Shown here: in pieces, positions 1 to 64,000 of the stretch
Layout of the letters: every line of letters starts with the position of its first letter
Position numbering within the stretch: position 1 is the stretch's first letter
Assembly: GCA_003220225.1 (NCBI GenBank)
Contig: QHRU01000041.1
Location: 1-64,000, forward strand
DNA length: 64,000 nt
Reading direction: 5' to 3'
Source: Candidatus Rokuibacteriota bacterium
Lineage (GTDB): Bacteria > Methylomirabilota > Methylomirabilia > Rokubacteriales > CSP1-6
Made by a program: the position numbers and the translations under genes
The notes under the pieces: model-generated
The model's database searches: none
Told to the model about the DNA's origin: nothing
The model's input: only the letters and a program-made list of their open reading frames with translations

Positions 1-387
1 CGGGAACTCGAACGGCCGGCCGCTCTCGGGCGGTGGCAGCGGCGGATCGTTCGCGGGCGAGGCGACGGCGACCGCGGCCGGCCGCACGAGCGCCGCGAGC
101 GCCTGGGCGACCGGCCGGTCGCCGTGCAGCAGGCGTGCGACGAGGCGCTGCACCTTCGCCCCCGCGCGCAGCGCCTCGACGCGGACGGCGAGCCGGTCGA
201 TGGGCACCGGCAGCAGGAAGTCGACGGTCACGCGCGTGATCACGAAGGCGGGCGCCTGCGCCGCGATCGCGCGCGCGAGGAGCGCGGCCGGCGGTCCGCC
301 GTGCTGGTGCCGGGGACTCCACGGGCCGCGCGTGTGAACGGTGGCGACGAAGGCGTCGCCGTCGGGGACGTAGAAGGCGTCGGTCAT
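1..387 (-). CDS. Thioesterase-family protein (hotdog fold), 3' end outside window
   Basis: The minus-strand frame opens with ATG at 387 and stays open to the window edge (129 codons visible). The translation starts [20 protein letters not shown] and contains HGGPPAALLARAI followed by ITRVTVDFLLPVPI, the pattern of TesB-like acyl-CoA thioesterase family proteins with a hotdog fold. The likely role is hydrolysis of an acyl-CoA; the substrate cannot be told. Its ATG overlaps the stop of the upstream hydrolase gene in an ATGA junction, so the two are probably co-translated. The C-terminal half, including catalytic residues, is not in the window. Confidence 0.75.
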   Translation of the reverse strand, partial: MTDAFYVPDGDAFVATVHTRGPWSPRHQHGGPPAALLARAIAAQAPAFVITRVTVDFLLPVPIDRLAVRVEALRAGAKVQRLVARLLHGDRPVAQALAALVRPAAVAVASPANDPPLPPPESGRPFEFP

Positions 388-1169
388 GCGAGCCCGTGCA
401 CGATCCGGTCCAGCAACTCCTCCGGGCGATCGACGTGGAGAAAGTGGCCGGCGCCCTCGATGGTGTCGACGCGACAGCCGGCCGCCTCGAGCCGACGGAG
501 GTCCGCGTCGGACACGTACTCGGACTTCCCGCCGCGAACCACGTGGACGGAGTAGGAGCGCCGTCCCTCGACGGCGGGCCACAGGTCCTCGGCGCCGATC
601 TGGGCGTAGAGCGCGGCCAGCGCCGCGCGGTCGATGCGCCAGCGGTACACGGCGCCGTCGTGGACGACGTTCAACAGCAGCCAGTCGATCGCCGCGGGCG
701 GCAGGCCGGCCTGCCGGAACCATTCGCGGAACGCCTCGCGGCCGGGCGCGGCGTCCGGAGCCTCGGCGAGCGCCTTCACGATCGGGGCGACCTCGCCCCC
801 GGGCGCGCGCGGGGACGGCGTGACGTCGAGCAGCGTGAGGTGAGCGAGCGCGGCGGGCGCGACCAGGGCGGCGCGCAGCGCCACGCGGCCGCCGAGCGAG
901 TGCCCGAGCAGCGTCCACGGCGCGGCCGGCGCGAGGGCGCGCGCGGTGTCGAGGACGTCGCGCGCGATGAGGGCGACGTCCGGACGCGGCGGCAGCGGCG
1001 GCGACTCGCCGTGGCCGGTGAGGTCGAGCGCGATGATGCTGACGTCCGGCCTGCGCTGCGCGAGACCGCGCGCGAGGGTGGCGAGGTTGCGCGCGGAGCC
1101 GAGAAAGCCGTGCAGCAGGAACACCGTGCATGGCCCGGCGCCGACGCGCGTGTGGGCGAGCAGGCTCAC
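384..1169 (-). CDS. Alpha/beta hydrolase
   Basis: This 261-residue alpha/beta-fold hydrolase has the oxyanion HGFLG near residue 20, the nucleophile elbow GHSLGG (Ser about 91) and a late catalytic His in [14 protein letters not shown]. It resembles the YbfF/MenH-like esterase group; substrate unknown. No signal peptide is visible, so it is cytoplasmic. The start overlaps the end of the E2 gene (ATGA at 1166-1169), placing it in the 2-oxoglutarate dehydrogenase transcription unit, although no function in that complex is implied. Confidence 0.85.
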
Positions 1170-2353
1170 ACCTCCAGCACCATGCGGGCCGGGTCCTCGA
1201 GGGCCTCCTTCACGCGCACGAGAAACGTCACGGCCTGCTCGCCGTCGACGAGGCGATGGTCGTACGAGAGCGCGACGTACATCATCGGGCGGATCACGAC
1301 CTGGCCCTCGCGCGCCACGGGCCGGTCCTCGATCTTGTGCATGCCGAGGATGCCCGACTGCGGCGGGTTGAGGATCGGCGTCGAGAGCAGCGAGCCGAAG
1401 ACGCCGCCGTTGGTGATCGTGAAGGTGCCGCCCGCGAGGTCGCCGGGCGTCAGCCTGCCGTCGCGCGCGCGGCGCGCGACGTCGCCGATGGCCTGCTCGA
1501 GCGCGGCCAGGCCGAGACCGTCGGCGCCGCGCACCACCGGCACCACGAGCCCGCGCGGCGTGCTGACCGCGATGCCCAGGTGCACGTGGCGCGGCTTCAC
1601 GACGTCGGTGCCGTCGATCCGCGCGTTGAGGATCGGCACCTCGCGCAGCGCGTGGATCACCGCGCGAGCGAAGAGCGACATGAGGCCGAGGTCGACGCCG
1701 TGCCTGGCCTTGAACCGCTCGCGGTGCCGCGCGCGCAGCGCCAGCAGCTCGCCGAGGTCGACCTCGTTGAAGGTGGTGAGGATGGCCGCCGTGCGCTGCG
1801 CCTCGACCAGGCGCGCGGCGATGGTGCGGCGGAGCTGGCTCAGCGGCTCCCGCTCGGCGTCGTCGTCGTGCGCGGCGGGACGCCGGCCGTCGCCGTCGCG
1901 CGGTCCCTGCGCCGGGGGTGGCGGCTCCGCGCGCCGCGGCGGCTCCGGGCGAGGCGAAGGCTCGGGGCGCGGGGTCGGCTCGGCGCGCGGCGACGGCGCG
2001 GGCGCGGCGGCCTTCGTGGCGCCGACGGGCTCGGCGACCTGCCTCCTCGGCGCGGCATCCTTCGGCTCCGACGCCGCGGCCTTCTTCTCCGGCGCCGCTT
2101 CCTTGCGCGCCGGCGCCGCCTCTTCCGTGATGCGTCCCACCACCGTGCCCGGCTGAACGCGCGAGCCTGCCGGCACCACGATGCGCAGGCGCCCCGCCGT
2201 CTCCGCCTGCACGTCCATGGCCGCCTTCTCGGTCTCGAGCTCCAGCACGACCTCGTCGGCCTCGACGTGCGCGCCGTCGTCCTTCAGCCAGCGCACCAGC
2301 ATCGCCTCGTTGATGGACTCGCCGAGCGGCGGGATCCGGATCTCGACGGCCAC
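1166..2353 (-). CDS. sucB: 2-oxoglutarate dehydrogenase E2, dihydrolipoyl succinyltransferase
   Basis: This 395-residue protein transfers the succinyl group from E1-bound intermediate to CoA in the TCA cycle. The N-terminal lipoyl domain (about 1-78) has the lipoylation motif ETEKAAMD with Lys about 43. The C-terminal catalytic domain (about 165-395) ends with the active-site motif [13 protein letters not shown]. Between them lies a Pro/Ala/Arg-rich linker in which I cannot find the usual E3/E1-binding domain (the segment with the GTGPGGRI-type end), which is unusual. It lies 1 nt after E1. No E3 (lipoamide dehydrogenase) gene is nearby. E2 of a branched-chain complex is less likely because of the OGDH-type E1 partner. 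Confidence 0.93.
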
Positions 2354-2354
2354 G

Positions 2355-5048
2355 TCAGCGCTCCAGGGCCTGCTCGAGGATCGCCTGCTCCTCGGCCTGA
2401 TGGATCTGGTACGAGCCCGTCGCGACGCCCGCGGCCTCGACCCGGCCGATGTAGGAGAAGCGGACGTCGGGCCGGAGCAGCGGCGAGAGCAGCGGCCGCA
2501 CGAACCACCACGCGCCCTGGTTGGCCGGCTCCTCCTGCACCCAGCAGACCTCGCGCGCCGAGGCGTGACGCTGGACCAGCGCGCGCACCTCGTGGGTGGG
2601 GAACGGGTAGAGCTGCTCGATGCGGACGAGCGCCACGTCGTCGCGCTGCTTCTCGCGTCGCGCGGCGTCGAGCGCGTAGAAGATCTTGCCCGCGCAGATC
2701 ACGAGGCGGCGCGCCGCCGACGGCGGGCTCGGGTCGTCGAGCGTCAGCCGAAAGCCGCCGTCCGTGAGCTCGGTGAGCGGCGATACGGCCTGGGGGTGGC
2801 GCAACAGGCTCTTGGGCGACATCACGACGAGCGGCTTGCGGAAGCGGCGGTGGATCTGCCGCCGCAGCGCGTGAAAGATCTGCGCCGGCGTCGTCGGCAC
2901 GATCACCTGGATGTTCCGGTCGGCGCAGAGCTGCAGGAAGCGCTCGAGCCGCGCGCTCGAGTGCTCGGAGCCCTGGCCCTCGTAGCCGTGCGGCAGCAGG
3001 AGCACGAGCCCGCTCATGCGCTGCCACTTGGACTCGCCGCTCGCGATGAACTGGTCGATGATCACCTGCGCGCTGTTCACGAAGTCGCCGAACTGCGCCT
3101 CCCAGACCATGAGCCGCCGCGGGTCGCCGCTCGACATGCCGTACTCGAAGCCGAGCACGGCCTCCTCGCTGAGCGGGCTGTTGACGGCCTCGAGCAGCGC
3201 CTGACCGTCTTGAACGTGGTTGAGCGGCACCCACGGTCGCCCGTCCTTGGCGTCGAAGATCGCGGCGTGACGATGGCCGAACGTGCCGCGCACGGTGTCC
3301 TGGCCGCTGACGCGCACGGGCGTGCCCTCCAGCAGCAGGCTGCCATAGGCGAGCGACTCCGCGGCGCCCCAGTCGAGCGCCTCGCCGCGCGCGATGCGCG
3401 CGTGCCGGTCGTCGAGCAGCTTCTTCACGCGCGGGTTCGGCGTGAAGTCGGCGGGCAGCCGCGCCAGCACCGCGCCGAGGCCCCGCAGCCGGTCGGCCGG
3501 CACGCGCGTGTCGGCGCTCCAGTCCTCGCCCGCCCAGCCGAGGCCGCGCCAGACGCCGCCGAACGCGAAGACCTGTTGGCGCGGCATCTCCTTGCGCGCG
3601 GTGGCGAGCGCCGCCTCCAGCGCCGCGCGGCGCGCCTGGCGCATCTCCGCCAGCTGCGCCTCGTCCACCACGCCCGCCTCGACCAGGCGCTTGGTGTAGC
3701 GCTCGACCACCGACGGGTGATTGCGGATCTGCTCGTACATCACCGGCTGCGTCAGCGTCGGGTCGTCCAGCTCGTTGTGACCGTGGCGCCGGTAGCACAC
3801 GAAGTCGATGAAGACGTCGGCGCGGAACGTCTGGCGATAACCGGCCGCGAGCCGCGCCGCCTGCACGGCCGCCTCGGGATCGTCGGCGTTGACGTGAAAG
3901 ACGGGCGCGCGCAGCACCTGGGCGGGGTCCGACGGGTAGCGCGTGAAGAGGTATTCCTCCGGCGAGGTCGTGAAGCCGATCTGGTTGTTGACGATGACGT
4001 GGATGGTGCCGCCCGTCGTGAACGCCGGCAGCGGCGACAGCGCGAGCGTCTCGTAGACGATGCCCTGGCCCATGAAGGCCGCGTCGCCGTGCAGCAGCAC
4101 CGGCGCCACGCGCCGGCGGTCGCGGTCCTCGCGATAGGCCTGCTTGGCGCGGACGATCCCCTCCACCACGGGGTTCACCGACTCGAGGTGGCTCGGGTTC
4201 GACGTGAGCGAGAGGTGGACCTCGGCGCCCGCGCGCGTCTGGCGGTCCTTCGAGTACCCGAGGTGATACTTCACGTCGCCGTCCCCGAGGATGTCGTCCG
4301 GCAGCGGCGCGCCCTCGAACTCCGCGAAGATCATCTCGTAGGGCTTCTCGAGCACGTGCGCGAGCACGTTGAGCCGCCCGCGGTGGGCCATGCCGAGCAC
4401 GACCTCGGCCACCTCGAGCCGCGCCGTCTCTTCCACCAGCGCGTCGAGCAACGGCACCAGCGCCTCGCCGCCTTCGAGCGAGAAGCGCTTCTGCCCCGGG
4501 TAGCGCGCCTGGAGGAACTGCTCGAACATCTCCGCGATGACGAGCCGCTCGAGCATCGCGCGGCGCTCGTCGGCGGACAGGTCGGGATGGTTGCGCCGCG
4601 GCTCCATGCGCTCCTGCAGCCAGTCGCGCCGCCCCTTGTCGGCCACCGAGAGGTACTCGACGCCGAGGGTGCCGCAGTACGTCTCCCGCAGCGCGGCGAT
4701 CAGCTCGCGCAGCGGGCCGCGCGCGCCGCCCTTGAACGGTGCCCAGTCCACCACGCGGTCGAGGTCGCGCTCGGTGAAGCCGAGCTCCGACAGCCGCAGC
4801 AGCGGGTGCTCGCGCGGGCTGCCGCCGAGCGGGTCGAGGTCGGCGACGAGATGGCCGAGCTCGCGATACGCGTGCACGAGCTCCGCGACCGAGCCGCCGG
4901 CGCGCGCGCCGTCGCGCAGCGCCAGGTCGAAGCCGGCGAAGACGAGGGCCCAGCGCTCGTCCACCGCGGTGGGGTCGCGGAGGTACTCGCGATAGAGGGC
5001 GTCGACGTACTCGGGATTCGCGCGGGCGATCTCGTCGAAGGGCAGCAT
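2355..5048 (-). CDS. sucA: 2-oxoglutarate dehydrogenase E1 component
   Basis: This 897-residue thiamine-diphosphate enzyme decarboxylates 2-oxoglutarate. It shows the OGDH N-terminal region ([15 protein letters not shown]), the motif [19 protein letters not shown], the ThDP-binding stretch [16 protein letters not shown] and the C-terminal transketolase-like domain ending in a YIGR...A..G motif. Length is close to the usual 900-930 residues. The ATG at 5048 has a GAGG ribosome site about 8 nt upstream. It is the first gene of a minus-strand unit with sucB, a hydrolase and a thioesterase. Confidence 0.96.
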
Positions 5049-5070
5049 GCGTGACCTCGTGACGCTCTCC

Positions 5071-5076
5071 AGCGTA
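5071..5076 (-). promoter_or_regulatory. Possible -10 box for sucA
   Basis: On the minus strand the hexamer TACGCT lies 22 nt before the sucA ATG, in the 33-nt gap to the cyclase gene. It fits TANNNT. A transcript from it would carry a short leader with the GAGG ribosome site. No convincing -35 box is visible, so this is a weak call. Confidence 0.3.
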
Positions 5077-5081
5077 CACCC

Positions 5082-6593
5082 TCAGACGACGCGAAAGACC
5101 TCCACCTCGGCGGTCTTGCCCTTCACGCGCACGGCCGGCAGCGGCTCGAGCGCGACGCCGCCGTCGAGGCGCCGCGCGGTGGTGGCGCTCACGAGGATGT
5201 CGGCGCCGACCTCCTTGGTGAGGCCCTCGATGCGGGAGGCGAGGTTGACGGTGTCGCCGACGAGCGCGTACGAGAGCCGGTCGCGGCTGCCGATGGCGCC
5301 GGCGAGGACCGCGCCCGTGTGCACGCCGATGCCGTGGCTCAGCGGGCGCGCGCGCCCCGTGTTCCACGCCCGCAGCCGCGCGCGCATGTCGAGGGCGGCG
5401 CGCACGGCGCGCGCGGCGTGGTCGGGCGACGGCACCGGCGCCCCGAAGACGGCCTCGATCTCGTCGCCGATGAACTGCAGCACGAGGCCGCCGTGGGCGC
5501 GGATGGCTGCCTCCATCTCGGCGAAATAGGCGTTGAGGTCCCGCACGACCTGGCGGGGCTCGGTGGACTCGACCCACGGAGTGAAATCGCGGAGGTCCGC
5601 GAAGAGCATCGTCACCTCGCGCTGCTCGCCCTCGAAGCTGACGCGGCCGGCCAGGATCTCGTCGCGCACCTCACGCGTGACGTAGCGGCCGAACGCGTCC
5701 TTGATCGTCTCGCGCTCGCGCAGGCCGTCGAGCATGCGGTTGAAGCCCTCGGTGGCGGCGCCGATCTCGTCGTTGGAGACGACGGGGCAGTACGCGTCGA
5801 GATCGCCGCGCTCCACGCGCGCCATGGCGAAGGTGAGGCCGAGCAGCGGCGCGGCCACGCTGTCGGACACGACCCACGACAGCCGCACCGCCGCCACCAG
5901 GCCCGCCACGATGAAGAATCCGATGATGGCCAGCATCTCGCCGAGCATCATGCCGGCGTTCGCGGGATCGGCGGCGGCGAGCCGGCCGCGGCGCCAGGCG
6001 ACGAGGCCGAGCAGCGCCAGCGGGCCGACGCTCGTCAGCAAGAACACGACGAGGAGCCGCGCGCGCACGGGCAGGCGCGGCACGCCGCGCACCGAGCTGA
6101 GGTCGCCGGCCGGAAAGAGCTGCGGCAGCTCGTGCCGCCAGCGGTTCTCGATCGAGAAGAACACGATGGTCGCCGTGACCACGCCGCCGACGGCGGTGAT
6201 GCCGATCCCCGCTCGCACCGCCGACGGGAGCGTGAACGTGCCGGCGAGCAGCGGCCACACGACGCCCCAGACGACGCCCGCCATCACCCAACCGCCGAAC
6301 ACGACCGCCGCCATCGCCCACGGGAACATGAGCGCCCGCCGGCGCACCTCAGGCGCGGCGGGGTCGCCAGAGCCGATCGGCGCGGCCCAGCGCGACCCGA
6401 TTCGAACGCCGACGAGCGTGAGCCCGGTGAACGCCACGACGGAAAAGACAATCTCGGGCCAGGCGACCTCGGGACCGGCAGTCATGGGGTCGATGAAACG
6501 GAAATAGACGAATGCCATGACGGCGCCGAACAGGTTCGCGGCTCGCGTGCGCCGCACGATCGACCGGCGGCGCGCCGAGAGGGCATCCATCAC
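5082..6593 (-). CDS. Membrane-bound class III adenylate/guanylate cyclase
   Basis: This 503-residue protein has several hydrophobic segments in residues about 20-240, then a HAMP-like stretch (VERGDLDAYCPVVSNDEIG) and a C-terminal class III cyclase domain (about 300-500). Metal-binding aspartates lie in MLFADLRDFTPW and IGDEIEAVFGAP, and the distal part includes YALVGDTVNLASRIEGLT. Such proteins make cAMP or cGMP in response to membrane or periplasmic cues. The residue before the second metal site is Gln (VLQFIGD), where adenylate cyclases usually have Lys, so nucleotide specificity is uncertain. It is followed by an 80-nt gap and then murB. Confidence 0.88.
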   Translation of the reverse strand: MMDALSARRRSIVRRTRAANLFGAVMAFVYFRFIDPMTAGPEVAWPEIVFSVVAFTGLTLVGVRIGSRWAAPIGSGDPAAPEVRRRALMFPWAMAAVVFGGWVMAGVVWGVVWPLLAGTFTLPSAVRAGIGITAVGGVVTATIVFFSIENRWRHELPQLFPAGDLSSVRGVPRLPVRARLLVVFLLTSVGPLALLGLVAWRRGRLAAADPANAGMMLGEMLAIIGFFIVAGLVAAVRLSWVVSDSVAAPLLGLTFAMARVERGDLDAYCPVVSNDEIGAATEGFNRMLDGLRERETIKDAFGRYVTREVRDEILAGRVSFEGEQREVTMLFADLRDFTPWVESTEPRQVVRDLNAYFAEMEAAIRAHGGLVLQFIGDEIEAVFGAPVPSPDHAARAVRAALDMRARLRAWNTGRARPLSHGIGVHTGAVLAGAIGSRDRLSYALVGDTVNLASRIEGLTKEVGADILVSATTARRLDGGVALEPLPAVRVKGKTAEVEVFRVV

Positions 6594-6673
6594 GCGCTCG
6601 CCGCGCCGTCGAGCGGGGCCGACACCGTGTCGACCGCCGGGCTCGGAGGCGTGGCGCGCCGGCGCACGCTGGC

Positions 6674-7714
6674 CTACTCCCAGACCGCCGGCTCGAGCGC
6701 GAGCCTGACACCGAAGCGTTCCGCGACGGAATCTCGAAGGTGGCGCGCGAAGGCCAGCACGTCGGCCGCGCGGGCGCCGTCGTGGGCGACGATGGCCAGC
6801 GCGTGCGCCGTCGAGAGCCCGACCGTGCCCTCACGCTGGCCGCGCCGGAAGCCCGCGCGCTCGATCAGCCACGCCGCCGACAGCTTCACGCCGCCGTCGG
6901 CCTGCGGCCAGCGCGGCAGCGTCGGGTCGCCCGCGCGCTCCGCGACGCGCGCGGCGGCGTCGGGCGTCACGATCGGGTTCGTGAAGAACGAGCCGCATGA
7001 GCGGCGGTTCGGGTCGCCGGCGTCGAGCACCATCGACTTCGCGCGGCGGATCGCGAGCACGCTCGCGCGGACGTCGGCGAGCGTCGGCGCCGTGAGCCCG
7101 CGCGCGGCGACGGCGCGCTCGACGTCGGCGTAGCCGAGCGTCGGCGCCCCGCCCGGCTGCAGGCGGTACGTCACCGCGAGCACCACGTAGCGCCCCGGCT
7201 CTCGACTCTTGAAGGCGCTGTCGCGATAGGCGAAGCCGCACTCGGCCGGCGAGAGCGTCACCGCCTCGCCCGTGGTCGTGTCGAGCGCGCGCACGGCGAC
7301 GACCGTGTCGCTCACCTCCTGGCCGTAGGCGCCGACGTTCTGCATCGGCGTGGCGCCGACGAAGCCGGGAATGCCCGACAGGCACTCCAGTCCCGCCCAG
7401 CCGCGCGCCACCGTGAGGGCGACGAGGTCGTCCCACGGCTCGCCGGCAGCGGCGGTGACGTCGACGACGCGCCCGGCCTCGCGCGTGGTGACGCCGCGCA
7501 GGCCGACCCGGACCACGAGCGCCTCGATGCCCGCGTCGGCCACCACGACGTTGGAGCCGCCGCCGAGCGTGCGGAGGGCCACGCCACGGGCGCGCGACCA
7601 GGCGAGCGCCTCACGCAGCGTCGCTTCGTCCGTCGCCTCCACGAACCAGCGCGCCGGCCCGCCCACGCCGAGCGTCGTGTAGGGCGCCAGGGCCACCCGC
7701 TCGCTCACGATCAT
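6674..7714 (-). CDS. murB: UDP-N-acetylenolpyruvoylglucosamine reductase
   Basis: MurB reduces UDP-GlcNAc-enolpyruvate to UDP-MurNAc for peptidoglycan synthesis, using FAD and NADPH in the cytoplasm. The 346-residue product has the FAD-binding motif LGGGSNVVVAD, SGIPGFVGATPMQNVGAYGQ, the catalytic serine region CGSFFTNP and a C-terminal Glu in LALEPAVWE. The long form with the YRDSAFK loop matches type I enzymes. ATG at 7714 (MIVSERVALAPYTTLG) is the natural start; the frame extends upstream but overlaps the protoglobin gene. It is 16 nt downstream of that gene. Confidence 0.95.
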   Translation of the reverse strand: MIVSERVALAPYTTLGVGGPARWFVEATDEATLREALAWSRARGVALRTLGGGSNVVVADAGIEALVVRVGLRGVTTREAGRVVDVTAAAGEPWDDLVALTVARGWAGLECLSGIPGFVGATPMQNVGAYGQEVSDTVVAVRALDTTTGEAVTLSPAECGFAYRDSAFKSREPGRYVVLAVTYRLQPGGAPTLGYADVERAVAARGLTAPTLADVRASVLAIRRAKSMVLDAGDPNRRSCGSFFTNPIVTPDAAARVAERAGDPTLPRWPQADGGVKLSAAWLIERAGFRRGQREGTVGLSTAHALAIVAHDGARAADVLAFARHLRDSVAERFGVRLALEPAVWE

Positions 7715-7730
7715 GGCCACGACCCGTGAC

Positions 7731-8264
7731 TCACCGCGGCGCGGGCGGCAGGTAGCCGAGCAGGAACACGTTGAGGTGGACGAGCAGCAGCTTGTTCCAC
7801 GCCACGCTCGCCTCCAGCGCGCGGGCCGGCGGCAGCGCCGCCGCGAAGAGGTGTGCGAGCGCCGTCTGCGCCAGGCCGATCGCGTTGACGACCAGGTGCG
7901 CCGGCACCACGCCGCCGGGGCCGGTGGCCCGGTGGCTGTGCGAGAGTCCGACGGCGAGCAGGTAGTACGACGACTCGTGGGTGACCGCGGCCTGTGCGGT
8001 CTCACGCAGCCAGCGCGCGAGGCTGTGCTTGCGCCGCTCGATCCGCGCGGCGTCGGGCGCGCCGTCGGCGCCCAGGAAGAAGCGCGCCGATTCCGGAAAT
8101 TTCAGGAAGTGATCGTAGAGGGCCGTCGTCAGCTCGGCTTCGCGCTCGAGGACGACCGGCGCGCTGGCGCGCACCGTCGCCGCGTCGGACTCGCCGAAGC
8201 CGACGAAGTCGCACAGCTCGCGCACGTAGCGCGGCATGTCGGTGGCCGGCAGCCAGCCGCTCAC
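7731..8264 (-). CDS. Single-domain protoglobin
   Basis: The 177-residue product begins with GTG at 8264, overlapping the pdxH stop in a GTGA junction. It has the protoglobin/globin-coupled-sensor fold signature: an N-terminal YVRELCDFVGFGESD segment, FYDHFLKFPESARFF-like helices (here ALYDHFLKFPESARFFL), and the proximal-His region GLSHSHRATGPGGVVP. It probably binds haem and a diatomic gas. No signalling domain follows, so it is a stand-alone globin. Position between pdxH and murB suggests simple co-transcription. An alternative start is ATG at 8237. Confidence 0.8.
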   Translation of the reverse strand: MSGWLPATDMPRYVRELCDFVGFGESDAATVRASAPVVLEREAELTTALYDHFLKFPESARFFLGADGAPDAARIERRKHSLARWLRETAQAAVTHESSYYLLAVGLSHSHRATGPGGVVPAHLVVNAIGLAQTALAHLFAAALPPARALEASVAWNKLLLVHLNVFLLGYLPPAPR

Positions 8265-8902
8265 GGCATGAGCCGCGTGCCCGACCACGCGCCGCCGGCG
8301 TAGCCGTCGCCATGACGCGTCAGCGGCCGTATCCATCGAGCCCGGTCGTGCGCGCGTCCCGGCTGGCCGACCCAGAGCTCGACGCGCTCGGCCCACACGC
8401 GATACCCGCCCCAGCGCTTGGGCCGCGCCACCTCGCCGCCCTGCGCGCGCGCCGTCACCTCCGCGATGCGCGCGAGCAGCGCCGCGCGCGACGGGAGCGG
8501 ACGGCTCTGCTCGCTGGCGGCGGCGGCCGCGCGCGCGTCGGGCGGACGCGAGGCCCAGTATGCGTCGCTCTCGGCGTCGGCCACGTCGGTGACCGGACCG
8601 GCCACGCGGACCTGGCGCTCGACGACGTCCCAGTGGAAGACGAGCGCCGCCCACGGCCGCGCGGCGAGCTCGGCGCCCTTGGCGCTGTCGCGGTCGGTGT
8701 AGAAGACGAACGAGCCCCTCGCGGCGTCGAAGCCGCGGCAGATGACCATGCGCGCCGCCGGCCGCCCGTCGGCGCCGACGGTGGCCAGCGTCATCGACGT
8801 CGAGTTGCGGACCGCGCGCGCGGCCTCGGCCAGCCACGCGGCGACGAGGGGCAGCGGGTCGGCGGGCAGCGTGTCGGGCAGCGGCGGAATCGCCTGCGCC
8901 AT
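8261..8902 (-). CDS. pdxH: Pyridoxamine 5'-phosphate oxidase
   Basis: PdxH oxidises pyridoxine/pyridoxamine phosphate to PLP with FMN. The 213-residue product has SMTLATVGADGRPAARMV, the FMN-binding FVFYTDRDSAKGAELAARP, VRVAGPV...SDAYWASRP and the C-terminal WGGYRVWAERVELWVGQ. Length is typical (about 210-220). The start at 8902 faces a plus-strand gene only about 20-27 nt away, so the two promoters must overlap this gap or each other's coding region. Confidence 0.93.
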   Translation of the reverse strand: MAQAIPPLPDTLPADPLPLVAAWLAEAARAVRNSTSMTLATVGADGRPAARMVICRGFDAARGSFVFYTDRDSAKGAELAARPWAALVFHWDVVERQVRVAGPVTDVADAESDAYWASRPPDARAAAAASEQSRPLPSRAALLARIAEVTARAQGGEVARPKRWGGYRVWAERVELWVGQPGRAHDRARWIRPLTRHGDGYAGGAWSGTRLMP

Positions 8903-8916
8903 GTCGCAGGCCACCG

Positions 8917-8922
8917 TATCAT
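8917..8922 (+). promoter_or_regulatory. -10-like box, probable leaderless start
   Basis: TATCAT ends 7 nt before the ATG at 8930, so transcription would begin at or next to the start codon. The same box and spacing occur before the GTG at 10912. No clear -35 box is seen. Confidence 0.4.
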
Positions 8923-8929
8923 GACGCGC

Positions 8930-9679
8930 ATGCCCTTCAAGACCTTCACGCTGCGCGAGCGGCCGGACCTCGAGGACGAGTTCGAGCGTCTCGCCGAGGC
9001 CTCGTGGCCGCGCTTCCTCCGGCAGAAAGACGCGCTCGGTTACGGACAGTACTGGCCGTCGCTCTACACGACGTGGGCGGACTGGCAGCTGGTCCTCGTC
9101 GACGGCATGGGCCCGACGATCGCCGCCACGCACGCCGTCCCCCTCGTGTGGAGCGGCACGGTGGAGGACCTCCCGTCGAGCATCGCGGAGATCCTGTCGC
9201 GCGCGACCGCCGATCACGAGTCGGGACGCGCGCCCACCGTGCTCTGCGCGCTCGCCGCGATGGTCGACGCGCGTTATCGCGGCCAGGGCCTGAGTCCCGT
9301 CGCCGTGCGCGCGATGGTGGACCTCGCGCGCGTCCACGGGCTCGGCACGCTGCTGGCGCCGGTGCGGCCGGCGGACAAGAGCGCGTATCCGCTGGCGCCG
9401 ATGGAGCGCTACGCGCGCTGGCAGAACGACGACGGCCTGCCGATGGACCGCTGGATCCGCGTCCATGCGCGGATGGGCGCCGACATCCTGGCCGTCGCGC
9501 CGCGTACGCTGCTGATCACGGGGAGCGTCGAGGAGTGGGAGCGCTGGACCGACCTGCGCTTTCCCGACTCCGGCTCGTACGTCGTGCCCGGCGCGCTCCA
9601 GCCCGTCGTCATCGACAGAAACGCGGACGAGGGTCGCTACGAGGACCCCAACGTCTGGATGCGCCACACGATCGAGTAG
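8930..9679 (+). CDS. GNAT-like N-acetyltransferase family protein
   Basis: The 249-residue product has an acetyl-CoA-binding-like stretch in the middle (AAMVDARYRGQGLSPVAVRAMVDLARVHG; the RGQG segment resembles GNAT motif A), preceded by a beta-rich region and followed by a long C-terminal part ending PNVWMRHTIE. The substrate is unknown. ATG 8930 is favoured because a -10-like box ends 7 nt upstream; an in-frame ATG at 8921 is possible and would add three residues. It is followed by a palindromic repeat and a convergent gene. Confidence 0.65.
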   Translation: MPFKTFTLRERPDLEDEFERLAEASWPRFLRQKDALGYGQYWPSLYTTWADWQLVLVDGMGPTIAATHAVPLVWSGTVEDLPSSIAEILSRATADHESGRAPTVLCALAAMVDARYRGQGLSPVAVRAMVDLARVHGLGTLLAPVRPADKSAYPLAPMERYARWQNDDGLPMDRWIRVHARMGADILAVAPRTLLITGSVEEWERWTDLRFPDSGSYVVPGALQPVVIDRNADEGRYEDPNVWMRHTIE

Positions 9680-9704
9680 CGGATCGCTCGGGGCCGCGCG
9701 CGCG

Positions 9705-9774
9705 ATCGAGGAGCGCCACGGCTTCGCCGGGGCGCTTCCGAGTATTGAGGGGGGGGCATTTCGGGGCCCCCCAT
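9705..9774 (+). repeat. Bipartite palindromic element, copy 1
   Basis: This copy has module B (a hairpin around GCGCCACGGCTTCGCCGG) followed by module A (G-run, CATTTCGG, C-run). It lies between convergent genes and its A-module ends about 3 nt from the stop codon of the minus-strand cyclase-family gene. It may act as a terminator for that gene; the orientation matches the other copies. Confidence 0.8.
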
Positions 9775-9776
9775 AT

Positions 9777-10685
9777 TCAAAACACCGCGATGGGGTGCGC
9801 GGGCGCGCCGGTGGCGCCGACGAGCCGGAGCGGCGTGGCCGTGAAGAGGAACTCGTAGCGCCCCTCTTCCGCGCACGCCTTCGCCAGCCGCTCGGGGTTC
9901 GTGTTGTCCACCAGCGCCAGCCCGAGGAACGGGATGGCGAGGTGCACGCCCATGCCGAAGCCGGCGTAACCGATCGGGCGCTCGTCCATCATGTCCCACG
10001 AGATCGCCGCGATGTCCTTCTCGCGGAACCACTCGAGACAGGAGACGTGCAGGCCGGGATGCGGCGAGACGCGTGGGATCCAGTCCGGATGCTCGCGGCG
10101 GAACGTCTCGTCGCCGCTGCGCACCACGACCACGTCGCCGGGCTCGACGCGCACGCCGAACCGCGCCGCCGTCTCGTCCAGCTCCCTCGGCGTCACCGGA
10201 TTGCCGACGGTGACGTAGCCCTCCTTGCGCCCGGCGGCGACGTCGAGCAGCACGCCGCGCGTCAGGATGCCGTCGAACAGCGGGTCGATCGGGCACCAGG
10301 CGGAGCCGGCGGCGGAGAGGCTGTCGGCGAACGAGCGGCCGTTGTAGAGCTCACCGTCCCAGCCGACGTGGCAGAGCGCGTCGACGTGGGTGATCCAGAA
10401 GCCGTGGTACACGAGGTCGAAGCGGTCGAGCACCACGTCGGCGCGCTCGCGCTTGGACGGGCACGTCACGTGGTACATGAACTGCAGATGCGGCTGCGCG
10501 ACGATCTCGCGCGAGAGCGAGACGGTGCGCCCGGTCTTCACGAGCGCGCGCGCGGCCGCGCGGCGCGCGTCGGTGATGAGGTTCACGGTGCCGCGCTGGT
10601 CGTCGTGGCCCCAGCGCCCCCAGTTGTTCAGCCGCTTGAAGTACGACTCCACGTCGGCCTGCGTCGGCAGCTTCGTTCCGGCCAT
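9777..10685 (-). CDS. Cyclase-family protein (kynurenine formamidase-like)
   Basis: The 302-residue product matches the cyclase family (metal-dependent hydrolases including kynurenine formamidase). The metal-binding signature is present in variant form as GFWITHVDALCHVGW, in place of the common HxGTHxDxPxH. Other typical segments are GVLLDVA, VEPGDVVVVRSG and ISWDMMD. The substrate is probably a cyclic amide or lactone. ATG 10685 is preceded by a strong GAGGAGG ribosome site. Also on the minus strand, CATACT at 10712-10717 could be its -10 box. Confidence 0.8.
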   Translation of the reverse strand: MAGTKLPTQADVESYFKRLNNWGRWGHDDQRGTVNLITDARRAAARALVKTGRTVSLSREIVAQPHLQFMYHVTCPSKRERADVVLDRFDLVYHGFWITHVDALCHVGWDGELYNGRSFADSLSAAGSAWCPIDPLFDGILTRGVLLDVAAGRKEGYVTVGNPVTPRELDETAARFGVRVEPGDVVVVRSGDETFRREHPDWIPRVSPHPGLHVSCLEWFREKDIAAISWDMMDERPIGYAGFGMGVHLAIPFLGLALVDNTNPERLAKACAEEGRYEFLFTATPLRLVGATGAPAHPIAVF

Positions 10686-10748
10686 GCTCGCCTCCTCGCG
10701 ATGGATGCCAGAGTATGCCACGCACGTTCGCGGCCCGGCTCTGTTCGA

Positions 10749-10767
10749 GCGCCGGCTTCGCCGGCGC
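10749..10767. repeat. Degenerate module-B palindrome
   Basis: A perfect 8-bp stem GCGCCGGC / GCCGGCGC with loop TTC lies in the 226-nt divergent gap between the cyclase-family and molybdopterin genes, followed by a G-run at about 10778-10784. It resembles module B of the dispersed element. Nothing else is evident in this gap apart from the two -10-like boxes. Confidence 0.5.
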
Positions 10768-10899
10768 AATCGAGTCCGGGGGGGAGGCCGGGTCTTGTGA
10801 TGCGGCCGGGACGGCGTGCACTCCGAGAGGGTCAGACAGAGCACTCCGGTGCCCAGCCGTCTCCACGCGCTTCGCACGAGGGTTTGGCGGGCGCACGAG

Positions 10900-10905
10900 T
10901 ATCAT
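10900..10905 (+). promoter_or_regulatory. -10-like box, probable leaderless start
   Basis: TATCAT ends 6 nt before the GTG at 10912 that starts the molybdopterin oxidoreductase. No ribosome site precedes this GTG, consistent with a leaderless mRNA. Confidence 0.4.
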
Positions 10906-10911
10906 GACGTC

Positions 10912-12936
10912 GTGAAGCGCACGGTTCGCACGATGTGCCCGATGAACTGCCACCCGACGCTGTGCGGGATGCTGGTGGAGGTCGAGGACGGCCGCGTGAC
11001 GCGCGTGACCGGCGACCCCGACAACCCCGACAGCCGCGGCTTTCTGTGCGTGCGCGGCCAGGCCGCGCCCGAGATTCTCGACAACCCCCGGCGCCTGCTC
11101 TATCCGATGCTGCGCGCGACGCGCGGCGACCGCTGGCGGCGCGCCACCTGGGACGAGGCGCTCGACCTGATCGTGGAGCGGATGCGCGCGGCCGGACGCG
11201 ACGCCGTCGCCACGTGGCCGGGACACGGGATCTTCGCCAACAACTACGGCACGCGGATCCACTCGCACCTGCTGCGGCGCTTCTCGAACATCTACGGCTG
11301 TCAGTGGTGGAGCCCGGCCATCATCTGCTGGGCGCTCGGCGGCTTCGGGCTCGGGATCACCGGGCTCCTGGAACCGAACACCAAGGAGGACATGGGGGCG
11401 AACGCGAACCTGATCCTCCTCTGGGGGGCGAACCTCGCGAGCCAGCCGAACACGGGCCGCCACCTCGCCGCCGCGAAGCGCCGCGGCGCGCGTATCGTGA
11501 CGGTCGACGTGCGCGAGACGGAGGCGGCCGCGCAGTCGGACGAGACCTTCGTGATCCGACCCGGCACCGACGCGGCGCTCGCGCTGGCGATGCTGCACGT
11601 GCTCGTCGCCGAGGGGCTCGTCGACCGCGACTTCGTCGCGCAGCACACGATCGGCTTCGAGCGCCTCGCCGCTCACCTCGCCGCGCACACGCCCGCGTGG
11701 GCCGCGGGGATCACCGGCATTCCCGCCGGGCGCATCGTCGACCTCGCGCGGCGGTACGCGAGCACGCGCCCGGCGATGATCATCGTCGGCGGCTCCTCGA
11801 TGCACAAGGCGTCCAACGGCTGGCACGCCGCGCGCGCCATCGCGTGCCTGCCCGCGCTGACGGGCCAGGTCGGCATCCCCGGCGGCGGGCTCGGGCCGCG
11901 TCACGGCGCCAGCCTGCGCGGCCAGGTGCTGGGCACCATCGTGGCGCTCGACCGGCGCCCGCCCGGCGACGACGTGCCGAACCAGATGCCGCGCATCACC
12001 GAGTCGCTCGTGAGCGGCCGCGTGCGCGTGCTGCTGCTGTTCGGCACCGACATGCTCTCGTCCTTCGCCGACGCCCACCGTGTGGCGGAGGGGCTCGCGC
12101 GGCAGGACCTCGTCGTCTGCTACGACCTCTTCGAGAACGACACCGCGCGGCGCTTCGCCGACGTCCTGCTGCCGTCGACCTCCTGGCTCGAGGAGCTGGG
12201 CTGCAAGGCGACGAACACGCACGTCTACCTGATGCCGCAGGCGCTGCCGGCGCCGGGCGAGACGCGCTCGATGCCGTGGGTGCTGCGGGCGCTGGCCGAG
12301 CGGCTCGGGCTCGACGACTTCTTCCCATGGAAGGACGACGCGGAACTCGTCGACGCGATGATCGACGTGCCGGCGACGCGGCACGCGACGGTGGCCGCGC
12401 TGGCCGCCGAGGGCGGCATGCGCGCCATGAACGTCTCGCACGTCGGGCACCCGGATCTGACGTTTCCGACGCCGTCGGGAAAGCTCGAGCTCTTCTCGGA
12501 CCTCGCGGTGTCGCGCGGCCTGCCGGGCCTCCCCGTCTACGAGGCGCCGGCCGACTCACCGTATCCGCTGACGCTGCGCCAGGGCCGCACGCTCACCGCC
12601 TTCCACGGCTTCTACGACCACGGCCAGGCGCTGCCGAGCCTCGCCAAGGCCGACCCCGAGCCGGTGCTCTGGATCTCGCTCGCCGACGCGACGGCGCGCG
12701 GCGTCGGCGACGGCGCCAGGATCACGATCACGAACGCGCGGGGCGAGATGCAGGCGCGCGCCTACGTCACGCCGAAGATTCCGCCGGGCACCGTGTGGAT
12801 GCGCGACGGCTGGGCGGGGCTGAACACGCTGACGTCCGGCGACGCCGTTCTCCCCGACGGCGCCGTCGAGGCGCTGGGGTTCGCGGCCGGGCAGGCGGCC
12901 TTCGACGCGCGCGTGGAGGTTACGCCCCTGGGCTAG
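10912..12936 (+). CDS. Molybdopterin-dependent oxidoreductase
   Basis: The 674-residue product belongs to the DMSO-reductase superfamily. Residues about 7-45 carry a [4Fe-4S] motif, CPMNCHPTLCGM plus a later Cys in GFLCVRGQ. Molybdopterin-binding segments include WPGHGIFANNYGT, LLWGANLASQPN and IIVGGSSMHKA, and the C-terminal MGD-binding domain starts near LTLRQGRT and ends VWMRDGWAGLN. A Cys in WSPAIICW could be the metal ligand. No Tat signal is present, so it is cytoplasmic. No partner subunits are adjacent; the substrate is unknown. Start GTG 10912 is chosen from conservation and the -10 box. Confidence 0.88.
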   Translation: MKRTVRTMCPMNCHPTLCGMLVEVEDGRVTRVTGDPDNPDSRGFLCVRGQAAPEILDNPRRLLYPMLRATRGDRWRRATWDEALDLIVERMRAAGRDAVATWPGHGIFANNYGTRIHSHLLRRFSNIYGCQWWSPAIICWALGGFGLGITGLLEPNTKEDMGANANLILLWGANLASQPNTGRHLAAAKRRGARIVTVDVRETEAAAQSDETFVIRPGTDAALALAMLHVLVAEGLVDRDFVAQHTIGFERLAAHLAAHTPAWAAGITGIPAGRIVDLARRYASTRPAMIIVGGSSMHKASNGWHAARAIACLPALTGQVGIPGGGLGPRHGASLRGQVLGTIVALDRRPPGDDVPNQMPRITESLVSGRVRVLLLFGTDMLSSFADAHRVAEGLARQDLVVCYDLFENDTARRFADVLLPSTSWLEELGCKATNTHVYLMPQALPAPGETRSMPWVLRALAERLGLDDFFPWKDDAELVDAMIDVPATRHATVAALAAEGGMRAMNVSHVGHPDLTFPTPSGKLELFSDLAVSRGLPGLPVYEAPADSPYPLTLRQGRTLTAFHGFYDHGQALPSLAKADPEPVLWISLADATARGVGDGARITITNARGEMQARAYVTPKIPPGTVWMRDGWAGLNTLTSGDAVLPDGAVEALGFAAGQAAFDARVEVTPLG

Positions 12937-13657
12937 CGGCGTCGAATCGACGTCCCGGTGTCCCCTGTCGCATGAAGTCGACGATGACGTCCGCCGCCGC
13001 TGCGGCATTCGTGTAGAGCGCCAGATGAGGTCCGTCGATGGTCACCACGCGCGCCGCCGGGATCGCATTCGCGACCGCGCGGGCGTTCCAGGGGGGAACG
13101 ATGATGTCCTTCGACCCTCTGATGTAGAGCAGCGGAACCCCACACGCCAGCCGCGAACGAAGGTCGACAGCGAGCACCGCGCGGGCCCGAGCCGCGAGGG
13201 CCGACGGCGGAACGCGAGACCAGCACTCCGCCCTGTCGCGCACAAAGTCGTCCGACGAGTACCGCCCGAACAATGCCAGCGCTCGAGAAACGAACGGAAG
13301 GAACCGCGCGACTGAGGCGGTCGCCGCGAGGCGCAGTGCACGAATGAAGGGCCATGGCGGCGAGATGAACGAGGCGCAGAGGACGACGCCGCGAAGCGCT
13401 GCGGGGGACTCCGCCGCCAGCATGAGCGCAAGCGGACCTGAAAAGGACCACCCCAGCAAGAAAAACTCTTCGCAAGCTTGGCATGCGTTGCGCACGAGCG
13501 GTAATAGATCGCGATAGTCATTCGGCCCGGAGACGGGATATTCGACGCAATGCGCTTCGATCCACGGCGGCAGGGCCGCGAGCAGCGGGCGGAAGAAGAT
13601 GTCGGTCCCATCCAACCCCGGCAGCAGTATCAACGTCACGCGCCTCGTGGAACTCAC
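12920..13657 (-). CDS. Alpha/beta hydrolase
   Basis: The 245-residue protein begins with GTG at 13657, overlapping the previous stop in a GTGA junction. It has LILLPGLDGTDIFFRPLL at the N-terminus, the nucleophile elbow GWSFSGPLAL and the late catalytic His in DGPHLALYTNAAAAADVI. Its 3' end overlaps the convergent molybdopterin gene by 17 bp. The DNA here is noticeably less GC-rich than its neighbours (for example codons in FLPFVSRALALF), which may point to transfer. Substrate unknown. Confidence 0.8.
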   Translation of the reverse strand: MSSTRRVTLILLPGLDGTDIFFRPLLAALPPWIEAHCVEYPVSGPNDYRDLLPLVRNACQACEEFFLLGWSFSGPLALMLAAESPAALRGVVLCASFISPPWPFIRALRLAATASVARFLPFVSRALALFGRYSSDDFVRDRAECWSRVPPSALAARARAVLAVDLRSRLACGVPLLYIRGSKDIIVPPWNARAVANAIPAARVVTIDGPHLALYTNAAAAADVIVDFMRQGTPGRRFDAASPGA

Positions 13658-14088
13658 CTCAGGCGCATGGCCGCCGCCTCCGCATCCGCGGCGGAGTTGC
13701 ACCAGACGATCGCCCAGAACTCCGTGACGCCGCGGCGGCGCAGCGCCTCGTGGCGGTGATTGCCGTCGCGAAGGCTCAGCGTGCCGTCGCGGTACTCGGT
13801 GATGAACGGCGGCAATGCCAGCGGGTCCGAGATCTCGGCCGCCATCGCCGCCACCTTCGCCTCCCAGCGCACGGGCGCCTGAGGATACTCGAGGTCCGGC
13901 TCCGGACCGCAGACGCGCGTGACCGCGACGAGCGGCAGGCAGAGCGGCCCGAGCCACCAGCGCCGCTGGCGACGCAGGCCCGCGACGAAGGCGGGATCGG
14001 CCCAGGCGCCGCTCGAGAGATAGGCGTGCACCCAGTCCTCCAGCCTCCCCTGCTCGGCGGCCTGCCGTGCCGAGTGGACGTCATGCAT
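13654..14088 (-). CDS. Small ParB/Srx-like domain protein
   Basis: The 144-residue product ends with a ParB N-terminal-like segment: PPFITEYRDGTLSLRDGNHRHEALRRRG, in which DGNHRHEAL resembles the nucleotide-binding box of the ParB/sulfiredoxin fold. The N-terminal half (WVHAYLSSGAWADPAFVAGL) is helical and unassigned. There is no helix-turn-helix, so it is not a partition protein. The role is unknown. It is translationally coupled to the hydrolase downstream. Confidence 0.6.
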   Translation of the reverse strand: MHDVHSARQAAEQGRLEDWVHAYLSSGAWADPAFVAGLRRQRRWWLGPLCLPLVAVTRVCGPEPDLEYPQAPVRWEAKVAAMAAEISDPLALPPFITEYRDGTLSLRDGNHRHEALRRRGVTEFWAIVWCNSAADAEAAAMRLR

Positions 14089-14158
14089 CGCGTTCGCACA
14101 GCTCCATGGCGCTGACCTTCAATCGATGTGGAAACTCTCTCGAAGCCGCATGGACGCG

Positions 14159-14998
14159 TCAGCGCTGCACCGACGGCACCCAGGCCGTCGTGCGGCCCCC
14201 GATCGTGTCGTGGCGGATCTTCTCGCGGCGCGCCGTGTAGGCCTTGGGATTCTTGCCCCAGCGGTCGTGGAAGAGCCACGTGCGCGGATACCGATCGCTG
14301 TCGTTGCGCGCGCGCACGGACACCGCGATGACGCGCGCGAGGGCGGTGCGCAGCCGCCGGATCTCGTCGCCGGTGAGCGTGCCGGCGCGGCGCCGCGGGT
14401 CGATCCGCGCCTGGTAGAGCACCTCGTCCGCGATCCAGTTGCCGACGCCGGCCGCGAACGACTGATCGAGCAGCAGCGCCTTCATCGGCGACGAGCGCGC
14501 GGTGACCAGCGCCTTGAAGGACGCGAGCGGCGGCAGCCCGCGCCACGCGTCGAAGCCGAGCAGGCTGATGGGAGGCTCGGCGGCGGGATCCAGGCGCAGC
14601 CGCGCGCGGCCCAGGCGGCGCGCGTCGGCGAAGGCCAGCTCGCCGCCGTCGTCGAATTTCAGGATCAGCTTCACGAAGCGCGGCGGCCACGCCAGTCCGG
14701 GACCCTTCTTGCCGTGCGCGACCAGCCACAGCGTGCCGCGGCCGGGCGTGTGGAAGCCGCCCGTCATCCCGAAGTGCATGCAGGGCCACGGGCGGCGGTC
14801 CAGCTCGAACCAGAGGTGCTTGCCGTGGCGCCTGACCGCGCGCACGCGGCGGCCGAGCAGCGCGCGGCGCCAGCGCGCGGCGGGCACACGCTCGAAGACG
14901 ATCGGGTCGTCCGCGCACCACACGTCCACGATGCGCCGCCCGCGCGCGACGCGCTCGGCGACGCGGCGCGCCGCCTCGACCTCCGGCAGCTCAGGCAT
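14159..14998 (-). CDS. mutM: Fpg/Nei-type DNA glycosylase with zinc-less finger
   Basis: The 279-residue bifunctional glycosylase/AP lyase removes oxidised bases. It has the N-terminal catalytic PELPEVE (Pro2, Glu3), a Lys about 60 in RRHGKHLWFEL, and the helix-two-turn-helix motif FAAGVGNWIADEVLYQARIDP. The C-terminus ends GGRTTAWVPSVQR, where bacterial Fpg normally has the CysX2C...CysX2C zinc finger. This form resembles the zinc-less finger of plant and fungal Fpg (GGRTTAYVPELQ-like), recalled from family knowledge. It overlaps the YbaK gene by 8 bp. Confidence 0.9.
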   Translation of the reverse strand: MPELPEVEAARRVAERVARGRRIVDVWCADDPIVFERVPAARWRRALLGRRVRAVRRHGKHLWFELDRRPWPCMHFGMTGGFHTPGRGTLWLVAHGKKGPGLAWPPRFVKLILKFDDGGELAFADARRLGRARLRLDPAAEPPISLLGFDAWRGLPPLASFKALVTARSSPMKALLLDQSFAAGVGNWIADEVLYQARIDPRRRAGTLTGDEIRRLRTALARVIAVSVRARNDSDRYPRTWLFHDRWGKNPKAYTARREKIRHDTIGGRTTAWVPSVQR

Positions 14999-15491
14999 CC
15001 GGCTCGGTGGCGAGGCCCGCGACGACCGTCGTGCTCGGCATGCGGCGGAACACCTCGGGCGAGATGCGGATCTTCGTCGAGCGGCTGCCGCCCCCGAGGA
15101 TGAGCCACGGCAGCGCCATGATGCGGTCGTCGACGTAGAGCGGCAGGTCCGGCGGCAGCGCGAAGATGGTCACGCCGCCGATCATCATGCCGGTCAGCGC
15201 CTGCGTCTCCTCCGCGGTCGCGAACGAGACCCTGGCCGCGCCCATGAGGCGGCGCACGGTGTGGTTGACGTCGAGCCGCGTGGTGGCCAGCACGACGCAC
15301 GCGCAGTACAGCTTGGGCTCCTTCTTGCTGGCGACGACGATGGTGTTGGCGGAGTTCGCGAGCGGGATGCCGTACTTCTCGCAGAACTGCGCGGTGTCGG
15401 CGAAATCCGGGTCGATCTGCATCACCTCGTAGGGAACGCCGAGGGCCTCGAGGGAGGCGCGGACGCGCGCGTCGATGTCGGCGTCGGTCAT
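14991..15491 (-). CDS. YbaK/EbsC-family aminoacyl-tRNA deacylase
   Basis: The 166-residue product is a YbaK/ProX-type domain that hydrolyses mischarged tRNAs. Typical features are the conserved core NTIVVASKKEPKLYCACVV, the segment MGAARVSFATAEETQALTGMMIGGVTIF and LPLYVDDRIM with the GGGSRSTKI loop near the end. It is coupled at both ends: its ATG overlaps the VOC gene stop (ATGA at 15488-15491) and its end overlaps the glycosylase start. The exact amino acid edited is unknown. Confidence 0.85.
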   Translation of the reverse strand: MTDADIDARVRASLEALGVPYEVMQIDPDFADTAQFCEKYGIPLANSANTIVVASKKEPKLYCACVVLATTRLDVNHTVRRLMGAARVSFATAEETQALTGMMIGGVTIFALPPDLPLYVDDRIMALPWLILGGGSRSTKIRISPEVFRRMPSTTVVAGLATEPDA

Positions 15492-16210
15492 GGCGCCTCC
15501 GCGAAGACCGCGCCGAGTCCAGGCGCGGGCTCGCCCAACCCGGTGACCGCGCGCGAGGGCGGCGCGACGTCGATGCGCGTCGGCCCCTCGTCGCTCGCGG
15601 GATCGATCTCGACGGCGATCCTCAGCGGCGACGCCGTCCAGCGAAACACGTGCACGCCGTTCTCGATCGACTCGGCGCCACCCAGCAGCGCGGACCACTG
15701 GCGCCGCGCGCGCGCCGCCGAGTGCGCGCGCAGGCGCAGCCCGAGCAATCGCACGGGCGGCGGCGGGCCGGCCGGCATCGGCGGCGGCTTGCGCCAGTGG
15801 CCGCGCGGCGGCTCGTCCGGCGACTCCACGATCTGCACCACGATGCCGAGCGCGTCCCTCGGGTGCAGGAACGCCTCCTTCCAGCGCGGAACCGTCGCGT
15901 TGTAGCCGACGACGCCGTAGCCGAGGCCGGTGGCGCGCGCGAGGGCCTCCCGCAGGCTCGGCACCTTGAACGTGACGTGGTGGATGCTGGGCCCGCGCGC
16001 GGTCAGGAAGCGATGCAGGAAGCCATCGTCGCCGCGTGGCTCGAGGACCTCGACGCGGCCGCCGCCGTCGAACTCCCACTGGCCGAACCGGAACACGTCC
16101 GCGGACATTCCGAAGTAGGGGACGCCACCCAGCACGCCCATGAGGTAGGGCGGCGCGTCGGCGATACGCTCGGCGGCGATGGCGATGTGGTCGAACTGGA
16201 TCCCGGACAT
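15488..16210 (-). CDS. VOC-family protein with two modules
   Basis: The 240-residue protein begins IQFDHIAIAAERIADAPPYL and carries the glyoxalase/dioxygenase beta-alpha-beta-beta-beta fold: metal-type His in DHIAIA and HHVTFKVPS, then VVQIVES at the end of module one. A second, weaker module follows after a Pro-rich linker (VRLLGLRLRAHSAARARRQW...LLGGAES). It may be an epimerase or lyase; no specific reaction can be given. It is divergent from the reductase gene with only 27 nt between the two starts. Confidence 0.75.
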   Translation of the reverse strand: MSGIQFDHIAIAAERIADAPPYLMGVLGGVPYFGMSADVFRFGQWEFDGGGRVEVLEPRGDDGFLHRFLTARGPSIHHVTFKVPSLREALARATGLGYGVVGYNATVPRWKEAFLHPRDALGIVVQIVESPDEPPRGHWRKPPPMPAGPPPPVRLLGLRLRAHSAARARRQWSALLGGAESIENGVHVFRWTASPLRIAVEIDPASDEGPTRIDVAPPSRAVTGLGEPAPGLGAVFAEAP

Positions 16211-16223
16211 TGGCGAAGAAGTG

Positions 16224-16229
16224 TACGCT
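16224..16229 (+). promoter_or_regulatory. -10-like box upstream of the reductase gene
   Basis: TACGCT (TANNNT type) ends 8 nt before ATG 16238 in the 27-nt divergent gap, again predicting an mRNA that starts at or very near the start codon. Confidence 0.35.
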
Positions 16230-16237
16230 ATCGGACC

Positions 16238-17305
16238 ATGAAAACGAGACTCGGGATCATCGGGGCGGGCGCGATCGGCTGCGTGGTGGGCGGGCTGCTG
16301 ACGAAGGCGGGGCACGACGTCACCCTCATCGACCAGTGGCCCGAGCACGTGGAGACGATGCGCCGCCGCGGGCTCCGGCTGACCGGCACCTGTGGCGACC
16401 ACACCATCGCCGTGAAGGCGCTCCATCTGCACGAGGCGCAGTCGATCGCGGAGCCGTTCGACCTCCTCTTCGTCGCCGTGAAGTCGTACGACACGGAGTG
16501 GGCCACGCGGCTCGGCGTGCAATATCTGAAAGACGACGGCCTCGTGGTCGATTTTCAGAACGGGATCAACGACCACCGGGTGGCGGCGGTCGCCGGCGCG
16601 CACCGCACGCTCGGCTGCGTGATCACCATCGGCGCCGGCATGTACGAGCCGGGCGTGGCGATGCGCACCGATTCGGGGCGGCTCGGCTTCAAGGTGGGCG
16701 AGCACGACGGCCGCGACACGGAGCGCGCGCGACGGATCGCCGAGCTGCTCACCGCCGTCGCGGGCGCGAAGGTCACGACGAACCTCTGGGGCGAGCGCTG
16801 GTCGAAGCTCGCCGTCAACTGCATGCTGAATCCGCTCGCGGGGCTCAGCGGGCTCGGCACCGCCGAGTGCCGGACCGAGCCGGGGCCGCGGCGCATCGCC
16901 GTCCACCTGGGCGCCGAGGTCGTCCGCGTCGGCCGCGCCTGCGGCTTCGAGGTCGAGCCGACCTTCGGCATCGCGGCCCAGCGGTTCGTCGACGCCGCCG
17001 AGGGCCGTGGGCTCGAGGCGGTCGAGGCCGAGATGGTGCGCGACGCGACGTCGCGCGCCGGTGGCCGGCCGTCGATGCTCCAGGACGTCATGCGCGGACG
17101 GCGCACCGAGATCGATCACCTGAACGGCTTCGTCGTCGGTGAAGGCCGGCGCGTCGGCGTCAAGACGCCGTTCAACGAGAAGGTCGTGGACCTCTACCGC
17201 GCGCGCGGCGCGCGCTTCGTCCCCGACCCGGGCCAGCTCAAGCCGCTGCTGGAGATGCTGCCGTCCCCCCAGGGGGGGCACCCCCAGGGAGGGCCAAGGA
17301 CATGA
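16238..17305 (+). CDS. 2-dehydropantoate 2-reductase family protein
   Basis: The 355-residue product has an N-terminal Rossmann fold (LGIIGAGAIGCVVGGLLTKAGHDV), the family motif VAVKSYDTEWA, and the C-terminal ketopantoate-reductase helical domain with NLWGERWSKLAVNC, SMLQDVMRGRRTEIDHLNGFV and VKTPFNEKVVDL. It probably reduces a 2-oxo acid with NADPH; true pantothenate synthesis is not proven because its neighbours are a selenoprotein AhpD and an LLM oxidoreductase. The last residues (PQGGHPQGGPRT) come from a short GC repeat shared with the next gene's end. Confidence 0.85.
   Translation: MKTRLGIIGAGAIGCVVGGLLTKAGHDVTLIDQWPEHVETMRRRGLRLTGTCGDHTIAVKALHLHEAQSIAEPFDLLFVAVKSYDTEWATRLGVQYLKDDGLVVDFQNGINDHRVAAVAGAHRTLGCVITIGAGMYEPGVAMRTDSGRLGFKVGEHDGRDTERARRIAELLTAVAGAKVTTNLWGERWSKLAVNCMLNPLAGLSGLGTAECRTEPGPRRIAVHLGAEVVRVGRACGFEVEPTFGIAAQRFVDAAEGRGLEAVEAEMVRDATSRAGGRPSMLQDVMRGRRTEIDHLNGFVVGEGRRVGVKTPFNEKVVDLYRARGARFVPDPGQLKPLLEMLPSPQGGHPQGGPRT
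17266..17280 (+). repeat. 15-bp junction repeat, copy 1
   Basis: The 15-mer cccccagggggggca encodes PQGGH at the end of the reductase and is followed by a related CCCCCAGGGAGGG that provides a ribosome-site-like sequence for the ATG at 17302. An identical copy lies at the next gene junction (17826-17840). Confidence 0.7.
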
Positions 17306-25641: not shown

Positions 25642-26808
25642 CTACTTGATGTCCAGCTTCGACCAGCCGCCGACGGAGACGATGGCGTTCTTGCCCGCGT
25701 CCCAGCGGTAGACCTTGTAGTAGGTCGCCCTGCGATAGTGGTTATCCGCCGTCATCTCGATCGGCCCGCCGCGCAGCCCCCGGGTGTCGACGCTCACGCT
25801 CGACAGCGCCTGCGCCAGCTTCTCGCGCGTGCACGGCCAGCCGCACTTGCGCAGCCCGGCCTCGAGCACCATCGCGGAGGTCCAGCCCTCGGCCATGTAG
25901 TGCGCGGGGTGGTTCGTCTGGCCCTGCACGAGCTTCGTGATCTCCGCGTGGATCGGCAGGCTCTCGATGAACATCGCGTTGCCCGTCAGCGCGTGCAGGT
26001 TGGGCGCGCGCAGCCGCGTCAGCTCGTCCTGGGCGGGCTGGTGGCCGTACAGGATGTAGTTGCCCTTCCAGCCGATGCGGTGGAGCGCCTCGAACACGCC
26101 GATCTCGACGCCCCACGGCGCCCACGAGAACACCCAGTCCGCGCCCGCATCCTTGAGGTTCTGGGCGAACGGCGTGAAGTCGGAGGCGGCGCCCGGCACG
26201 ACCACGACGGGGATGGTGTCCATCCCCAGCTCCCGGGCGTGCTGCTCGGCGAACTCCAGCTCGATGCGCGACAGCGGGATATCCTGCGCCGCGAAGCCGA
26301 CCCTCACCTTCTTCGTCCCCGACTGCTCCTTGATGAAGCCCAGCGCCATGCGGCTGTCCCACTTGCTGCCGAACGACGTCGTGCAGAAGATCAGCGGCGC
26401 CGCCGGCGGAAACGCCTCGCGCGGGCACACGCCGCCGCCGAACAGGAGCGGCGTCTTCGACGCCTCCGCCTCGGTCATGACGGGCTTGTAGGTCGGCGAG
26501 ATCGACGCGTTGATCAGCAGCAGCGCGCCGTCCGTGAGCTTCTTGGCCGCCGCCGCCGCGCGCTGCGGCTCGCCGCGATCGTCCTCGTAGGTGATCACCA
26601 CCGGGTGGCCGTTGATCCCGCCGGCCTCGTTCACGCGCTTGAAGTACGTACGATAGGCCTCGTAGGTCGGCGCGTAGCCCGCCGAGAACGGGCCGGTGAT
26701 GGCCGCCGTCATGCCGACGCGATACGGCTCGGGCGCCTGGGCGGCCGCCGGATGCGCCGCCACGAGCGTGAGCACGCCAACGGCGGCACTGAGGATGCGT
26801 CCTCGCAT
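25642..26808 (-). CDS. Liv-type ABC transporter substrate-binding protein
   Basis: The 388-residue protein has a signal peptide (about 1-24, ending AAHPAAAQA) and a type I periplasmic binding fold: YRVGMTAAITGPFSAGYAPTYEAYRTYFKRVNEAGGI, ITYEDDRGEPQRAAAAAKKL, and PVVVVPGAASDFTPFAQNLKDAGADWV. It delivers a small solute, perhaps an amino acid, amide or aromatic acid, to LivHM. The CoA ligase gene 1 nt upstream suggests an organic acid that is activated after uptake. Confidence 0.9.
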   Translation of the reverse strand: MRGRILSAAVGVLTLVAAHPAAAQAPEPYRVGMTAAITGPFSAGYAPTYEAYRTYFKRVNEAGGINGHPVVITYEDDRGEPQRAAAAAKKLTDGALLLINASISPTYKPVMTEAEASKTPLLFGGGVCPREAFPPAAPLIFCTTSFGSKWDSRMALGFIKEQSGTKKVRVGFAAQDIPLSRIELEFAEQHARELGMDTIPVVVVPGAASDFTPFAQNLKDAGADWVFSWAPWGVEIGVFEALHRIGWKGNYILYGHQPAQDELTRLRAPNLHALTGNAMFIESLPIHAEITKLVQGQTNHPAHYMAEGWTSAMVLEAGLRKCGWPCTREKLAQALSSVSVDTRGLRGGPIEMTADNHYRRATYYKVYRWDAGKNAIVSVGGWSKLDIK

Positions 26809-26809
26809 G

Positions 26810-28786
26810 TCAGCTCTCCTTCTTGTCCCGTGTCAGGGCGGCCACCTCGGCGGTGATCCGCCGCTCTTCGTCGGACGCGAACATCGACTCGACCAGGTCG
26901 TGGTAGCGCTCGAGCATCAGCCGGCGCTTGACCTTGCGCGTGGGCGTGACGGGCTCGCCCTCCTGCTCGGGATCCAGCTCGCGCGGCAGCACACGGAAGG
27001 TCTTCACCTGCTCCACGCGACCGAAGGACGCGTTCGCGCGCGCGATCTCCGCGTCGAGCAGGCGCGTCACCTCCGGGTGCGCGGCCAGCGACGCGTACCC
27101 GGTGTGCGTGAGCCCACGCTCGCGCGCCCACTCGGCGACCGTTTCGTAATCCATCTCGATCAGCGCGGCGAGGTACTTGCGGCCCTCGCCGAAGACGACG
27201 GCGTCGCTGACGTAGGGGCTCGCGCGCAGGCCCGTCTCGATCTGCGACGGGCTGACGTTCTTGCCGCCGGCGGTGATCACGAGGTCCTTCCGCCGGTCGA
27301 CGAGGCGGAGGGCACCCTCGGCTGTCCGCTCGGCGACGTCGCCCGTGAGCAGCCAGCCGTCGCGGTACGCGGCCGACGTCGCCTCGGGGTCGCGCCAGTA
27401 GCCCGCGAAGAGATCGGGACCGCGCACGCGCAGCTCGCCGTCGTCGCCGAGCGCGACCTCGACGTTGGGCGCCGGCGCTCCGACGTCGCCGGGCCGCGGG
27501 TACGGCCCGCGCTGGCCCGAGACGAGGGCGCCGCCCGTCTCCGTCTGGCCGTACGCCTCGCACAGGTTCACGCCCCAGACCTGCCAGAGCGTGGCCACCG
27601 CCGGCGGCAGCGGCGCGCCGCTGGAGATCAGCAGCCGCACCCGCGCGAAGCCGACCTTCTCCAGCAGCCAGCGGAACACGAGCCCGCGGGCGACTATCCG
27701 CATGGGGGGCCCCGAAATGGCCCCCCATACCCCCCCGCGCTCGTCGCGCCCCGGCAAAGCCGTGGCGCCCCTCGATAACCGCCCCCATACCCCCCCGCGC
27801 TCGTCGCGCCCCGGCAAAGCCGTGGCGCCCCTCGATACCGCCCGGGCTCCGAGCCGCAGCGCCGCGTGATACGCCGCGCGCTTGAGGGTGGTCGAGGCGT
27901 CGATGCCGACCAGGAGGTGCGCCGCGAATTTCTGCAGATATCGCGGCACGGTGAACACGAACGTCGGAGCCACCTCGTACAGGCTCTCCGCGACGGTCGC
28001 GAGGCTCTCCGGATAGTGCGGGACGATGTCGGCCAGCAGCGGCATCGTGATGACCGTGTTGCGCCCCATCGTGTGGCACAGCGGCAGCATCGCGACGACC
28101 CGATGCTCGCCGTCGGTCAGGATCGGATAGTGGGCCAGGATGTTCGCGCACGCGGCGAGGTGCTGGCCGTGGCGGTAGAGCGCGCCCTTCGGATGGCCGG
28201 TCGTGCCCGACGTGTAGACGATGGTCGCCGCGTCGTCCGGCCGCACGCCCGCGGCCAGCCGAGCGAGGGCGTCGACCGGGGCCAGGGCGCGACCGGCGGC
28301 CTCGATGTCGGCGAACCGGTGCACGCGGGTGCTCCGGTACATGAACAGCGCGCGGGTGTCGACGACGATCACGCCGCGCACACCGGGAGCGTCGTCGAGC
28401 ACCGCCAGCGTCTTGTCGAGGTGCTCCTGGTCCTCGACGATCACCACGCGCGCGCCGCCGTGCTCGAGGAGATAGCGCACCTCGCCGGGCGCGCTCGTCG
28501 GGTAGATCCCGTAGGTGACGGCGCCGAGCGCCTGCGCCGCGAGGTCCGCGATCGTCCACTCCGGGCACGGGTCGCCGAGGATCGCCACCGTGCTGCCGCG
28601 GCCGACGCCGAACCGCGCGGCCAGCCCCTGCGCCACCGCCGCCACGCGCGCCGCCAGGGCCGCCCACGTCGTCTCGCGATAGACGCCGAGCTCCTTGGCC
28701 CGGAACGCGACGCGCGCGGGGCGCGCACGCGCGCGCTCGACCAGCAGGCCGGGGATGGTGGACGCGCGGAGGCGGCTGAAGTCCAT
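26810..28786 (-). CDS. AMP-forming acyl-CoA synthetase interrupted in frame by a palindromic element
   Basis: The 658-residue ANL-superfamily ligase has P-loop-like TIVYTSGTTGHPKGALY, YGQTETGGALVSG, the adenylation hinge LLTGDVAERTAEGALRLVDRRKD and C-terminal Lys region VTPTRKVKRRL. It resembles long-chain (FAA1/FadD15-type) ligases. Residues about 314-362 (27700-27843) are encoded by the dispersed palindromic element, including a perfect 20-residue duplication (SRGATALPGRDERGGVWG-type). The frame survives, so the protein may be functional with an extra loop before LVFRWLLEKVG. First gene of the Liv operon. Confidence 0.88.
   Translation of the reverse strand: MDFSRLRASTIPGLLVERARARPARVAFRAKELGVYRETTWAALAARVAAVAQGLAARFGVGRGSTVAILGDPCPEWTIADLAAQALGAVTYGIYPTSAPGEVRYLLEHGGARVVIVEDQEHLDKTLAVLDDAPGVRGVIVVDTRALFMYRSTRVHRFADIEAAGRALAPVDALARLAAGVRPDDAATIVYTSGTTGHPKGALYRHGQHLAACANILAHYPILTDGEHRVVAMLPLCHTMGRNTVITMPLLADIVPHYPESLATVAESLYEVAPTFVFTVPRYLQKFAAHLLVGIDASTTLKRAAYHAALRLGARAVSRGATALPGRDERGGVWGRLSRGATALPGRDERGGVWGAISGPPMRIVARGLVFRWLLEKVGFARVRLLISSGAPLPPAVATLWQVWGVNLCEAYGQTETGGALVSGQRGPYPRPGDVGAPAPNVEVALGDDGELRVRGPDLFAGYWRDPEATSAAYRDGWLLTGDVAERTAEGALRLVDRRKDLVITAGGKNVSPSQIETGLRASPYVSDAVVFGEGRKYLAALIEMDYETVAEWARERGLTHTGYASLAAHPEVTRLLDAEIARANASFGRVEQVKTFRVLPRELDPEQEGEPVTPTRKVKRRLMLERYHDLVESMFASDEERRITAEVAALTRDKKES
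27700..27840 (-). repeat. Bipartite palindromic element inside a coding sequence, with 60-bp tandem duplication
   Basis: The A-module hairpin is at 27702-27728. It is followed by two module-B units with exactly 60-bp period (27721-27780 and 27781-27840) that match over about 56 bp. A 60-bp period keeps the reading frame. This copy is in the opposite orientation relative to its host gene compared with the copies found after stop codons. Confidence 0.9.
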
Positions 28787-28833
28787 CGCGGTCTGGCGAT
28801 TCTACGGCGTGGTACCCCGCCCGCGGAAGGCCG

Positions 28834-28839
28834 TATAGT
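28834..28839 (+). promoter_or_regulatory. -10-like box upstream of the QueG-like cluster
   Basis: TATAGT lies 10 nt before ATG 28850 in the divergent gap from the ligase gene. It predicts a very short or absent leader. No ribosome site is seen. Confidence 0.4.
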
Positions 28840-28849
28840 GGGGACCCTG

Positions 28850-29692
28850 ATGGCGACGGACGGCGTCGTGCAGGCGGTGAAGCGCGTGGGATTGGATGCC
28901 GGCGCGCGCGTCGTCGGCGTCGCCGCCGCCGAGGCCTTCCGCGCGGGCGTGCCCGAGGGCTTTCGGCCGGAGGACATCCTGCCGGGAGCGCGCAGCGTCG
29001 TCGTCGCCGGCGGCGACGGGCCCACCGCGGGCGCGTGGCGGTGCCCCGACCACCGCGTGATGGAGATCACCGGCTACGATCTGCGAGAGAACGTCGCCAT
29101 CCACGCGATGTGCGACTACATCGAGCGCGAGCTCGGATATTACGCCGTGCAGGCGCCCTCGCTGCCGGTGCACGGCCACGAGCCGCCGATGAGCATGATG
29201 CACGCCGCCGAGCTGGCCGGCCTCGGCACGCGCAGCTTCGCCGCGCACATCATCCTGAACCCGGAGTACGGCCTGCTCTACTACGCCGCGCTCATCACCA
29301 CGCTGCCGCTGCCGGCCGACCCGCCGCTGGCCGAGCCTGCGTGCCCGCACCCGGGCTGCGTGGCCATGTACAAGCGCATCGGCACCACCCCCTGCCTGCG
29401 CGTGTGCCCGGCGTGCCTGTCGGGAACGCTGAAGGACGCGCGCATCGAGACATCGACCTACGACCGCGAGAAGTGCCACTCGCGCGCGCAGACGTACGGC
29501 ATCGGCTCGTTCCAGAAAGCGCTGCTCGCGGTCGTGAACGAGGACGACGCCGGGCGACGCCGCGAGATGATCCACTCCGACTTCTTCGCGAAGTCCGTGC
29601 AGTCGGTCGGGTTCTTCCGCGACTCGATCGCGCAGTGCTTCGAGTGCATGCGCGTCTGCCCCGTCGGCCGCAAGCACAGGAAGCTGAAGTGA
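28850..29692 (+). CDS. QueG-like 4Fe-4S protein, paralog 1
   Basis: The 280-residue protein resembles epoxyqueuosine reductase / reductive-dehalogenase-like proteins: N-terminal GARVVGVAAAEAF, SMMHAAELAGLGTRS, ILNPEYGLLYYAALITTLPL, then two Fe-S regions, CLRVCPACLSG and CFECMRVCPVGR, with extra Cys in ACPHPGC. The bound cofactor could be cobalamin plus two [4Fe-4S] clusters, as in QueG, but the length is shorter than QueG (about 350-380) and no HEAT-repeat tail is present. No signal peptide. Likely a redox enzyme of unknown substrate. A paralog follows. Confidence 0.7.
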   Translation: MATDGVVQAVKRVGLDAGARVVGVAAAEAFRAGVPEGFRPEDILPGARSVVVAGGDGPTAGAWRCPDHRVMEITGYDLRENVAIHAMCDYIERELGYYAVQAPSLPVHGHEPPMSMMHAAELAGLGTRSFAAHIILNPEYGLLYYAALITTLPLPADPPLAEPACPHPGCVAMYKRIGTTPCLRVCPACLSGTLKDARIETSTYDREKCHSRAQTYGIGSFQKALLAVVNEDDAGRRREMIHSDFFAKSVQSVGFFRDSIAQCFECMRVCPVGRKHRKLK

Positions 29693-29786
29693 GCGCAACA
29701 CCCAGTACCAGGAGCGCACGGAGCCGGGCCGCATCTCTAGCGGGCCACCCACGGCTCGAGCCGGCCGCGCGGCACCCGCTACAACA

Positions 29787-30644
29787 ATGACAGAGTTGCC
29801 CGCGAACGCCACGAAGCGTCTGAAGACGATGGCCATCAGCGCCGGCGCCGCCGTCGTCGGCGTCGCCGACGCCGCCGCCTTCGACGCCCACGCGCCGGCC
29901 CGGCACCGTCCGGCCGACCTGCTGCCCGGGGCGCGCACGGTGGTGGTGGTCGGCGGGGCGCAGCCGCGCGCCGGCGACTGGGTGGCCACCTCACCGTGGC
30001 TGCTCTCCACGATGGGAACGACGGAGCGCATCCAGGGCGTGGGCCGGCGGCTCGCGCAGTCGATCGAGAGCGAGCTGGGATACTACGCGCTCTACGTGCC
30101 GCCGGGCACCGCGAGCGGCGACACCCCGTTCCTGTCGCTCATGCTCGCCGCCGAGCTGGCGGGTCTCGGCTCGCGCAGCCTCGCCGGCCCGATCCTCAAT
30201 CGCGAGCACGGCTTCATGTACTGGAGCGCCGTGATCACCACGGCGCCTCTCGAGGTGGACGGGCCGGAGACGGCGCCCGCCTGTCCCGCGCCGCCGTGCC
30301 GCGAGATGTGGGAGCGCGAGCACACCACGCCCTGCCTGCGCGTGTGCCCGCTCCACGAGGGCGGCTGCCTGGCCGGCCGGCTCGAGGACGGCCGCGCCGT
30401 CCGCACCGGCTACGACGCCGCGCGCTGCAACACGCGCGTGCACACGCACTGGGTCGGCGGCTTCCAGAAGGTGCTCGAGGAGACCCTCAACGAGCCCGAC
30501 CGCGAGAAGCGCAAGATGCTGGTCTACGGCGATTTCATGACGCGCACCCTGTGGGCGATCACGTACTCGTCGACGAACATCGCGCAGTGCTTCGAGTGCA
30601 TGCGCGTGTGCCCGGCCGCGCACGGGCTCAAGGAGATGCGATAG
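29787..30644 (+). CDS. QueG-like 4Fe-4S protein, paralog 2
   Basis: The 285-residue product is clearly a paralog of the preceding gene: GAAVVGVADAAAF, LMLAAELAGLGSRSLAGPILNREHGFMYWSAVITTAPL, CLRVCPLHEGGCLAG and the nearly identical ending AQCFECMRVCPAAHGLKEMR. All cluster cysteines are kept. The two may form a heterodimer or act on related substrates. The 94-nt gap before it has no clear promoter. It is followed directly (0 nt) by the next small gene. Confidence 0.7.
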   Translation: MTELPANATKRLKTMAISAGAAVVGVADAAAFDAHAPARHRPADLLPGARTVVVVGGAQPRAGDWVATSPWLLSTMGTTERIQGVGRRLAQSIESELGYYALYVPPGTASGDTPFLSLMLAAELAGLGSRSLAGPILNREHGFMYWSAVITTAPLEVDGPETAPACPAPPCREMWEREHTTPCLRVCPLHEGGCLAGRLEDGRAVRTGYDAARCNTRVHTHWVGGFQKVLEETLNEPDREKRKMLVYGDFMTRTLWAITYSSTNIAQCFECMRVCPAAHGLKEMR

Positions 30645-30926
30645 ATGGGCTTCTTCCGGCTCGACCCCGAGGTCTACGCGCGCCACAAGGACGACGTGCT
30701 GAGGCTGTCGAACTCGTTCCAGCGCATCGATGCGCGCGGTCTCAGCGACCGCGAGATCGCCGAGCGCCTCGGCCTGGACGAGCCGACGGTGACGGAGATC
30801 CGCGTGATCGCCGAGCGTGACTGCTATCCCCTCGACGAGTGGCAGCGGGCGATCGAGTTCAAGCGCAAGGCGTGCCGCGACTGGGCGGCGGCGGCGCTGA
30901 AACGACCCGACCTCAAAGATTCGTGA
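30645..30926 (+). CDS. Small protein with helix-turn-helix-like segment
   Basis: The 93-residue product has a helix-turn-helix-like stretch GLSDREIAERLGLDEPTVTEIRVIAERD flanked by charged helices (N-terminal RLDPEVYARHKDDVLRLS, C-terminal EWQRAIEFKRKACRDWAAAA). It could be a small regulator or an adaptor subunit. Its start abuts the stop of the QueG-like gene and its stop overlaps the next GTG (GTGA), which argues for a structural role within the same complex rather than an independent regulator. Confidence 0.65.
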   Translation: MGFFRLDPEVYARHKDDVLRLSNSFQRIDARGLSDREIAERLGLDEPTVTEIRVIAERDCYPLDEWQRAIEFKRKACRDWAAAALKRPDLKDS

Positions 30927-31159
30927 CGCTGTATTTCTTCGAGCGGATCACCGACGACGACTTCATCGGCCCCGTGATCGTGGCCGCGCCGTCGGAGGAC
31001 GAGGCGTGGCGGCTGCTCGCCGCGCGCGAGCGCAGCCAGCGGCCGGCGCTCGAGGCGCTGGGCTGGCAGATCGCGCAGGACCTCGCGGCCATGCCCGCGC
31101 GCGCCGCGATCGTCTACCCCGGCCATTACCGCAACGCGCTGCTGGACGGCCCCGCGTGA
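30923..31159 (+). CDS. Small protein of unknown function
   Basis: The 78-residue product starts with GTG 30923 (overlap GTGA with the previous stop) and reads VTLYFFERITDDDFIGPVIV...EDEAWRLLAARE...GWQIAQDLAAM. It has an alpha/beta character with no cysteines or membrane segment. I do not recognise a family. It is coupled again to the fusion gene (GTGA at 31156-31159), so all three genes are likely translated together. Confidence 0.6.
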   Translation: MTLYFFERITDDDFIGPVIVAAPSEDEAWRLLAARERSQRPALEALGWQIAQDLAAMPARAAIVYPGHYRNALLDGPA

Positions 31160-33189
31160 GCGCGCGCGGCGCCCACCTCGTCGGCAGCGTGCCGCTGGCC
31201 AGCGCGGAGGCCGTGTTCACCACGCTCGCGAGCGAGCTCGGCGACCGCCTGCGCCGGATGCCCGACGGCGAGACGGGCCCGCGCTCCGACTGGATCGTCT
31301 GGCAGCTGCCCGTCTTCACCTCGCAGCCGCGGCTCGAAGTCGTGCCTCCGGCGCCGGACGGCTGGCGGCCGCTGCCGCGCGTCCGGCTCGAGGACGGCGC
31401 GCGCGCCGAGGACGTGCGCTTCGAGGCGCTCGGCTACGCCGACGCCGCCGTCGCGTCGTACCGCGTGTTCGCGCGGCTCAAGCGCGACGGCCGCGTGCCC
31501 GTGGCCTGCCGCTTCCAGGTCTGCCTGCCCACGCCGCTGGCGCCGATCAGCGCGTTCGTGGTGCCCGAGCACCAGGGCGCCCTCGAGCCGGCGTACGAGG
31601 CGCGCCTGCTCGCGGAGCTGCGGCTCGTGGTCCAGGAGGTGCCCCACGACCAGCTCGCGATCCAGTGGGACACCAACTTCGAGTTCGGGATGCTCGAGGG
31701 CGTCTTTCCCGTGTGGTTCGACGACGTCAAGGGCGGCATCCTCGAGCGCCTGCTCCGGCTCTCGCGCCAGGTGCCGGCCGACGTCGAGCTCGGCTATCAC
31801 TTCTGCTACGGCGACGTCCAGCACCGTCACTTCACGGAGCCCCGCGACGCCGCCAGGCTCGTGGAGATCGCCAACGCGCTCGCCGCGAGCCTCGGCCGCC
31901 CACTGACCTGGGTCCACCTGCCCGTGCCGCGCGATCGCGCCGACGACGCGTACTACGCGCCGCTGGCCGGGCTGCGGCTGCGGCCGGAGACCGAGCTCTA
32001 TCTCGGCCTCGTCCACCACACCGACGGCGTGGCCGGCACGGCGCGCCGCATCGACGTCGCGCGGCGCTTCGCCGCCGACTTCGGCATCGCCACGGAGTGC
32101 GGCTGGGGCCGGCGCGCGCCGGCGACGCTGCCGGAGCTGCTGCGCATTCACCGCGAGCTCAGCCGGGGCGCTCCCGACGCGCGCGCCCCGCGGCGGGCGT
32201 TTCGCTGGCCCGCCGGATTCGCCCGCGTGCCCGACGACGACTGGACGCGGCAGCCCGTCGACACGTTCGGCCTGCGTTACGACACCGTCGAGCAGCACGG
32301 CTGGTATCGCAACCTCGACCCGACCGTCGAGGACCTGGCGCGCCATCTCGACGAGGGCCAGATCCTCGTGGACTACTCCGGCGGCACCGGCATTCTCCTC
32401 GACCGGCTGAAGCTGCGGATCTTCGACCGCCCGGTCGGCATGCTGATCGCCGACAGCTCGCCGAAGTTCCTGCGCGTCGGGCTCGACAAGTTCGGCGACG
32501 ACGAGCGCGTCGCGTTCCGCCTGCTGCGCTGGCTGAAGGAGGACAGGCGCCTGGAGCTGCTCGAGGAAGTGCTGGGACCCGAGCTGGTCGCGCGCGGCGT
32601 GGACGCGCTGGCCTCGACCAACGCCATCCACCTCTACCTCGACCTGCCGCAGACGCTGGCGTCGTGGGCGCGGGTGCTGCGGCCGGGCGGGCGCGTGTTC
32701 GTGCAGTCCGGCAACATCCGCAATCCGAGCGCGCGGCCGAGCGAGTGGATCCTGGACGAGACCGTCTGGACGATCCACGAGGTGGCCACCGGACTCGTGC
32801 GCAACGATCCCCGGTACGCGGCGTACCGGCCGCTGCTCGACGACGAGGCGCGGATGCAGGCGCACCTCGCCTACCGCGACCGCGTCTTCCTGCCCGTGCG
32901 GCCGCTCGAGTACTACGTGCGCGGCCTGGAGGGCGCCGGCTTCACCGTCGAGTCGGTCACCGCGCGCACGATCGACGCCAGCGTCGACGACTGGTTCGAA
33001 TTCCTCAGCGCCTACCACGAGGCCGTGCTGGGCTGGGTCGGCGGCTCGGCCAAGGTCGACGGCAAGGCGGCGGGCGCGCCGGCCGTGAGCGACCGGCTCG
33101 CGCTGATCCGCCACGCGATGGACACGCTGTTCGGCGGGCGGCCGGCGTTCCGGTGCTGCTGGACCTACATCAACTGCGTGAAGCCCTAG
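31156..33189 (+). CDS. MetE-like TIM barrel fused to SAM-dependent methyltransferase-like domain
   Basis: The 677-residue protein starts with GTG 31156. Residues about 1-370 resemble the cobalamin-independent methionine synthase/UROD-like barrel (HLVGSVPLASAEAVFTTLASELGDRLRRMPDGETG, IQWDTNFEFGMLEG, LTWVHLPVPRDR, TECGWGRRAP). Residues about 400-677 look like a class I methyltransferase (ILVDYSGGTGILLDRL, TNAIHLYLDLPQTLASWARVLRPGGRVFVQSG). The barrel lacks the HxC zinc pair seen in the stand-alone MetE-like gene at 20985-22010. The pairing suggests methyl-group or one-carbon chemistry, but the reaction is unknown. It converges with echA-like gene with no gap. Confidence 0.7.
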   Translation: MSARGAHLVGSVPLASAEAVFTTLASELGDRLRRMPDGETGPRSDWIVWQLPVFTSQPRLEVVPPAPDGWRPLPRVRLEDGARAEDVRFEALGYADAAVASYRVFARLKRDGRVPVACRFQVCLPTPLAPISAFVVPEHQGALEPAYEARLLAELRLVVQEVPHDQLAIQWDTNFEFGMLEGVFPVWFDDVKGGILERLLRLSRQVPADVELGYHFCYGDVQHRHFTEPRDAARLVEIANALAASLGRPLTWVHLPVPRDRADDAYYAPLAGLRLRPETELYLGLVHHTDGVAGTARRIDVARRFAADFGIATECGWGRRAPATLPELLRIHRELSRGAPDARAPRRAFRWPAGFARVPDDDWTRQPVDTFGLRYDTVEQHGWYRNLDPTVEDLARHLDEGQILVDYSGGTGILLDRLKLRIFDRPVGMLIADSSPKFLRVGLDKFGDDERVAFRLLRWLKEDRRLELLEEVLGPELVARGVDALASTNAIHLYLDLPQTLASWARVLRPGGRVFVQSGNIRNPSARPSEWILDETVWTIHEVATGLVRNDPRYAAYRPLLDDEARMQAHLAYRDRVFLPVRPLEYYVRGLEGAGFTVESVTARTIDASVDDWFEFLSAYHEAVLGWVGGSAKVDGKAAGAPAVSDRLALIRHAMDTLFGGRPAFRCCWTYINCVKP

Positions 33190-33939
33190 TCAGGCCTTTC
33201 GCCGGGCGCGGATGGCGTCCATCGCGCGCTTGTGTTCGTCGGAGTCGAGGCAGACCTTGAAGTGCGTCTCCATCTCGCGGCGGAACGCGTCGAACTCCAG
33301 ATCGAAGGCGCGCGCGGCGAGGACCTTGCTGGCGCGGACGCTGGCGGGCGGCAGCGCCAGGAACTTCTGCACGGTCGCGTCCAGCTCCCGCTCGAAGTCG
33401 GCGGCGGCCACCGTGCGGTTGACCAATCCGTAGCGCTCGGCCGTGGGCGCGTCGATCGGCTCGCCGAGCAGGATCAGCTCGCGGGCCCGCGCGCCGCCGA
33501 TGAGGCGCGGCAGGCGGTAGAGCGACATCGATGGGATGAGGCACTCCTTCACCGCCGGCAGCCCGAGCCGCGCGGCGTCGGAGGCGAGGCGATAGTCGCA
33601 GACGAGCGCCAGCTGCAGGCCGCCCCCGAGACAGTGGCCGTTGATGCCCGCGACGAAGAGCCGGTCCATCCGCTCGATGGCGACCATCGCGTCTTCCCAC
33701 GCGACGAAGTCGGCGAGGCCGAAAGAGCCGGAGGCGAGCGCGTCGAGGTCGACGCCGGTCGAGAAGGCTCGACCGGCCCCCGTGAGCACGACGACGCGGA
33801 CGTCGGGGGCGCGCGCGATACGGGCGACCACCTCGCCGAGGTCGCGCACCCACTCCTCGTTGCCGGCGTTCAGCACCTCGGGGCGGTCGAGCGTGACGCG
33901 CGCGACCGCGCCCTCGACGACGAGGCGGATCGTCCTCAC
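33190..33939 (-). CDS. Enoyl-CoA hydratase/isomerase family protein
   Basis: The 249-residue crotonase-fold protein has the oxyanion-hole segments GAGRAFSTGVDLDAL and INGHCLGGGLQLALVCDYRLAS, and PAVKECLIPSMSLYRLPRLIGGARARELIL. Only one of the two catalytic glutamates of true hydratases is evident near KECLIP, so an isomerase or other crotonase reaction is possible. The start is GTG 33939, overlapping the stop of a short upstream reading frame (GTGA). Confidence 0.87.
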   Translation of the reverse strand: MRTIRLVVEGAVARVTLDRPEVLNAGNEEWVRDLGEVVARIARAPDVRVVVLTGAGRAFSTGVDLDALASGSFGLADFVAWEDAMVAIERMDRLFVAGINGHCLGGGLQLALVCDYRLASDAARLGLPAVKECLIPSMSLYRLPRLIGGARARELILLGEPIDAPTAERYGLVNRTVAAADFERELDATVQKFLALPPASVRASKVLAARAFDLEFDAFRREMETHFKVCLDSDEHKRAMDAIRARRKA

Positions 33940-34043
33940 GGCCGGACGGGCGTGAACTCCGTCGGGTCGTGCGCGTCGAGGGGCGCGCCGACGACAGCGG
34001 CCGCCACGGCGCCCCTCACGAAGCGGCGGCGCGTGAGGCCCAT
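33936..34043 (-). CDS. Micro-ORF with Tat-signal-like sequence
   Basis: This 35-residue frame reads MGLTRRRFVRGAVAAAVVGA... and ends EFTPVRP. TRRRF plus a hydrophobic Ala-rich run is a typical twin-arginine signal peptide, but no mature domain follows: the TGA overlaps the enoyl-CoA hydratase GTG. It is either a remnant of a deleted exported protein that now supplies translation coupling, or a real micro-peptide. Confidence 0.45.
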   Translation of the reverse strand: MGLTRRRFVRGAVAAAVVGAPLDAHDPTEFTPVRP

Positions 34044-34052
34044 GCGATCCGG

Positions 34053-34346
34053 TCAGCGGCGCGGCGAGCGCGCGCCGCCGTAGACGTGGCGCAGCATGCC
34101 CGCGAACATCACGAGCGCGATCAGCAGCAGCAGCACGACCGCCGTGCCGATGATCTTCTCCGGTCCGCGGACGTGCAGGGCGGCGATGAGCGACGAGGCC
34201 GACTGGGCGGGCTGATTGAAGTCGGCCATGGGCGCCGTCGGCGGCAGCATCCCGGGCGGCATGGGCGACGGCGGTTCGGCGGCGAGGGCGGCGGCGGCCA
34301 GCGGCAGCACGGCGACGACGAGGAACAGCGCGAGGAGTCGTGGCAT
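34053..34346 (-). CDS. Small exported membrane protein
   Basis: The 97-residue product has an N-terminal signal peptide (MPRLLALFLVVAVLPLAAAA, cleavage after ALAA), a Pro/Met-rich middle (PPSPMPPGMLPP) and a C-terminal membrane helix (IIGTAVVLLLLIALVMFAGML) with a basic end. The family is not recognised. It may be a small periplasm-facing anchored protein. A TACACT box ends 7 nt before its ATG. Confidence 0.6.
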   Translation of the reverse strand: MPRLLALFLVVAVLPLAAAALAAEPPSPMPPGMLPPTAPMADFNQPAQSASSLIAALHVRGPEKIIGTAVVLLLLIALVMFAGMLRHVYGGARSPRR

Positions 34347-34353
34347 GGCCGAG

Positions 34354-34359
34354 AGTGTA
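34354..34359 (-). promoter_or_regulatory. -10-like box, probable leaderless start
   Basis: TACACT on the minus strand ends 7 nt before the ATG at 34346, matching the spacing seen at other genes in the window. Confidence 0.35.
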
Positions 34360-34380
34360 ACAGCGGGCCCCGGGGCGGCG

Positions 34381-35346
34381 CTAGCCGCGCGCGGCCACCA
34401 CACGAGGCGGCGTCTTGCCGTCGAGATACGCGAGGATCGATTCGGTGGCCTGCCCGAAGAAGATCCCGTAGCCCTCGGCGGTCACGAAGCCCAGGTGCGG
34501 CGTCAGCACGACGTTGTCGAGGCCGAGGAACGGGTGGCCATTCGGCAACGGCTCGACGTCGAACACGTCCAGCGCGGCGCCGGCGATGCGGCGCGCGCGC
34601 AGCGCGTCCAGCAGCGCCTTCTCGTCCACGATCGGCCCGCGCGCGGTGTTGACGAGGAACGCGCCCGGTTTCATGAGGGCCAGGTGGCGCGCGGTGATGA
34701 GCCCGCGCGTCTTGTCCGACAGCCGGTAGTGCACGCTGACGACGTCGCTCTCGCGCAGCAGCGTGTCCAGGTCCACGCGCGTGGCGCCGGCGGCGGCCGC
34801 GCGCTCGTCGGTCAGGGTCAGGCCGGTGGCCAGCACGCGCATGCCGAGGAGCCTGCCGAAGGCGGCCATCTTGCCGCCGATGCGGCCGAGCCCGATCACG
34901 CCGAGCGTCCTGCCGTGCATGTCCACGCCGATCGGCGGCGTCTGCCATGCGCCCCCGCGCGTCGCGCGGTCTTCCTGCGGCACGCGGCGCACCAGCGCCA
35001 TCATGAGGGCGATCGTGTGCTCGAACGCGTTGACGCCGGAGCCCTCCGTGTCCGTCACCACGATGCCCTTCGCGCCGGCAGCGGCGAGGTCCACCTGCCC
35101 GGTCCAGCGGCCACCGATCGCGAGCATGCGCAGCGCCGGCAGGCGGCCGAGGAGCCCGGCGCGGAAGAACGTGCGCTCGCGGGTCGGCACGACGATCTCG
35201 TACGGCGCCAGCCGCTTGGCGAGCGCATTCTCGTCGGCGAGCGTGTCCTGGAAGGCGTCGATCGTGGCCCGGCCGTCGAGCCGCTTCCAGACCGGCAACG
35301 CCCGCACCATTCCGCCCCAGTCGTCGATGATCGCGAGGCGCTTCAT
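34381..35346 (-). CDS. D-2-hydroxyacid dehydrogenase family protein
   Basis: The 321-residue NAD-dependent enzyme has the Rossmann motif TLGVIGLGRIGGKMAAFGRLLGM, substrate-binding Arg region VNTARGPIVDEKALLDALR, catalytic Glu in VFDVEPLPNGHP and catalytic His in LTPHLGF. It reduces a 2-oxo acid or oxidises a D-2-hydroxy acid; glyoxylate or phosphoglycerate activity cannot be told apart. It is translationally coupled to the upstream helicase gene (ATGA at 35343-35346). Confidence 0.88.
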   Translation of the reverse strand: MKRLAIIDDWGGMVRALPVWKRLDGRATIDAFQDTLADENALAKRLAPYEIVVPTRERTFFRAGLLGRLPALRMLAIGGRWTGQVDLAAAGAKGIVVTDTEGSGVNAFEHTIALMMALVRRVPQEDRATRGGAWQTPPIGVDMHGRTLGVIGLGRIGGKMAAFGRLLGMRVLATGLTLTDERAAAAGATRVDLDTLLRESDVVSVHYRLSDKTRGLITARHLALMKPGAFLVNTARGPIVDEKALLDALRARRIAGAALDVFDVEPLPNGHPFLGLDNVVLTPHLGFVTAEGYGIFFGQATESILAYLDGKTPPRVVAARG

Positions 35347-36773
35347 GCGTTGCCTCCCTCGGGCCGCGGCCCGCCGCCGCCCCGCCCGCGCCGCCGTCGC
35401 CGCCGCGGCGGACCACCGTCGGACGCCGACGCGCCATCGCGCGCGCCGCCGGCGGGCTGCACCGGCGGCTGGTGGGGCGCATGGTGCGTGGCCGGGCCCG
35501 AACGCCCGCGGTCGCGCCCGCCGCCGCCGTGGCGGCCGCCGCGATCGAACCCGCGCCGAGCCTCGAACCGGGCCCGCCGCTCCTCGGCGAACCGCCGCCG
35601 CTCCTCGGCGGATGGCTTGATCTCCGGCACGAACAGGTCGTCTTCCGCCCACTCGACGGGGATCTTCTGGCCGATGAACTTCTCGATGGCCTCGAGGTTC
35701 AGCGCGCTCGCCTCGTCCACGAGGCCGACGGCGCGGCCGGCCGCGCCCGCGCGCGCCGTGCGCCCGATGCGGTGGACGTAGTCCTCCGGATCCTGGGGCA
35801 GGTCCCAGTTGATCACGTGGCTGACCGCCTCGATGTGGAGCCCGCGCGAGGCGACGTCGGTGGCCACGAGCACGGGCAGCACGCCCTCCTTGAAGTCGTT
35901 CATGATCTTGAGCCGCCGCTTCTGGTCCACGTCGCCGGTGATGGCCCGGGCGTCCCAGCCGTTGCGGATCAGGCGGTCCTCCAGCCGCCGCGCCTCCTCG
36001 CGCGTGTTCGAGAAGATGAGGAAGCGGTCGCCCTCCCGGCGCATCAGGCCCAGTAGCAGCGGGAATTTCTCCTCGCGGCCGACGTGGTAGAGCGTCTGCT
36101 CCACGCGCTCGGCCGTCTTCTGCTGCGGCATGATCGTGATCTGCGAGGGGTTGTTCATGAACTCCCACGTCAGCTCGAGCACGCGGAACGACAGGGTGGC
36201 GGAGAACAGGAACGACTGGCGGCGCTCGGGCGGCGGCAGGCGGCGCAGGATGAAGCGCAGGTCGGCGATGAAGCCCATGTCGAACATGCGGTCGGCCTCG
36301 TCGATGACGAGGATCTCGACCCGGCGCGGCGACCAGATGTGCTGCTTGAGGTAGTCGATCAGCCGGCCCGGCGTGCCGACCAGCACGTCGCAGCCCGCGG
36401 CCAGCGCCTCGCGCTGCTTGTTGTAGTCGATGCCGCCGTAGACGGACAGGATGCGGAACGGCGTGTGCTTGCCGAGCAGCCGCGCGTCGGACTCGATCTG
36501 CACGACCAGCTCGCGCGTCGGCGCGATGATGAGCACGCGCGGCTCTGAGCCGTGCCCGGACCGTATCTCACCCTCGCGGATCATCCGCGTGAAGGCCGAG
36601 ATGAGAAAGGCGGCCGTCTTGCCGGTGCCCGTCTGCGACTGTCCCGCGACGTCCTTGCCGCGCAGGGCCAGCGGCAGCGCGGCCTCCTGGATCGGCGTCG
36701 CGGTCACGAAGCCCGCGTCACGGATGCCCTCCATGACCGGCACCGGCAGGTCGAGGGTCGAGAACTCCATCAT
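35343..36773 (-). CDS. DEAD-box RNA helicase, RhlE/RhlB-like
   Basis: The 476-residue ATP-dependent RNA helicase has the Q motif (F..L.LPVPVMEGI.DAGFVTATPIQ), AQSQTGTGKTAAFL, PTRELVVQI, VIDEADRMFDMGF, FSAT, and the helicase C motif HRIGRTARAG. Residues after about 385 form a basic Arg/Gly/Pro-rich tail (RRRFAEERRARFEARRGF, GGRHGGGGRDRGRSG) likely to bind RNA. Expected role: ribosome assembly or mRNA decay. It overlaps tatC (ATGA). Confidence 0.93.
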   Translation of the reverse strand: MMEFSTLDLPVPVMEGIRDAGFVTATPIQEAALPLALRGKDVAGQSQTGTGKTAAFLISAFTRMIREGEIRSGHGSEPRVLIIAPTRELVVQIESDARLLGKHTPFRILSVYGGIDYNKQREALAAGCDVLVGTPGRLIDYLKQHIWSPRRVEILVIDEADRMFDMGFIADLRFILRRLPPPERRQSFLFSATLSFRVLELTWEFMNNPSQITIMPQQKTAERVEQTLYHVGREEKFPLLLGLMRREGDRFLIFSNTREEARRLEDRLIRNGWDARAITGDVDQKRRLKIMNDFKEGVLPVLVATDVASRGLHIEAVSHVINWDLPQDPEDYVHRIGRTARAGAAGRAVGLVDEASALNLEAIEKFIGQKIPVEWAEDDLFVPEIKPSAEERRRFAEERRARFEARRGFDRGGRHGGGGRDRGRSGPATHHAPHQPPVQPAGGARDGASASDGGPPRRRRRRGRGGGGPRPEGGNA

Positions 36774-37531
36774 CCGCCGGGCGCCTCCGAGGGCTGCACG
36801 ACCGGCGCCGTCCCGCGGCCGAAGATCCGCGCGCAGACGATGCCGACCTCGTAGAGCAGGATCAGGGGCCCCGCCATCAGCGTCTGGTTGAAGGCGTCGG
36901 GCGTGGGCGTCAGCACCGCGCCCGCGATGAAGGCGCCCAGGATCGCGTACTTGCGGTTCTTCGACAGCTGCTTGGCGGTGACGACGCCCATGCGCGCGAG
37001 CAGCGTGATGACCAGCGGCAGCTCGAAGACGGCGCCGAAGGCGAGCGTGAACTTCAGCAGGAAGTCGATGTGGTTCTCGAGCGTGATCATCGGCTGGAGC
37101 GTTTCGCGCGCGTAGGAGAGCAGGAACGCGATCGCGTACGGCGTCACCACGAACAGCGAGAAGGCGCCGCCGGCGAGGAACATCACCGAGCCGATGAGGA
37201 CGAACGGGATCGCGTACTTCCGCTCGTGCTGGTGCAACCCGGGCGCGATGAAGGCCCAGACCTGCCAGAGGATGCCCGGCGCCGCGAGGAAGAGGCCGAC
37301 GATGAGGGCCACCTTCATCTGGACCCAGAACGCCTCCGCCGGCGCCGTGAAGACGAGCTTGTAGCCGAGCTTGGTCACCGGGCGTGCCAGGTAGTCCGTG
37401 ATCTGCTCGGCGCGGAACAGCGCGACCAGCGTGCCGCCGAGCAGCCAGAAGAGGCTGCGCATGATGCGGGTGCGCAGCTCGCCCAGGTGCTCCATGAACG
37501 GCATCTTGTCGTCGACGGAGAAGCGCGACAT
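36770..37531 (-). CDS. tatC: Sec-independent protein translocase TatC
   Basis: The 253-residue membrane protein is the signal-recognition subunit of twin-arginine export. It has FMEHLGELRTRIM at the N-terminus, the conserved FALFPGE-region equivalent (AFWVQMKVALIVGLF), FVLIGSVMFLAGGAFSLFVVTPYAIAFLL and six hydrophobic segments. tatA/tatB are not adjacent. Tat substrates are encoded nearby (the binding protein at 54885-55916 has an RRQF Tat signal). It starts 1 nt before the stop-side of thiD, in the same unit. Confidence 0.94.
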   Translation of the reverse strand: MSRFSVDDKMPFMEHLGELRTRIMRSLFWLLGGTLVALFRAEQITDYLARPVTKLGYKLVFTAPAEAFWVQMKVALIVGLFLAAPGILWQVWAFIAPGLHQHERKYAIPFVLIGSVMFLAGGAFSLFVVTPYAIAFLLSYARETLQPMITLENHIDFLLKFTLAFGAVFELPLVITLLARMGVVTAKQLSKNRKYAILGAFIAGAVLTPTPDAFNQTLMAGPLILLYEVGIVCARIFGRGTAPVVQPSEAPGG

Positions 37532-38326
37532 CTAGCGCGCCCTGGATTGGGGGACGTGGCGGAGGGCGGCGGCACCGCGGCCGACCTGGATGGCGCCGCG
37601 GATGGCCGCGGTCACGTACGCCTTGGCCTCCGTGATCGCCTCGATCAGCGCGCGGCCGTGGGCGAGACCGGCGGCGATGGCCGCCGAGTACGTGCAGCCG
37701 GTGCCGTGGGTCGCGGGCCCCTCGACGCGTGGCGCGGGAAAGCGCGTCAGCGTCCGCCCGTCCCAGAGCACGTCGGTCGCCGCGTCCTTGAGGTGGCCGC
37801 CCTTCACGAGCACGTGGCGCGGCCCGAGCGCTCCGATGCGCCGCGCCGCCTCGGCCATGTCGGCCTCGGAGTCCACCGCCATGTCGGCGAGCACGGCCGC
37901 CTCGTGGAGGTTCGGCGTCACCAGCGTGGCGAGCGGGAGCAGCTCGCGCACGAGCACCTCGCGCGCGGCCGGCTGCAGCAGCGGATCGCCGGAGGACGCG
38001 ATCATCACGGGGTCGACGACGACGGGGGCGCCGCGGTGCGCGCGCAGCCGCCCGGCCACCGTGCCGACGATGTCTTTCGTCGCGAGCATACCGGTCTTGA
38101 TGGCATCGGCGCCGAGGTCGTCGAGCACGGCGTCGATCTGGCGGCCGACGAACTCCGGGGGGAGGTCGAGGACGCCGAGCACGCCGAGGGAGCTCTGCGC
38201 CGTGACGGCGGTCACGGCGGACATCCCGAACACCTCGAACGCCGAGAACGTCTTGAGGTCGGCCTGGATGCCCGCACCGCCGCCGGAATCCGACCCAGCG
38301 ATGGTCAGGGCCTTCGGAACGGTCAT
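37532..38326 (-). CDS. thiD: Hydroxymethylpyrimidine/phosphomethylpyrimidine kinase
   Basis: ThiD phosphorylates HMP and HMP-phosphate in thiamine synthesis. The 264-residue product has ALTIAGSDSGGGAGIQADLKTF, MSAVTAVTAQ, GADAIKTGMLA, VVVDPVMIASSGDPLL, TLVTPNLHEA and the anion-hole GTGCTYSAAIAAGLAHG. Length matches the family. It opens the minus-strand unit thiD-tatC-helicase-dehydrogenase. No riboswitch-like structure can be seen in the short upstream gap. Confidence 0.95.
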   Translation of the reverse strand: MTVPKALTIAGSDSGGGAGIQADLKTFSAFEVFGMSAVTAVTAQSSLGVLGVLDLPPEFVGRQIDAVLDDLGADAIKTGMLATKDIVGTVAGRLRAHRGAPVVVDPVMIASSGDPLLQPAAREVLVRELLPLATLVTPNLHEAAVLADMAVDSEADMAEAARRIGALGPRHVLVKGGHLKDAATDVLWDGRTLTRFPAPRVEGPATHGTGCTYSAAIAAGLAHGRALIEAITEAKAYVTAAIRGAIQVGRGAAALRHVPQSRAR

Positions 38327-38336
38327 AGACCTAGGC

Positions 38337-38342
38337 AGTATA
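38337..38342 (-). promoter_or_regulatory. -10-like box of thiD
   Basis: TATACT on the minus strand lies 10 nt before the thiD ATG, predicting a leader of only a few bases. Confidence 0.4.
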
Positions 38343-38374
38343 CGCCGCCCCGCCGCCGTATCCTCGGGTGGACA

Positions 38375-38403
38375 TTGACGTCCCCGCCGCGCGCCGCTAC
38401 CGT
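38375..38403 (+). promoter_or_regulatory. Sigma-70-type promoter of the Uma2 gene
   Basis: TTGACG (38375-38380), a 17-bp spacer and TACCGT (38398-38403) form a good -35/-10 pair. The ATG at 38410 follows after 6 nt, so the transcript is predicted to begin at the start codon. Confidence 0.5.
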
Positions 38404-38409
38404 GGCGCC

Positions 38410-38988
38410 ATGAGCGAGCCGCTCGTGCGCACCCGCCGCTGGACCCGCAAGGAATACGGGCGCTTGATCGATCTCGGCTTCTTCGGCGAGGACCGCAAGG
38501 ACAACAAGGTCGAGCTGCTCGAAGGACGGATGATCGTCGCGGAGCCGCAGAACACACCTCACGCGACGGCGTGCGATCTGGCGGGCGAGGCCTTGCGGGC
38601 GGCGTTCGGATCGGGCTGGCGGGTGCGAATGGGACTGCCGATGGCGATGGATCCTGACTCGGAGCCGGAGCCGGATCTCGCCGTCTTGCGTGGCTCGGCA
38701 CGTGACTGGCTGGCCGATCATCCGTCCACCGCAGCGCTGGTGGTCGAGATCGCCGAGACCAGCCTGCGCTTCGACCGTGTTGTCAAAGGGCGGGTGTACG
38801 CCGCCGCCGGCATCGCGGATTACTGGATCGTGAACCTGCACGATCGTGTGGTGGAGGTGTACCGCGAGCCGATTCGCGGCACACGCCGCGCGCGCTATGC
38901 TTCGGCGCACGTCGCGCATCCGGGCGAGACGCTCACGCCGCTCGCCGCACCGGACGCCCGCATCGCCGTCGACGAACTATTACCGTGA
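38410..38988 (+). CDS. Uma2-family (DUF820) endonuclease-like protein
   Basis: The 192-residue protein has the Uma2/PD-(D/E)XK-like core: VELLEGRMIVAEPQN, SEPEPDLAVLRGSARDW and ALVVEIAETSLRFDRVVKGRVYAAAGIADYWIVNL. The E, D and E-x-K-like residues suggest a restriction-endonuclease fold of unknown target. It is a lone plus-strand gene between minus-strand blocks. Its TGA stop lies within the first copy of a 41-bp repeat. Confidence 0.85.
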   Translation: MSEPLVRTRRWTRKEYGRLIDLGFFGEDRKDNKVELLEGRMIVAEPQNTPHATACDLAGEALRAAFGSGWRVRMGLPMAMDPDSEPEPDLAVLRGSARDWLADHPSTAALVVEIAETSLRFDRVVKGRVYAAAGIADYWIVNLHDRVVEVYREPIRGTRRARYASAHVAHPGETLTPLAAPDARIAVDELLP

Positions 38989-39142
38989 GGGGCCCCGACA
39001 TGGCCCCTCACACTCCCCCGTTCTCGTGAGGGGCCCCGACATGGCCCCTCACACTCCCCCGTTCTCGTGAGGGGCCCCGAGACGGCCCCTCACACTCCCC
39101 AACGCTCGGAAGCGCCCCGGCGAAGCCGTGGCGCTCCTCGAT
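38985..39142 (-). repeat. Element A-module tripled (41-bp tandem) plus B-module
   Basis: Three tandem 41-bp units begin at 38985, 39026 and 39067 (the third has diverged), each with a palindrome around GGGGCCCCGACATGGCCCC; a module-B hairpin follows at 39110-39142. The array starts at the Uma2 stop codon. The order (stop, A, B) is the same as at other 3' ends. Confidence 0.9.
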
Positions 39143-39147
39143 ACCGG

Positions 39148-39828
39148 TCATCGCGCGGCGGGGATAATCACGACGAACTCGCCGCGCGGCGGCGTCGCGC
39201 GCAGGCGCGCGAGGTGCGCGACGGCGGGCGCGCGCACGATCTCCTCGAACTGCTTGGTCAGCTCGCGCGCGACGACGACCTCGGCGTCGCCGAAGACCTC
39301 CGCGACCGCCTCGAGGGCGGCCACGATGCGGTGCGGTGACTCGTAGACCACCACCGTCGTCTCCAGCGCGCGCAGCGCCTTCAGACGATTCAGCCGCTTA
39401 CCGGGCTTCACCGGGAGGAAGCCGTCGAACACGAAACGGTCAGCCGGCACGCCCGCCGCCGACAGCGCGGTGGCCACCGCGGACGGCCCCGGCACCGGCA
39501 CGACGTCGAGGCCCGCCGCGCGCGCGTCGCGCACGAGCAGGAAGCCGGGATCGGAGATCCCCGGCGTGCCGGCGTCGGTGACGAGGGCCACCGACGCGCC
39601 CTCGACCAGGCGCCGGAGGATCTGCGGGCCGCGCGCGAGCTTGTTGTGCTCGAAGTAGGAGAGCGTCGGCGTGTGGATGTCGAAGTGCGAGAGCAGCGCG
39701 CGCGTACGGCGCGTGTCCTCGCAGGCGATCAGGTCGACCTCGCGCAGCACGCGGAGCGCGCGCGCGGAGACGTCCTCCAGGTTGCCGATCGGAGTCGCGA
39801 CGACGAAGAGAGTGCCGCGGGCGCTCAG
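39148..39828 (-). CDS. rsmI: 16S rRNA (cytidine1402-2'-O)-methyltransferase
   Basis: RsmI methylates C1402 in the ribosomal P site. The frame contains [60 protein letters not shown] and VYESPHRI; all are family hallmarks. The N-terminal part upstream of 39750 is certain from these motifs, yet no ATG, GTG or TTG lies between it and an in-frame stop further upstream. The best candidate is CTG at 39828 ([10 protein letters not shown]), 1 nt after the clpX stop, giving 226 residues; this start is unusual. Confidence 0.9.
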
Positions 39829-39829
39829 G

Positions 39830-41080
<1,251 letters not shown>

Positions 41081-41091
41081 CGCTGCCTTCC

Positions 41092-41727
41092 TTACGTCTG
41101 GACTTGCGCCGCCAGCGCCGCCGCTTCGCTGATCGCCCGCGTCGTAGGCTTGGAGGAGATGACTTCGTCCACGATTCTATAGTCCTTGGCCTGCTCGGCG
41201 GTCATGAAAAAGTCCCGATCGGTGTCCTTCTGGATCTTGTCCATCCCCTGGCCCGTGTGGTGCACGAGGATGCGGTTCAGCTCCTCGCGCATCCTCAATA
41301 TTTCCCTGGCCTGGATGTCGATGTCGGTGGCCTGGCCCTGCACGCCACCCAGCGGCTGGTGGATCATGATGCGCGCGTGCGGCAGCGCGAAGCGCTTGCC
41401 CTTGGCGCCGGCGCACAGCAACAGGGCGCCCATCGACGCGGCCTGGCCCATGCAGATCGTCGAGATGGCCGGCTTCACGTACTGCATCGTGTCGTAGATG
41501 GCCATGCCCGCGGTGACGGAGCCGCCCGGCGAGTTGATGTAGAGGTAGATGTCCTTGTCCGGGTCCTCGGCCTCGAGGAAGAGCATCTGCGCGATGACGA
41601 GGTTGGCCAGCTCGTCCTCGATGAACGTCGGCAGGAAGATGATCCGCTCTTTGAGCAGGCGTGAGAAGATGTCGAACGCGCGCTCGCCGCGGGGCGTCTG
41701 CTCGATCACCATCGGAACCAGGGCCAT
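41092..41727 (-). CDS. clpP: ATP-dependent Clp protease proteolytic subunit
   Basis: The 211-residue serine peptidase has the catalytic Ser in [15 protein letters not shown] and His in [14 protein letters not shown], with the later Asp in the KDTDRDFFM region, and forms the double heptamer partner of ClpX. ATG 41727 ([11 protein letters not shown]) is chosen from family length and an AAGGAG ribosome site upstream. Confidence 0.97.
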
Positions 41728-41750
41728 TGCTGCTCTCCTTCTATGCGCTG

Positions 41751-43019
41751 TCATGCGCGAACGGTCGCGTGTCCGATCAGGAAGTCGAGCGTCTTGCGCT
41801 CGCGGAGCCCTATCCGGAGCGCCTCGAGGTCTCCGCTCTTCTCCATCATACGCCGCACGGCCGGCGCCGGGCGCTGGCTGGCGCGGGCGATCTTTTCCAC
41901 CTCGGCCTCCACCTCGTCGTCGGCGGGGACCAGCCCCTCCTTGTCGGCGATGGCCTCCAGCAGGAGCGCGCGCCGGACGCCCTGCTCCGCGCCGGGCCGC
42001 AGCTCGCCCACGAGCTTCGGGACGTCCCACTTCACACCGTCGGGGTCCACCCCCTGGCGCCGCAGCCGCTCGCGCGCGTGCTCGACCTGGTGCGCGATCT
42101 GGCGCATGACCAGGGCGTCGGGCACGGTGAACTCGTGATGCTGGAGCACGGCGCCCACGATCTTGTCCTCCAGCTCGCGCCGCTGCTCGGCCTCCCGCCG
42201 CGTCTCGAGTTGCTTGCGCACCTCGGCGCGGAGCGCGTCGAGGGTCGCGAACTCGCCGAGCGACTTCGCGAACTCGTCGTCGAGGGCGGGGAGGATCTTC
42301 TCCTTCACCTCGCTCACCTTGAGCGTGGCCGTCCCGCCCTTGCCGCGCAGCGACTCGAGGCGATGGTCGTCGGGAAAGCGCAGCGCCACGTCCTTCTGGT
42401 CGCCCGCCTTCATGCCGACGGCGGCCGCGTCGATCTCCGGCATCACGGCGCCGCTGCCGATCACGAAGTGATAGCCGTTGGCCGTCGTCGCGTCGTGCTC
42501 GTCGGGGCGCAGCGTGTAGTCGACCACCGCGAGGTCGCCGGACGCGGCCGCGCGGTCCACCGCGCGGAACTCCGCCTGCTGCTCGCGCATCTGCTCCAGG
42601 GCGGCCGCCGCCTCGTCGTCGCTCACGGCGGCGGGCGCGTGTTGCACTTCCACGCCCTTGTAGTCGGCCAGCGCGATGGCCGGCTTGACTTCCACGACGG
42701 CGACGAAGGACAGCGGCGCGTTCTCCTCGAGCTTGACCTCCTGCAGGTCGGGCTCGTTGACGGGATCGAGCCGCGCCTCGGTGAGGGCCTGCCGGTAGAC
42801 GTCCGGGATGAGGTGCTCGGCCACTTCGCGCCGCACGTCGTCGGCGAAGTGCAGCTTCACGAGCGAGCGCGGCACGTGACCCTTGCGGAAGCCGGGCAGG
42901 CGCGCCTGCTTCTGGACGCGGCCGTACGCGCGCTCCCATTCTTTCTGAACGACGTCGGCGGGTGCCTCGACGGCCAGGCGCCGCTTGCAGGCCTCCAGCT
43001 CCTCGACCGCCACCTTCAC
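41751..43019 (-). CDS. tig: Trigger factor
   Basis: The 422-residue ribosome-bound chaperone starts with [19 protein letters not shown], contains the ribosome-binding signature near [14 protein letters not shown], the PPIase (FKBP-like) domain around [10 protein letters not shown]...[22 protein letters not shown] and the C-terminal arms. Start GTG 43019 fits the family N-terminus; no good ribosome site is seen. It leads tig-clpP-clpX-rsmI and lies 36 nt downstream of tRNA-Leu on the same strand. Confidence 0.95.
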
Positions 43020-43055
43020 GAACGCACCACGCTCACCGTCATCGGGGCTCCGAGT

Positions 43056-43144
43056 TGGTGCGAGAGGGGGGAGTCGAACCCCCAAGGGCTGTTAAACCCA
43101 CCGGATCCTAAGTCCGGAGCGTCTGCCAGTTCCGCCACTCTCGC
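43056..43144 (-). tRNA. tRNA-Leu (anticodon UAG)
   Basis: The minus strand folds as a complete class II tRNA: acceptor GCGAGAG/CTCTCGC, anticodon stem CCGGA/TCCGG with loop CTTAGGA (UAG anticodon), a long variable arm (GGGTTTAACAGCCC) and T-arm GGGGG-TTCGACT-CCCCC. The discriminator is A and the CCA end is encoded (43056-43058). It decodes CUA and related leucine codons. Confidence 0.97.
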
Positions 43145-43266
43145 GAGATAGGCGCGACTACGCGCGTCCAGAGCATACCCAGCGCGGGGCGGGGTCGCAA
43201 GGATCGCCGCGTTTTGTCGAAACGCCGCGAGGATGCGGGGCTATGGTGGCAGGGCGAGGAGGGTTC

Positions 43267-43470
43267 TCAGGCGGCCCGGCGCCGGGTCTCGAGCTCGCGT
43301 CCGGTGTCGCGCCGCTCGAGGAAGGCGCGGTACTCGGAGCGGAAGCGCGTCGCGCACTCCGGACAGATCCCGTCGGTGAACCTCAGCCCCCAGCCGCTCC
43401 ACGACACGACGCCTTCGACGAGCGGATAGCCGAAGTAGCGAGGGTGCCAGGCGCAGCGGCTCAGGAGCAC
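43267..43470 (-). CDS. Small zinc-ribbon-like protein
   Basis: The 67-residue product starts at GTG 43470, with a GGGAGG ribosome site about 7 nt upstream. It contains LLSRCAWHPRYFGYP and DGICPECATRFRSEYRAFLERR, giving a C...CxxC plus His set that could bind zinc. Unknown family; perhaps a small regulatory or adaptor protein. The 190-nt gap to the next plus-strand gene holds the promoter of the PBP gene. Confidence 0.55.
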   Translation of the reverse strand: MLLSRCAWHPRYFGYPLVEGVVSWSGWGLRFTDGICPECATRFRSEYRAFLERRDTGRELETRRRAA

Positions 43471-43650
43471 GGGGACCTCCCGGCGTTCATGACGCCATAG
43501 CCCTGTGCAACGGATGTGCCCTGCCTCATCCGCACCGCAATCTCGCGCACTTGCCGCGCATTCCGCCCGGCCGGTACGGAAAATCTCTCCTCTCTCTCGC
43601 AGGCCGCGCTGGGAAAAACCTTCCGGCAGCCGGGACCCGCGTCCCGCGGG

Positions 43651-43656
43651 CATAAT
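43651..43656 (+). promoter_or_regulatory. -10-like box of the PBP gene
   Basis: CATAAT ends 5 nt before GTG 43662. The first transcribed base would lie at or just inside the start codon. No clear -35 box. Confidence 0.4.
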
Positions 43657-43661
43657 CGAAC

Positions 43662-46037
43662 GTGACCTTGCGCACGATGTGGTCCCGCTGGGCCGCCCGC
43701 CTTCGCGACGTGAGAGAGGCTCGGCTTCTGGCGTGGGCGGGGACGCGGCGGCGCAGCGCGCTCGTCGCCCTCGGCCTCGCCGGCCTGGGCGGCCTGGCGC
43801 TGCTCGCGCTCCTCGTGTACTCCGCCGTCGAGCTGGCGCGCTTCGACCGCGTCGAGACGCGCCGCGCCGCGCTGGTCTACGCGGCGCCGCAAGCGCTGGC
43901 GGCCGGCGTCCAGGTGAACATCGCCGACCTGGCGGGCACGCTGACGCGGCTGTCATACCGGGAGACGCAGGGCGCGCCGGACGCGCCCGGCCAGTTCCAG
44001 CGCGACGGGAGCGACTGGGAGATCTACCTGCGCGGGCTGCCGGGACTCAGCCGCGTCCAGCGCGTGCGCGTCGAGGTGAGCGACGACCGCATTCTTCGCG
44101 TCACGCGCGACGGGCTCGACATCGGCGCCGCCGCGCTGGAGCCCGAGATCCTGGCGAGCGCCGGCGATCGGCCGGGCGAGGACCACCGCCCGGTGCGGCT
44201 GCGCGACGTGCCGTTCAGCCTGCTGCAGGCGGTGCTGGCCGCCGAGGACCATCGCTTCTTCGACCACCCGGGCGTCGATCTCCGCGGCCTCGTGCGTGCG
44301 GCGTGGGTGAACTTCCGCGCCGGGCGGGTGGCCCAGGGCGGCAGCACGATCACCCAGCAGCTCGTGAAGAACCGCCTGCTCGATCCCAAGCGCACATTCA
44401 TGCGCAAGCTGGACGAAGCGTGGCTGGCCACGCTCGTGGAGTGGCGCTACAGCAAGGAGCGGATCCTCGAGGCCTACCTCAACGAGGTCTACCTCGGGCA
44501 GCGCGGGCCGATGGCCATCCGCGGCGTTTCCTCCGCGAGCCGCGCCTACTTCGGCAAGGAGGTGCACGAGCTGACGGTGGCGGAGTCCGCGCTCCTGGCC
44601 GGCATGATCCGCGCGCCGAACACCTACTCGCCCTCCACCAATCCCGCGCGCGCACGGGAGCGGCGCGACGTCGTGCTCGGGCGCATGCGCGAGCTGGGGC
44701 GCCTGTCCGAGGCCGACTACCAGGAGGCGCGGCGCGAGCCCGTGCGGGCGCAGCTCGTGGTCGCGGCCACCCAGACCGCGCCCTACTTCGCGGACCACGT
44801 GCGTCAGGAGCTGGAGGCGCGCCTCGGCAGCGGCGCCCTCGGCGCGCGCGACGTCCGCGTGTTCACCTCCCTCGATCTCACGCTGCAGCGCCTGGCCGAG
44901 AGCGCCGTCGAGCGTGGGCTCGCGCGGCTGGAGGCGAAGCGGCCGACGCTGCGCGGCAACGACGACGCCCATCGCCTGCAGGCGGCGCTGGTCGTCCTCG
45001 ACCCCGCCACCGGCCAGATCCGGGCGCTCGTGGGCGGCCGCAGCTATCAGGCGAGTCAGTTCAATCGCGCCACGCTGGCGCACCGCCAGCCCGGCTCCGC
45101 GTTCAAGCCGTTCGTCTACGCCGCGGCGCTGACCGCGCCGCCCGGCGGCGGGCGCGGCTTCACGGCGGCGACGTTCCTCGACGACTCACCGCTGACGCTG
45201 ACCGTGAACGGCGCGCCGTGGTCGCCGCGCAACTACGAGGACCGCTACCAGGGCCGCGTGACCGTGCGCGAGGCTCTCCAGCAGTCGCTCAATGCGGCCA
45301 CCGTGCGCCTCGCGCAGGACGTGGGACTGCCGACCATCGTGGAGCGCGCGCACGCGTTCGGGATCGAGAGCCGACTCGCGCCCGTGCCCGCCATGGCCCT
45401 CGGCTCCTTCGAGGTGACGCCGCTCGAGCTGGCGCGCGCGTATCTGCCGTTCCTCAACGGCGGCCAGCGCACGCCGCCCGCTCACGCGGTCCGCGCGGTC
45501 CAGGACCCCGGCGGCGCCCTCGACGTCGACGAGGAGCCGTCGAAGTCGGTGATGTCGCCGGCGGAGGCGTACCTCATGACCTCGCTGCTCGAGGGCGTGA
45601 TCACCGCGGGCACCGGCGCCTCCGCGCGCGCGCTCGGCGTGACCGGCGCCGTCGCGGGCAAGACCGGGACGACCAACGACGGGCGCGACGCGTGGTTCGT
45701 CGGCGGCGCCCCGGGGCTGCTGGCCGCGGTGTGGGTCGGCTACGACAGCGGCGAACCGCACGGCCTCAGCGGGGCCGAGGGTGCCCTGCCGATCTGGGCG
45801 GAGTTCATGCGGCCCGCGCTCGAGAGCGTCGCCAGCCAAGGCTTCACCGTGCCGTCGGGCGTGACGTTCGTCGAGATCGATCTCACCAACGGCAAGCTCG
45901 CGAACCGCTTCTGCCCGCGCACCGGGAAGGAGGTCTTCCTCAACGGCACCGAGCCCGAGGCCTGCCGCGAGCACGGTGGCCTCGGCGACCGCGTGGAGGA
46001 CTGGTGGAACCGATTCCGCGGCTGGCTGCGGCGCTGA
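43662..46037 (+). CDS. Class A penicillin-binding protein, PBP1B-like
   Basis: The 791-residue bifunctional peptidoglycan synthase has a short cytoplasmic start, one membrane segment (about 33-60), a UB2H-like region (VYAAPQALAAGVQVNIADLAGTL), a glycosyltransferase domain (AVLAAEDHRFFDHPGVDLRGLVRA, GGSTITQQLVKNRLL, KERILEAYLNEVYLGQ) and a transpeptidase domain with the active Ser in PGSAFKPFVYA, the SLN motif and KTGTTND. Start GTG 43662; ATG 43677 is an alternative. It overlaps the RlpA gene by 34 bp. Confidence 0.95.
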   Translation: MTLRTMWSRWAARLRDVREARLLAWAGTRRRSALVALGLAGLGGLALLALLVYSAVELARFDRVETRRAALVYAAPQALAAGVQVNIADLAGTLTRLSYRETQGAPDAPGQFQRDGSDWEIYLRGLPGLSRVQRVRVEVSDDRILRVTRDGLDIGAAALEPEILASAGDRPGEDHRPVRLRDVPFSLLQAVLAAEDHRFFDHPGVDLRGLVRAAWVNFRAGRVAQGGSTITQQLVKNRLLDPKRTFMRKLDEAWLATLVEWRYSKERILEAYLNEVYLGQRGPMAIRGVSSASRAYFGKEVHELTVAESALLAGMIRAPNTYSPSTNPARARERRDVVLGRMRELGRLSEADYQEARREPVRAQLVVAATQTAPYFADHVRQELEARLGSGALGARDVRVFTSLDLTLQRLAESAVERGLARLEAKRPTLRGNDDAHRLQAALVVLDPATGQIRALVGGRSYQASQFNRATLAHRQPGSAFKPFVYAAALTAPPGGGRGFTAATFLDDSPLTLTVNGAPWSPRNYEDRYQGRVTVREALQQSLNAATVRLAQDVGLPTIVERAHAFGIESRLAPVPAMALGSFEVTPLELARAYLPFLNGGQRTPPAHAVRAVQDPGGALDVDEEPSKSVMSPAEAYLMTSLLEGVITAGTGASARALGVTGAVAGKTGTTNDGRDAWFVGGAPGLLAAVWVGYDSGEPHGLSGAEGALPIWAEFMRPALESVASQGFTVPSGVTFVEIDLTNGKLANRFCPRTGKEVFLNGTEPEACREHGGLGDRVEDWWNRFRGWLRR

Positions 46038-46444
46038 CCCTCGTGGCGCTCGCGGCGGCGGCGTGCGCGCCGACGCGCCGGCAGCCCCCGACCGCCGCGT
46101 CGGCGCCGACGCCGACTCCGCCCGGGGCGCGCGCGCTGCCGCCGGAGGCGCGCGCCGTCTGGACGGGCACGGCCTCGTGGTACGGCGAGGCCCACCACCG
46201 CAAGAAGACGGCGAGCGGCGAGCCGTTCGACATGCACGCGCTCACCGCGGCGCACCGCACGCTGCCGTTCGGCACGCGCGTGCTGGTCACGAACCTCGCC
46301 AACGGGCGCGCGGTCGAGGTGCGCATCAACGATCGCGGTCCCGTCGTGCATGACCGCATCATCGATCTTTCCTACGGCGCCGCCCGCGCGCTCGACGCGG
46401 TGGGCGCCGGCGTCTTCCGCGTGCGGATCGCCGTCCTCGAATAG
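46004..46444 (+). CDS. rlpA: RlpA-like septal-ring lipoprotein
   Basis: The 146-residue protein starts at GTG 46004 within the PBP 3' end. It has a lipoprotein signal (VALAAAAC, lipid-modified Cys about 21), a Pro/Thr linker and the double-psi beta-barrel of RlpA: GTASWYGEAHHRKKTASGEPFD, LPFGTRVLVTNLANGRAVEVRINDRGP. RlpA proteins cleave denuded glycan strands at the septum; the catalytic Asp/Glu positions appear kept. No SPOR domain is present, so this is a short form. Coupling with PBP1B fits cell-wall growth. Confidence 0.88.
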   Translation: MEPIPRLAAALTLVALAAAACAPTRRQPPTAASAPTPTPPGARALPPEARAVWTGTASWYGEAHHRKKTASGEPFDMHALTAAHRTLPFGTRVLVTNLANGRAVEVRINDRGPVVHDRIIDLSYGAARALDAVGAGVFRVRIAVLE

Positions 46445-46449
46445 GTCCG

Positions 46450-46455
46450 TATACT
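46450..46455 (+). promoter_or_regulatory. -10-like box before a truncated kinase gene
   Basis: TATACT lies 10 nt before ATG 46466. It appears to be the old promoter of a sensor kinase gene of which only the start remains. Confidence 0.35.
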
Positions 46456-46465
46456 GAGCGTGAGC

Positions 46466-46576
46466 ATGACGCTCCGGTCCCACCTGATCACCCTCGTCGT
46501 GGTGGCCGTCCCGCTGAGGGTCAGACCCGGGCCGGCTCCGCCCGCATCTCGCCGAAGACGCGCGAGGCCACGATGA
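46466..46576 (+). pseudogene. N-terminal stub of a sensor histidine kinase
   Basis: The frame opens MTLRSHLITLVVVAVPL, the typical start of membrane histidine kinases (first transmembrane helix), then at about codon 18 turns into unrelated Arg/Pro-rich sequence that is antisense to the CMD gene, and stops at 46576. This looks like a deletion junction. Two receiver-only response regulators remain 1.2 kb downstream. Confidence 0.45.
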
Positions 46577-46922
46577 GGGCGTCGCGCGCGAACGGCGCGC
46601 CGACGTAGCCGGTGAGCTGGATCAGCGCCTCCGTCAGCTCCTCTTCCGTCCAGCCCTGCCGCAGCGCCATGCGGAGATGGATGGCCAGCTCGGGCTCGCG
46701 TCCCGTCGCCGCGTCGGAGACGACGCACACCAGCGTGCGCGTCTTGAGGTCGAGGCCGGGGCGCGTCCACAGCATGCCGAAGATCGCCTCCGTCGCCACG
46801 TCGATGAACTTGCCCATGACGGGATCGGCGTAGACCGTCTTCGTCGAGCGGTCGACGAACGCGTCGCCCAGCAGCCGCCGCCGCATCTCCGCGCCCTTCC
46901 GGTACGTTTCGCTGTCCTTCAT
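46521..46922 (-). CDS. Carboxymuconolactone decarboxylase-family protein (no CxxC)
   Basis: The 133-residue product has the CMD fold pattern: FIDVATEAIFGMLWTRPGLDLKTRTLVCVVSDAATGREPELAIHLRMALRQGWTEEELTEALIQL and a C-terminal YVGAPFARDALIVA. It lacks the redox CxxC, so a decarboxylase/isomerase-like or binding role is more likely than peroxidase. ATG 46922 has an AAAGAGAGG ribosome site. It is divergent from the peroxiredoxin selenoprotein with a 113-nt gap. Confidence 0.83.
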   Translation of the reverse strand: MKDSETYRKGAEMRRRLLGDAFVDRSTKTVYADPVMGKFIDVATEAIFGMLWTRPGLDLKTRTLVCVVSDAATGREPELAIHLRMALRQGWTEEELTEALIQLTGYVGAPFARDALIVASRVFGEMRAEPARV

Positions 46923-47021
46923 CGGGGGCCTCTCTTTCCGCAGTGCGGCCATTCGGATTTCGCGGGGCTGGGGCCCCGCCGTCCGAGGCGAGCCTATGAA
47001 CGAGCCGAGAGACACGCAGGA

Positions 47022-47027
47022 TATACT
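47022..47027 (+). promoter_or_regulatory. -10-like box of the peroxiredoxin gene
   Basis: TATACT ends 8 nt before ATG 47036 and no ribosome site is present, suggesting a leaderless mRNA. Confidence 0.4.
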
Positions 47028-47035
47028 GCGACGCC

Positions 47036-47500
47036 ATGACGGGCCTGCGCTTCGGCCAACCCGCGCCAGAGTTCTCGCTGCCGGCCGGCACGGGCGGCGA
47101 GGTGCGCCTGGCGGACTTTCGCGGCCGCGACGTGGTGCTCATCTTCTACTGCTTCGACTGGGGCAGCATCTGAACGCCCGAGCTGAGCGACCTCGTCGAG
47201 GTCGCCGAGCGCGCGCGCGAGCGCGGCGCTGCCGTGCTCGCGATCAGCGGCGACAGCCCCGCCTGTCACGCGGCCTTCGCGGCGGCGCGGAAATTCCCGT
47301 TCCCGCTGCTGAGCGACCTCCACCGGAGCGTCATCGACGCGTACGGCGTGCTCGACGCGGACCGCAACGTCGCCTGGCGCTCGACGTTCGTGATCGACCG
47401 CGACGGCGTCCTGCGCTGGGGCCAGGCCGGCGACCGCCAGATGGTGCGCGACGGCGCCGAGATCCTGCGCGTCCTCGAGCTGATCGGCCGTCTGCGCTGA
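47036..47500 (+). CDS. Peroxiredoxin selenoprotein (UGA = Sec at the peroxidatic position)
   Basis: The frame encodes 154 residues with an in-frame TGA at codon 46 (47171-47173). It begins MTGLRFGQPAPEFSLP and has DVVLIFYCFDWGSI-U-TPELSDLVEVAERARE, then AVLAISGDSPACHAAFAAARKFPFPLLSD and TFVIDRDGVLRW. The TGA falls exactly where AhpE/BCP-type peroxiredoxins have the peroxidatic Cys (motif xxCxxEL). Sequence after the TGA is intact, and a hairpin lies just downstream. Cys77 could be the resolving residue. Role: peroxide reduction in the cytoplasm. The alternative, a nonsense mutation, is unlikely given the position. Confidence 0.88.
47187..47205 (+). promoter_or_regulatory. Candidate bacterial SECIS element (peroxiredoxin gene)
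   Basis: Starting 13 nt after the UGA, GCGACCTC pairs perfectly with GAGGTCGC (8 bp) around the loop GTC. The loop centre is about 23 nt from the UGA, within the range known for bacterial SECIS elements, and G is the first loop base. The AhpD-like gene's loop also contains GTC. Confidence 0.65.
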
Positions 47501-47801
47501 CGGCTGTTCGAGCCCGCAGCCGAAAGGCGAGGCGCACCTGTGATGCGATCGCTGGCATCCGCCATGCGCGAGTTCCGGCCACGCTCACGCGAAGGAGGGG
47601 TTCGCGTGGCACGGGTTCGGCGCTCACCGCGACTGCGCCCGGCAGGAAGAAGCGCGCGAGACTTCGGATCGTCTAGACAACGACGATGTAATCCGTACAA
47701 GTACCTCAGGAATTCAGGAGAATTTTTTTCAGGGCTACCTTTTGGCGGGGGGCGGCGTAGTGTGGCGGCAGTGATCGATCCACCGCCCAGGAGGGGCGTT
47801 A
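47501..47801. other. Intergenic region without recognisable gene
   Basis: This 301-nt region contains no conserved frame; frames present are Arg-rich shadows. A locally AT-richer stretch with a T-run (about 47721-47730) followed by CTACCTTTTGGCGGGG may hold the promoter of the response regulators, and GAGGGG just before GTG 47802 is their ribosome site. No structured RNA could be identified by eye. Confidence 0.5.
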
Positions 47802-48215
47802 GTGGCAGGCAGCAAACCGTCCGCGGCCACCGTCGACTTGACGGGTGTTCATGTCCTGATCGTCGAGGACGACGAAGACAGCAGGCAGCTTTTGGCGACT
47901 TTTCTCGAATACTGTGGCGCGCTCGTCACGATGTGCCACTCGACGGAGTCGGCGCTTGAGGACCTCGCCGAATACCGGCCCCACGTGATCGTCTCGGACC
48001 TCTCGCTGCCCGGCGCCGACGGCCTGCAGTTCATCCGCGCGCTGCGCCGGCTCGAGCCGGAGGCGGGCGGCGACGTCCCCGCCATCGCCGTCAGCGCGTA
48101 CGACAAGGACTTCACCGCGATCGAAGCGAGAACGGCGGGGTACACCGGCTACCTCGCGAAGCCCGTCAACCTCGACGATCTCGTGACTCTGGTTCACGAC
48201 CTGGTGAACCCCTGA
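47802..48215 (+). CDS. Receiver-only response regulator
   Basis: The 137-residue protein is a single REC domain: acidic pair in LIVEDDEDSRQLL, phospho-acceptor Asp in VIVSDLSLPGADG, Thr/Ser switch in IAVSAYDKDF and Lys in YLAKPVNLDDL. There is no output domain, so it acts by protein contact or as a phosphate sink. Start GTG 47802 follows a GAGGGG ribosome site. Its stop overlaps the next ATG (TGATG). Confidence 0.9.
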   Translation: MAGSKPSAATVDLTGVHVLIVEDDEDSRQLLATFLEYCGALVTMCHSTESALEDLAEYRPHVIVSDLSLPGADGLQFIRALRRLEPEAGGDVPAIAVSAYDKDFTAIEARTAGYTGYLAKPVNLDDLVTLVHDLVNP

Positions 48216-48664
48216 TGACACCGACGCGGCCGGCCATGCTTCCCGATCTGACGGGACTGACGATCCTCGTCATCGAGGACAACTTCGACGCGCTGAACCT
48301 CATCCGCGCGATCCTCGACACCGCGGGCGCGCACCCGCTGCTGGCGACGCACACCGGCCAGGCCCGCGAGTACCTCCGCACGCGCAAGGCTCACCTGATT
48401 CTGTGCGACCTCAACCTGCCCGGCGAGGACGGCACGCAGTTCATGGCGTGGCTGCGCGCGCGCCCGCCGGCAGAGGGCGGCGACATTCCCGCCATCGCCA
48501 TCACCGCGCACTACGAGGACTTTCCCGTCTCCGGCGCGCGCGGGTTCACGGCCTATCTGCGCAAGCCGCTCCAGATGGACCGGCTGTGCCGCACGATCGC
48601 CGCGCTCTGCGGCCGCGACGCCGCCGATGCAGGCGAGGCGTCGGCCGGCGCCGCCTCGCTCTGA
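48215..48664 (+). CDS. Receiver-only response regulator
   Basis: The 149-residue REC protein has ILVIEDNFDALNLI, phospho-acceptor Asp in LILCDLNLPGEDG, Thr in IAITAHYEDF and Lys in YLRKPLQMDRL, followed by a short Ala-rich tail. It is coupled to the first regulator by one-base overlap and is similar to it, so the two probably arose by duplication. No intact histidine kinase is beside them; a kinase stub lies at 46466. Confidence 0.9.
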   Translation: MTPTRPAMLPDLTGLTILVIEDNFDALNLIRAILDTAGAHPLLATHTGQAREYLRTRKAHLILCDLNLPGEDGTQFMAWLRARPPAEGGDIPAIAITAHYEDFPVSGARGFTAYLRKPLQMDRLCRTIAALCGRDAADAGEASAGAASL

Positions 48665-49636
48665 TCAGCCGACCAGGTTCTCGGGCGGCTCGCCACGCGC
48701 GGTGCGGCGGATGTTCTCCGCGATGAGCCGCGCGCGCGCCTGCAGCATCCCCTCCGTCCAGCCCGACACGTGCGGCGTCATGAGCACGTTCGGCAGCGTG
48801 TGGAACGGCTGGCGCGCGGGCAGCGTCGGCGCCGCGTCGGTCGGATAGCGATACCAGACGTCGAGCGCGGCCGCGGCGATCGCGCGCTCCGCGAGCGCCC
48901 GGTACAGCGCCGCCTCGTCGACGATCTCCGCGCGCGCCACGTTCACGAGCACGGCCGTCGGCTTCATCGCCCGGAGCTGCGCCTCGCCGATCAGCCCGCG
49001 CGTGGCGGCGGTGGCCGGCATCGTGATCGCGAGGTAATCGGAGCGTCGGAGCACCTCGTCGAGAATCTCCAGGCCCCCGAGCAGCGCGAGCCCGTCCGGC
49101 GCGGAGCGCGCGACGTCACGACGGATCGCGCAGATGGCCATGTCGAACGCCCGGGCGCGCCGGGCCAGCGCCTGGCCGATGTGCCCGTAGCCGAGAATGC
49201 CGAGGGTCTTGCCGGCCAGCTCCGGCCACGGCGGCGGCGGCGCGGTGCCGACGGCCCACTGGCTCTCCCAGGCTCCACGCCGGAGCGCCGCGTCGAGCCG
49301 CACGAAGCCGCGCGTGAGCGCGAGCATCGCGCCGAGCACGTATTCGGCGATGCCGACCTCGTGGCCGTACGCGTTGGCGAGGGCCGTCCCCGCGGGCAGC
49401 GCGGCGCGGTCGATCCGCTCGAGGCCCGCGCCGGGCACCTGCACGAGCTTCAGCCGTCCCGCCGCCGCGCCCATCTCGCGGGTGAACGCCATCGTCACCA
49501 GCACGTCCACGTCGCCGAGCTTGCCCACGATGCCGGCCTCATCGGCGACGACGACCTCGCACGGGAGGCCGAGGTGGGCCCGCACGGGGGCCTCGAGGCT
49601 GGCGGCAAAGGTTCCGGCGAAGGCGACGGCAAGCAT
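48665..49636 (-). CDS. D-2-hydroxyacid dehydrogenase family protein
   Basis: The 323-residue protein has the NAD-binding motif TLGILGYGHIGQALARRARAFDM, VNVARAEIVDEAALYRALAE (substrate Arg), a catalytic Glu region replaced by ALDVWYRYPTDA, and the catalytic His in LMTPHVSGWTEG. The GHIGQA Rossmann motif and HVSG are like formate dehydrogenase-type or glyoxylate reductase-type members; the substrate is unknown. Converges with the response regulators without gap. Confidence 0.87.
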   Translation of the reverse strand: MLAVAFAGTFAASLEAPVRAHLGLPCEVVVADEAGIVGKLGDVDVLVTMAFTREMGAAAGRLKLVQVPGAGLERIDRAALPAGTALANAYGHEVGIAEYVLGAMLALTRGFVRLDAALRRGAWESQWAVGTAPPPPWPELAGKTLGILGYGHIGQALARRARAFDMAICAIRRDVARSAPDGLALLGGLEILDEVLRRSDYLAITMPATAATRGLIGEAQLRAMKPTAVLVNVARAEIVDEAALYRALAERAIAAAALDVWYRYPTDAAPTLPARQPFHTLPNVLMTPHVSGWTEGMLQARARLIAENIRRTARGEPPENLVG

Positions 49637-49801
49637 GGCGGCTCCTCCCCAGCCTGATCCTCGGCGGGAGCCGGCGCCAGATCAATTACCCGGCACGTAG
49701 GCCACGGCGACCGGCGCGTCCGCCGTCCGAATTCGAGAGCAAGGAGCGGAGTGCCGGCAGGCGCGCGATGGCCGAGGATGAGGACACGAAAAGGAGGCAT
49801 C

Positions 49802-50887
49802 ATGGTGAGCGTGGCGACGAAACATCCAAACGGTTCCCCGGCGTTCTCCAGCGACCCCGGGCGGTGGGCGGCCGTCGTCCGACGCGACCGGCGCGCTGAC
49901 GGCGTCTTCTATTACTCCGTCCGCACGACCGGCGTGTATTGCCGGCCCTCCTGCGCGGCGCGTCTGGCCCGGCGCGAGAACGTGCGCTTCCACGCGACGT
50001 GCGCGGACGCCGAGCGTGCGGGCTTCCGGCCGTGCAAGCGCTGCCGCCCGGACAGCCCCGGGCTCGTCGAGGCGCGCGCCGAAGCGGTGGCCCGGGCGTG
50101 CCGCCTCATCGAGACGGCCGAGGAGGTGCCGAGCCTCGACGCCCTGGCGGACGCCGCCGGCCTCAGCCGCTTCCACTTCCATCGCGTCTTCAAGACGACC
50201 ACCGGGCTCACGCCCAAGGCCTACGCGGCGGCGCACCGCGCGCGGCGCGTCCGCGACGAGCTGTCGCGCAGCGACTCCGTGACCGACGCGATCTACGGCG
50301 CGGGCTTCAACTCGAGCGGCCGCTTCTATGCGACGGCGTCGGAGGTGCTCGGGATGACGCCGACCGACTTCCGCGCCGGCGGCGACGGCGCCGCGATCCG
50401 GTTCGCGGTCGGCGAGTGCTCGCTCGGCTCCATCCTCGTGGCCGCCACCGAGCGCGGCGTCTGCTCGATCCTGCTCGGCGACGATCCGGACGCGCTGGCG
50501 CGTCAGCTCCAGGACCGATTTCCCAAGGCGCGGCTGATCGGCGGTGACCGCGACTTCGAGCGGCTGGTCGCGAAGGTGGTCGGCTTCGTCGAGGCGCCCG
50601 CGCTCGGCCTCGACCTGCCGCTGGACGTGCGCGGCACCGCGTTCCAGCAGCGCGTGTGGCAGGCGCTGCGCGAGATCCCCGCCGGCGCCACGTCGACGTA
50701 TACGAAGATCGCCGCGCGCATCGGCGCGCCGAAGGCCGTGCGGGCGGTGGCGCGCGCGTGCGCGTCGAACACCCTCGCGGTGGCCATTCCCTGCCACCGC
50801 GTCGTGCGCCACGACGGCGGGCTCTCGGGCTACCGCTGGGGCGTCAAGCGCAAGCGCCTGCTGCTCGAGCGCGAAGCCGTCTCGTAG
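49802..50887 (+). CDS. ada: Ada-type bifunctional DNA repair methyltransferase/regulator
   Basis: The 361-residue protein has the N-terminal zinc domain that accepts methyl from phosphotriesters (GVYCRPSC, then FRPCKRC: Cys47, 51, 78, 81), an AraC-type DNA-binding domain (LDALADAAGLSRFHFHRVFKTTTGLTP) and a C-terminal O6-alkylguanine methyltransferase with acceptor Cys in VAIPCHRVVRHDGGLSGYRWG. It repairs alkylation and activates its own regulon. ATG 49802 has AAGGAGG upstream. Length matches E. coli Ada (354). Confidence 0.95.
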   Translation: MVSVATKHPNGSPAFSSDPGRWAAVVRRDRRADGVFYYSVRTTGVYCRPSCAARLARRENVRFHATCADAERAGFRPCKRCRPDSPGLVEARAEAVARACRLIETAEEVPSLDALADAAGLSRFHFHRVFKTTTGLTPKAYAAAHRARRVRDELSRSDSVTDAIYGAGFNSSGRFYATASEVLGMTPTDFRAGGDGAAIRFAVGECSLGSILVAATERGVCSILLGDDPDALARQLQDRFPKARLIGGDRDFERLVAKVVGFVEAPALGLDLPLDVRGTAFQQRVWQALREIPAGATSTYTKIAARIGAPKAVRAVARACASNTLAVAIPCHRVVRHDGGLSGYRWGVKRKRLLLEREAVS

Positions 50888-50892
50888 CGCCC

Positions 50893-50974
50893 ATGGTCAA
50901 AGGGGGCCTCGAAGGGCCCCCTTTACCCCCAATCGCTCGGAGGCGCCCCGGGGAACCCGGGGCGCCCCTCGTTC
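50893..50974 (-). repeat. Bipartite palindromic element, copy after ada
   Basis: This copy follows the ada stop codon in the order stop, module A (AAAGGGGGCC / GGCCCCCTTT), C-run, CGCTCGGA, module B (GGCGCCCCGGGGAACCCGGGGCGCC). Module A is the best terminator candidate among the copies. Confidence 0.85.
50899..50924 (+). terminator. Hairpin terminator candidate after ada
   Basis: A perfect 10-bp stem AAAGGGGGCC / GGCCCCCTTT with loop TCGAAG lies 12 nt after the ada stop. Being flanked by A- and T-runs it could work on both strands, but the T-run is only three bases. Confidence 0.5.
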
Positions 50975-50994
50975 CACTGAGCATCCCCGGCCAT

Positions 50995-51825
50995 CTAAGC
51001 ATCCCCGGCCATGGTGAGGCCGTGGATGAAGCGGTCGATGACGACGTTGAACAGCACGGCCGCCGGCACTCCGACGAGGAGACCGCCGGCCATCAGCGAG
51101 CCCCAGAAGTAGATGTCGCCCCGGATCAGCATGGTCGGCAGCCCCACCGTGACGACTTTCTGATCCACGGGCGCGGCCATCACGACCGCGTAGAGATACT
51201 CCTGCATCGCGAGCGTGAACGCGAAGATCGCGATGGTCGCGATTCCGGGACGGCTCAGGGGCAGGACCACGTGCAGGATCGCGCCGACGCGCCCGCAGCC
51301 GTCCACCCACGCCGCCTCCTCGATCTCCGGCGGCAGGCCGCGCAGGAAGCCGAACATGAGCCAGGTGGCGATCGGGATGGTGAAGGTCGGGTAGACGAGC
51401 ACCAGCGCCCACCACGAGTCGAAGAGCCCGAGCTGGCCGATCACGTACGTGAGCGGCAGGAAGAGGATGATCGGCGGCACCAGGTAGGTCATGAAGATCG
51501 CGGTCGCGGTGTGGCCCGCGCCGGGCAGCCGCAGCCGCGCCAGCGCGTAACCGGCCGGCACCGCGGTGGCCACCGTGATCACCACCACGCACACCGACAC
51601 CATCGCCGTGTTCACGAACCACGTGCCGAACCACGTCTGCGTGAACAGCAGGTGGAAGTGCTTGAGCGTCGGCGGCTCGTAGAACCAGAAAGGAATGCCG
51701 CGCATCGAGTAGAGGTCGCGCTCGTGCTTGAAGGCGGTGATCACCATCCAGAGAACGGGGAACAGCGCGATGAAGAGAAACGGCGCCAGCCCCGCGTAGA
51801 TCAGGACGCGCTTCATCCACGACAT
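50995..51825 (-). CDS. ABC transporter permease, MalG/UgpE-like (orphan)
   Basis: The 276-residue inner-membrane protein has six hydrophobic segments and the binding-protein-dependent transport EAA loop EEAAWVDGCGRVGAILHVVLPLSRPG. The N-terminal ITAFKHERDLYSMRGIP is typical of MalG-type carbohydrate permeases. A partner permease, ATPase and binding protein are all missing on its strand; the gene beside it is an unrelated broken binding protein. An 18-bp direct duplication covers its last codons and stop. Probably part of a truncated locus. Confidence 0.88.
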   Translation of the reverse strand: MSWMKRVLIYAGLAPFLFIALFPVLWMVITAFKHERDLYSMRGIPFWFYEPPTLKHFHLLFTQTWFGTWFVNTAMVSVCVVVITVATAVPAGYALARLRLPGAGHTATAIFMTYLVPPIILFLPLTYVIGQLGLFDSWWALVLVYPTFTIPIATWLMFGFLRGLPPEIEEAAWVDGCGRVGAILHVVLPLSRPGIATIAIFAFTLAMQEYLYAVVMAAPVDQKVVTVGLPTMLIRGDIYFWGSLMAGGLLVGVPAAVLFNVVIDRFIHGLTMAGDA

Positions 51826-51851
51826 GATAAGGTCTCCGCGCGGAGGTCCCC

Positions 51852-52085
51852 ATGGCGATCTGGCTCGGACTCCTTCTGATGCTGGCGGCGGCGCCGGCCG
51901 GACCCATCGGCGCGCAGGCCGCCGAGATCAAGCTCATCAGCACGATCGGCGTGCGGTCGGCCAACGTGCTGAAGCGGCAGATCGAGGGCGGCGAGCCGTT
52001 CGACCTCGCGATCATGACCGCCGCCGCGTCCGTCTACGAGGCGAAGGGCCTCGAGCCCGGGCCGAACTTCCAGGCCGCGCCGTGA
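51852..52085 (+). pseudogene. Truncated ModA-like substrate-binding protein
   Basis: A signal peptide (about 1-23, ending AQAAEIKL) is followed by ISTIGVRS, then directly NVLKRQIEGGEPFDLAIMTAAASV and a quick end. Intact ModA-like proteins of this type have about 30 residues between GVRS and LKRQIEGGE and about 170 more after; both are missing here. It is therefore an internally deleted, C-terminally truncated remnant. Its TGA overlaps the GTG of the dioxygenase gene. Confidence 0.65.
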
Positions 52086-52924
52086 GCGACGTCGGCATCC
52101 ATCCGGTTTCCGGCGCCCTCGGGGCCGAGATCTCCGGCGTGGATCTCTCGAACGCGCTCGACGACCAGACGCTCGGCGTGCTGCGCCGCGCGTGGCTCGA
52201 GCACCTCGTCCTCCTGTTCCGCGATCAGCCGCTCACGCCGCCACAGTTCCTCGGCTTCGCGCGGCGCTTCGGCGAGATCATCGAGTACCCGTTCGTGAAG
52301 GGGCTCGAGGAGTATCCGGAGATCATTCCCGTGGTGAAGCTCGAGCACGAGCGGATCAACTTCGGCGGCGTCTGGCACTCCGACACCGCGTACCTCGACG
52401 TCCCGCCCATGGCGAGCATGCTGCTGGCCCGCGAGGTGCCCCCGGTGGGCGGCGACACGCTGTTCGCGAACATGTACCTCGCCTACGAGACGCTCTCCGA
52501 CGGCATGAAGCGGCTGCTCGACGGGCTGCGGGCGGTCAACAGCTCGGCGAAGGCCGACGCCTCGCGCACGCGCGAGGACCGCATCGCCGAGCGCGGCCGC
52601 GACGACGCGCGCACGCTGTACGAGGCGTCGCACCCCGTCGTGCGCGTGCACCCCGAGACCGGGCGCCCGGCGCTCTACGTCAACGTCGCCCACACCGTAC
52701 GCTTCGAGGGGATGACGGAGGAGGAGAGCGCGCCCATCCTCGCCTATCTCTACCGCCACCAGGTCCGGCCGGAGTTCACCTGCCGCTTCCGCTGGCAGCC
52801 GGGCTCGCTCGCGTTCTGGGACAACCGCTGCGCCCAGCACAACGCCGTCAACGACTACGCCGGCCACCGCCGCCTCATGCACCGCATCACCCTGGCCGGC
52901 GACGTGCCGGCCGGCGCGACGTAA
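52082..52924 (+). CDS. TauD/TfdA-family 2-oxoglutarate-dependent dioxygenase
   Basis: The 280-residue Fe(II)/2-oxoglutarate dioxygenase begins with GTG 52082 (IHPVSGALGAEISGVDLS). Iron ligands are His and Asp in GVWHSDTAYLDVPP and a distal His in NRCAQHNAVNDY; the 2-oxoglutarate Arg is in HRRLMHRITLAGD. The substrate may be a sulfonate, an aryl-oxy acid or another small acid; it is not predicted. It sits in an apparent deletion scar, translationally coupled to the broken binding protein. Confidence 0.9.
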   Translation: MSDVGIHPVSGALGAEISGVDLSNALDDQTLGVLRRAWLEHLVLLFRDQPLTPPQFLGFARRFGEIIEYPFVKGLEEYPEIIPVVKLEHERINFGGVWHSDTAYLDVPPMASMLLAREVPPVGGDTLFANMYLAYETLSDGMKRLLDGLRAVNSSAKADASRTREDRIAERGRDDARTLYEASHPVVRVHPETGRPALYVNVAHTVRFEGMTEEESAPILAYLYRHQVRPEFTCRFRWQPGSLAFWDNRCAQHNAVNDYAGHRRLMHRITLAGDVPAGAT

Positions 52925-53220
52925 CGCTCCCGCCCGCGCGCGGCTCGGACGCCCGGGCACCACGTCCGGACGGGCAGTGATCGTGCTGATCGGGGCGAAG
53001 CGCGGCGTGGCCGCGCTCGGCGTGCGCCTGCCACCACGGCACGAGACCGAGTCGGTCCACTGCTGGAGGGGAAGTGGGAGTAGGGGCGACGAGCGGTAGG
53101 CCGCGCGCCAGCCTGGCGCAGGCGGTGCCAATTCGTTCGTGACGCGCTGGCGCGGCCTTCGGCGATCCGCTCAATGGCGCGGCCATCCGCGTGGCATCGA
53201 CTTTGCCACAGTGCCGCGCC
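52925..53220. other. Intergenic region, possible sigma-54 promoter
   Basis: No gene is recognised in this 296-nt stretch. Near its end, 53192-53206 reads TGGCATCGACTTTGC, with GG and GC separated by 10 bases and close to the sigma-54 consensus (TGGCAC-N5-TTGC). The rest is GC-rich with no evident repeat or hairpin element. Confidence 0.45.
53192..53208 (+). promoter_or_regulatory. Possible sigma-54 (-24/-12) promoter
   Basis: TGGCATCGACTTTGCCA matches the -24/-12 pattern with correct 10-base spacing between GG and GC. The predicted start of transcription (about 53218) is only 3 nt before ATG 53221, so either translation is leaderless or this is a chance match. Confidence 0.35.
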
Positions 53221-53682
53221 ATGCGATCACGTGTCGCGCTCACGAGCCCCCGGGTGTACTTCCCGTTCGCCCGTCTTGCCCTCTGCGCCGACTGCGAGGT
53301 CTGCTTCGAGATCGGTCTCGAGGCCTGTCCCGCCTGCGGGGGCCGGACGTGGTCACCCCTGTCCCGTCTCATCGGACAGGCCTCCGACGGGGCCATCGTG
53401 CGGGCCGTGCGCGCCGTGGTGGCCGAGACGCGCGGCGGCGCGGCGACCCGCGGCGACGCGCATCACCTGGTCATCGTCTCCCGCGATCAGCCCAAGCTCT
53501 TCGACATGCTCCGCCGCGAGCTCCACGCCAGCGAGACGGTCACCGTCATCCTCGACCGGCGTGGCGGCCGGCCGCAGCCGGCGCTCGCGCGGATGAACCT
53601 GCGCTGGCGCAACGTCGACCGCCAGATCGCCGCGCTCGGCTGGGCCATCGTCCGCTCGGACCTCATCACCGCAAAGCGGTAG
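53221..53682 (+). CDS. Zinc-ribbon protein of unknown function
   Basis: The 153-residue product has an N-terminal zinc ribbon (LCADCEVCFEIGLEACPACGG) and a C-terminal alpha/beta part with HHLVIVSRDQPKLFDMLRRELHASETVTVILDRRGGRPQP followed by a basic end. The C-terminal segment looks like a small Rossmann-type unit, but I do not recognise the family. ATG 53221 is used; GTG 53191 is an alternative. A stand-alone gene. Confidence 0.6.
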   Translation: MRSRVALTSPRVYFPFARLALCADCEVCFEIGLEACPACGGRTWSPLSRLIGQASDGAIVRAVRAVVAETRGGAATRGDAHHLVIVSRDQPKLFDMLRRELHASETVTVILDRRGGRPQPALARMNLRWRNVDRQIAALGWAIVRSDLITAKR

Positions 53683-53779
53683 CCCGCTCCCCGGCCGTCG
53701 GGGACTTGCCGCTCGGCCCTGACGGGGCGCTTGCGGTGCGCGTCGGGCGCGTGCTGTAATCCCACGATCTTCGCGACCG

Positions 53780-54871
53780 ATGAGCGGCGAGCAAGGCCAC
53801 ACCCTCGACATCGACTCGGTGACCCACCGGTACGGTCCCGTCACCGCCGTCGCCGACGTGTCGCTGGCCGTGCGGGCCGGCGAGATCGTGGCGCTCCTGG
53901 GCCCCTCGGGCTGCGGCAAGACGACGCTGCTGCGGGTCGTCGCCGGGTTCGTTCGACAGAGCGCGGGATCGGTGCGGATCGACGGCAAGGCGATCGACCA
54001 TCTGCCGGCGAATCTGAGAAATGTCGGGATCGTCTTCCAGAGTTACGCGCTCTTTCCCCACATGACGGTGGCCCACAACGTCGCCTACGGGCTGCAGGCG
54101 CGCGGCGTGCCGCGCGGGGACGTGCGGCGCGCCGTCGAGCGCTTTCTGGAGGTGGTCCGCCTCACCGACTTCCGCGACCGTCTACCGCGCCAGCTGTCCG
54201 GCGGCCAGCAGCAGCGCGTGGCCGTCGCGCGCGCGCTGGCGGTGGCGCCCACCGTGATGCTGCTCGACGAGCCGTTCAGCGCCCTCGACAAGGGGCTGCG
54301 TCTGGACATGCAGATCGAGATCAAGCGGCTGCAGCGGCAGTTCGGCCTGACCGCGATCCTCGTGACGCACGACCAGGACGAGGCGATGAGCGTCGCCGAC
54401 CGGATCGCCGTCATGAACCACGGGCGCGTCGAGCAGTTCGACACGCCGATCGCCGTCTACGACCGCCCGGCCACGCTCTTCGTGAGCGGGTTCATCGGGA
54501 CGACCAATCTCCTGCGCGGGCGGGCCCTCGAGTCCGCGAACGGCACGACCCTGGTCGAGCTCGAGGCCGGCGCGAAGCTCACGGTGCCGACCGATCGCGC
54601 CTTCGCGGCGGGCGCCGCGGTGATGCTCTCGGCCCGGCCGGAGCAGCTCCGCCTGCACGCCGAGGCGGCCGCCGGTCGCTGGCGCGTGCACCGGCGCCTC
54701 GCCGTGCCGCTGGGGCCCAACACCATGCACGATCTCGAGACGCGCGACGGCGTCACGCTGAAGCTGGTCGAGCCCAGGCTGGGGCCGTCGGTGGAGCCGA
54801 CCGGAGACGCGTGGTGCGGCCTGCGCCCCGACGCGCGTCCCGGCCTGTTCGACATCGCGACCTCGACGTGA
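53780..54871 (+). CDS. Spermidine/putrescine-type ABC transporter ATPase (PotA-like)
   Basis: The 363-residue ATPase has Walker A GPSGCGKTTLLRVVAG, Q-loop VFQSYALFPHMTV, signature QLSGGQQQRVAVARALA, Walker B VMLLDEPFSALDKGLR, the H-loop VTHDQDEAMSVAD and a C-terminal TOBE-like domain (about 240-360). It energises the importer encoded by the next three genes. The substrate could be a ureide or polyamine-like compound, judging from the downstream enzymes. Confidence 0.93.
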   Translation: MSGEQGHTLDIDSVTHRYGPVTAVADVSLAVRAGEIVALLGPSGCGKTTLLRVVAGFVRQSAGSVRIDGKAIDHLPANLRNVGIVFQSYALFPHMTVAHNVAYGLQARGVPRGDVRRAVERFLEVVRLTDFRDRLPRQLSGGQQQRVAVARALAVAPTVMLLDEPFSALDKGLRLDMQIEIKRLQRQFGLTAILVTHDQDEAMSVADRIAVMNHGRVEQFDTPIAVYDRPATLFVSGFIGTTNLLRGRALESANGTTLVELEAGAKLTVPTDRAFAAGAAVMLSARPEQLRLHAEAAAGRWRVHRRLAVPLGPNTMHDLETRDGVTLKLVEPRLGPSVEPTGDAWCGLRPDARPGLFDIATST

Positions 54872-54884
54872 CAAAGGAGGACGT

Positions 54885-55916
54885 ATGACGCACGCACGCT
54901 TCACCCGACGTCAGTTTCTCGCCGCCGCGGCGGCCACGGCCGGAGCGCTGGCCATCGGACGACCCGCGCGCGCCAAGGGCTCCGTCACCGCGGCGATGTA
55001 TCCCGGAACGTGGGAGGAGGCCTTCCGCGCGCACGTGGTCCCCGCGCTCAAGAGCGCCCACGACGTGGATCTGGAGATGACGCCGCTGTTCGCGGTCGAC
55101 CAGATCGCCAAGGCGCAGGCGGCGCGCGGCGCGCCGCCGTTCGACGCCTTCGTGCTCGATCCAGGCCCCCGCGTCACCGGCATCGATCGCGGGCTCTTCG
55201 AGAAATTCGAGGCCCGGCGGCTCAAGAACGTCGGCCGGCTGCCCGCGGGCATGGTCGACGACTGGGGCGTCACCGTGGCGGCCCAGGTCGTCGGCATCGG
55301 CTACAACCCCAAGAAGCTGCCGAGACCGAAGAGCTGGACCGATCTGCTGAAGGACCCCTGGGTCTCGCGCCTCGGGATGACGGGCTTCCAGACCACGTAC
55401 GGCACCGTGTCGATCATCGAGATCGCCAAGCAGTTCGGCGGCTCGGAGACGAACGTCGAGCCGTTCTTCGTCGAGATCAAGAAGGTGCTGTCCAAGGTCG
55501 CGGCCATCGGAGCGCCGGCGTCGATGCCCGCGCTGTTCCAGCAGGGGCAGTGCGACATCACCTACACCAACACGCAGACGGTGGCCACCCTGCGCGGACG
55601 CGACGTCGACATCGAGTTCGTGAAGCCGGAGAGCGGCGCCGTCGCGTTCTTCACGACCATGCACGTCGCCAAGGGCTCGCGCGAGGGCGAAAACGCCTAC
55701 AAATACTTCGACACGGTCATCAGCGCGCCCGTGCAGTCCGCGCTGATGCAGCCGCCGAACAACTTCATCCCGGTGAATCGCGACGTGAAGCTGGCGGCCG
55801 CCCTGCCCATGGCCTCGCTCGACGAGATGGCGAAGTTCGTGCGGCACGACTGGTCGAAGATCAATCCACTCCGCGCCGCCTGGATCGAGCGCTTCAACAA
55901 GGAAGTCGCCAAGTGA
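54885..55916 (+). CDS. Extracellular solute-binding protein (PotD-like) with Tat signal
   Basis: The 343-residue protein has a twin-arginine signal (FTRRQFLAAAAATAGALAIG) and a type II binding-protein fold: KGSVTAAMYPGTWEEAFRAHVVPALK, FDAFVLDPGPRV, PKSWTDLLKDPWVSRLG, and VKPESGAVAFFTTMHVAKGS. It captures the substrate in the periplasm for the PotB/PotC-like permeases. An AAGGAGG ribosome site precedes ATG 54885. The Tat route suggests folding before export, supported by tatC in this window. Confidence 0.9.
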   Translation: MTHARFTRRQFLAAAAATAGALAIGRPARAKGSVTAAMYPGTWEEAFRAHVVPALKSAHDVDLEMTPLFAVDQIAKAQAARGAPPFDAFVLDPGPRVTGIDRGLFEKFEARRLKNVGRLPAGMVDDWGVTVAAQVVGIGYNPKKLPRPKSWTDLLKDPWVSRLGMTGFQTTYGTVSIIEIAKQFGGSETNVEPFFVEIKKVLSKVAAIGAPASMPALFQQGQCDITYTNTQTVATLRGRDVDIEFVKPESGAVAFFTTMHVAKGSREGENAYKYFDTVISAPVQSALMQPPNNFIPVNRDVKLAAALPMASLDEMAKFVRHDWSKINPLRAAWIERFNKEVAK

Positions 55917-56758
55917 CCGTCCGTGTCCGACCGGCCGAGTGGCAGCTCGCGCTGCCGCTCGCGCTCGCCTACGCGGCGTTCTTCCTCGTCCCGCTGCTGC
56001 TCCTCATCGGGGTCAGCGCGTTCGACGACGAGAAGATCACCACGCTCGGCTTCGCGCAGTGGCGCCGGTTCCTCGCCGACCCCTTCACCTGGAAGGTGAT
56101 CGTCGACACGGTGAAGCTCGGGGGCCTCACCGTCGCCGCCACGGCGCTCGTCGGCTATCCGGTGGCGCTCGTGTACCTGGGCGCGGGCCCACGCTGGCAG
56201 CGGGTGATCCTCTTCGTCGTGATCCTGCCGCTGCTGACGTCGGTCGTGGTCCGGACGTTCGCGTGGATCGTGATCCTCGGGCGCGAGGGCGTCATCAACC
56301 AGGCGCTGCTGTGGCTCGGCCTGGCGCCGGCGCCGCTGCGCCTCTTGCAGACCGAGCACGGGCTCGTGATGGCCCTGACCCAGATCGAGATGCCCCTCCT
56401 GCTCCTGCCGTTGCTCAGCGTCATGTCGCGCATGGACCCGAGCCTGCGCGACGCCTCCGCCGCGCTCGGCGCGTCGAAGTGGCGAACGCTCGTCCGCGTG
56501 ACACTGCCGCTCAGCCTGCCCGGCCTCGTGGCGGGGTGCATGCTGGTGTTCGCGAGCTCCACCACCGCGTTCATCTCGCAGTTCGTCATCGGCGGCAACC
56601 GCCTCGTCTACCTGCCGCTGCTCATCTGGCAACAGTCGCTCGTCGTGTACAACTGGCCGCTCGCGTCGGTGGCGGCGCTGACGCTCCTCGTCTCCGTCGG
56701 CCTCGGCGTCACCGCCATCGCCGCCGTGGGCCGGCGCAGCCGGGCCTACGCGGTCTAG
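55913..56758 (+). CDS. ABC transporter permease, PotB-like
   Basis: The 281-residue permease starts with GTG 55913, overlapping the binding-protein stop (GTGA). It has six hydrophobic segments, GVSAFDDEKITTLGFAQWRRFL near the start and the EAA loop LRDASAALGASKWRTLVRVTLPLSLPGL. It forms the heterodimeric channel with the next permease. Confidence 0.92.
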   Translation: MTVRVRPAEWQLALPLALAYAAFFLVPLLLLIGVSAFDDEKITTLGFAQWRRFLADPFTWKVIVDTVKLGGLTVAATALVGYPVALVYLGAGPRWQRVILFVVILPLLTSVVVRTFAWIVILGREGVINQALLWLGLAPAPLRLLQTEHGLVMALTQIEMPLLLLPLLSVMSRMDPSLRDASAALGASKWRTLVRVTLPLSLPGLVAGCMLVFASSTTAFISQFVIGGNRLVYLPLLIWQQSLVVYNWPLASVAALTLLVSVGLGVTAIAAVGRRSRAYAV

Positions 56759-56760
56759 CG

Positions 56761-57570
56761 ATGCGGGCGAAGGACCTCTCCTACTCCGTCGTCATCGGCC
56801 TCCTGGCCGGGCTCGGGTTCCTCATTCTGATCGGGCCCGTCGTGATCGTTCTGCTGACGTCCTTCACCCAGGGGCGCTCGATCAGGTTCCCGCCCTCCGG
56901 GTTGTCGCTCCAGTGGTACCAGCTCCTGTTCGACTCCGTGCGCTCGAGCCAGATCCACCGCGCCGCCCTCAACAGCCTCGAGGTCGCGGTGGTGGCGATG
57001 GTGGGCGCGACGGTCCTGGCCACGCTCGCCTCGGTGGCCCTCGCCCGCCGGTCCGGGACGTGGGTCCGCGCGCTCGACACGTTCTTCATGTCGCCGCTGA
57101 TCCTCCCCATGCTCGCCTTCGGACTGGCGGCGCTCATGTACTTCACCTTCATGGGCTTTCGTCCCTCGCTGGCGCTGATCGCGATCGGCCACGTCGTCGT
57201 GGTGGCCCCGCTGGCCCTGCGAACGACCTCGGCGAGCATGTCGCAGCTCGATCCCGCGCTGCTCGAGAGCTCGGCCAGCCTCGGGGCGAGCTGGCTCTAT
57301 ACGTTTCGCCGCGTCACGCTGCCGGTGATCGCGCCGGGCATCGCGGCCGGCGCCTTCCTCGCCTTCGTCGGCTCGCTCGACAACGTGCCGATCTCGCTCT
57401 TCCTGGCAGGGCCGCGCAGCGACATGCTGCCGATTCGCATGTGGGGAATGATGGAGAGCACGCTCGACGTGCGCGTCGCCGCCGTGTCGGGCGTCCTGAT
57501 CGCCACCGTGCTCGTCCTCATGCTCGTCATGGAGCGCGTGGTCGGGCTGACCCGGCGGCTCCGAGACTGA
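56761..57570 (+). CDS. ABC transporter permease, PotC-like
   Basis: The 269-residue permease has six hydrophobic segments, FTQGRSIRFPPSGLSLQWYQLLF (typical of PotC), the ILPMLAFGLAAL region and the EAA loop LLESSASLGASWLYTFRRVTLPVIAPG. It starts 2 nt after the previous gene, so all four transporter genes form one transcript. Confidence 0.92.
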   Translation: MRAKDLSYSVVIGLLAGLGFLILIGPVVIVLLTSFTQGRSIRFPPSGLSLQWYQLLFDSVRSSQIHRAALNSLEVAVVAMVGATVLATLASVALARRSGTWVRALDTFFMSPLILPMLAFGLAALMYFTFMGFRPSLALIAIGHVVVVAPLALRTTSASMSQLDPALLESSASLGASWLYTFRRVTLPVIAPGIAAGAFLAFVGSLDNVPISLFLAGPRSDMLPIRMWGMMESTLDVRVAAVSGVLIATVLVLMLVMERVVGLTRRLRD

Positions 57571-57646
57571 AACGATGCACCACCAACGATTCCCGTTGGG
57601 GGGTGTCGGGGGAGCGGTCGCTCTCCCCGACGGTGAAGGAGACATC

Positions 57647-58129
57647 ATGCGCATCATCGCGGAGAGCCTGACCGAGAAGGCGTTCGCCCCCTATGGCGAC
57701 CTGCTGGCGGCGCCCGCGGAGTTCGGCCGAGCGTATTTCGACGAGGGGCTGCGGACGAGCCGGGCCACGGCCTGGCCGAGCCTGTCGGTCTCGCACGTGC
57801 GGCCGCTGCCGAGCCTGCCGCTCGAGGCCAGGGTGATGGAGCGGCACGAGTTTTCGTCGCAGAGCTTTCTGCCGCTCGACGTCGCGCGCTGGCTCGTGGT
57901 CGTCGCGCCGGCGGGGGCCGACGGCGGACCCGATCCCTCGCGCGCCGTGGCGTTCCTCGCGGGGCCGGGCCAGGGCGTCACGTACCACGCGGGCACGTGG
58001 CACCACCCGCTGACCATCCTCGATCGGCCGGCACGCTTCGCGGTGGTCATGTGGCGCGACGGGACCCGCACGGACGAAGAGTTCCGCACGCTCGCCGCGC
58101 CGTTCACGGTCGAGCTGCCAGGAGGATGA
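57647..58129 (+). CDS. allA: Ureidoglycolate lyase family protein
   Basis: The 160-residue cupin-fold protein matches AllA: ESLTEKAFAPYGDLLAAP at the start, MERHEFSSQSFLPLDVARWLVVVAP and VTYHAGTWHHPLTIL with metal/substrate His residues. AllA splits ureidoglycolate into glyoxylate and urea, the last step of allantoin breakdown. Start ATG 57647 has GAAGGAG upstream and the family length (160 in E. coli). The gap after the permease gene is 76 nt. It fits with the allantoinase that follows. Confidence 0.87.
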   Translation: MRIIAESLTEKAFAPYGDLLAAPAEFGRAYFDEGLRTSRATAWPSLSVSHVRPLPSLPLEARVMERHEFSSQSFLPLDVARWLVVVAPAGADGGPDPSRAVAFLAGPGQGVTYHAGTWHHPLTILDRPARFAVVMWRDGTRTDEEFRTLAAPFTVELPGG

Positions 58130-58134
58130 GCGCC

Positions 58135-59124
58135 ATGCCGCGAGCCTACGACCGCGACCTCATCGGATATGGACCGACCCCCCCGGACCCCAAGTGGCCC
58201 AACGGCGCACGCGTGGCCGTCAACTTCGTCATGAACTACGAGGAAGGCTCGGAGCCATCGGTGCAGGACGGTGAGGGCCACTCGGAGAGCGGGCTCACCG
58301 AGGCGCACGCCCTGAATCAGATCGCGAAGGGCCGCGACCTCGCGGCCGAGACCATGTTCGAGTACGGAAGCCGTGTCGGCTTCTGGCGCCTGATGCGCCT
58401 GTTCCAGGAGCGCCGCCTGCCCCTGACCGTGTTCGGCTGCGCGCTCGCCATCGAGCGCAATCCGCCGGCGGCGGCCGCGATCCGCAAGGCCGGCGTCGAC
58501 GTGTGCAGCCACGGCTGGCGCTGGATCAAGCATTACGAGCTGTCGCGCGCGACCGAGCGTCAGCACATCGCCAAAGCCGTCGCGTCGTTCGCCAAGACGA
58601 TCGGCGAGCGGCCGCTCGGCTGGTACTGTCGCTACGGACCGAGCGTCAACACGCGCGAGCTGCTCGTCGAGGAGGGCGGCTTCCTCTACGACTCCGACGC
58701 GTACAACGACGAGCTCCCCTACTGGACGACGGTGAAGGGCCGCCCGCACCTCGTCGTCCCCTACTCGCTCACCAACAACGACGGGAAATACGCCGGCTGG
58801 ACCGGGACGTCCGATCAGTGGTTTTCGTTCATCAAGGATGCGTTCGACATGCTCTACCGCGAAGGGGCCCGGCATCCGAAGATGATGTCCGTGGGCCTGC
58901 ACATGCGCCTCATCGGCCACCCGGCGCGCGCGGTGGGCCTGGAGCGTCTGCTCGACTACCTGGGCCAGCAGCACGGCGTCTGGATCACGCGCCGGATCGA
59001 CATCGCGCGCCACTGGATCGCCACCCACCCGTACCCGGGCCCCACGGCTCCGCCGGGGCGCTCCGAACGTTTAGGGGGTTTGGGGGGGTTGGGGGGCTTG
59101 GGGGGCCATCTCGGGGCCCCGTAA
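58135..59124 (+). CDS. puuE: Allantoinase PuuE-type (polysaccharide deacetylase family)
   Basis: The 329-residue protein has the PuuE pattern: RDLIGYGPTPPDPKWPNGARVAVNFVMNYEEGSE, TVFGCALAIERNP, CSHGWRWIKHYELSR and SVGLHMRLIGHPARA. It hydrolyses allantoin to allantoate without the metal centre of classical allantoinases. ATG 58135 is preferred because GGAGG ends about 9 nt before it (the ATG at 58126 is too close). The last 25 or so residues (PPGRSERLGGLGGLGGLGG-type tail) are encoded by the palindromic element; PuuE is normally about 308 residues. Confidence 0.88.
   Translation: MPRAYDRDLIGYGPTPPDPKWPNGARVAVNFVMNYEEGSEPSVQDGEGHSESGLTEAHALNQIAKGRDLAAETMFEYGSRVGFWRLMRLFQERRLPLTVFGCALAIERNPPAAAAIRKAGVDVCSHGWRWIKHYELSRATERQHIAKAVASFAKTIGERPLGWYCRYGPSVNTRELLVEEGGFLYDSDAYNDELPYWTTVKGRPHLVVPYSLTNNDGKYAGWTGTSDQWFSFIKDAFDMLYREGARHPKMMSVGLHMRLIGHPARAVGLERLLDYLGQQHGVWITRRIDIARHWIATHPYPGPTAPPGRSERLGGLGGLGGLGGHLGAP
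59040..59124 (+). repeat. Bipartite palindromic element, copy inside the puuE 3' end, with G4 motif
   Basis: Module B (near 59042-59065), then four G-runs (59074-59078, 59082-59088, 59091-59096, 59100-59105) separated by 2-3 bases, then CCATCTCGGGGCCCC. The frame of puuE runs through it and stops at TAA (59122-59124). The G-runs form a classical G-quadruplex pattern on the plus strand. Confidence 0.85.
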
Positions 59125-59134
59125 TTCCCGCCGC

Positions 59135-59211
59135 GATAGAGGAGCGCCACGGCTCCGCCGGGGCGCTCCGAACGTTTGGGGGGTTTGGGGGGCCATCTCG
59201 GGGCCCCCCAT
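59135..59211 (+). repeat. Bipartite palindromic element, copy before the SDR stop
   Basis: A second copy follows the first directly: module B (59140-59165), G-run spacer and module A (59186-59210), ending about 5 nt from the SDR stop codon. The order relative to the SDR gene (stop, A, B) is the standard one. Confidence 0.85.
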
Positions 59212-59215
59212 GTCA

Positions 59216-60001
59216 CTAGTCCGCGGCCGCCATCGCGCCGCCGTCGGCGACGATGGCGGCGCCCGAAATGAACGAGGCGTCGTCGGAGGCGAGGAAGAGC
59301 GCGCAGCGCGCGATGTCCTCGGGCTCGCCGACGCGCCCGAGCGGGATGCCGCGGCCCTCCTTCGCGGCGGATTCCACGCGGTCCACGATGTCCGCGGTCA
59401 GGCGCGTGCGGATCGTCCCCGGGCAGATGGCGTTGACCCGGATGCCGTCGCGGCCGTACGACGCCGCCATCGCGCGGGTGAGCGCGAGCACGGCGCCCTT
59501 GGACGCGGCATACGCATGGCTCGGCCGCTCGGCCGAGCCGCGGAAGGCGGAGACCGAGGCGATGTTGACGATGGCGCCGCCGGCGCCGCGCATGTGCGGC
59601 ACGGCTGCGCGGCTCACGAGATAGATCGCGCGCACGTTGACGTCCTGCGCGAGGTCCCAGTGCTCGAGCGAGATGCTCTCGACGGTGCCGCCGACGACCA
59701 TCGTGCCGACCCCGGCGTTGTTGAGTACCACGTCGAGGCGGCCGAACGCCCGCACCGCGCGCCCCACCACCGCCGCGCAGTCGTCGGGGTTCCCGAGATC
59801 GGCCGCGATCGCCGCCACCTCGCCGCCGGCCGCGCGCACGTCCGCCTCGGTGCGCGCCAGCTCGGGCTCGCGCACGTCGACGAGGGCGACGCGCGCCCCC
59901 GCCCGCGCGAAGAGCAGCGCGCTGGCGCGGCCGATGCCCGTCGCCGCGCCCGTGATGATGGCCGCCCTGCCCGTCAACACGCCGCTGTCGGCGAGTCCCA
60001 T
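59216..60001 (-). CDS. Short-chain dehydrogenase/reductase (SDR)
   Basis: The 261-residue classical SDR has the NAD(P)-binding motif TGAATGIGRASALLF, LDVVLNNAGVGT, catalytic Ser in VNIASVSAF, Tyr/Lys in HAYAASKGAVLAL, and the C-terminal FISGAAIVADGGA. Asp in VALVDVREPE suggests NAD preference. Substrate unknown. Its start overlaps the stop of the CMD gene (ATGA). Confidence 0.92.
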   Translation of the reverse strand: MGLADSGVLTGRAAIITGAATGIGRASALLFARAGARVALVDVREPELARTEADVRAAGGEVAAIAADLGNPDDCAAVVGRAVRAFGRLDVVLNNAGVGTMVVGGTVESISLEHWDLAQDVNVRAIYLVSRAAVPHMRGAGGAIVNIASVSAFRGSAERPSHAYAASKGAVLALTRAMAASYGRDGIRVNAICPGTIRTRLTADIVDRVESAAKEGRGIPLGRVGEPEDIARCALFLASDDASFISGAAIVADGGAMAAAD

Positions 60002-60366
60002 CACGCCATCTCCTCGAATCCGGTCTCGGCCGCCCACGCCTGGATGCCGCGACGGAACGCGAGGCCGCCCATCGGCATGATCACCGCCTCGAGGGCCTCG
60101 AGGATCTCGCGCGGCGTCGCCCCCTCCCGGAGCGCCACCCGGACGTGGGCGCGGATCTGATCGACGTCCGCGCGCAGGGCCGCCTCCACCGCGATCTGCA
60201 GCAGCTCCTTCGTCTTGCGGTCCAGCAGGCGCGGGCCGGTGTAGGTGGCCTCGATGAAGGCGGCGTACTTCTCGACCCACTCGGGGTCGGCCGCGGCCAG
60301 GATGCGGTGCATCTCCAGCTCGTACCCGCGCCGCCGGCGCACCTCGTCGGCCTCATCACGATTCAT
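60001..60366 (-). CDS. Carboxymuconolactone decarboxylase-family protein (no CxxC)
   Basis: The 121-residue product has the CMD core: YAAFIEATYTGPRLLDRKTKELLQIAVEAALRADVDQIRAHVRVALREGATPREILEALEAV and a conserved Gly-Gly near the end (MGGLAFRRG). The redox CxxC is absent. ATG 60366 (MNRDEADEVRRRRGYEL) is preferred over upstream in-frame starts because of family length. It is coupled to the SDR gene, suggesting a joint role in degrading an organic acid. Confidence 0.82.
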   Translation of the reverse strand: MNRDEADEVRRRRGYELEMHRILAAADPEWVEKYAAFIEATYTGPRLLDRKTKELLQIAVEAALRADVDQIRAHVRVALREGATPREILEALEAVIMPMGGLAFRRGIQAWAAETGFEEMA

Positions 60367-60375
60367 GAGGCGGAG

Positions 60376-60381
60376 TATACT
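60376..60381 (+). promoter_or_regulatory. -10-like box in the divergent gap
   Basis: TATACT on the plus strand lies 65 nt before the VOC gene start; a transcript from it would have a leader of about 60 nt with the CAGGAG ribosome site. The leader also contains a module-B fragment (AGCGCCACGGCGC). Confidence 0.35.
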
Positions 60382-60446
60382 GGCGCACGCGAACAGGGTG
60401 CGGCATCTCCTGACCCCCCGAAGCGCCACGGCGCAGGAGCACAACG

Positions 60447-60926
60447 ATGATTGCTGCCCGCAAGCTCGGCCACCTCGTGCTGAAGGTTCGCGACGCCCGA
60501 AAATCCAGGGATTTCTACACCCGCGCCCTCGGCCTCAAGGTCGCCCACGAGGACCTCGAGCGCGGCGCGGTCTTCCTCAGCTTCGGCGAGCAGCACCACG
60601 ACCTGGCGCTCTTCCAGCTCGCCACCGGGGAGGCGCCCGACGCCCGGCAGCCCGGTCTGCACCACTCGGCCTGGCAGCTGGGCAGCTTCGCGGAGCTGCA
60701 GGCCGCGCATCGCGAGCTGCGCGAGCTCGGCATCGCCGTGGAGTCCACCATCGAGCACAACGTGACCCGCAGCGTCTATTTCCACGACCCCGACGGCAAT
60801 CGCGTGGAGCTCTACTGCGACATGGTCGAGGACGGCTTCGACGCCATGCGCACGATGGGGCCGCGGCGGGACGAGATCGACATCGAGACGGGCCAGGTCG
60901 TGGGCCGCGGAAAGGAATACGTGTGA
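60447..60926 (+). CDS. VOC-family dioxygenase/glyoxalase-like protein
   Basis: The 159-residue protein has the extradiol dioxygenase-like fold with metal-type residues: His in LGHLVLKVRDARKSRDFYTRALGL, His in GLHHSAWQLGS, and Glu in DPDGNRVELYCDM. This 2-His-1-Glu set suggests a functional metal site, for example a ring-cleaving dioxygenase or lyase. A CAGGAG ribosome site precedes ATG 60447. It is coupled to the cupin gene (TGATG). Confidence 0.85.
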   Translation: MIAARKLGHLVLKVRDARKSRDFYTRALGLKVAHEDLERGAVFLSFGEQHHDLALFQLATGEAPDARQPGLHHSAWQLGSFAELQAAHRELRELGIAVESTIEHNVTRSVYFHDPDGNRVELYCDMVEDGFDAMRTMGPRRDEIDIETGQVVGRGKEYV

Positions 60927-61351
60927 TGAGCGAGACGAGCCAGCGCTTCAGCGTGAGCCGGGGCGAGAAGGCGGTCTACAAGACCGGGCTGCGCAGCTTC
61001 ATGGAGTATCGCGACCTCGGCATCGAGCAGGCGACGCACGGACAGTTCCGCGCCCACGTGATCCGGATCAAGAGCGGCTCGGCCGGCGCCCACGAGCTGC
61101 ACACGACCGGCCTGCACCAGCACAAGTGCGACTTCCAGATGTTCTACGTCCTCAGGGGCTGGATGAAGTTCGTCTACGAGGGCCAGGGGGAGCAGACGTT
61201 CCACGCCGGCGACTGCGTGCTGCAGCCGGCCGGCATCGTGCACAACGAGCTCGACTGCTCCGACGACGTCGAGATCCTGGAAATCTACTCGCCCGCCGTG
61301 CACCCGACGCTGGTGGTCGAGACGATGCCCGAGGCGTCCGCGGCGCGCTGA
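60926..61351 (+). CDS. Cupin-domain protein
   Basis: The 141-residue product has a single cupin barrel. Motif 1 is in AHELHTTGLHQHKCDFQMFYVLRGWMKF (several His, Glu-like position) and motif 2 in HAGDCVLQPAGIVHNELDCSDDVEILEI. The metal site is plausible (His-rich). The role is unknown; coupling to the VOC protein hints at a shared degradative step. Confidence 0.83.
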   Translation: MSETSQRFSVSRGEKAVYKTGLRSFMEYRDLGIEQATHGQFRAHVIRIKSGSAGAHELHTTGLHQHKCDFQMFYVLRGWMKFVYEGQGEQTFHAGDCVLQPAGIVHNELDCSDDVEILEIYSPAVHPTLVVETMPEASAAR

Positions 61352-61361
61352 CCCGCGCGGC

Positions 61362-62006
61362 ATGATCTCGGAGCGCGTTCGGGGCGACGGGGTGTTTCCG
61401 CCCGCCGCCTACGAGCGGGACGACGAGTCGTCGGACGAGGGGTTCTACGCGACCGCGCGCAAGGTCGTCCACATCGACGAGGGCACCATCGCCGCCCTCG
61501 GCCGGCTGTACGCGGAGGTGATACCGGCGGGCGGGCGATTGCTGGATCTGATGTCCAGCTGGCGCAGCCATCTCCCACGTGATCATGCGACGGGCGACGT
61601 CGTGGGGCTCGGCCTGAACGCCGAGGAGATGGCCGACAACCCGCAACTGGCCAAGCACGTCGTCCACGACGTGAATCGCGATCCGCGCCTGCCGTTCGCT
61701 GACGACGAGTTCGACGGCGCCATGTGCGCCGTCTCGATCCAGTACGTGATCCACCCGGTGCAGCTCTTCCAGGAGATCCGCCGCGTGCTACGGCCGGGCT
61801 CGCCCTTCGTGGTGTCCTTCTCCAACCGGTGCTTCCCCACCAAGGCGGTCGCCGTCTGGCTCGGCACGACCGACGCGCAGCACCTCACGCTCGTCCGCGC
61901 CTACTTCGAAGCCGGCGGCGGCTGGACGGACGTGCGCGACGAGGACCGGTCGCCCGGCGGCGGGGATCCGCTGTACGCGGTGTGGGCGCGCGCGGCGTCG
62001 GGTTGA
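61362..62006 (+). CDS. SAM-dependent methyltransferase-like protein
   Basis: The 214-residue protein has a class I methyltransferase arrangement: IPAGGRLLDLMSSWRSHLP (a modified motif I without the GxGxG), DVVGLGLNAEEMADNPQL, LPFADDEFDGAMCAVSIQYVIHPVQLFQEIRRVLRPG and FSNRCFPTKAV. The glycine-rich SAM loop is replaced by LMSSW, so SAM binding should be tested. It starts 10 nt after the cupin gene. Confidence 0.8.
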   Translation: MISERVRGDGVFPPAAYERDDESSDEGFYATARKVVHIDEGTIAALGRLYAEVIPAGGRLLDLMSSWRSHLPRDHATGDVVGLGLNAEEMADNPQLAKHVVHDVNRDPRLPFADDEFDGAMCAVSIQYVIHPVQLFQEIRRVLRPGSPFVVSFSNRCFPTKAVAVWLGTTDAQHLTLVRAYFEAGGGWTDVRDEDRSPGGGDPLYAVWARAASG

Positions 62007-62037
62007 GGCTCGCGGTGGGCGAAGAGCCTGTCGGAGT

Positions 62038-62158
62038 ATCGAGGGGTGCCCCGGCTTGGCCGGGGCGCCCCGAGCGTTGGAGGTCGAGGCGCGCCACGGC
62101 TTCGCCGGGGCGCGACGAGCGTTGGGGGGTTTGGGGGGCCATTTCGGGGCCCCCCATG
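62038..62158 (+). repeat. Bipartite palindromic element, copy near mlaC, with double B module
   Basis: Two B modules (62042-62075 and about 62085-62112) precede a G-rich spacer and module A (about 62131-62157), which ends about 4 nt before the MlaC stop codon. Doubling of module B also occurs in the copy inside the CoA ligase gene. Confidence 0.88.
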
Positions 62159-62161
62159 TCC

Positions 62162-62782
62162 CTAGTCGCCAGGCTTCACGCGCGCGGAAAGCTCGGCGGT
62201 CTTCGCCCGCAAGTGCGCCACGAGCGTCGCGTACGAGCCGCGCCGCATGATACGGTCGAACTGCGCGCGGTAATTGCCGACGACGCTGATTCCGTCCAGC
62301 ACGACGTCCCAGACGAGCCAGCGCGCGTCGCGGCGGACCAAGCGGACCTCGACGGGGATGTTGACGTCGCGCCGGGTGAGGATGAGCAGGCCGACGCGCG
62401 CGCGGTCGCCGTCGATCGTCTCGTCGAGATAGCGCAGGCGCAGGGTGCCGGGCTTGTTGACCTGGGTCAGATACGTGACCTCGAGCAGGTCGGCGAACAG
62501 GTCGACGAACTCGTCCCGCTCCGTCGGCGTGCGGGCCTCCCAGTGCGTGCCCAGCGCCTCGCGCGCGACCTCGGACACGCCGAACATCCGGATCGCGGTC
62601 TTGCGCAGCGCGGCTTGCAGCCGCTCGGGCGTGTCGATCTCGTGCAGCGACGTGTCGCGGAGCATCGCGAGCACTTTTTCCGTGTAGGTGTGGATCGCCT
62701 CCTTCGGTGACTGCGCGACGGCCGGCGAGGCGAGCCCGAGGAGCGCGACGAGTGCGCCCCCGGCGACGCGCGCGGCGATCAC
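62162..62782 (-). CDS. mlaC: MlaC/Ttg2D-family periplasmic phospholipid-binding protein
   Basis: The 206-residue protein has a signal peptide (about 1-23, ending SPAVAQS) and MlaC features: YTEKVLAMLRD, MFGVSEVAREALGTHWEARTPTERDEFVDLFADLLEVTYL, and the late segment WLVWDVVLDGISVVGNYRAQFDRIMRRGSYATLVAHLRAK. MlaC shuttles phospholipids between inner and outer membrane. No other mla genes are near. It overlaps the caspase gene (ATGA). Confidence 0.9.
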   Translation of the reverse strand: MIAARVAGGALVALLGLASPAVAQSPKEAIHTYTEKVLAMLRDTSLHEIDTPERLQAALRKTAIRMFGVSEVAREALGTHWEARTPTERDEFVDLFADLLEVTYLTQVNKPGTLRLRYLDETIDGDRARVGLLILTRRDVNIPVEVRLVRRDARWLVWDVVLDGISVVGNYRAQFDRIMRRGSYATLVAHLRAKTAELSARVKPGD

Positions 62783-64000
62783 CGGCGGATCTCGGTGAGA
62801 GGCAGCACGCCCTCGAGCTCGCCCTTCATCACAGGGTGCTGGTTGCCGCCCACCGCGCGCGACTTGCGGGTGACCTCTCGCGCGACGTACTCGTACAGCT
62901 CCTGCAGCGACACGATGCCGTCCCGGTTGAGGTCAGCGTCGCCGGCGAGGCCGCGCGTGAGGTAGTAGGTGAAGATGCCGTGCCCCAGCTCCGCCAGCTC
63001 CAACGACACTTCGGACGGGCGTGAGGCTGTGATGATCGCGCGGCCCTTGGCGCGGCCGAGGCGATCGAGGAAGAGTTCGTCGACGGCGCCCGCCCGGACG
63101 CCCTTGGCGGCGAACGTCCGCCCGCCGGCGGCGCCGCTGTAGCACGTGTCGAGGAACACGACGACGCGCTCGGCCTCGATGCGCTCGAAGATCGTCCGGA
63201 TCTCCTCCATCGGCAGCGCCGTCGCATAGAGATCGTCGGGGTCGGCGTCGACGGGCACCAGGTACTTCGCGAGGCCGTCGCGCTCGGCACCGCGCGGGTC
63301 GACTTCCGGCGCGCCGTGTCCGGCGAAGAAGATCACGACGGTGTCCTCTTTCTTCGGTGCGCGGGCCAGGAACGTGCCGAGGACCTGGCGCAGGTTGCGC
63401 AGCGTCGGCTTCCGCTCCGTTCGCTCGGTCATGAGGATGACGTTCTCGCGCTTGAAGCCGGCGACCTCGACGAGCGTCTTGTACATCGCCTCCGCGTCGG
63501 CGGCGGCGAAGCGCAGCGGCGGGATCGCGCGGTTGTCGTAGCGGCCGGCGCCAACGATCACCGCCCAGCGCTCTCGCGTGACCGGCGCCGGGGGCGGCGC
63601 CGGCGGCACGGCGACGGCGGCCGCAGCCCGCGCGTACGTGATCGTCGCGATCTCCTGCCGCACCCCGCCGTCGACGTCGCGTGCGGTGACGACGACCGTG
63701 TTTGCGCCCTCGCGGAGCGTGATCGGCACCGTGACCGCCGTCGAGCGCGGCGCCTCGCGGTCGGCGTGCCGATGCACTTCCTGGCCGTTCAGGCTCACGG
63801 CGACGTCGGCGATGCCGCTCGCCGCCGTCACCGCGGCCGCGACCACGGTGGCGGAATCGTCCACGCGCGACCGATCGGCCGGCGAGCGCAGCACGATCAC
63901 CGGCCCCGTCTTCTGGGGCTTCGAGCGCCGCAACTCGATGCGCCGGTCGCGGCTCTCGAACGGCAGCCGGAACTGGCCGCGCAGGCTGTCGTCGGCGTGC
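62779..64000 (-). CDS. Caspase-like (C14) peptidase with EF-hand, 5' end outside window
   Basis: The frame is open from the window edge to 62779 (at least 406 codons). After a beta-sandwich-like region (VIVLRSPADRSRVDDSATVVAAAV) and a Pro-rich linker comes the caspase p20 domain: WAVIVGAGRYDN, catalytic His in VVIFFAGHGAPEVDPRG and Cys in VVVFLDTCYSGAAGG. Near the end, DLNRDGIVSLQE is a canonical EF-hand calcium loop. This resembles bacterial orthocaspases/metacaspases, which cleave after basic residues with calcium. Coupling to mlaC is physical; the functional link is unknown. Confidence 0.88.
   Translation of the reverse strand, partial: HADDSLRGQFRLPFESRDRRIELRRSKPQKTGPVIVLRSPADRSRVDDSATVVAAAVTAASGIADVAVSLNGQEVHRHADREAPRSTAVTVPITLREGANTVVVTARDVDGGVRQEIATITYARAAAAVAVPPAPPPAPVTRERWAVIVGAGRYDNRAIPPLRFAAADAEAMYKTLVEVAGFKRENVILMTERTERKPTLRNLRQVLGTFLARAPKKEDTVVIFFAGHGAPEVDPRGAERDGLAKYLVPVDADPDDLYATALPMEEIRTIFERIEAERVVVFLDTCYSGAAGGRTFAAKGVRAGAVDELFLDRLGRAKGRAIITASRPSEVSLELAELGHGIFTYYLTRGLAGDADLNRDGIVSLQELYEYVAREVTRKSRAVGGNQHPVMKGELEGVLPLTEIRR

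Follow-up and report, generated by a model that had tools for sequence, protein, structure and literature searches.

The locus at 47036-47500 raises two related questions: is a TGA codon that lies where peroxiredoxins carry their peroxidatic cysteine read as selenocysteine (Sec), and what kind of active site would this produce? It lies in a stretch of 64,000 nucleotides from a Candidatus Rokuibacteriota genome, called here the window. A first-pass annotation of the window had proposed an AhpE/BCP-type peroxiredoxin with Sec at the catalytic position, in a frame that stays intact before and after the TGA. The frame is as described: in the window translation the TGA is in phase with both the initial ATG and the terminal TGA (Table 1), and with Sec at the internal TGA the read-through product has 154 residues, MTGLRF...FYCFDWGSI-U-TPELSDL... 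The Pfam domain AhpC-TSA (AhpC/TSA) covers residues 7-128 (E 2e-37) and spans the TGA, and when the protein is aligned to solved structures, Sec46 lines up with the peroxidatic Cys of human Prx2 and of M. tuberculosis AhpE. A model predicted by AlphaFold2 from the window protein and 14 relatives (pLDDT 89.7) was submitted to two structure comparisons, and in each of them the best 50 solved structures all belong to the peroxiredoxin family, with Foldseek matches down to E 2.2e-16 and VIA matches up to Z 24.6 (rmsd 1.3 for 151 residues). Domain and predicted fold thus place the protein in the peroxiredoxin superfamily. The peroxidatic Cys of peroxiredoxins sits at the start of a helix, and helix 46-62 of the model starts at Sec46. 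The conserved distant arginine of peroxiredoxins is also found, as Arg115 in 35/35 orthologs, and by alignment it would be the catalytic or activating Arg.

Table 1. Features of the locus, in window coordinates; the roles given are predictions.
Feature	Position	Strand	Remarks
Sec-containing peroxiredoxin-fold protein (predicted)	47036..47500	+	154 aa, ATG start, TGA stop 47498-47500
Invariant Cys39 codon	47150..47152	+	replaces Pro of Pxxx(T/S)xxC; 35/35 orthologs
Invariant Gly43 codon	47162..47164	+	replaces Thr/Ser of Pxxx(T/S)xxC; 35/35 orthologs
TGA very probably read as selenocysteine 46	47171..47173	+	peroxidatic Cys position; TGA in 35/35 distinct orthologs
SECIS-like hairpin	47187..47205	+	8-bp stem, 3-nt loop 47195-47197, first loop base G
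Cys77 codon	47264..47266	+	possible accessory thiol; Cys in 26/35, Ser in 9/35

We found full-length orthologs in 35 of 95 genomes of the phylum Methylomirabilota (61-99% identity), with one TGA each, and all 35 proteins are distinct. Hence, a conserved in-frame TGA at a redox position, by which bacterial selenoproteins are recognised, is present in every one of them. The first-pass annotation had judged a random nonsense mutation very unlikely, and this agreement bears it out, as do the rates of evolution. In 34 comparisons with the window gene Ka/Ks ranges from 0.123 to 0.693 downstream of the TGA and from 0.072 to 0.699 upstream, and such similarity on both sides is what translation beyond the TGA would give. 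Is there a version of the gene with a cysteine codon? A degenerate DNA pattern allowing any TGN at the site, built from the orthologs and thus liable to miss a diverged Cys form, retrieved 36 loci in the 95 genomes, all of them with TGA; the reversed control pattern gave 0 matches. These loci are the 35 full-length orthologs and a frame-broken copy in one further genome (G091), in which the TGA region is intact. Among the matches listed, those free of stops show at most 41% identity over most of their length, except for short pieces in G088, G091 and G073. Since the piece in G088, which corresponds to the C-terminal part only, follows a run of N, we make no pseudogene call. Within the family-level clade of the window, 36 of 57 genomes have the motif around the TGA, CxxxGxxU, versus 0 of the 38 others of the phylum.

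Beyond this genome set, a scan of contigs yielded 16 relatives, a number to be read in the light of the exact 8-residue stretches that were required, which give low sensitivity for spread outside the phylum. Ten come from named records of Candidatus Rokubacteria (in GTDB a part of Methylomirabilota) that encode the protein at 67-91% identity with TGA at the codon in all, and the six others have at most 44% identity. The ten records repeat ten of the 35 orthologs in the compared stretch and are therefore not extra cases. Two Streptomyces relatives (41-44% identity) have TGC at the Sec codon. A single search pattern gave no relative in viral contigs, and the 30 plasmid records matched are all below 60% identity.

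The TGA is followed by a hairpin whose loop lies 21 nt downstream (Table 1). The bSECIS rules, as PMC13188914 gives them, are a loop of 3-9 nt, an upper stem of 4-16 bp, a G in the first two loop bases, a spacing of 16-37 nt and an MFE of -7.5 or lower. All 35 orthologs satisfy these rules, with MFE of -7.7 to -12.8 and the same 21-nt spacing. The first loop base is G, and where the top pair opens (3/35) the loop has 5 nt with G as base 2. Unconstrained RNAalifold on the 63 nt from the TGA on, with 35 distinct sequences, returns one hairpin only, of 7 pairs (columns 18-24/28-34), and an eighth stem pair forms in 25/35. In the eight-pair stem 95.4% of cells pair versus 88.3% in shuffles (0/500 as high), 18 cells are changed on both sides versus 6.8 (0/500) and the covariation score is 0.255 versus 0.154 (0/500). 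The pairs changed on both sides (3 versus 2.0, 94/500) and the further pair types (7 versus 6.9, 361/500) do not exceed the shuffles. When the register is slid, only 24-45% of cells pair. The pair adjoining the loop is G-C in 19 sequences, C-G in 13 and unpaired in 3, and on its 5' side stands the wobble position of a Leu codon. Taken singly, the window sequence has no more stable a fold than its shuffles (z -0.47), and the tree shows few stem changes, 5 or more at one base and 4 or more at the other, with a sign test that lacks power.

Such a reading requires a genome with the Sec machinery, and the reservation of the first-pass annotation on this point can be lifted. In the window genome (G000), contig C5 holds in one place the genes for tRNA-Sec (69.7 bits, cut-off 47), SelA (585 bits, cut-off 268) and SelB (372 bits, cut-off 242), while SelD is encoded on C159 (335 bits, cut-off 125), so that all four exceed their family cut-offs. 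The SelD gene (L099, G000:C159:12780-13730) itself holds one in-frame TGA. Across the 95 genomes SelA is above cut-off in 83, SelB in 84 and tRNA-Sec, searched with stricter filters, in 79. Of the 36 motif-bearing genomes, six have tRNA-Sec below cut-off (G038, G052, G055, G076, G077 and G087), four gave no SelA (G052, G076, G077 and G087) and three gave no SelB (G076, G077 and G087). These last three thus show no SelA, no SelB and no tRNA-Sec above cut-off. G087 is rated 100% complete, and G076 and G077 are rated 77% and 81%; SelA, SelB and tRNA-Sec are all present in G086, which belongs to the genus of G087. Since the machinery genes cluster in the window genome, we take the absence in the three genomes to be perhaps a binning gap. 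At least two TGA-containing peroxiredoxin-like matches occur in G087 beyond the ortholog. Since the TGA is conserved, a SECIS-like hairpin follows it and the genome encodes the Sec machinery, the gene at 47036-47500 very probably reads its TGA as selenocysteine at the peroxidatic centre.

The surroundings of this residue are unusual for a peroxiredoxin. All Prxs are said to contain a 'definitive motif', Pxxx(T/S)xxC, together with a conserved distant Arg, and the motif Pro and Thr/Ser are described as activating peroxide and helping to break its bond (PMC5302317). Sec peroxiredoxins are likewise described as PxxxTxxU in PMC13188914, whereas the motif here is CxxxGxxU, with Cys39, Gly43 and Sec46 each in 35/35 orthologs. 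Neither form of the motif, with C or with U, occurs in any of the 35: the catalytic position alone is kept. The label 'AhpE/BCP-type' therefore stands for the fold and for the position of Sec, but not for the motif, where Pro and Thr/Ser are both replaced. In peroxiredoxins the motif Pro is packed close to the catalytic residue, and here Cys39 takes its place.

In the tree the CxxxGxxU clade has support of 100/99 and a stem of length 1.06. We compared it with 8 Cys and 17 Sec forms, which are hand-picked top matches and outside relatives, not all homologs. Pro (-7) and Thr/Ser (-3) are both kept in 8/8 of these Cys forms (read by eye), and among the Sec forms Pro is kept in 10/17 and Thr/Ser in 15/17. 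These counts leave out L069 and L090 (UxxC type), L074_20 (TlpA-like) and the distant L022-L024, of which L023 has Pro, Thr and Cys, and a Val occupies the site in L022 and L024. Six Sec peroxiredoxins (L074, L085, L086, L087, L089 and L091) are without the motif Pro, and L085 and L086 are also without the Thr. One protein outside the clade, L084 (G028:C314:1046-1447), reads FYCLDWTPGU, with Cys at the motif Pro position and Thr kept. It is perhaps an independent Pro-to-Cys change beside Sec; its long branch (0.85) makes its exact place in the tree unsure.

The window genome has six peroxiredoxin matches, and among those listed are Sec forms on C108 (PxxxTxxU) and C144 (UxxC) and a Cys form on C33. 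The protein on C144 (FYRGYWUPFC, L069) is a related Sec protein of the kind named 'Prx-like thiol:disulfide oxidoreductase' in Table 1 of PMC13188914; its Sec stands 3 residues before a Cys, whereas the window protein has a Cys 7 residues before Sec. The canonical Sec peroxiredoxins of the phylum, such as the paralog on C108 (FYPLDWTPGU, L068), share the TGA at the peroxidatic site and 36% identity, but they keep the motif Pro and Thr and form a separate clade. AhpE of M. tuberculosis (Rv2238c; PDB 1xvw, 4x0x), whose entry title describes it as a 1-Cys peroxiredoxin, resembles the window protein in length (~154 aa), in sequence (33-35% identity) and in fold (Z 24.1 over 150 residues), but has Cys for Sec and the standard motif in its aligned stretch, FFPLAFTGIC. 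PrxU (NF040737) belongs to the same peroxiredoxin family, and is presumably the family of the Eubacterium acidaminophilum Sec peroxiredoxin. The latter is ref. 83 of PMC13188914, a review that puts Sec at the peroxidatic position in such proteins. PrxU is the best NCBIfam match of the window protein (E 1.3e-19), yet at 70.9 bits against a cut-off of 270 the protein falls outside this equivalog, and no NCBIfam model is above its cut-off.

How might such a centre work? SelB would deliver Sec-tRNA at the UGA, where the hairpin, with its loop 21 nt downstream, would direct it. In the predicted fold, Sec46 would then occupy the helix start where peroxiredoxins hold their peroxidatic Cys, and could attack peroxide or another oxidant to become a selenenic acid. 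Cys39, 7 residues upstream, would resolve it into a Cys39-Sec46 selenenylsulfide, which a thioredoxin-type reductant might reopen. A highly reactive selenol could do without the motif Thr and Pro; this agrees with the replacement of both in the clade and with the less strict motif seen in other Sec paralogs of the phylum. We favour the Cys39-Sec46 pair because Cys39 is invariant, because its place in the motif adjoins the catalytic residue and because L084 has a Cys at the same place. Judging from the alignment, Cys77 is a second candidate partner for Sec46, though it is absent in 9/35. That the protein is a peroxiredoxin-fold redox selenoprotein in which Cys39 would resolve Sec46, with putative peroxidase activity, has in our view about an even chance of being right. 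Since the motif Thr is replaced, the enzyme may not be a peroxidase. One might speculate, more tentatively, that Sec freed the active site, a view to which the less strict motif of the other Sec paralogs also points, and that the clade dropped two defining Prx residues and built a Cys39-x6-Sec46 centre whose chemistry may not be peroxide reduction.

Two other accounts of the same residues deserve attention. The protein could be an ordinary 1-Sec peroxidase, like AhpE, in which the selenenic acid is reduced by an outside thiol, of a small molecule or a protein, Cys39 has a structural role and the motif was able to drift as Sec needs less help. Fold and sequence are indeed closest to AhpE and Prx1/2, Arg115 is kept, and Pro has been replaced by Ile, Leu or Val in 6/17 of the other Sec paralogs, which suggests that the Pro position does not in itself call for a Cys. 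Nevertheless, Cys39 is invariant in 35/35 instead of drifting among residues, and we consider this account rather unlikely. More doubtful still is a Prx-fold thiol oxidoreductase that lost peroxide reduction, with Cys39/Sec46 exchanging with protein or small-molecule disulfides or with other electrophiles. The two residues to which PMC5302317 attributes peroxide activation are replaced in 35/35, and the long, well-supported stem of the clade would fit such a change of function, but Arg115, the other activating residue by alignment, is invariant and we see no conserved adjoining partner gene. Finally, it is highly improbable that Sec is not inserted at all: although SelA, SelB and tRNA-Sec are undetectable in 3/36 motif genomes, sequencing error and nonsense mutation are ruled out by the agreement of 35/35 orthologs on TGA, Ka/Ks is alike on its two sides, and general reassignment is ruled out by the 9/13 window genes checked, this one included, that TGA terminates, so that it is not a general sense codon.

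Sec peroxiredoxins are already published, and so is a Methylomirabilota genome rich in selenoproteins, 63 by prediction (Deng 2026, cited after PMC13188914); the CxxxGxxU active site would be the new part. A CxxxGxxU peroxiredoxin is absent from Table 1 of PMC13188914, a limited literature search found none, and the available part of the KSB1 paper PMC9012183 does not treat selenoproteins of Rokubacteria. With Sec and the fold retained but Cys and Gly in place of Pro and Thr, the clade, which spans at least 35 genomes, amounts to a natural experiment on whether selenium can replace the peroxide-activating apparatus. It also points to an annotation gap, as no NCBIfam model passes its cut-off for this protein. 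Under table 11 the largest piece of the frame at 47036-47500 is an 88-aa ORF, and such genes may be annotated as fragments.

In the window, the gene has no recognisable co-directional partner beside it: a divergent CMD-family gene (46521-47015) lies upstream and two response regulators follow from 47802. These neighbours are syntenic in the same genus only (L009/L026), and elsewhere have weak hits (29-44%) to large families. The neighbours of 8 of the 9 other named loci were compared and no conserved operon was found among them. L011, L012 and L017 have a common ATPase-like gene downstream and the remaining loci of the eight differ. At L074 (G038) the ortholog comes after two further redoxins on the same strand.

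The window contains other candidates for recoding. The first-pass annotation had counted the locus as a second selenoprotein within 30 kb, and this is supported by a CMD-family gene that starts at 17302 and whose TGA (17536-17538) is 29.6 kb away. The CMD/AhpD-like protein (17302-17844) reads CEY-U-TVH (CxxU) around this codon and is a second likely selenoprotein. Within the genus its closest match (89%) likewise carries a single TGA, and a relative in G069 (61%) has no internal stop and is thus probably a Cys form. Three more TGA codons, at 5084 (-), 18747 (+) and 34055 (-), have coding-like sequence in the same frame on either side; to judge by sequence, they may separate adjoining genes or mark further recoding.
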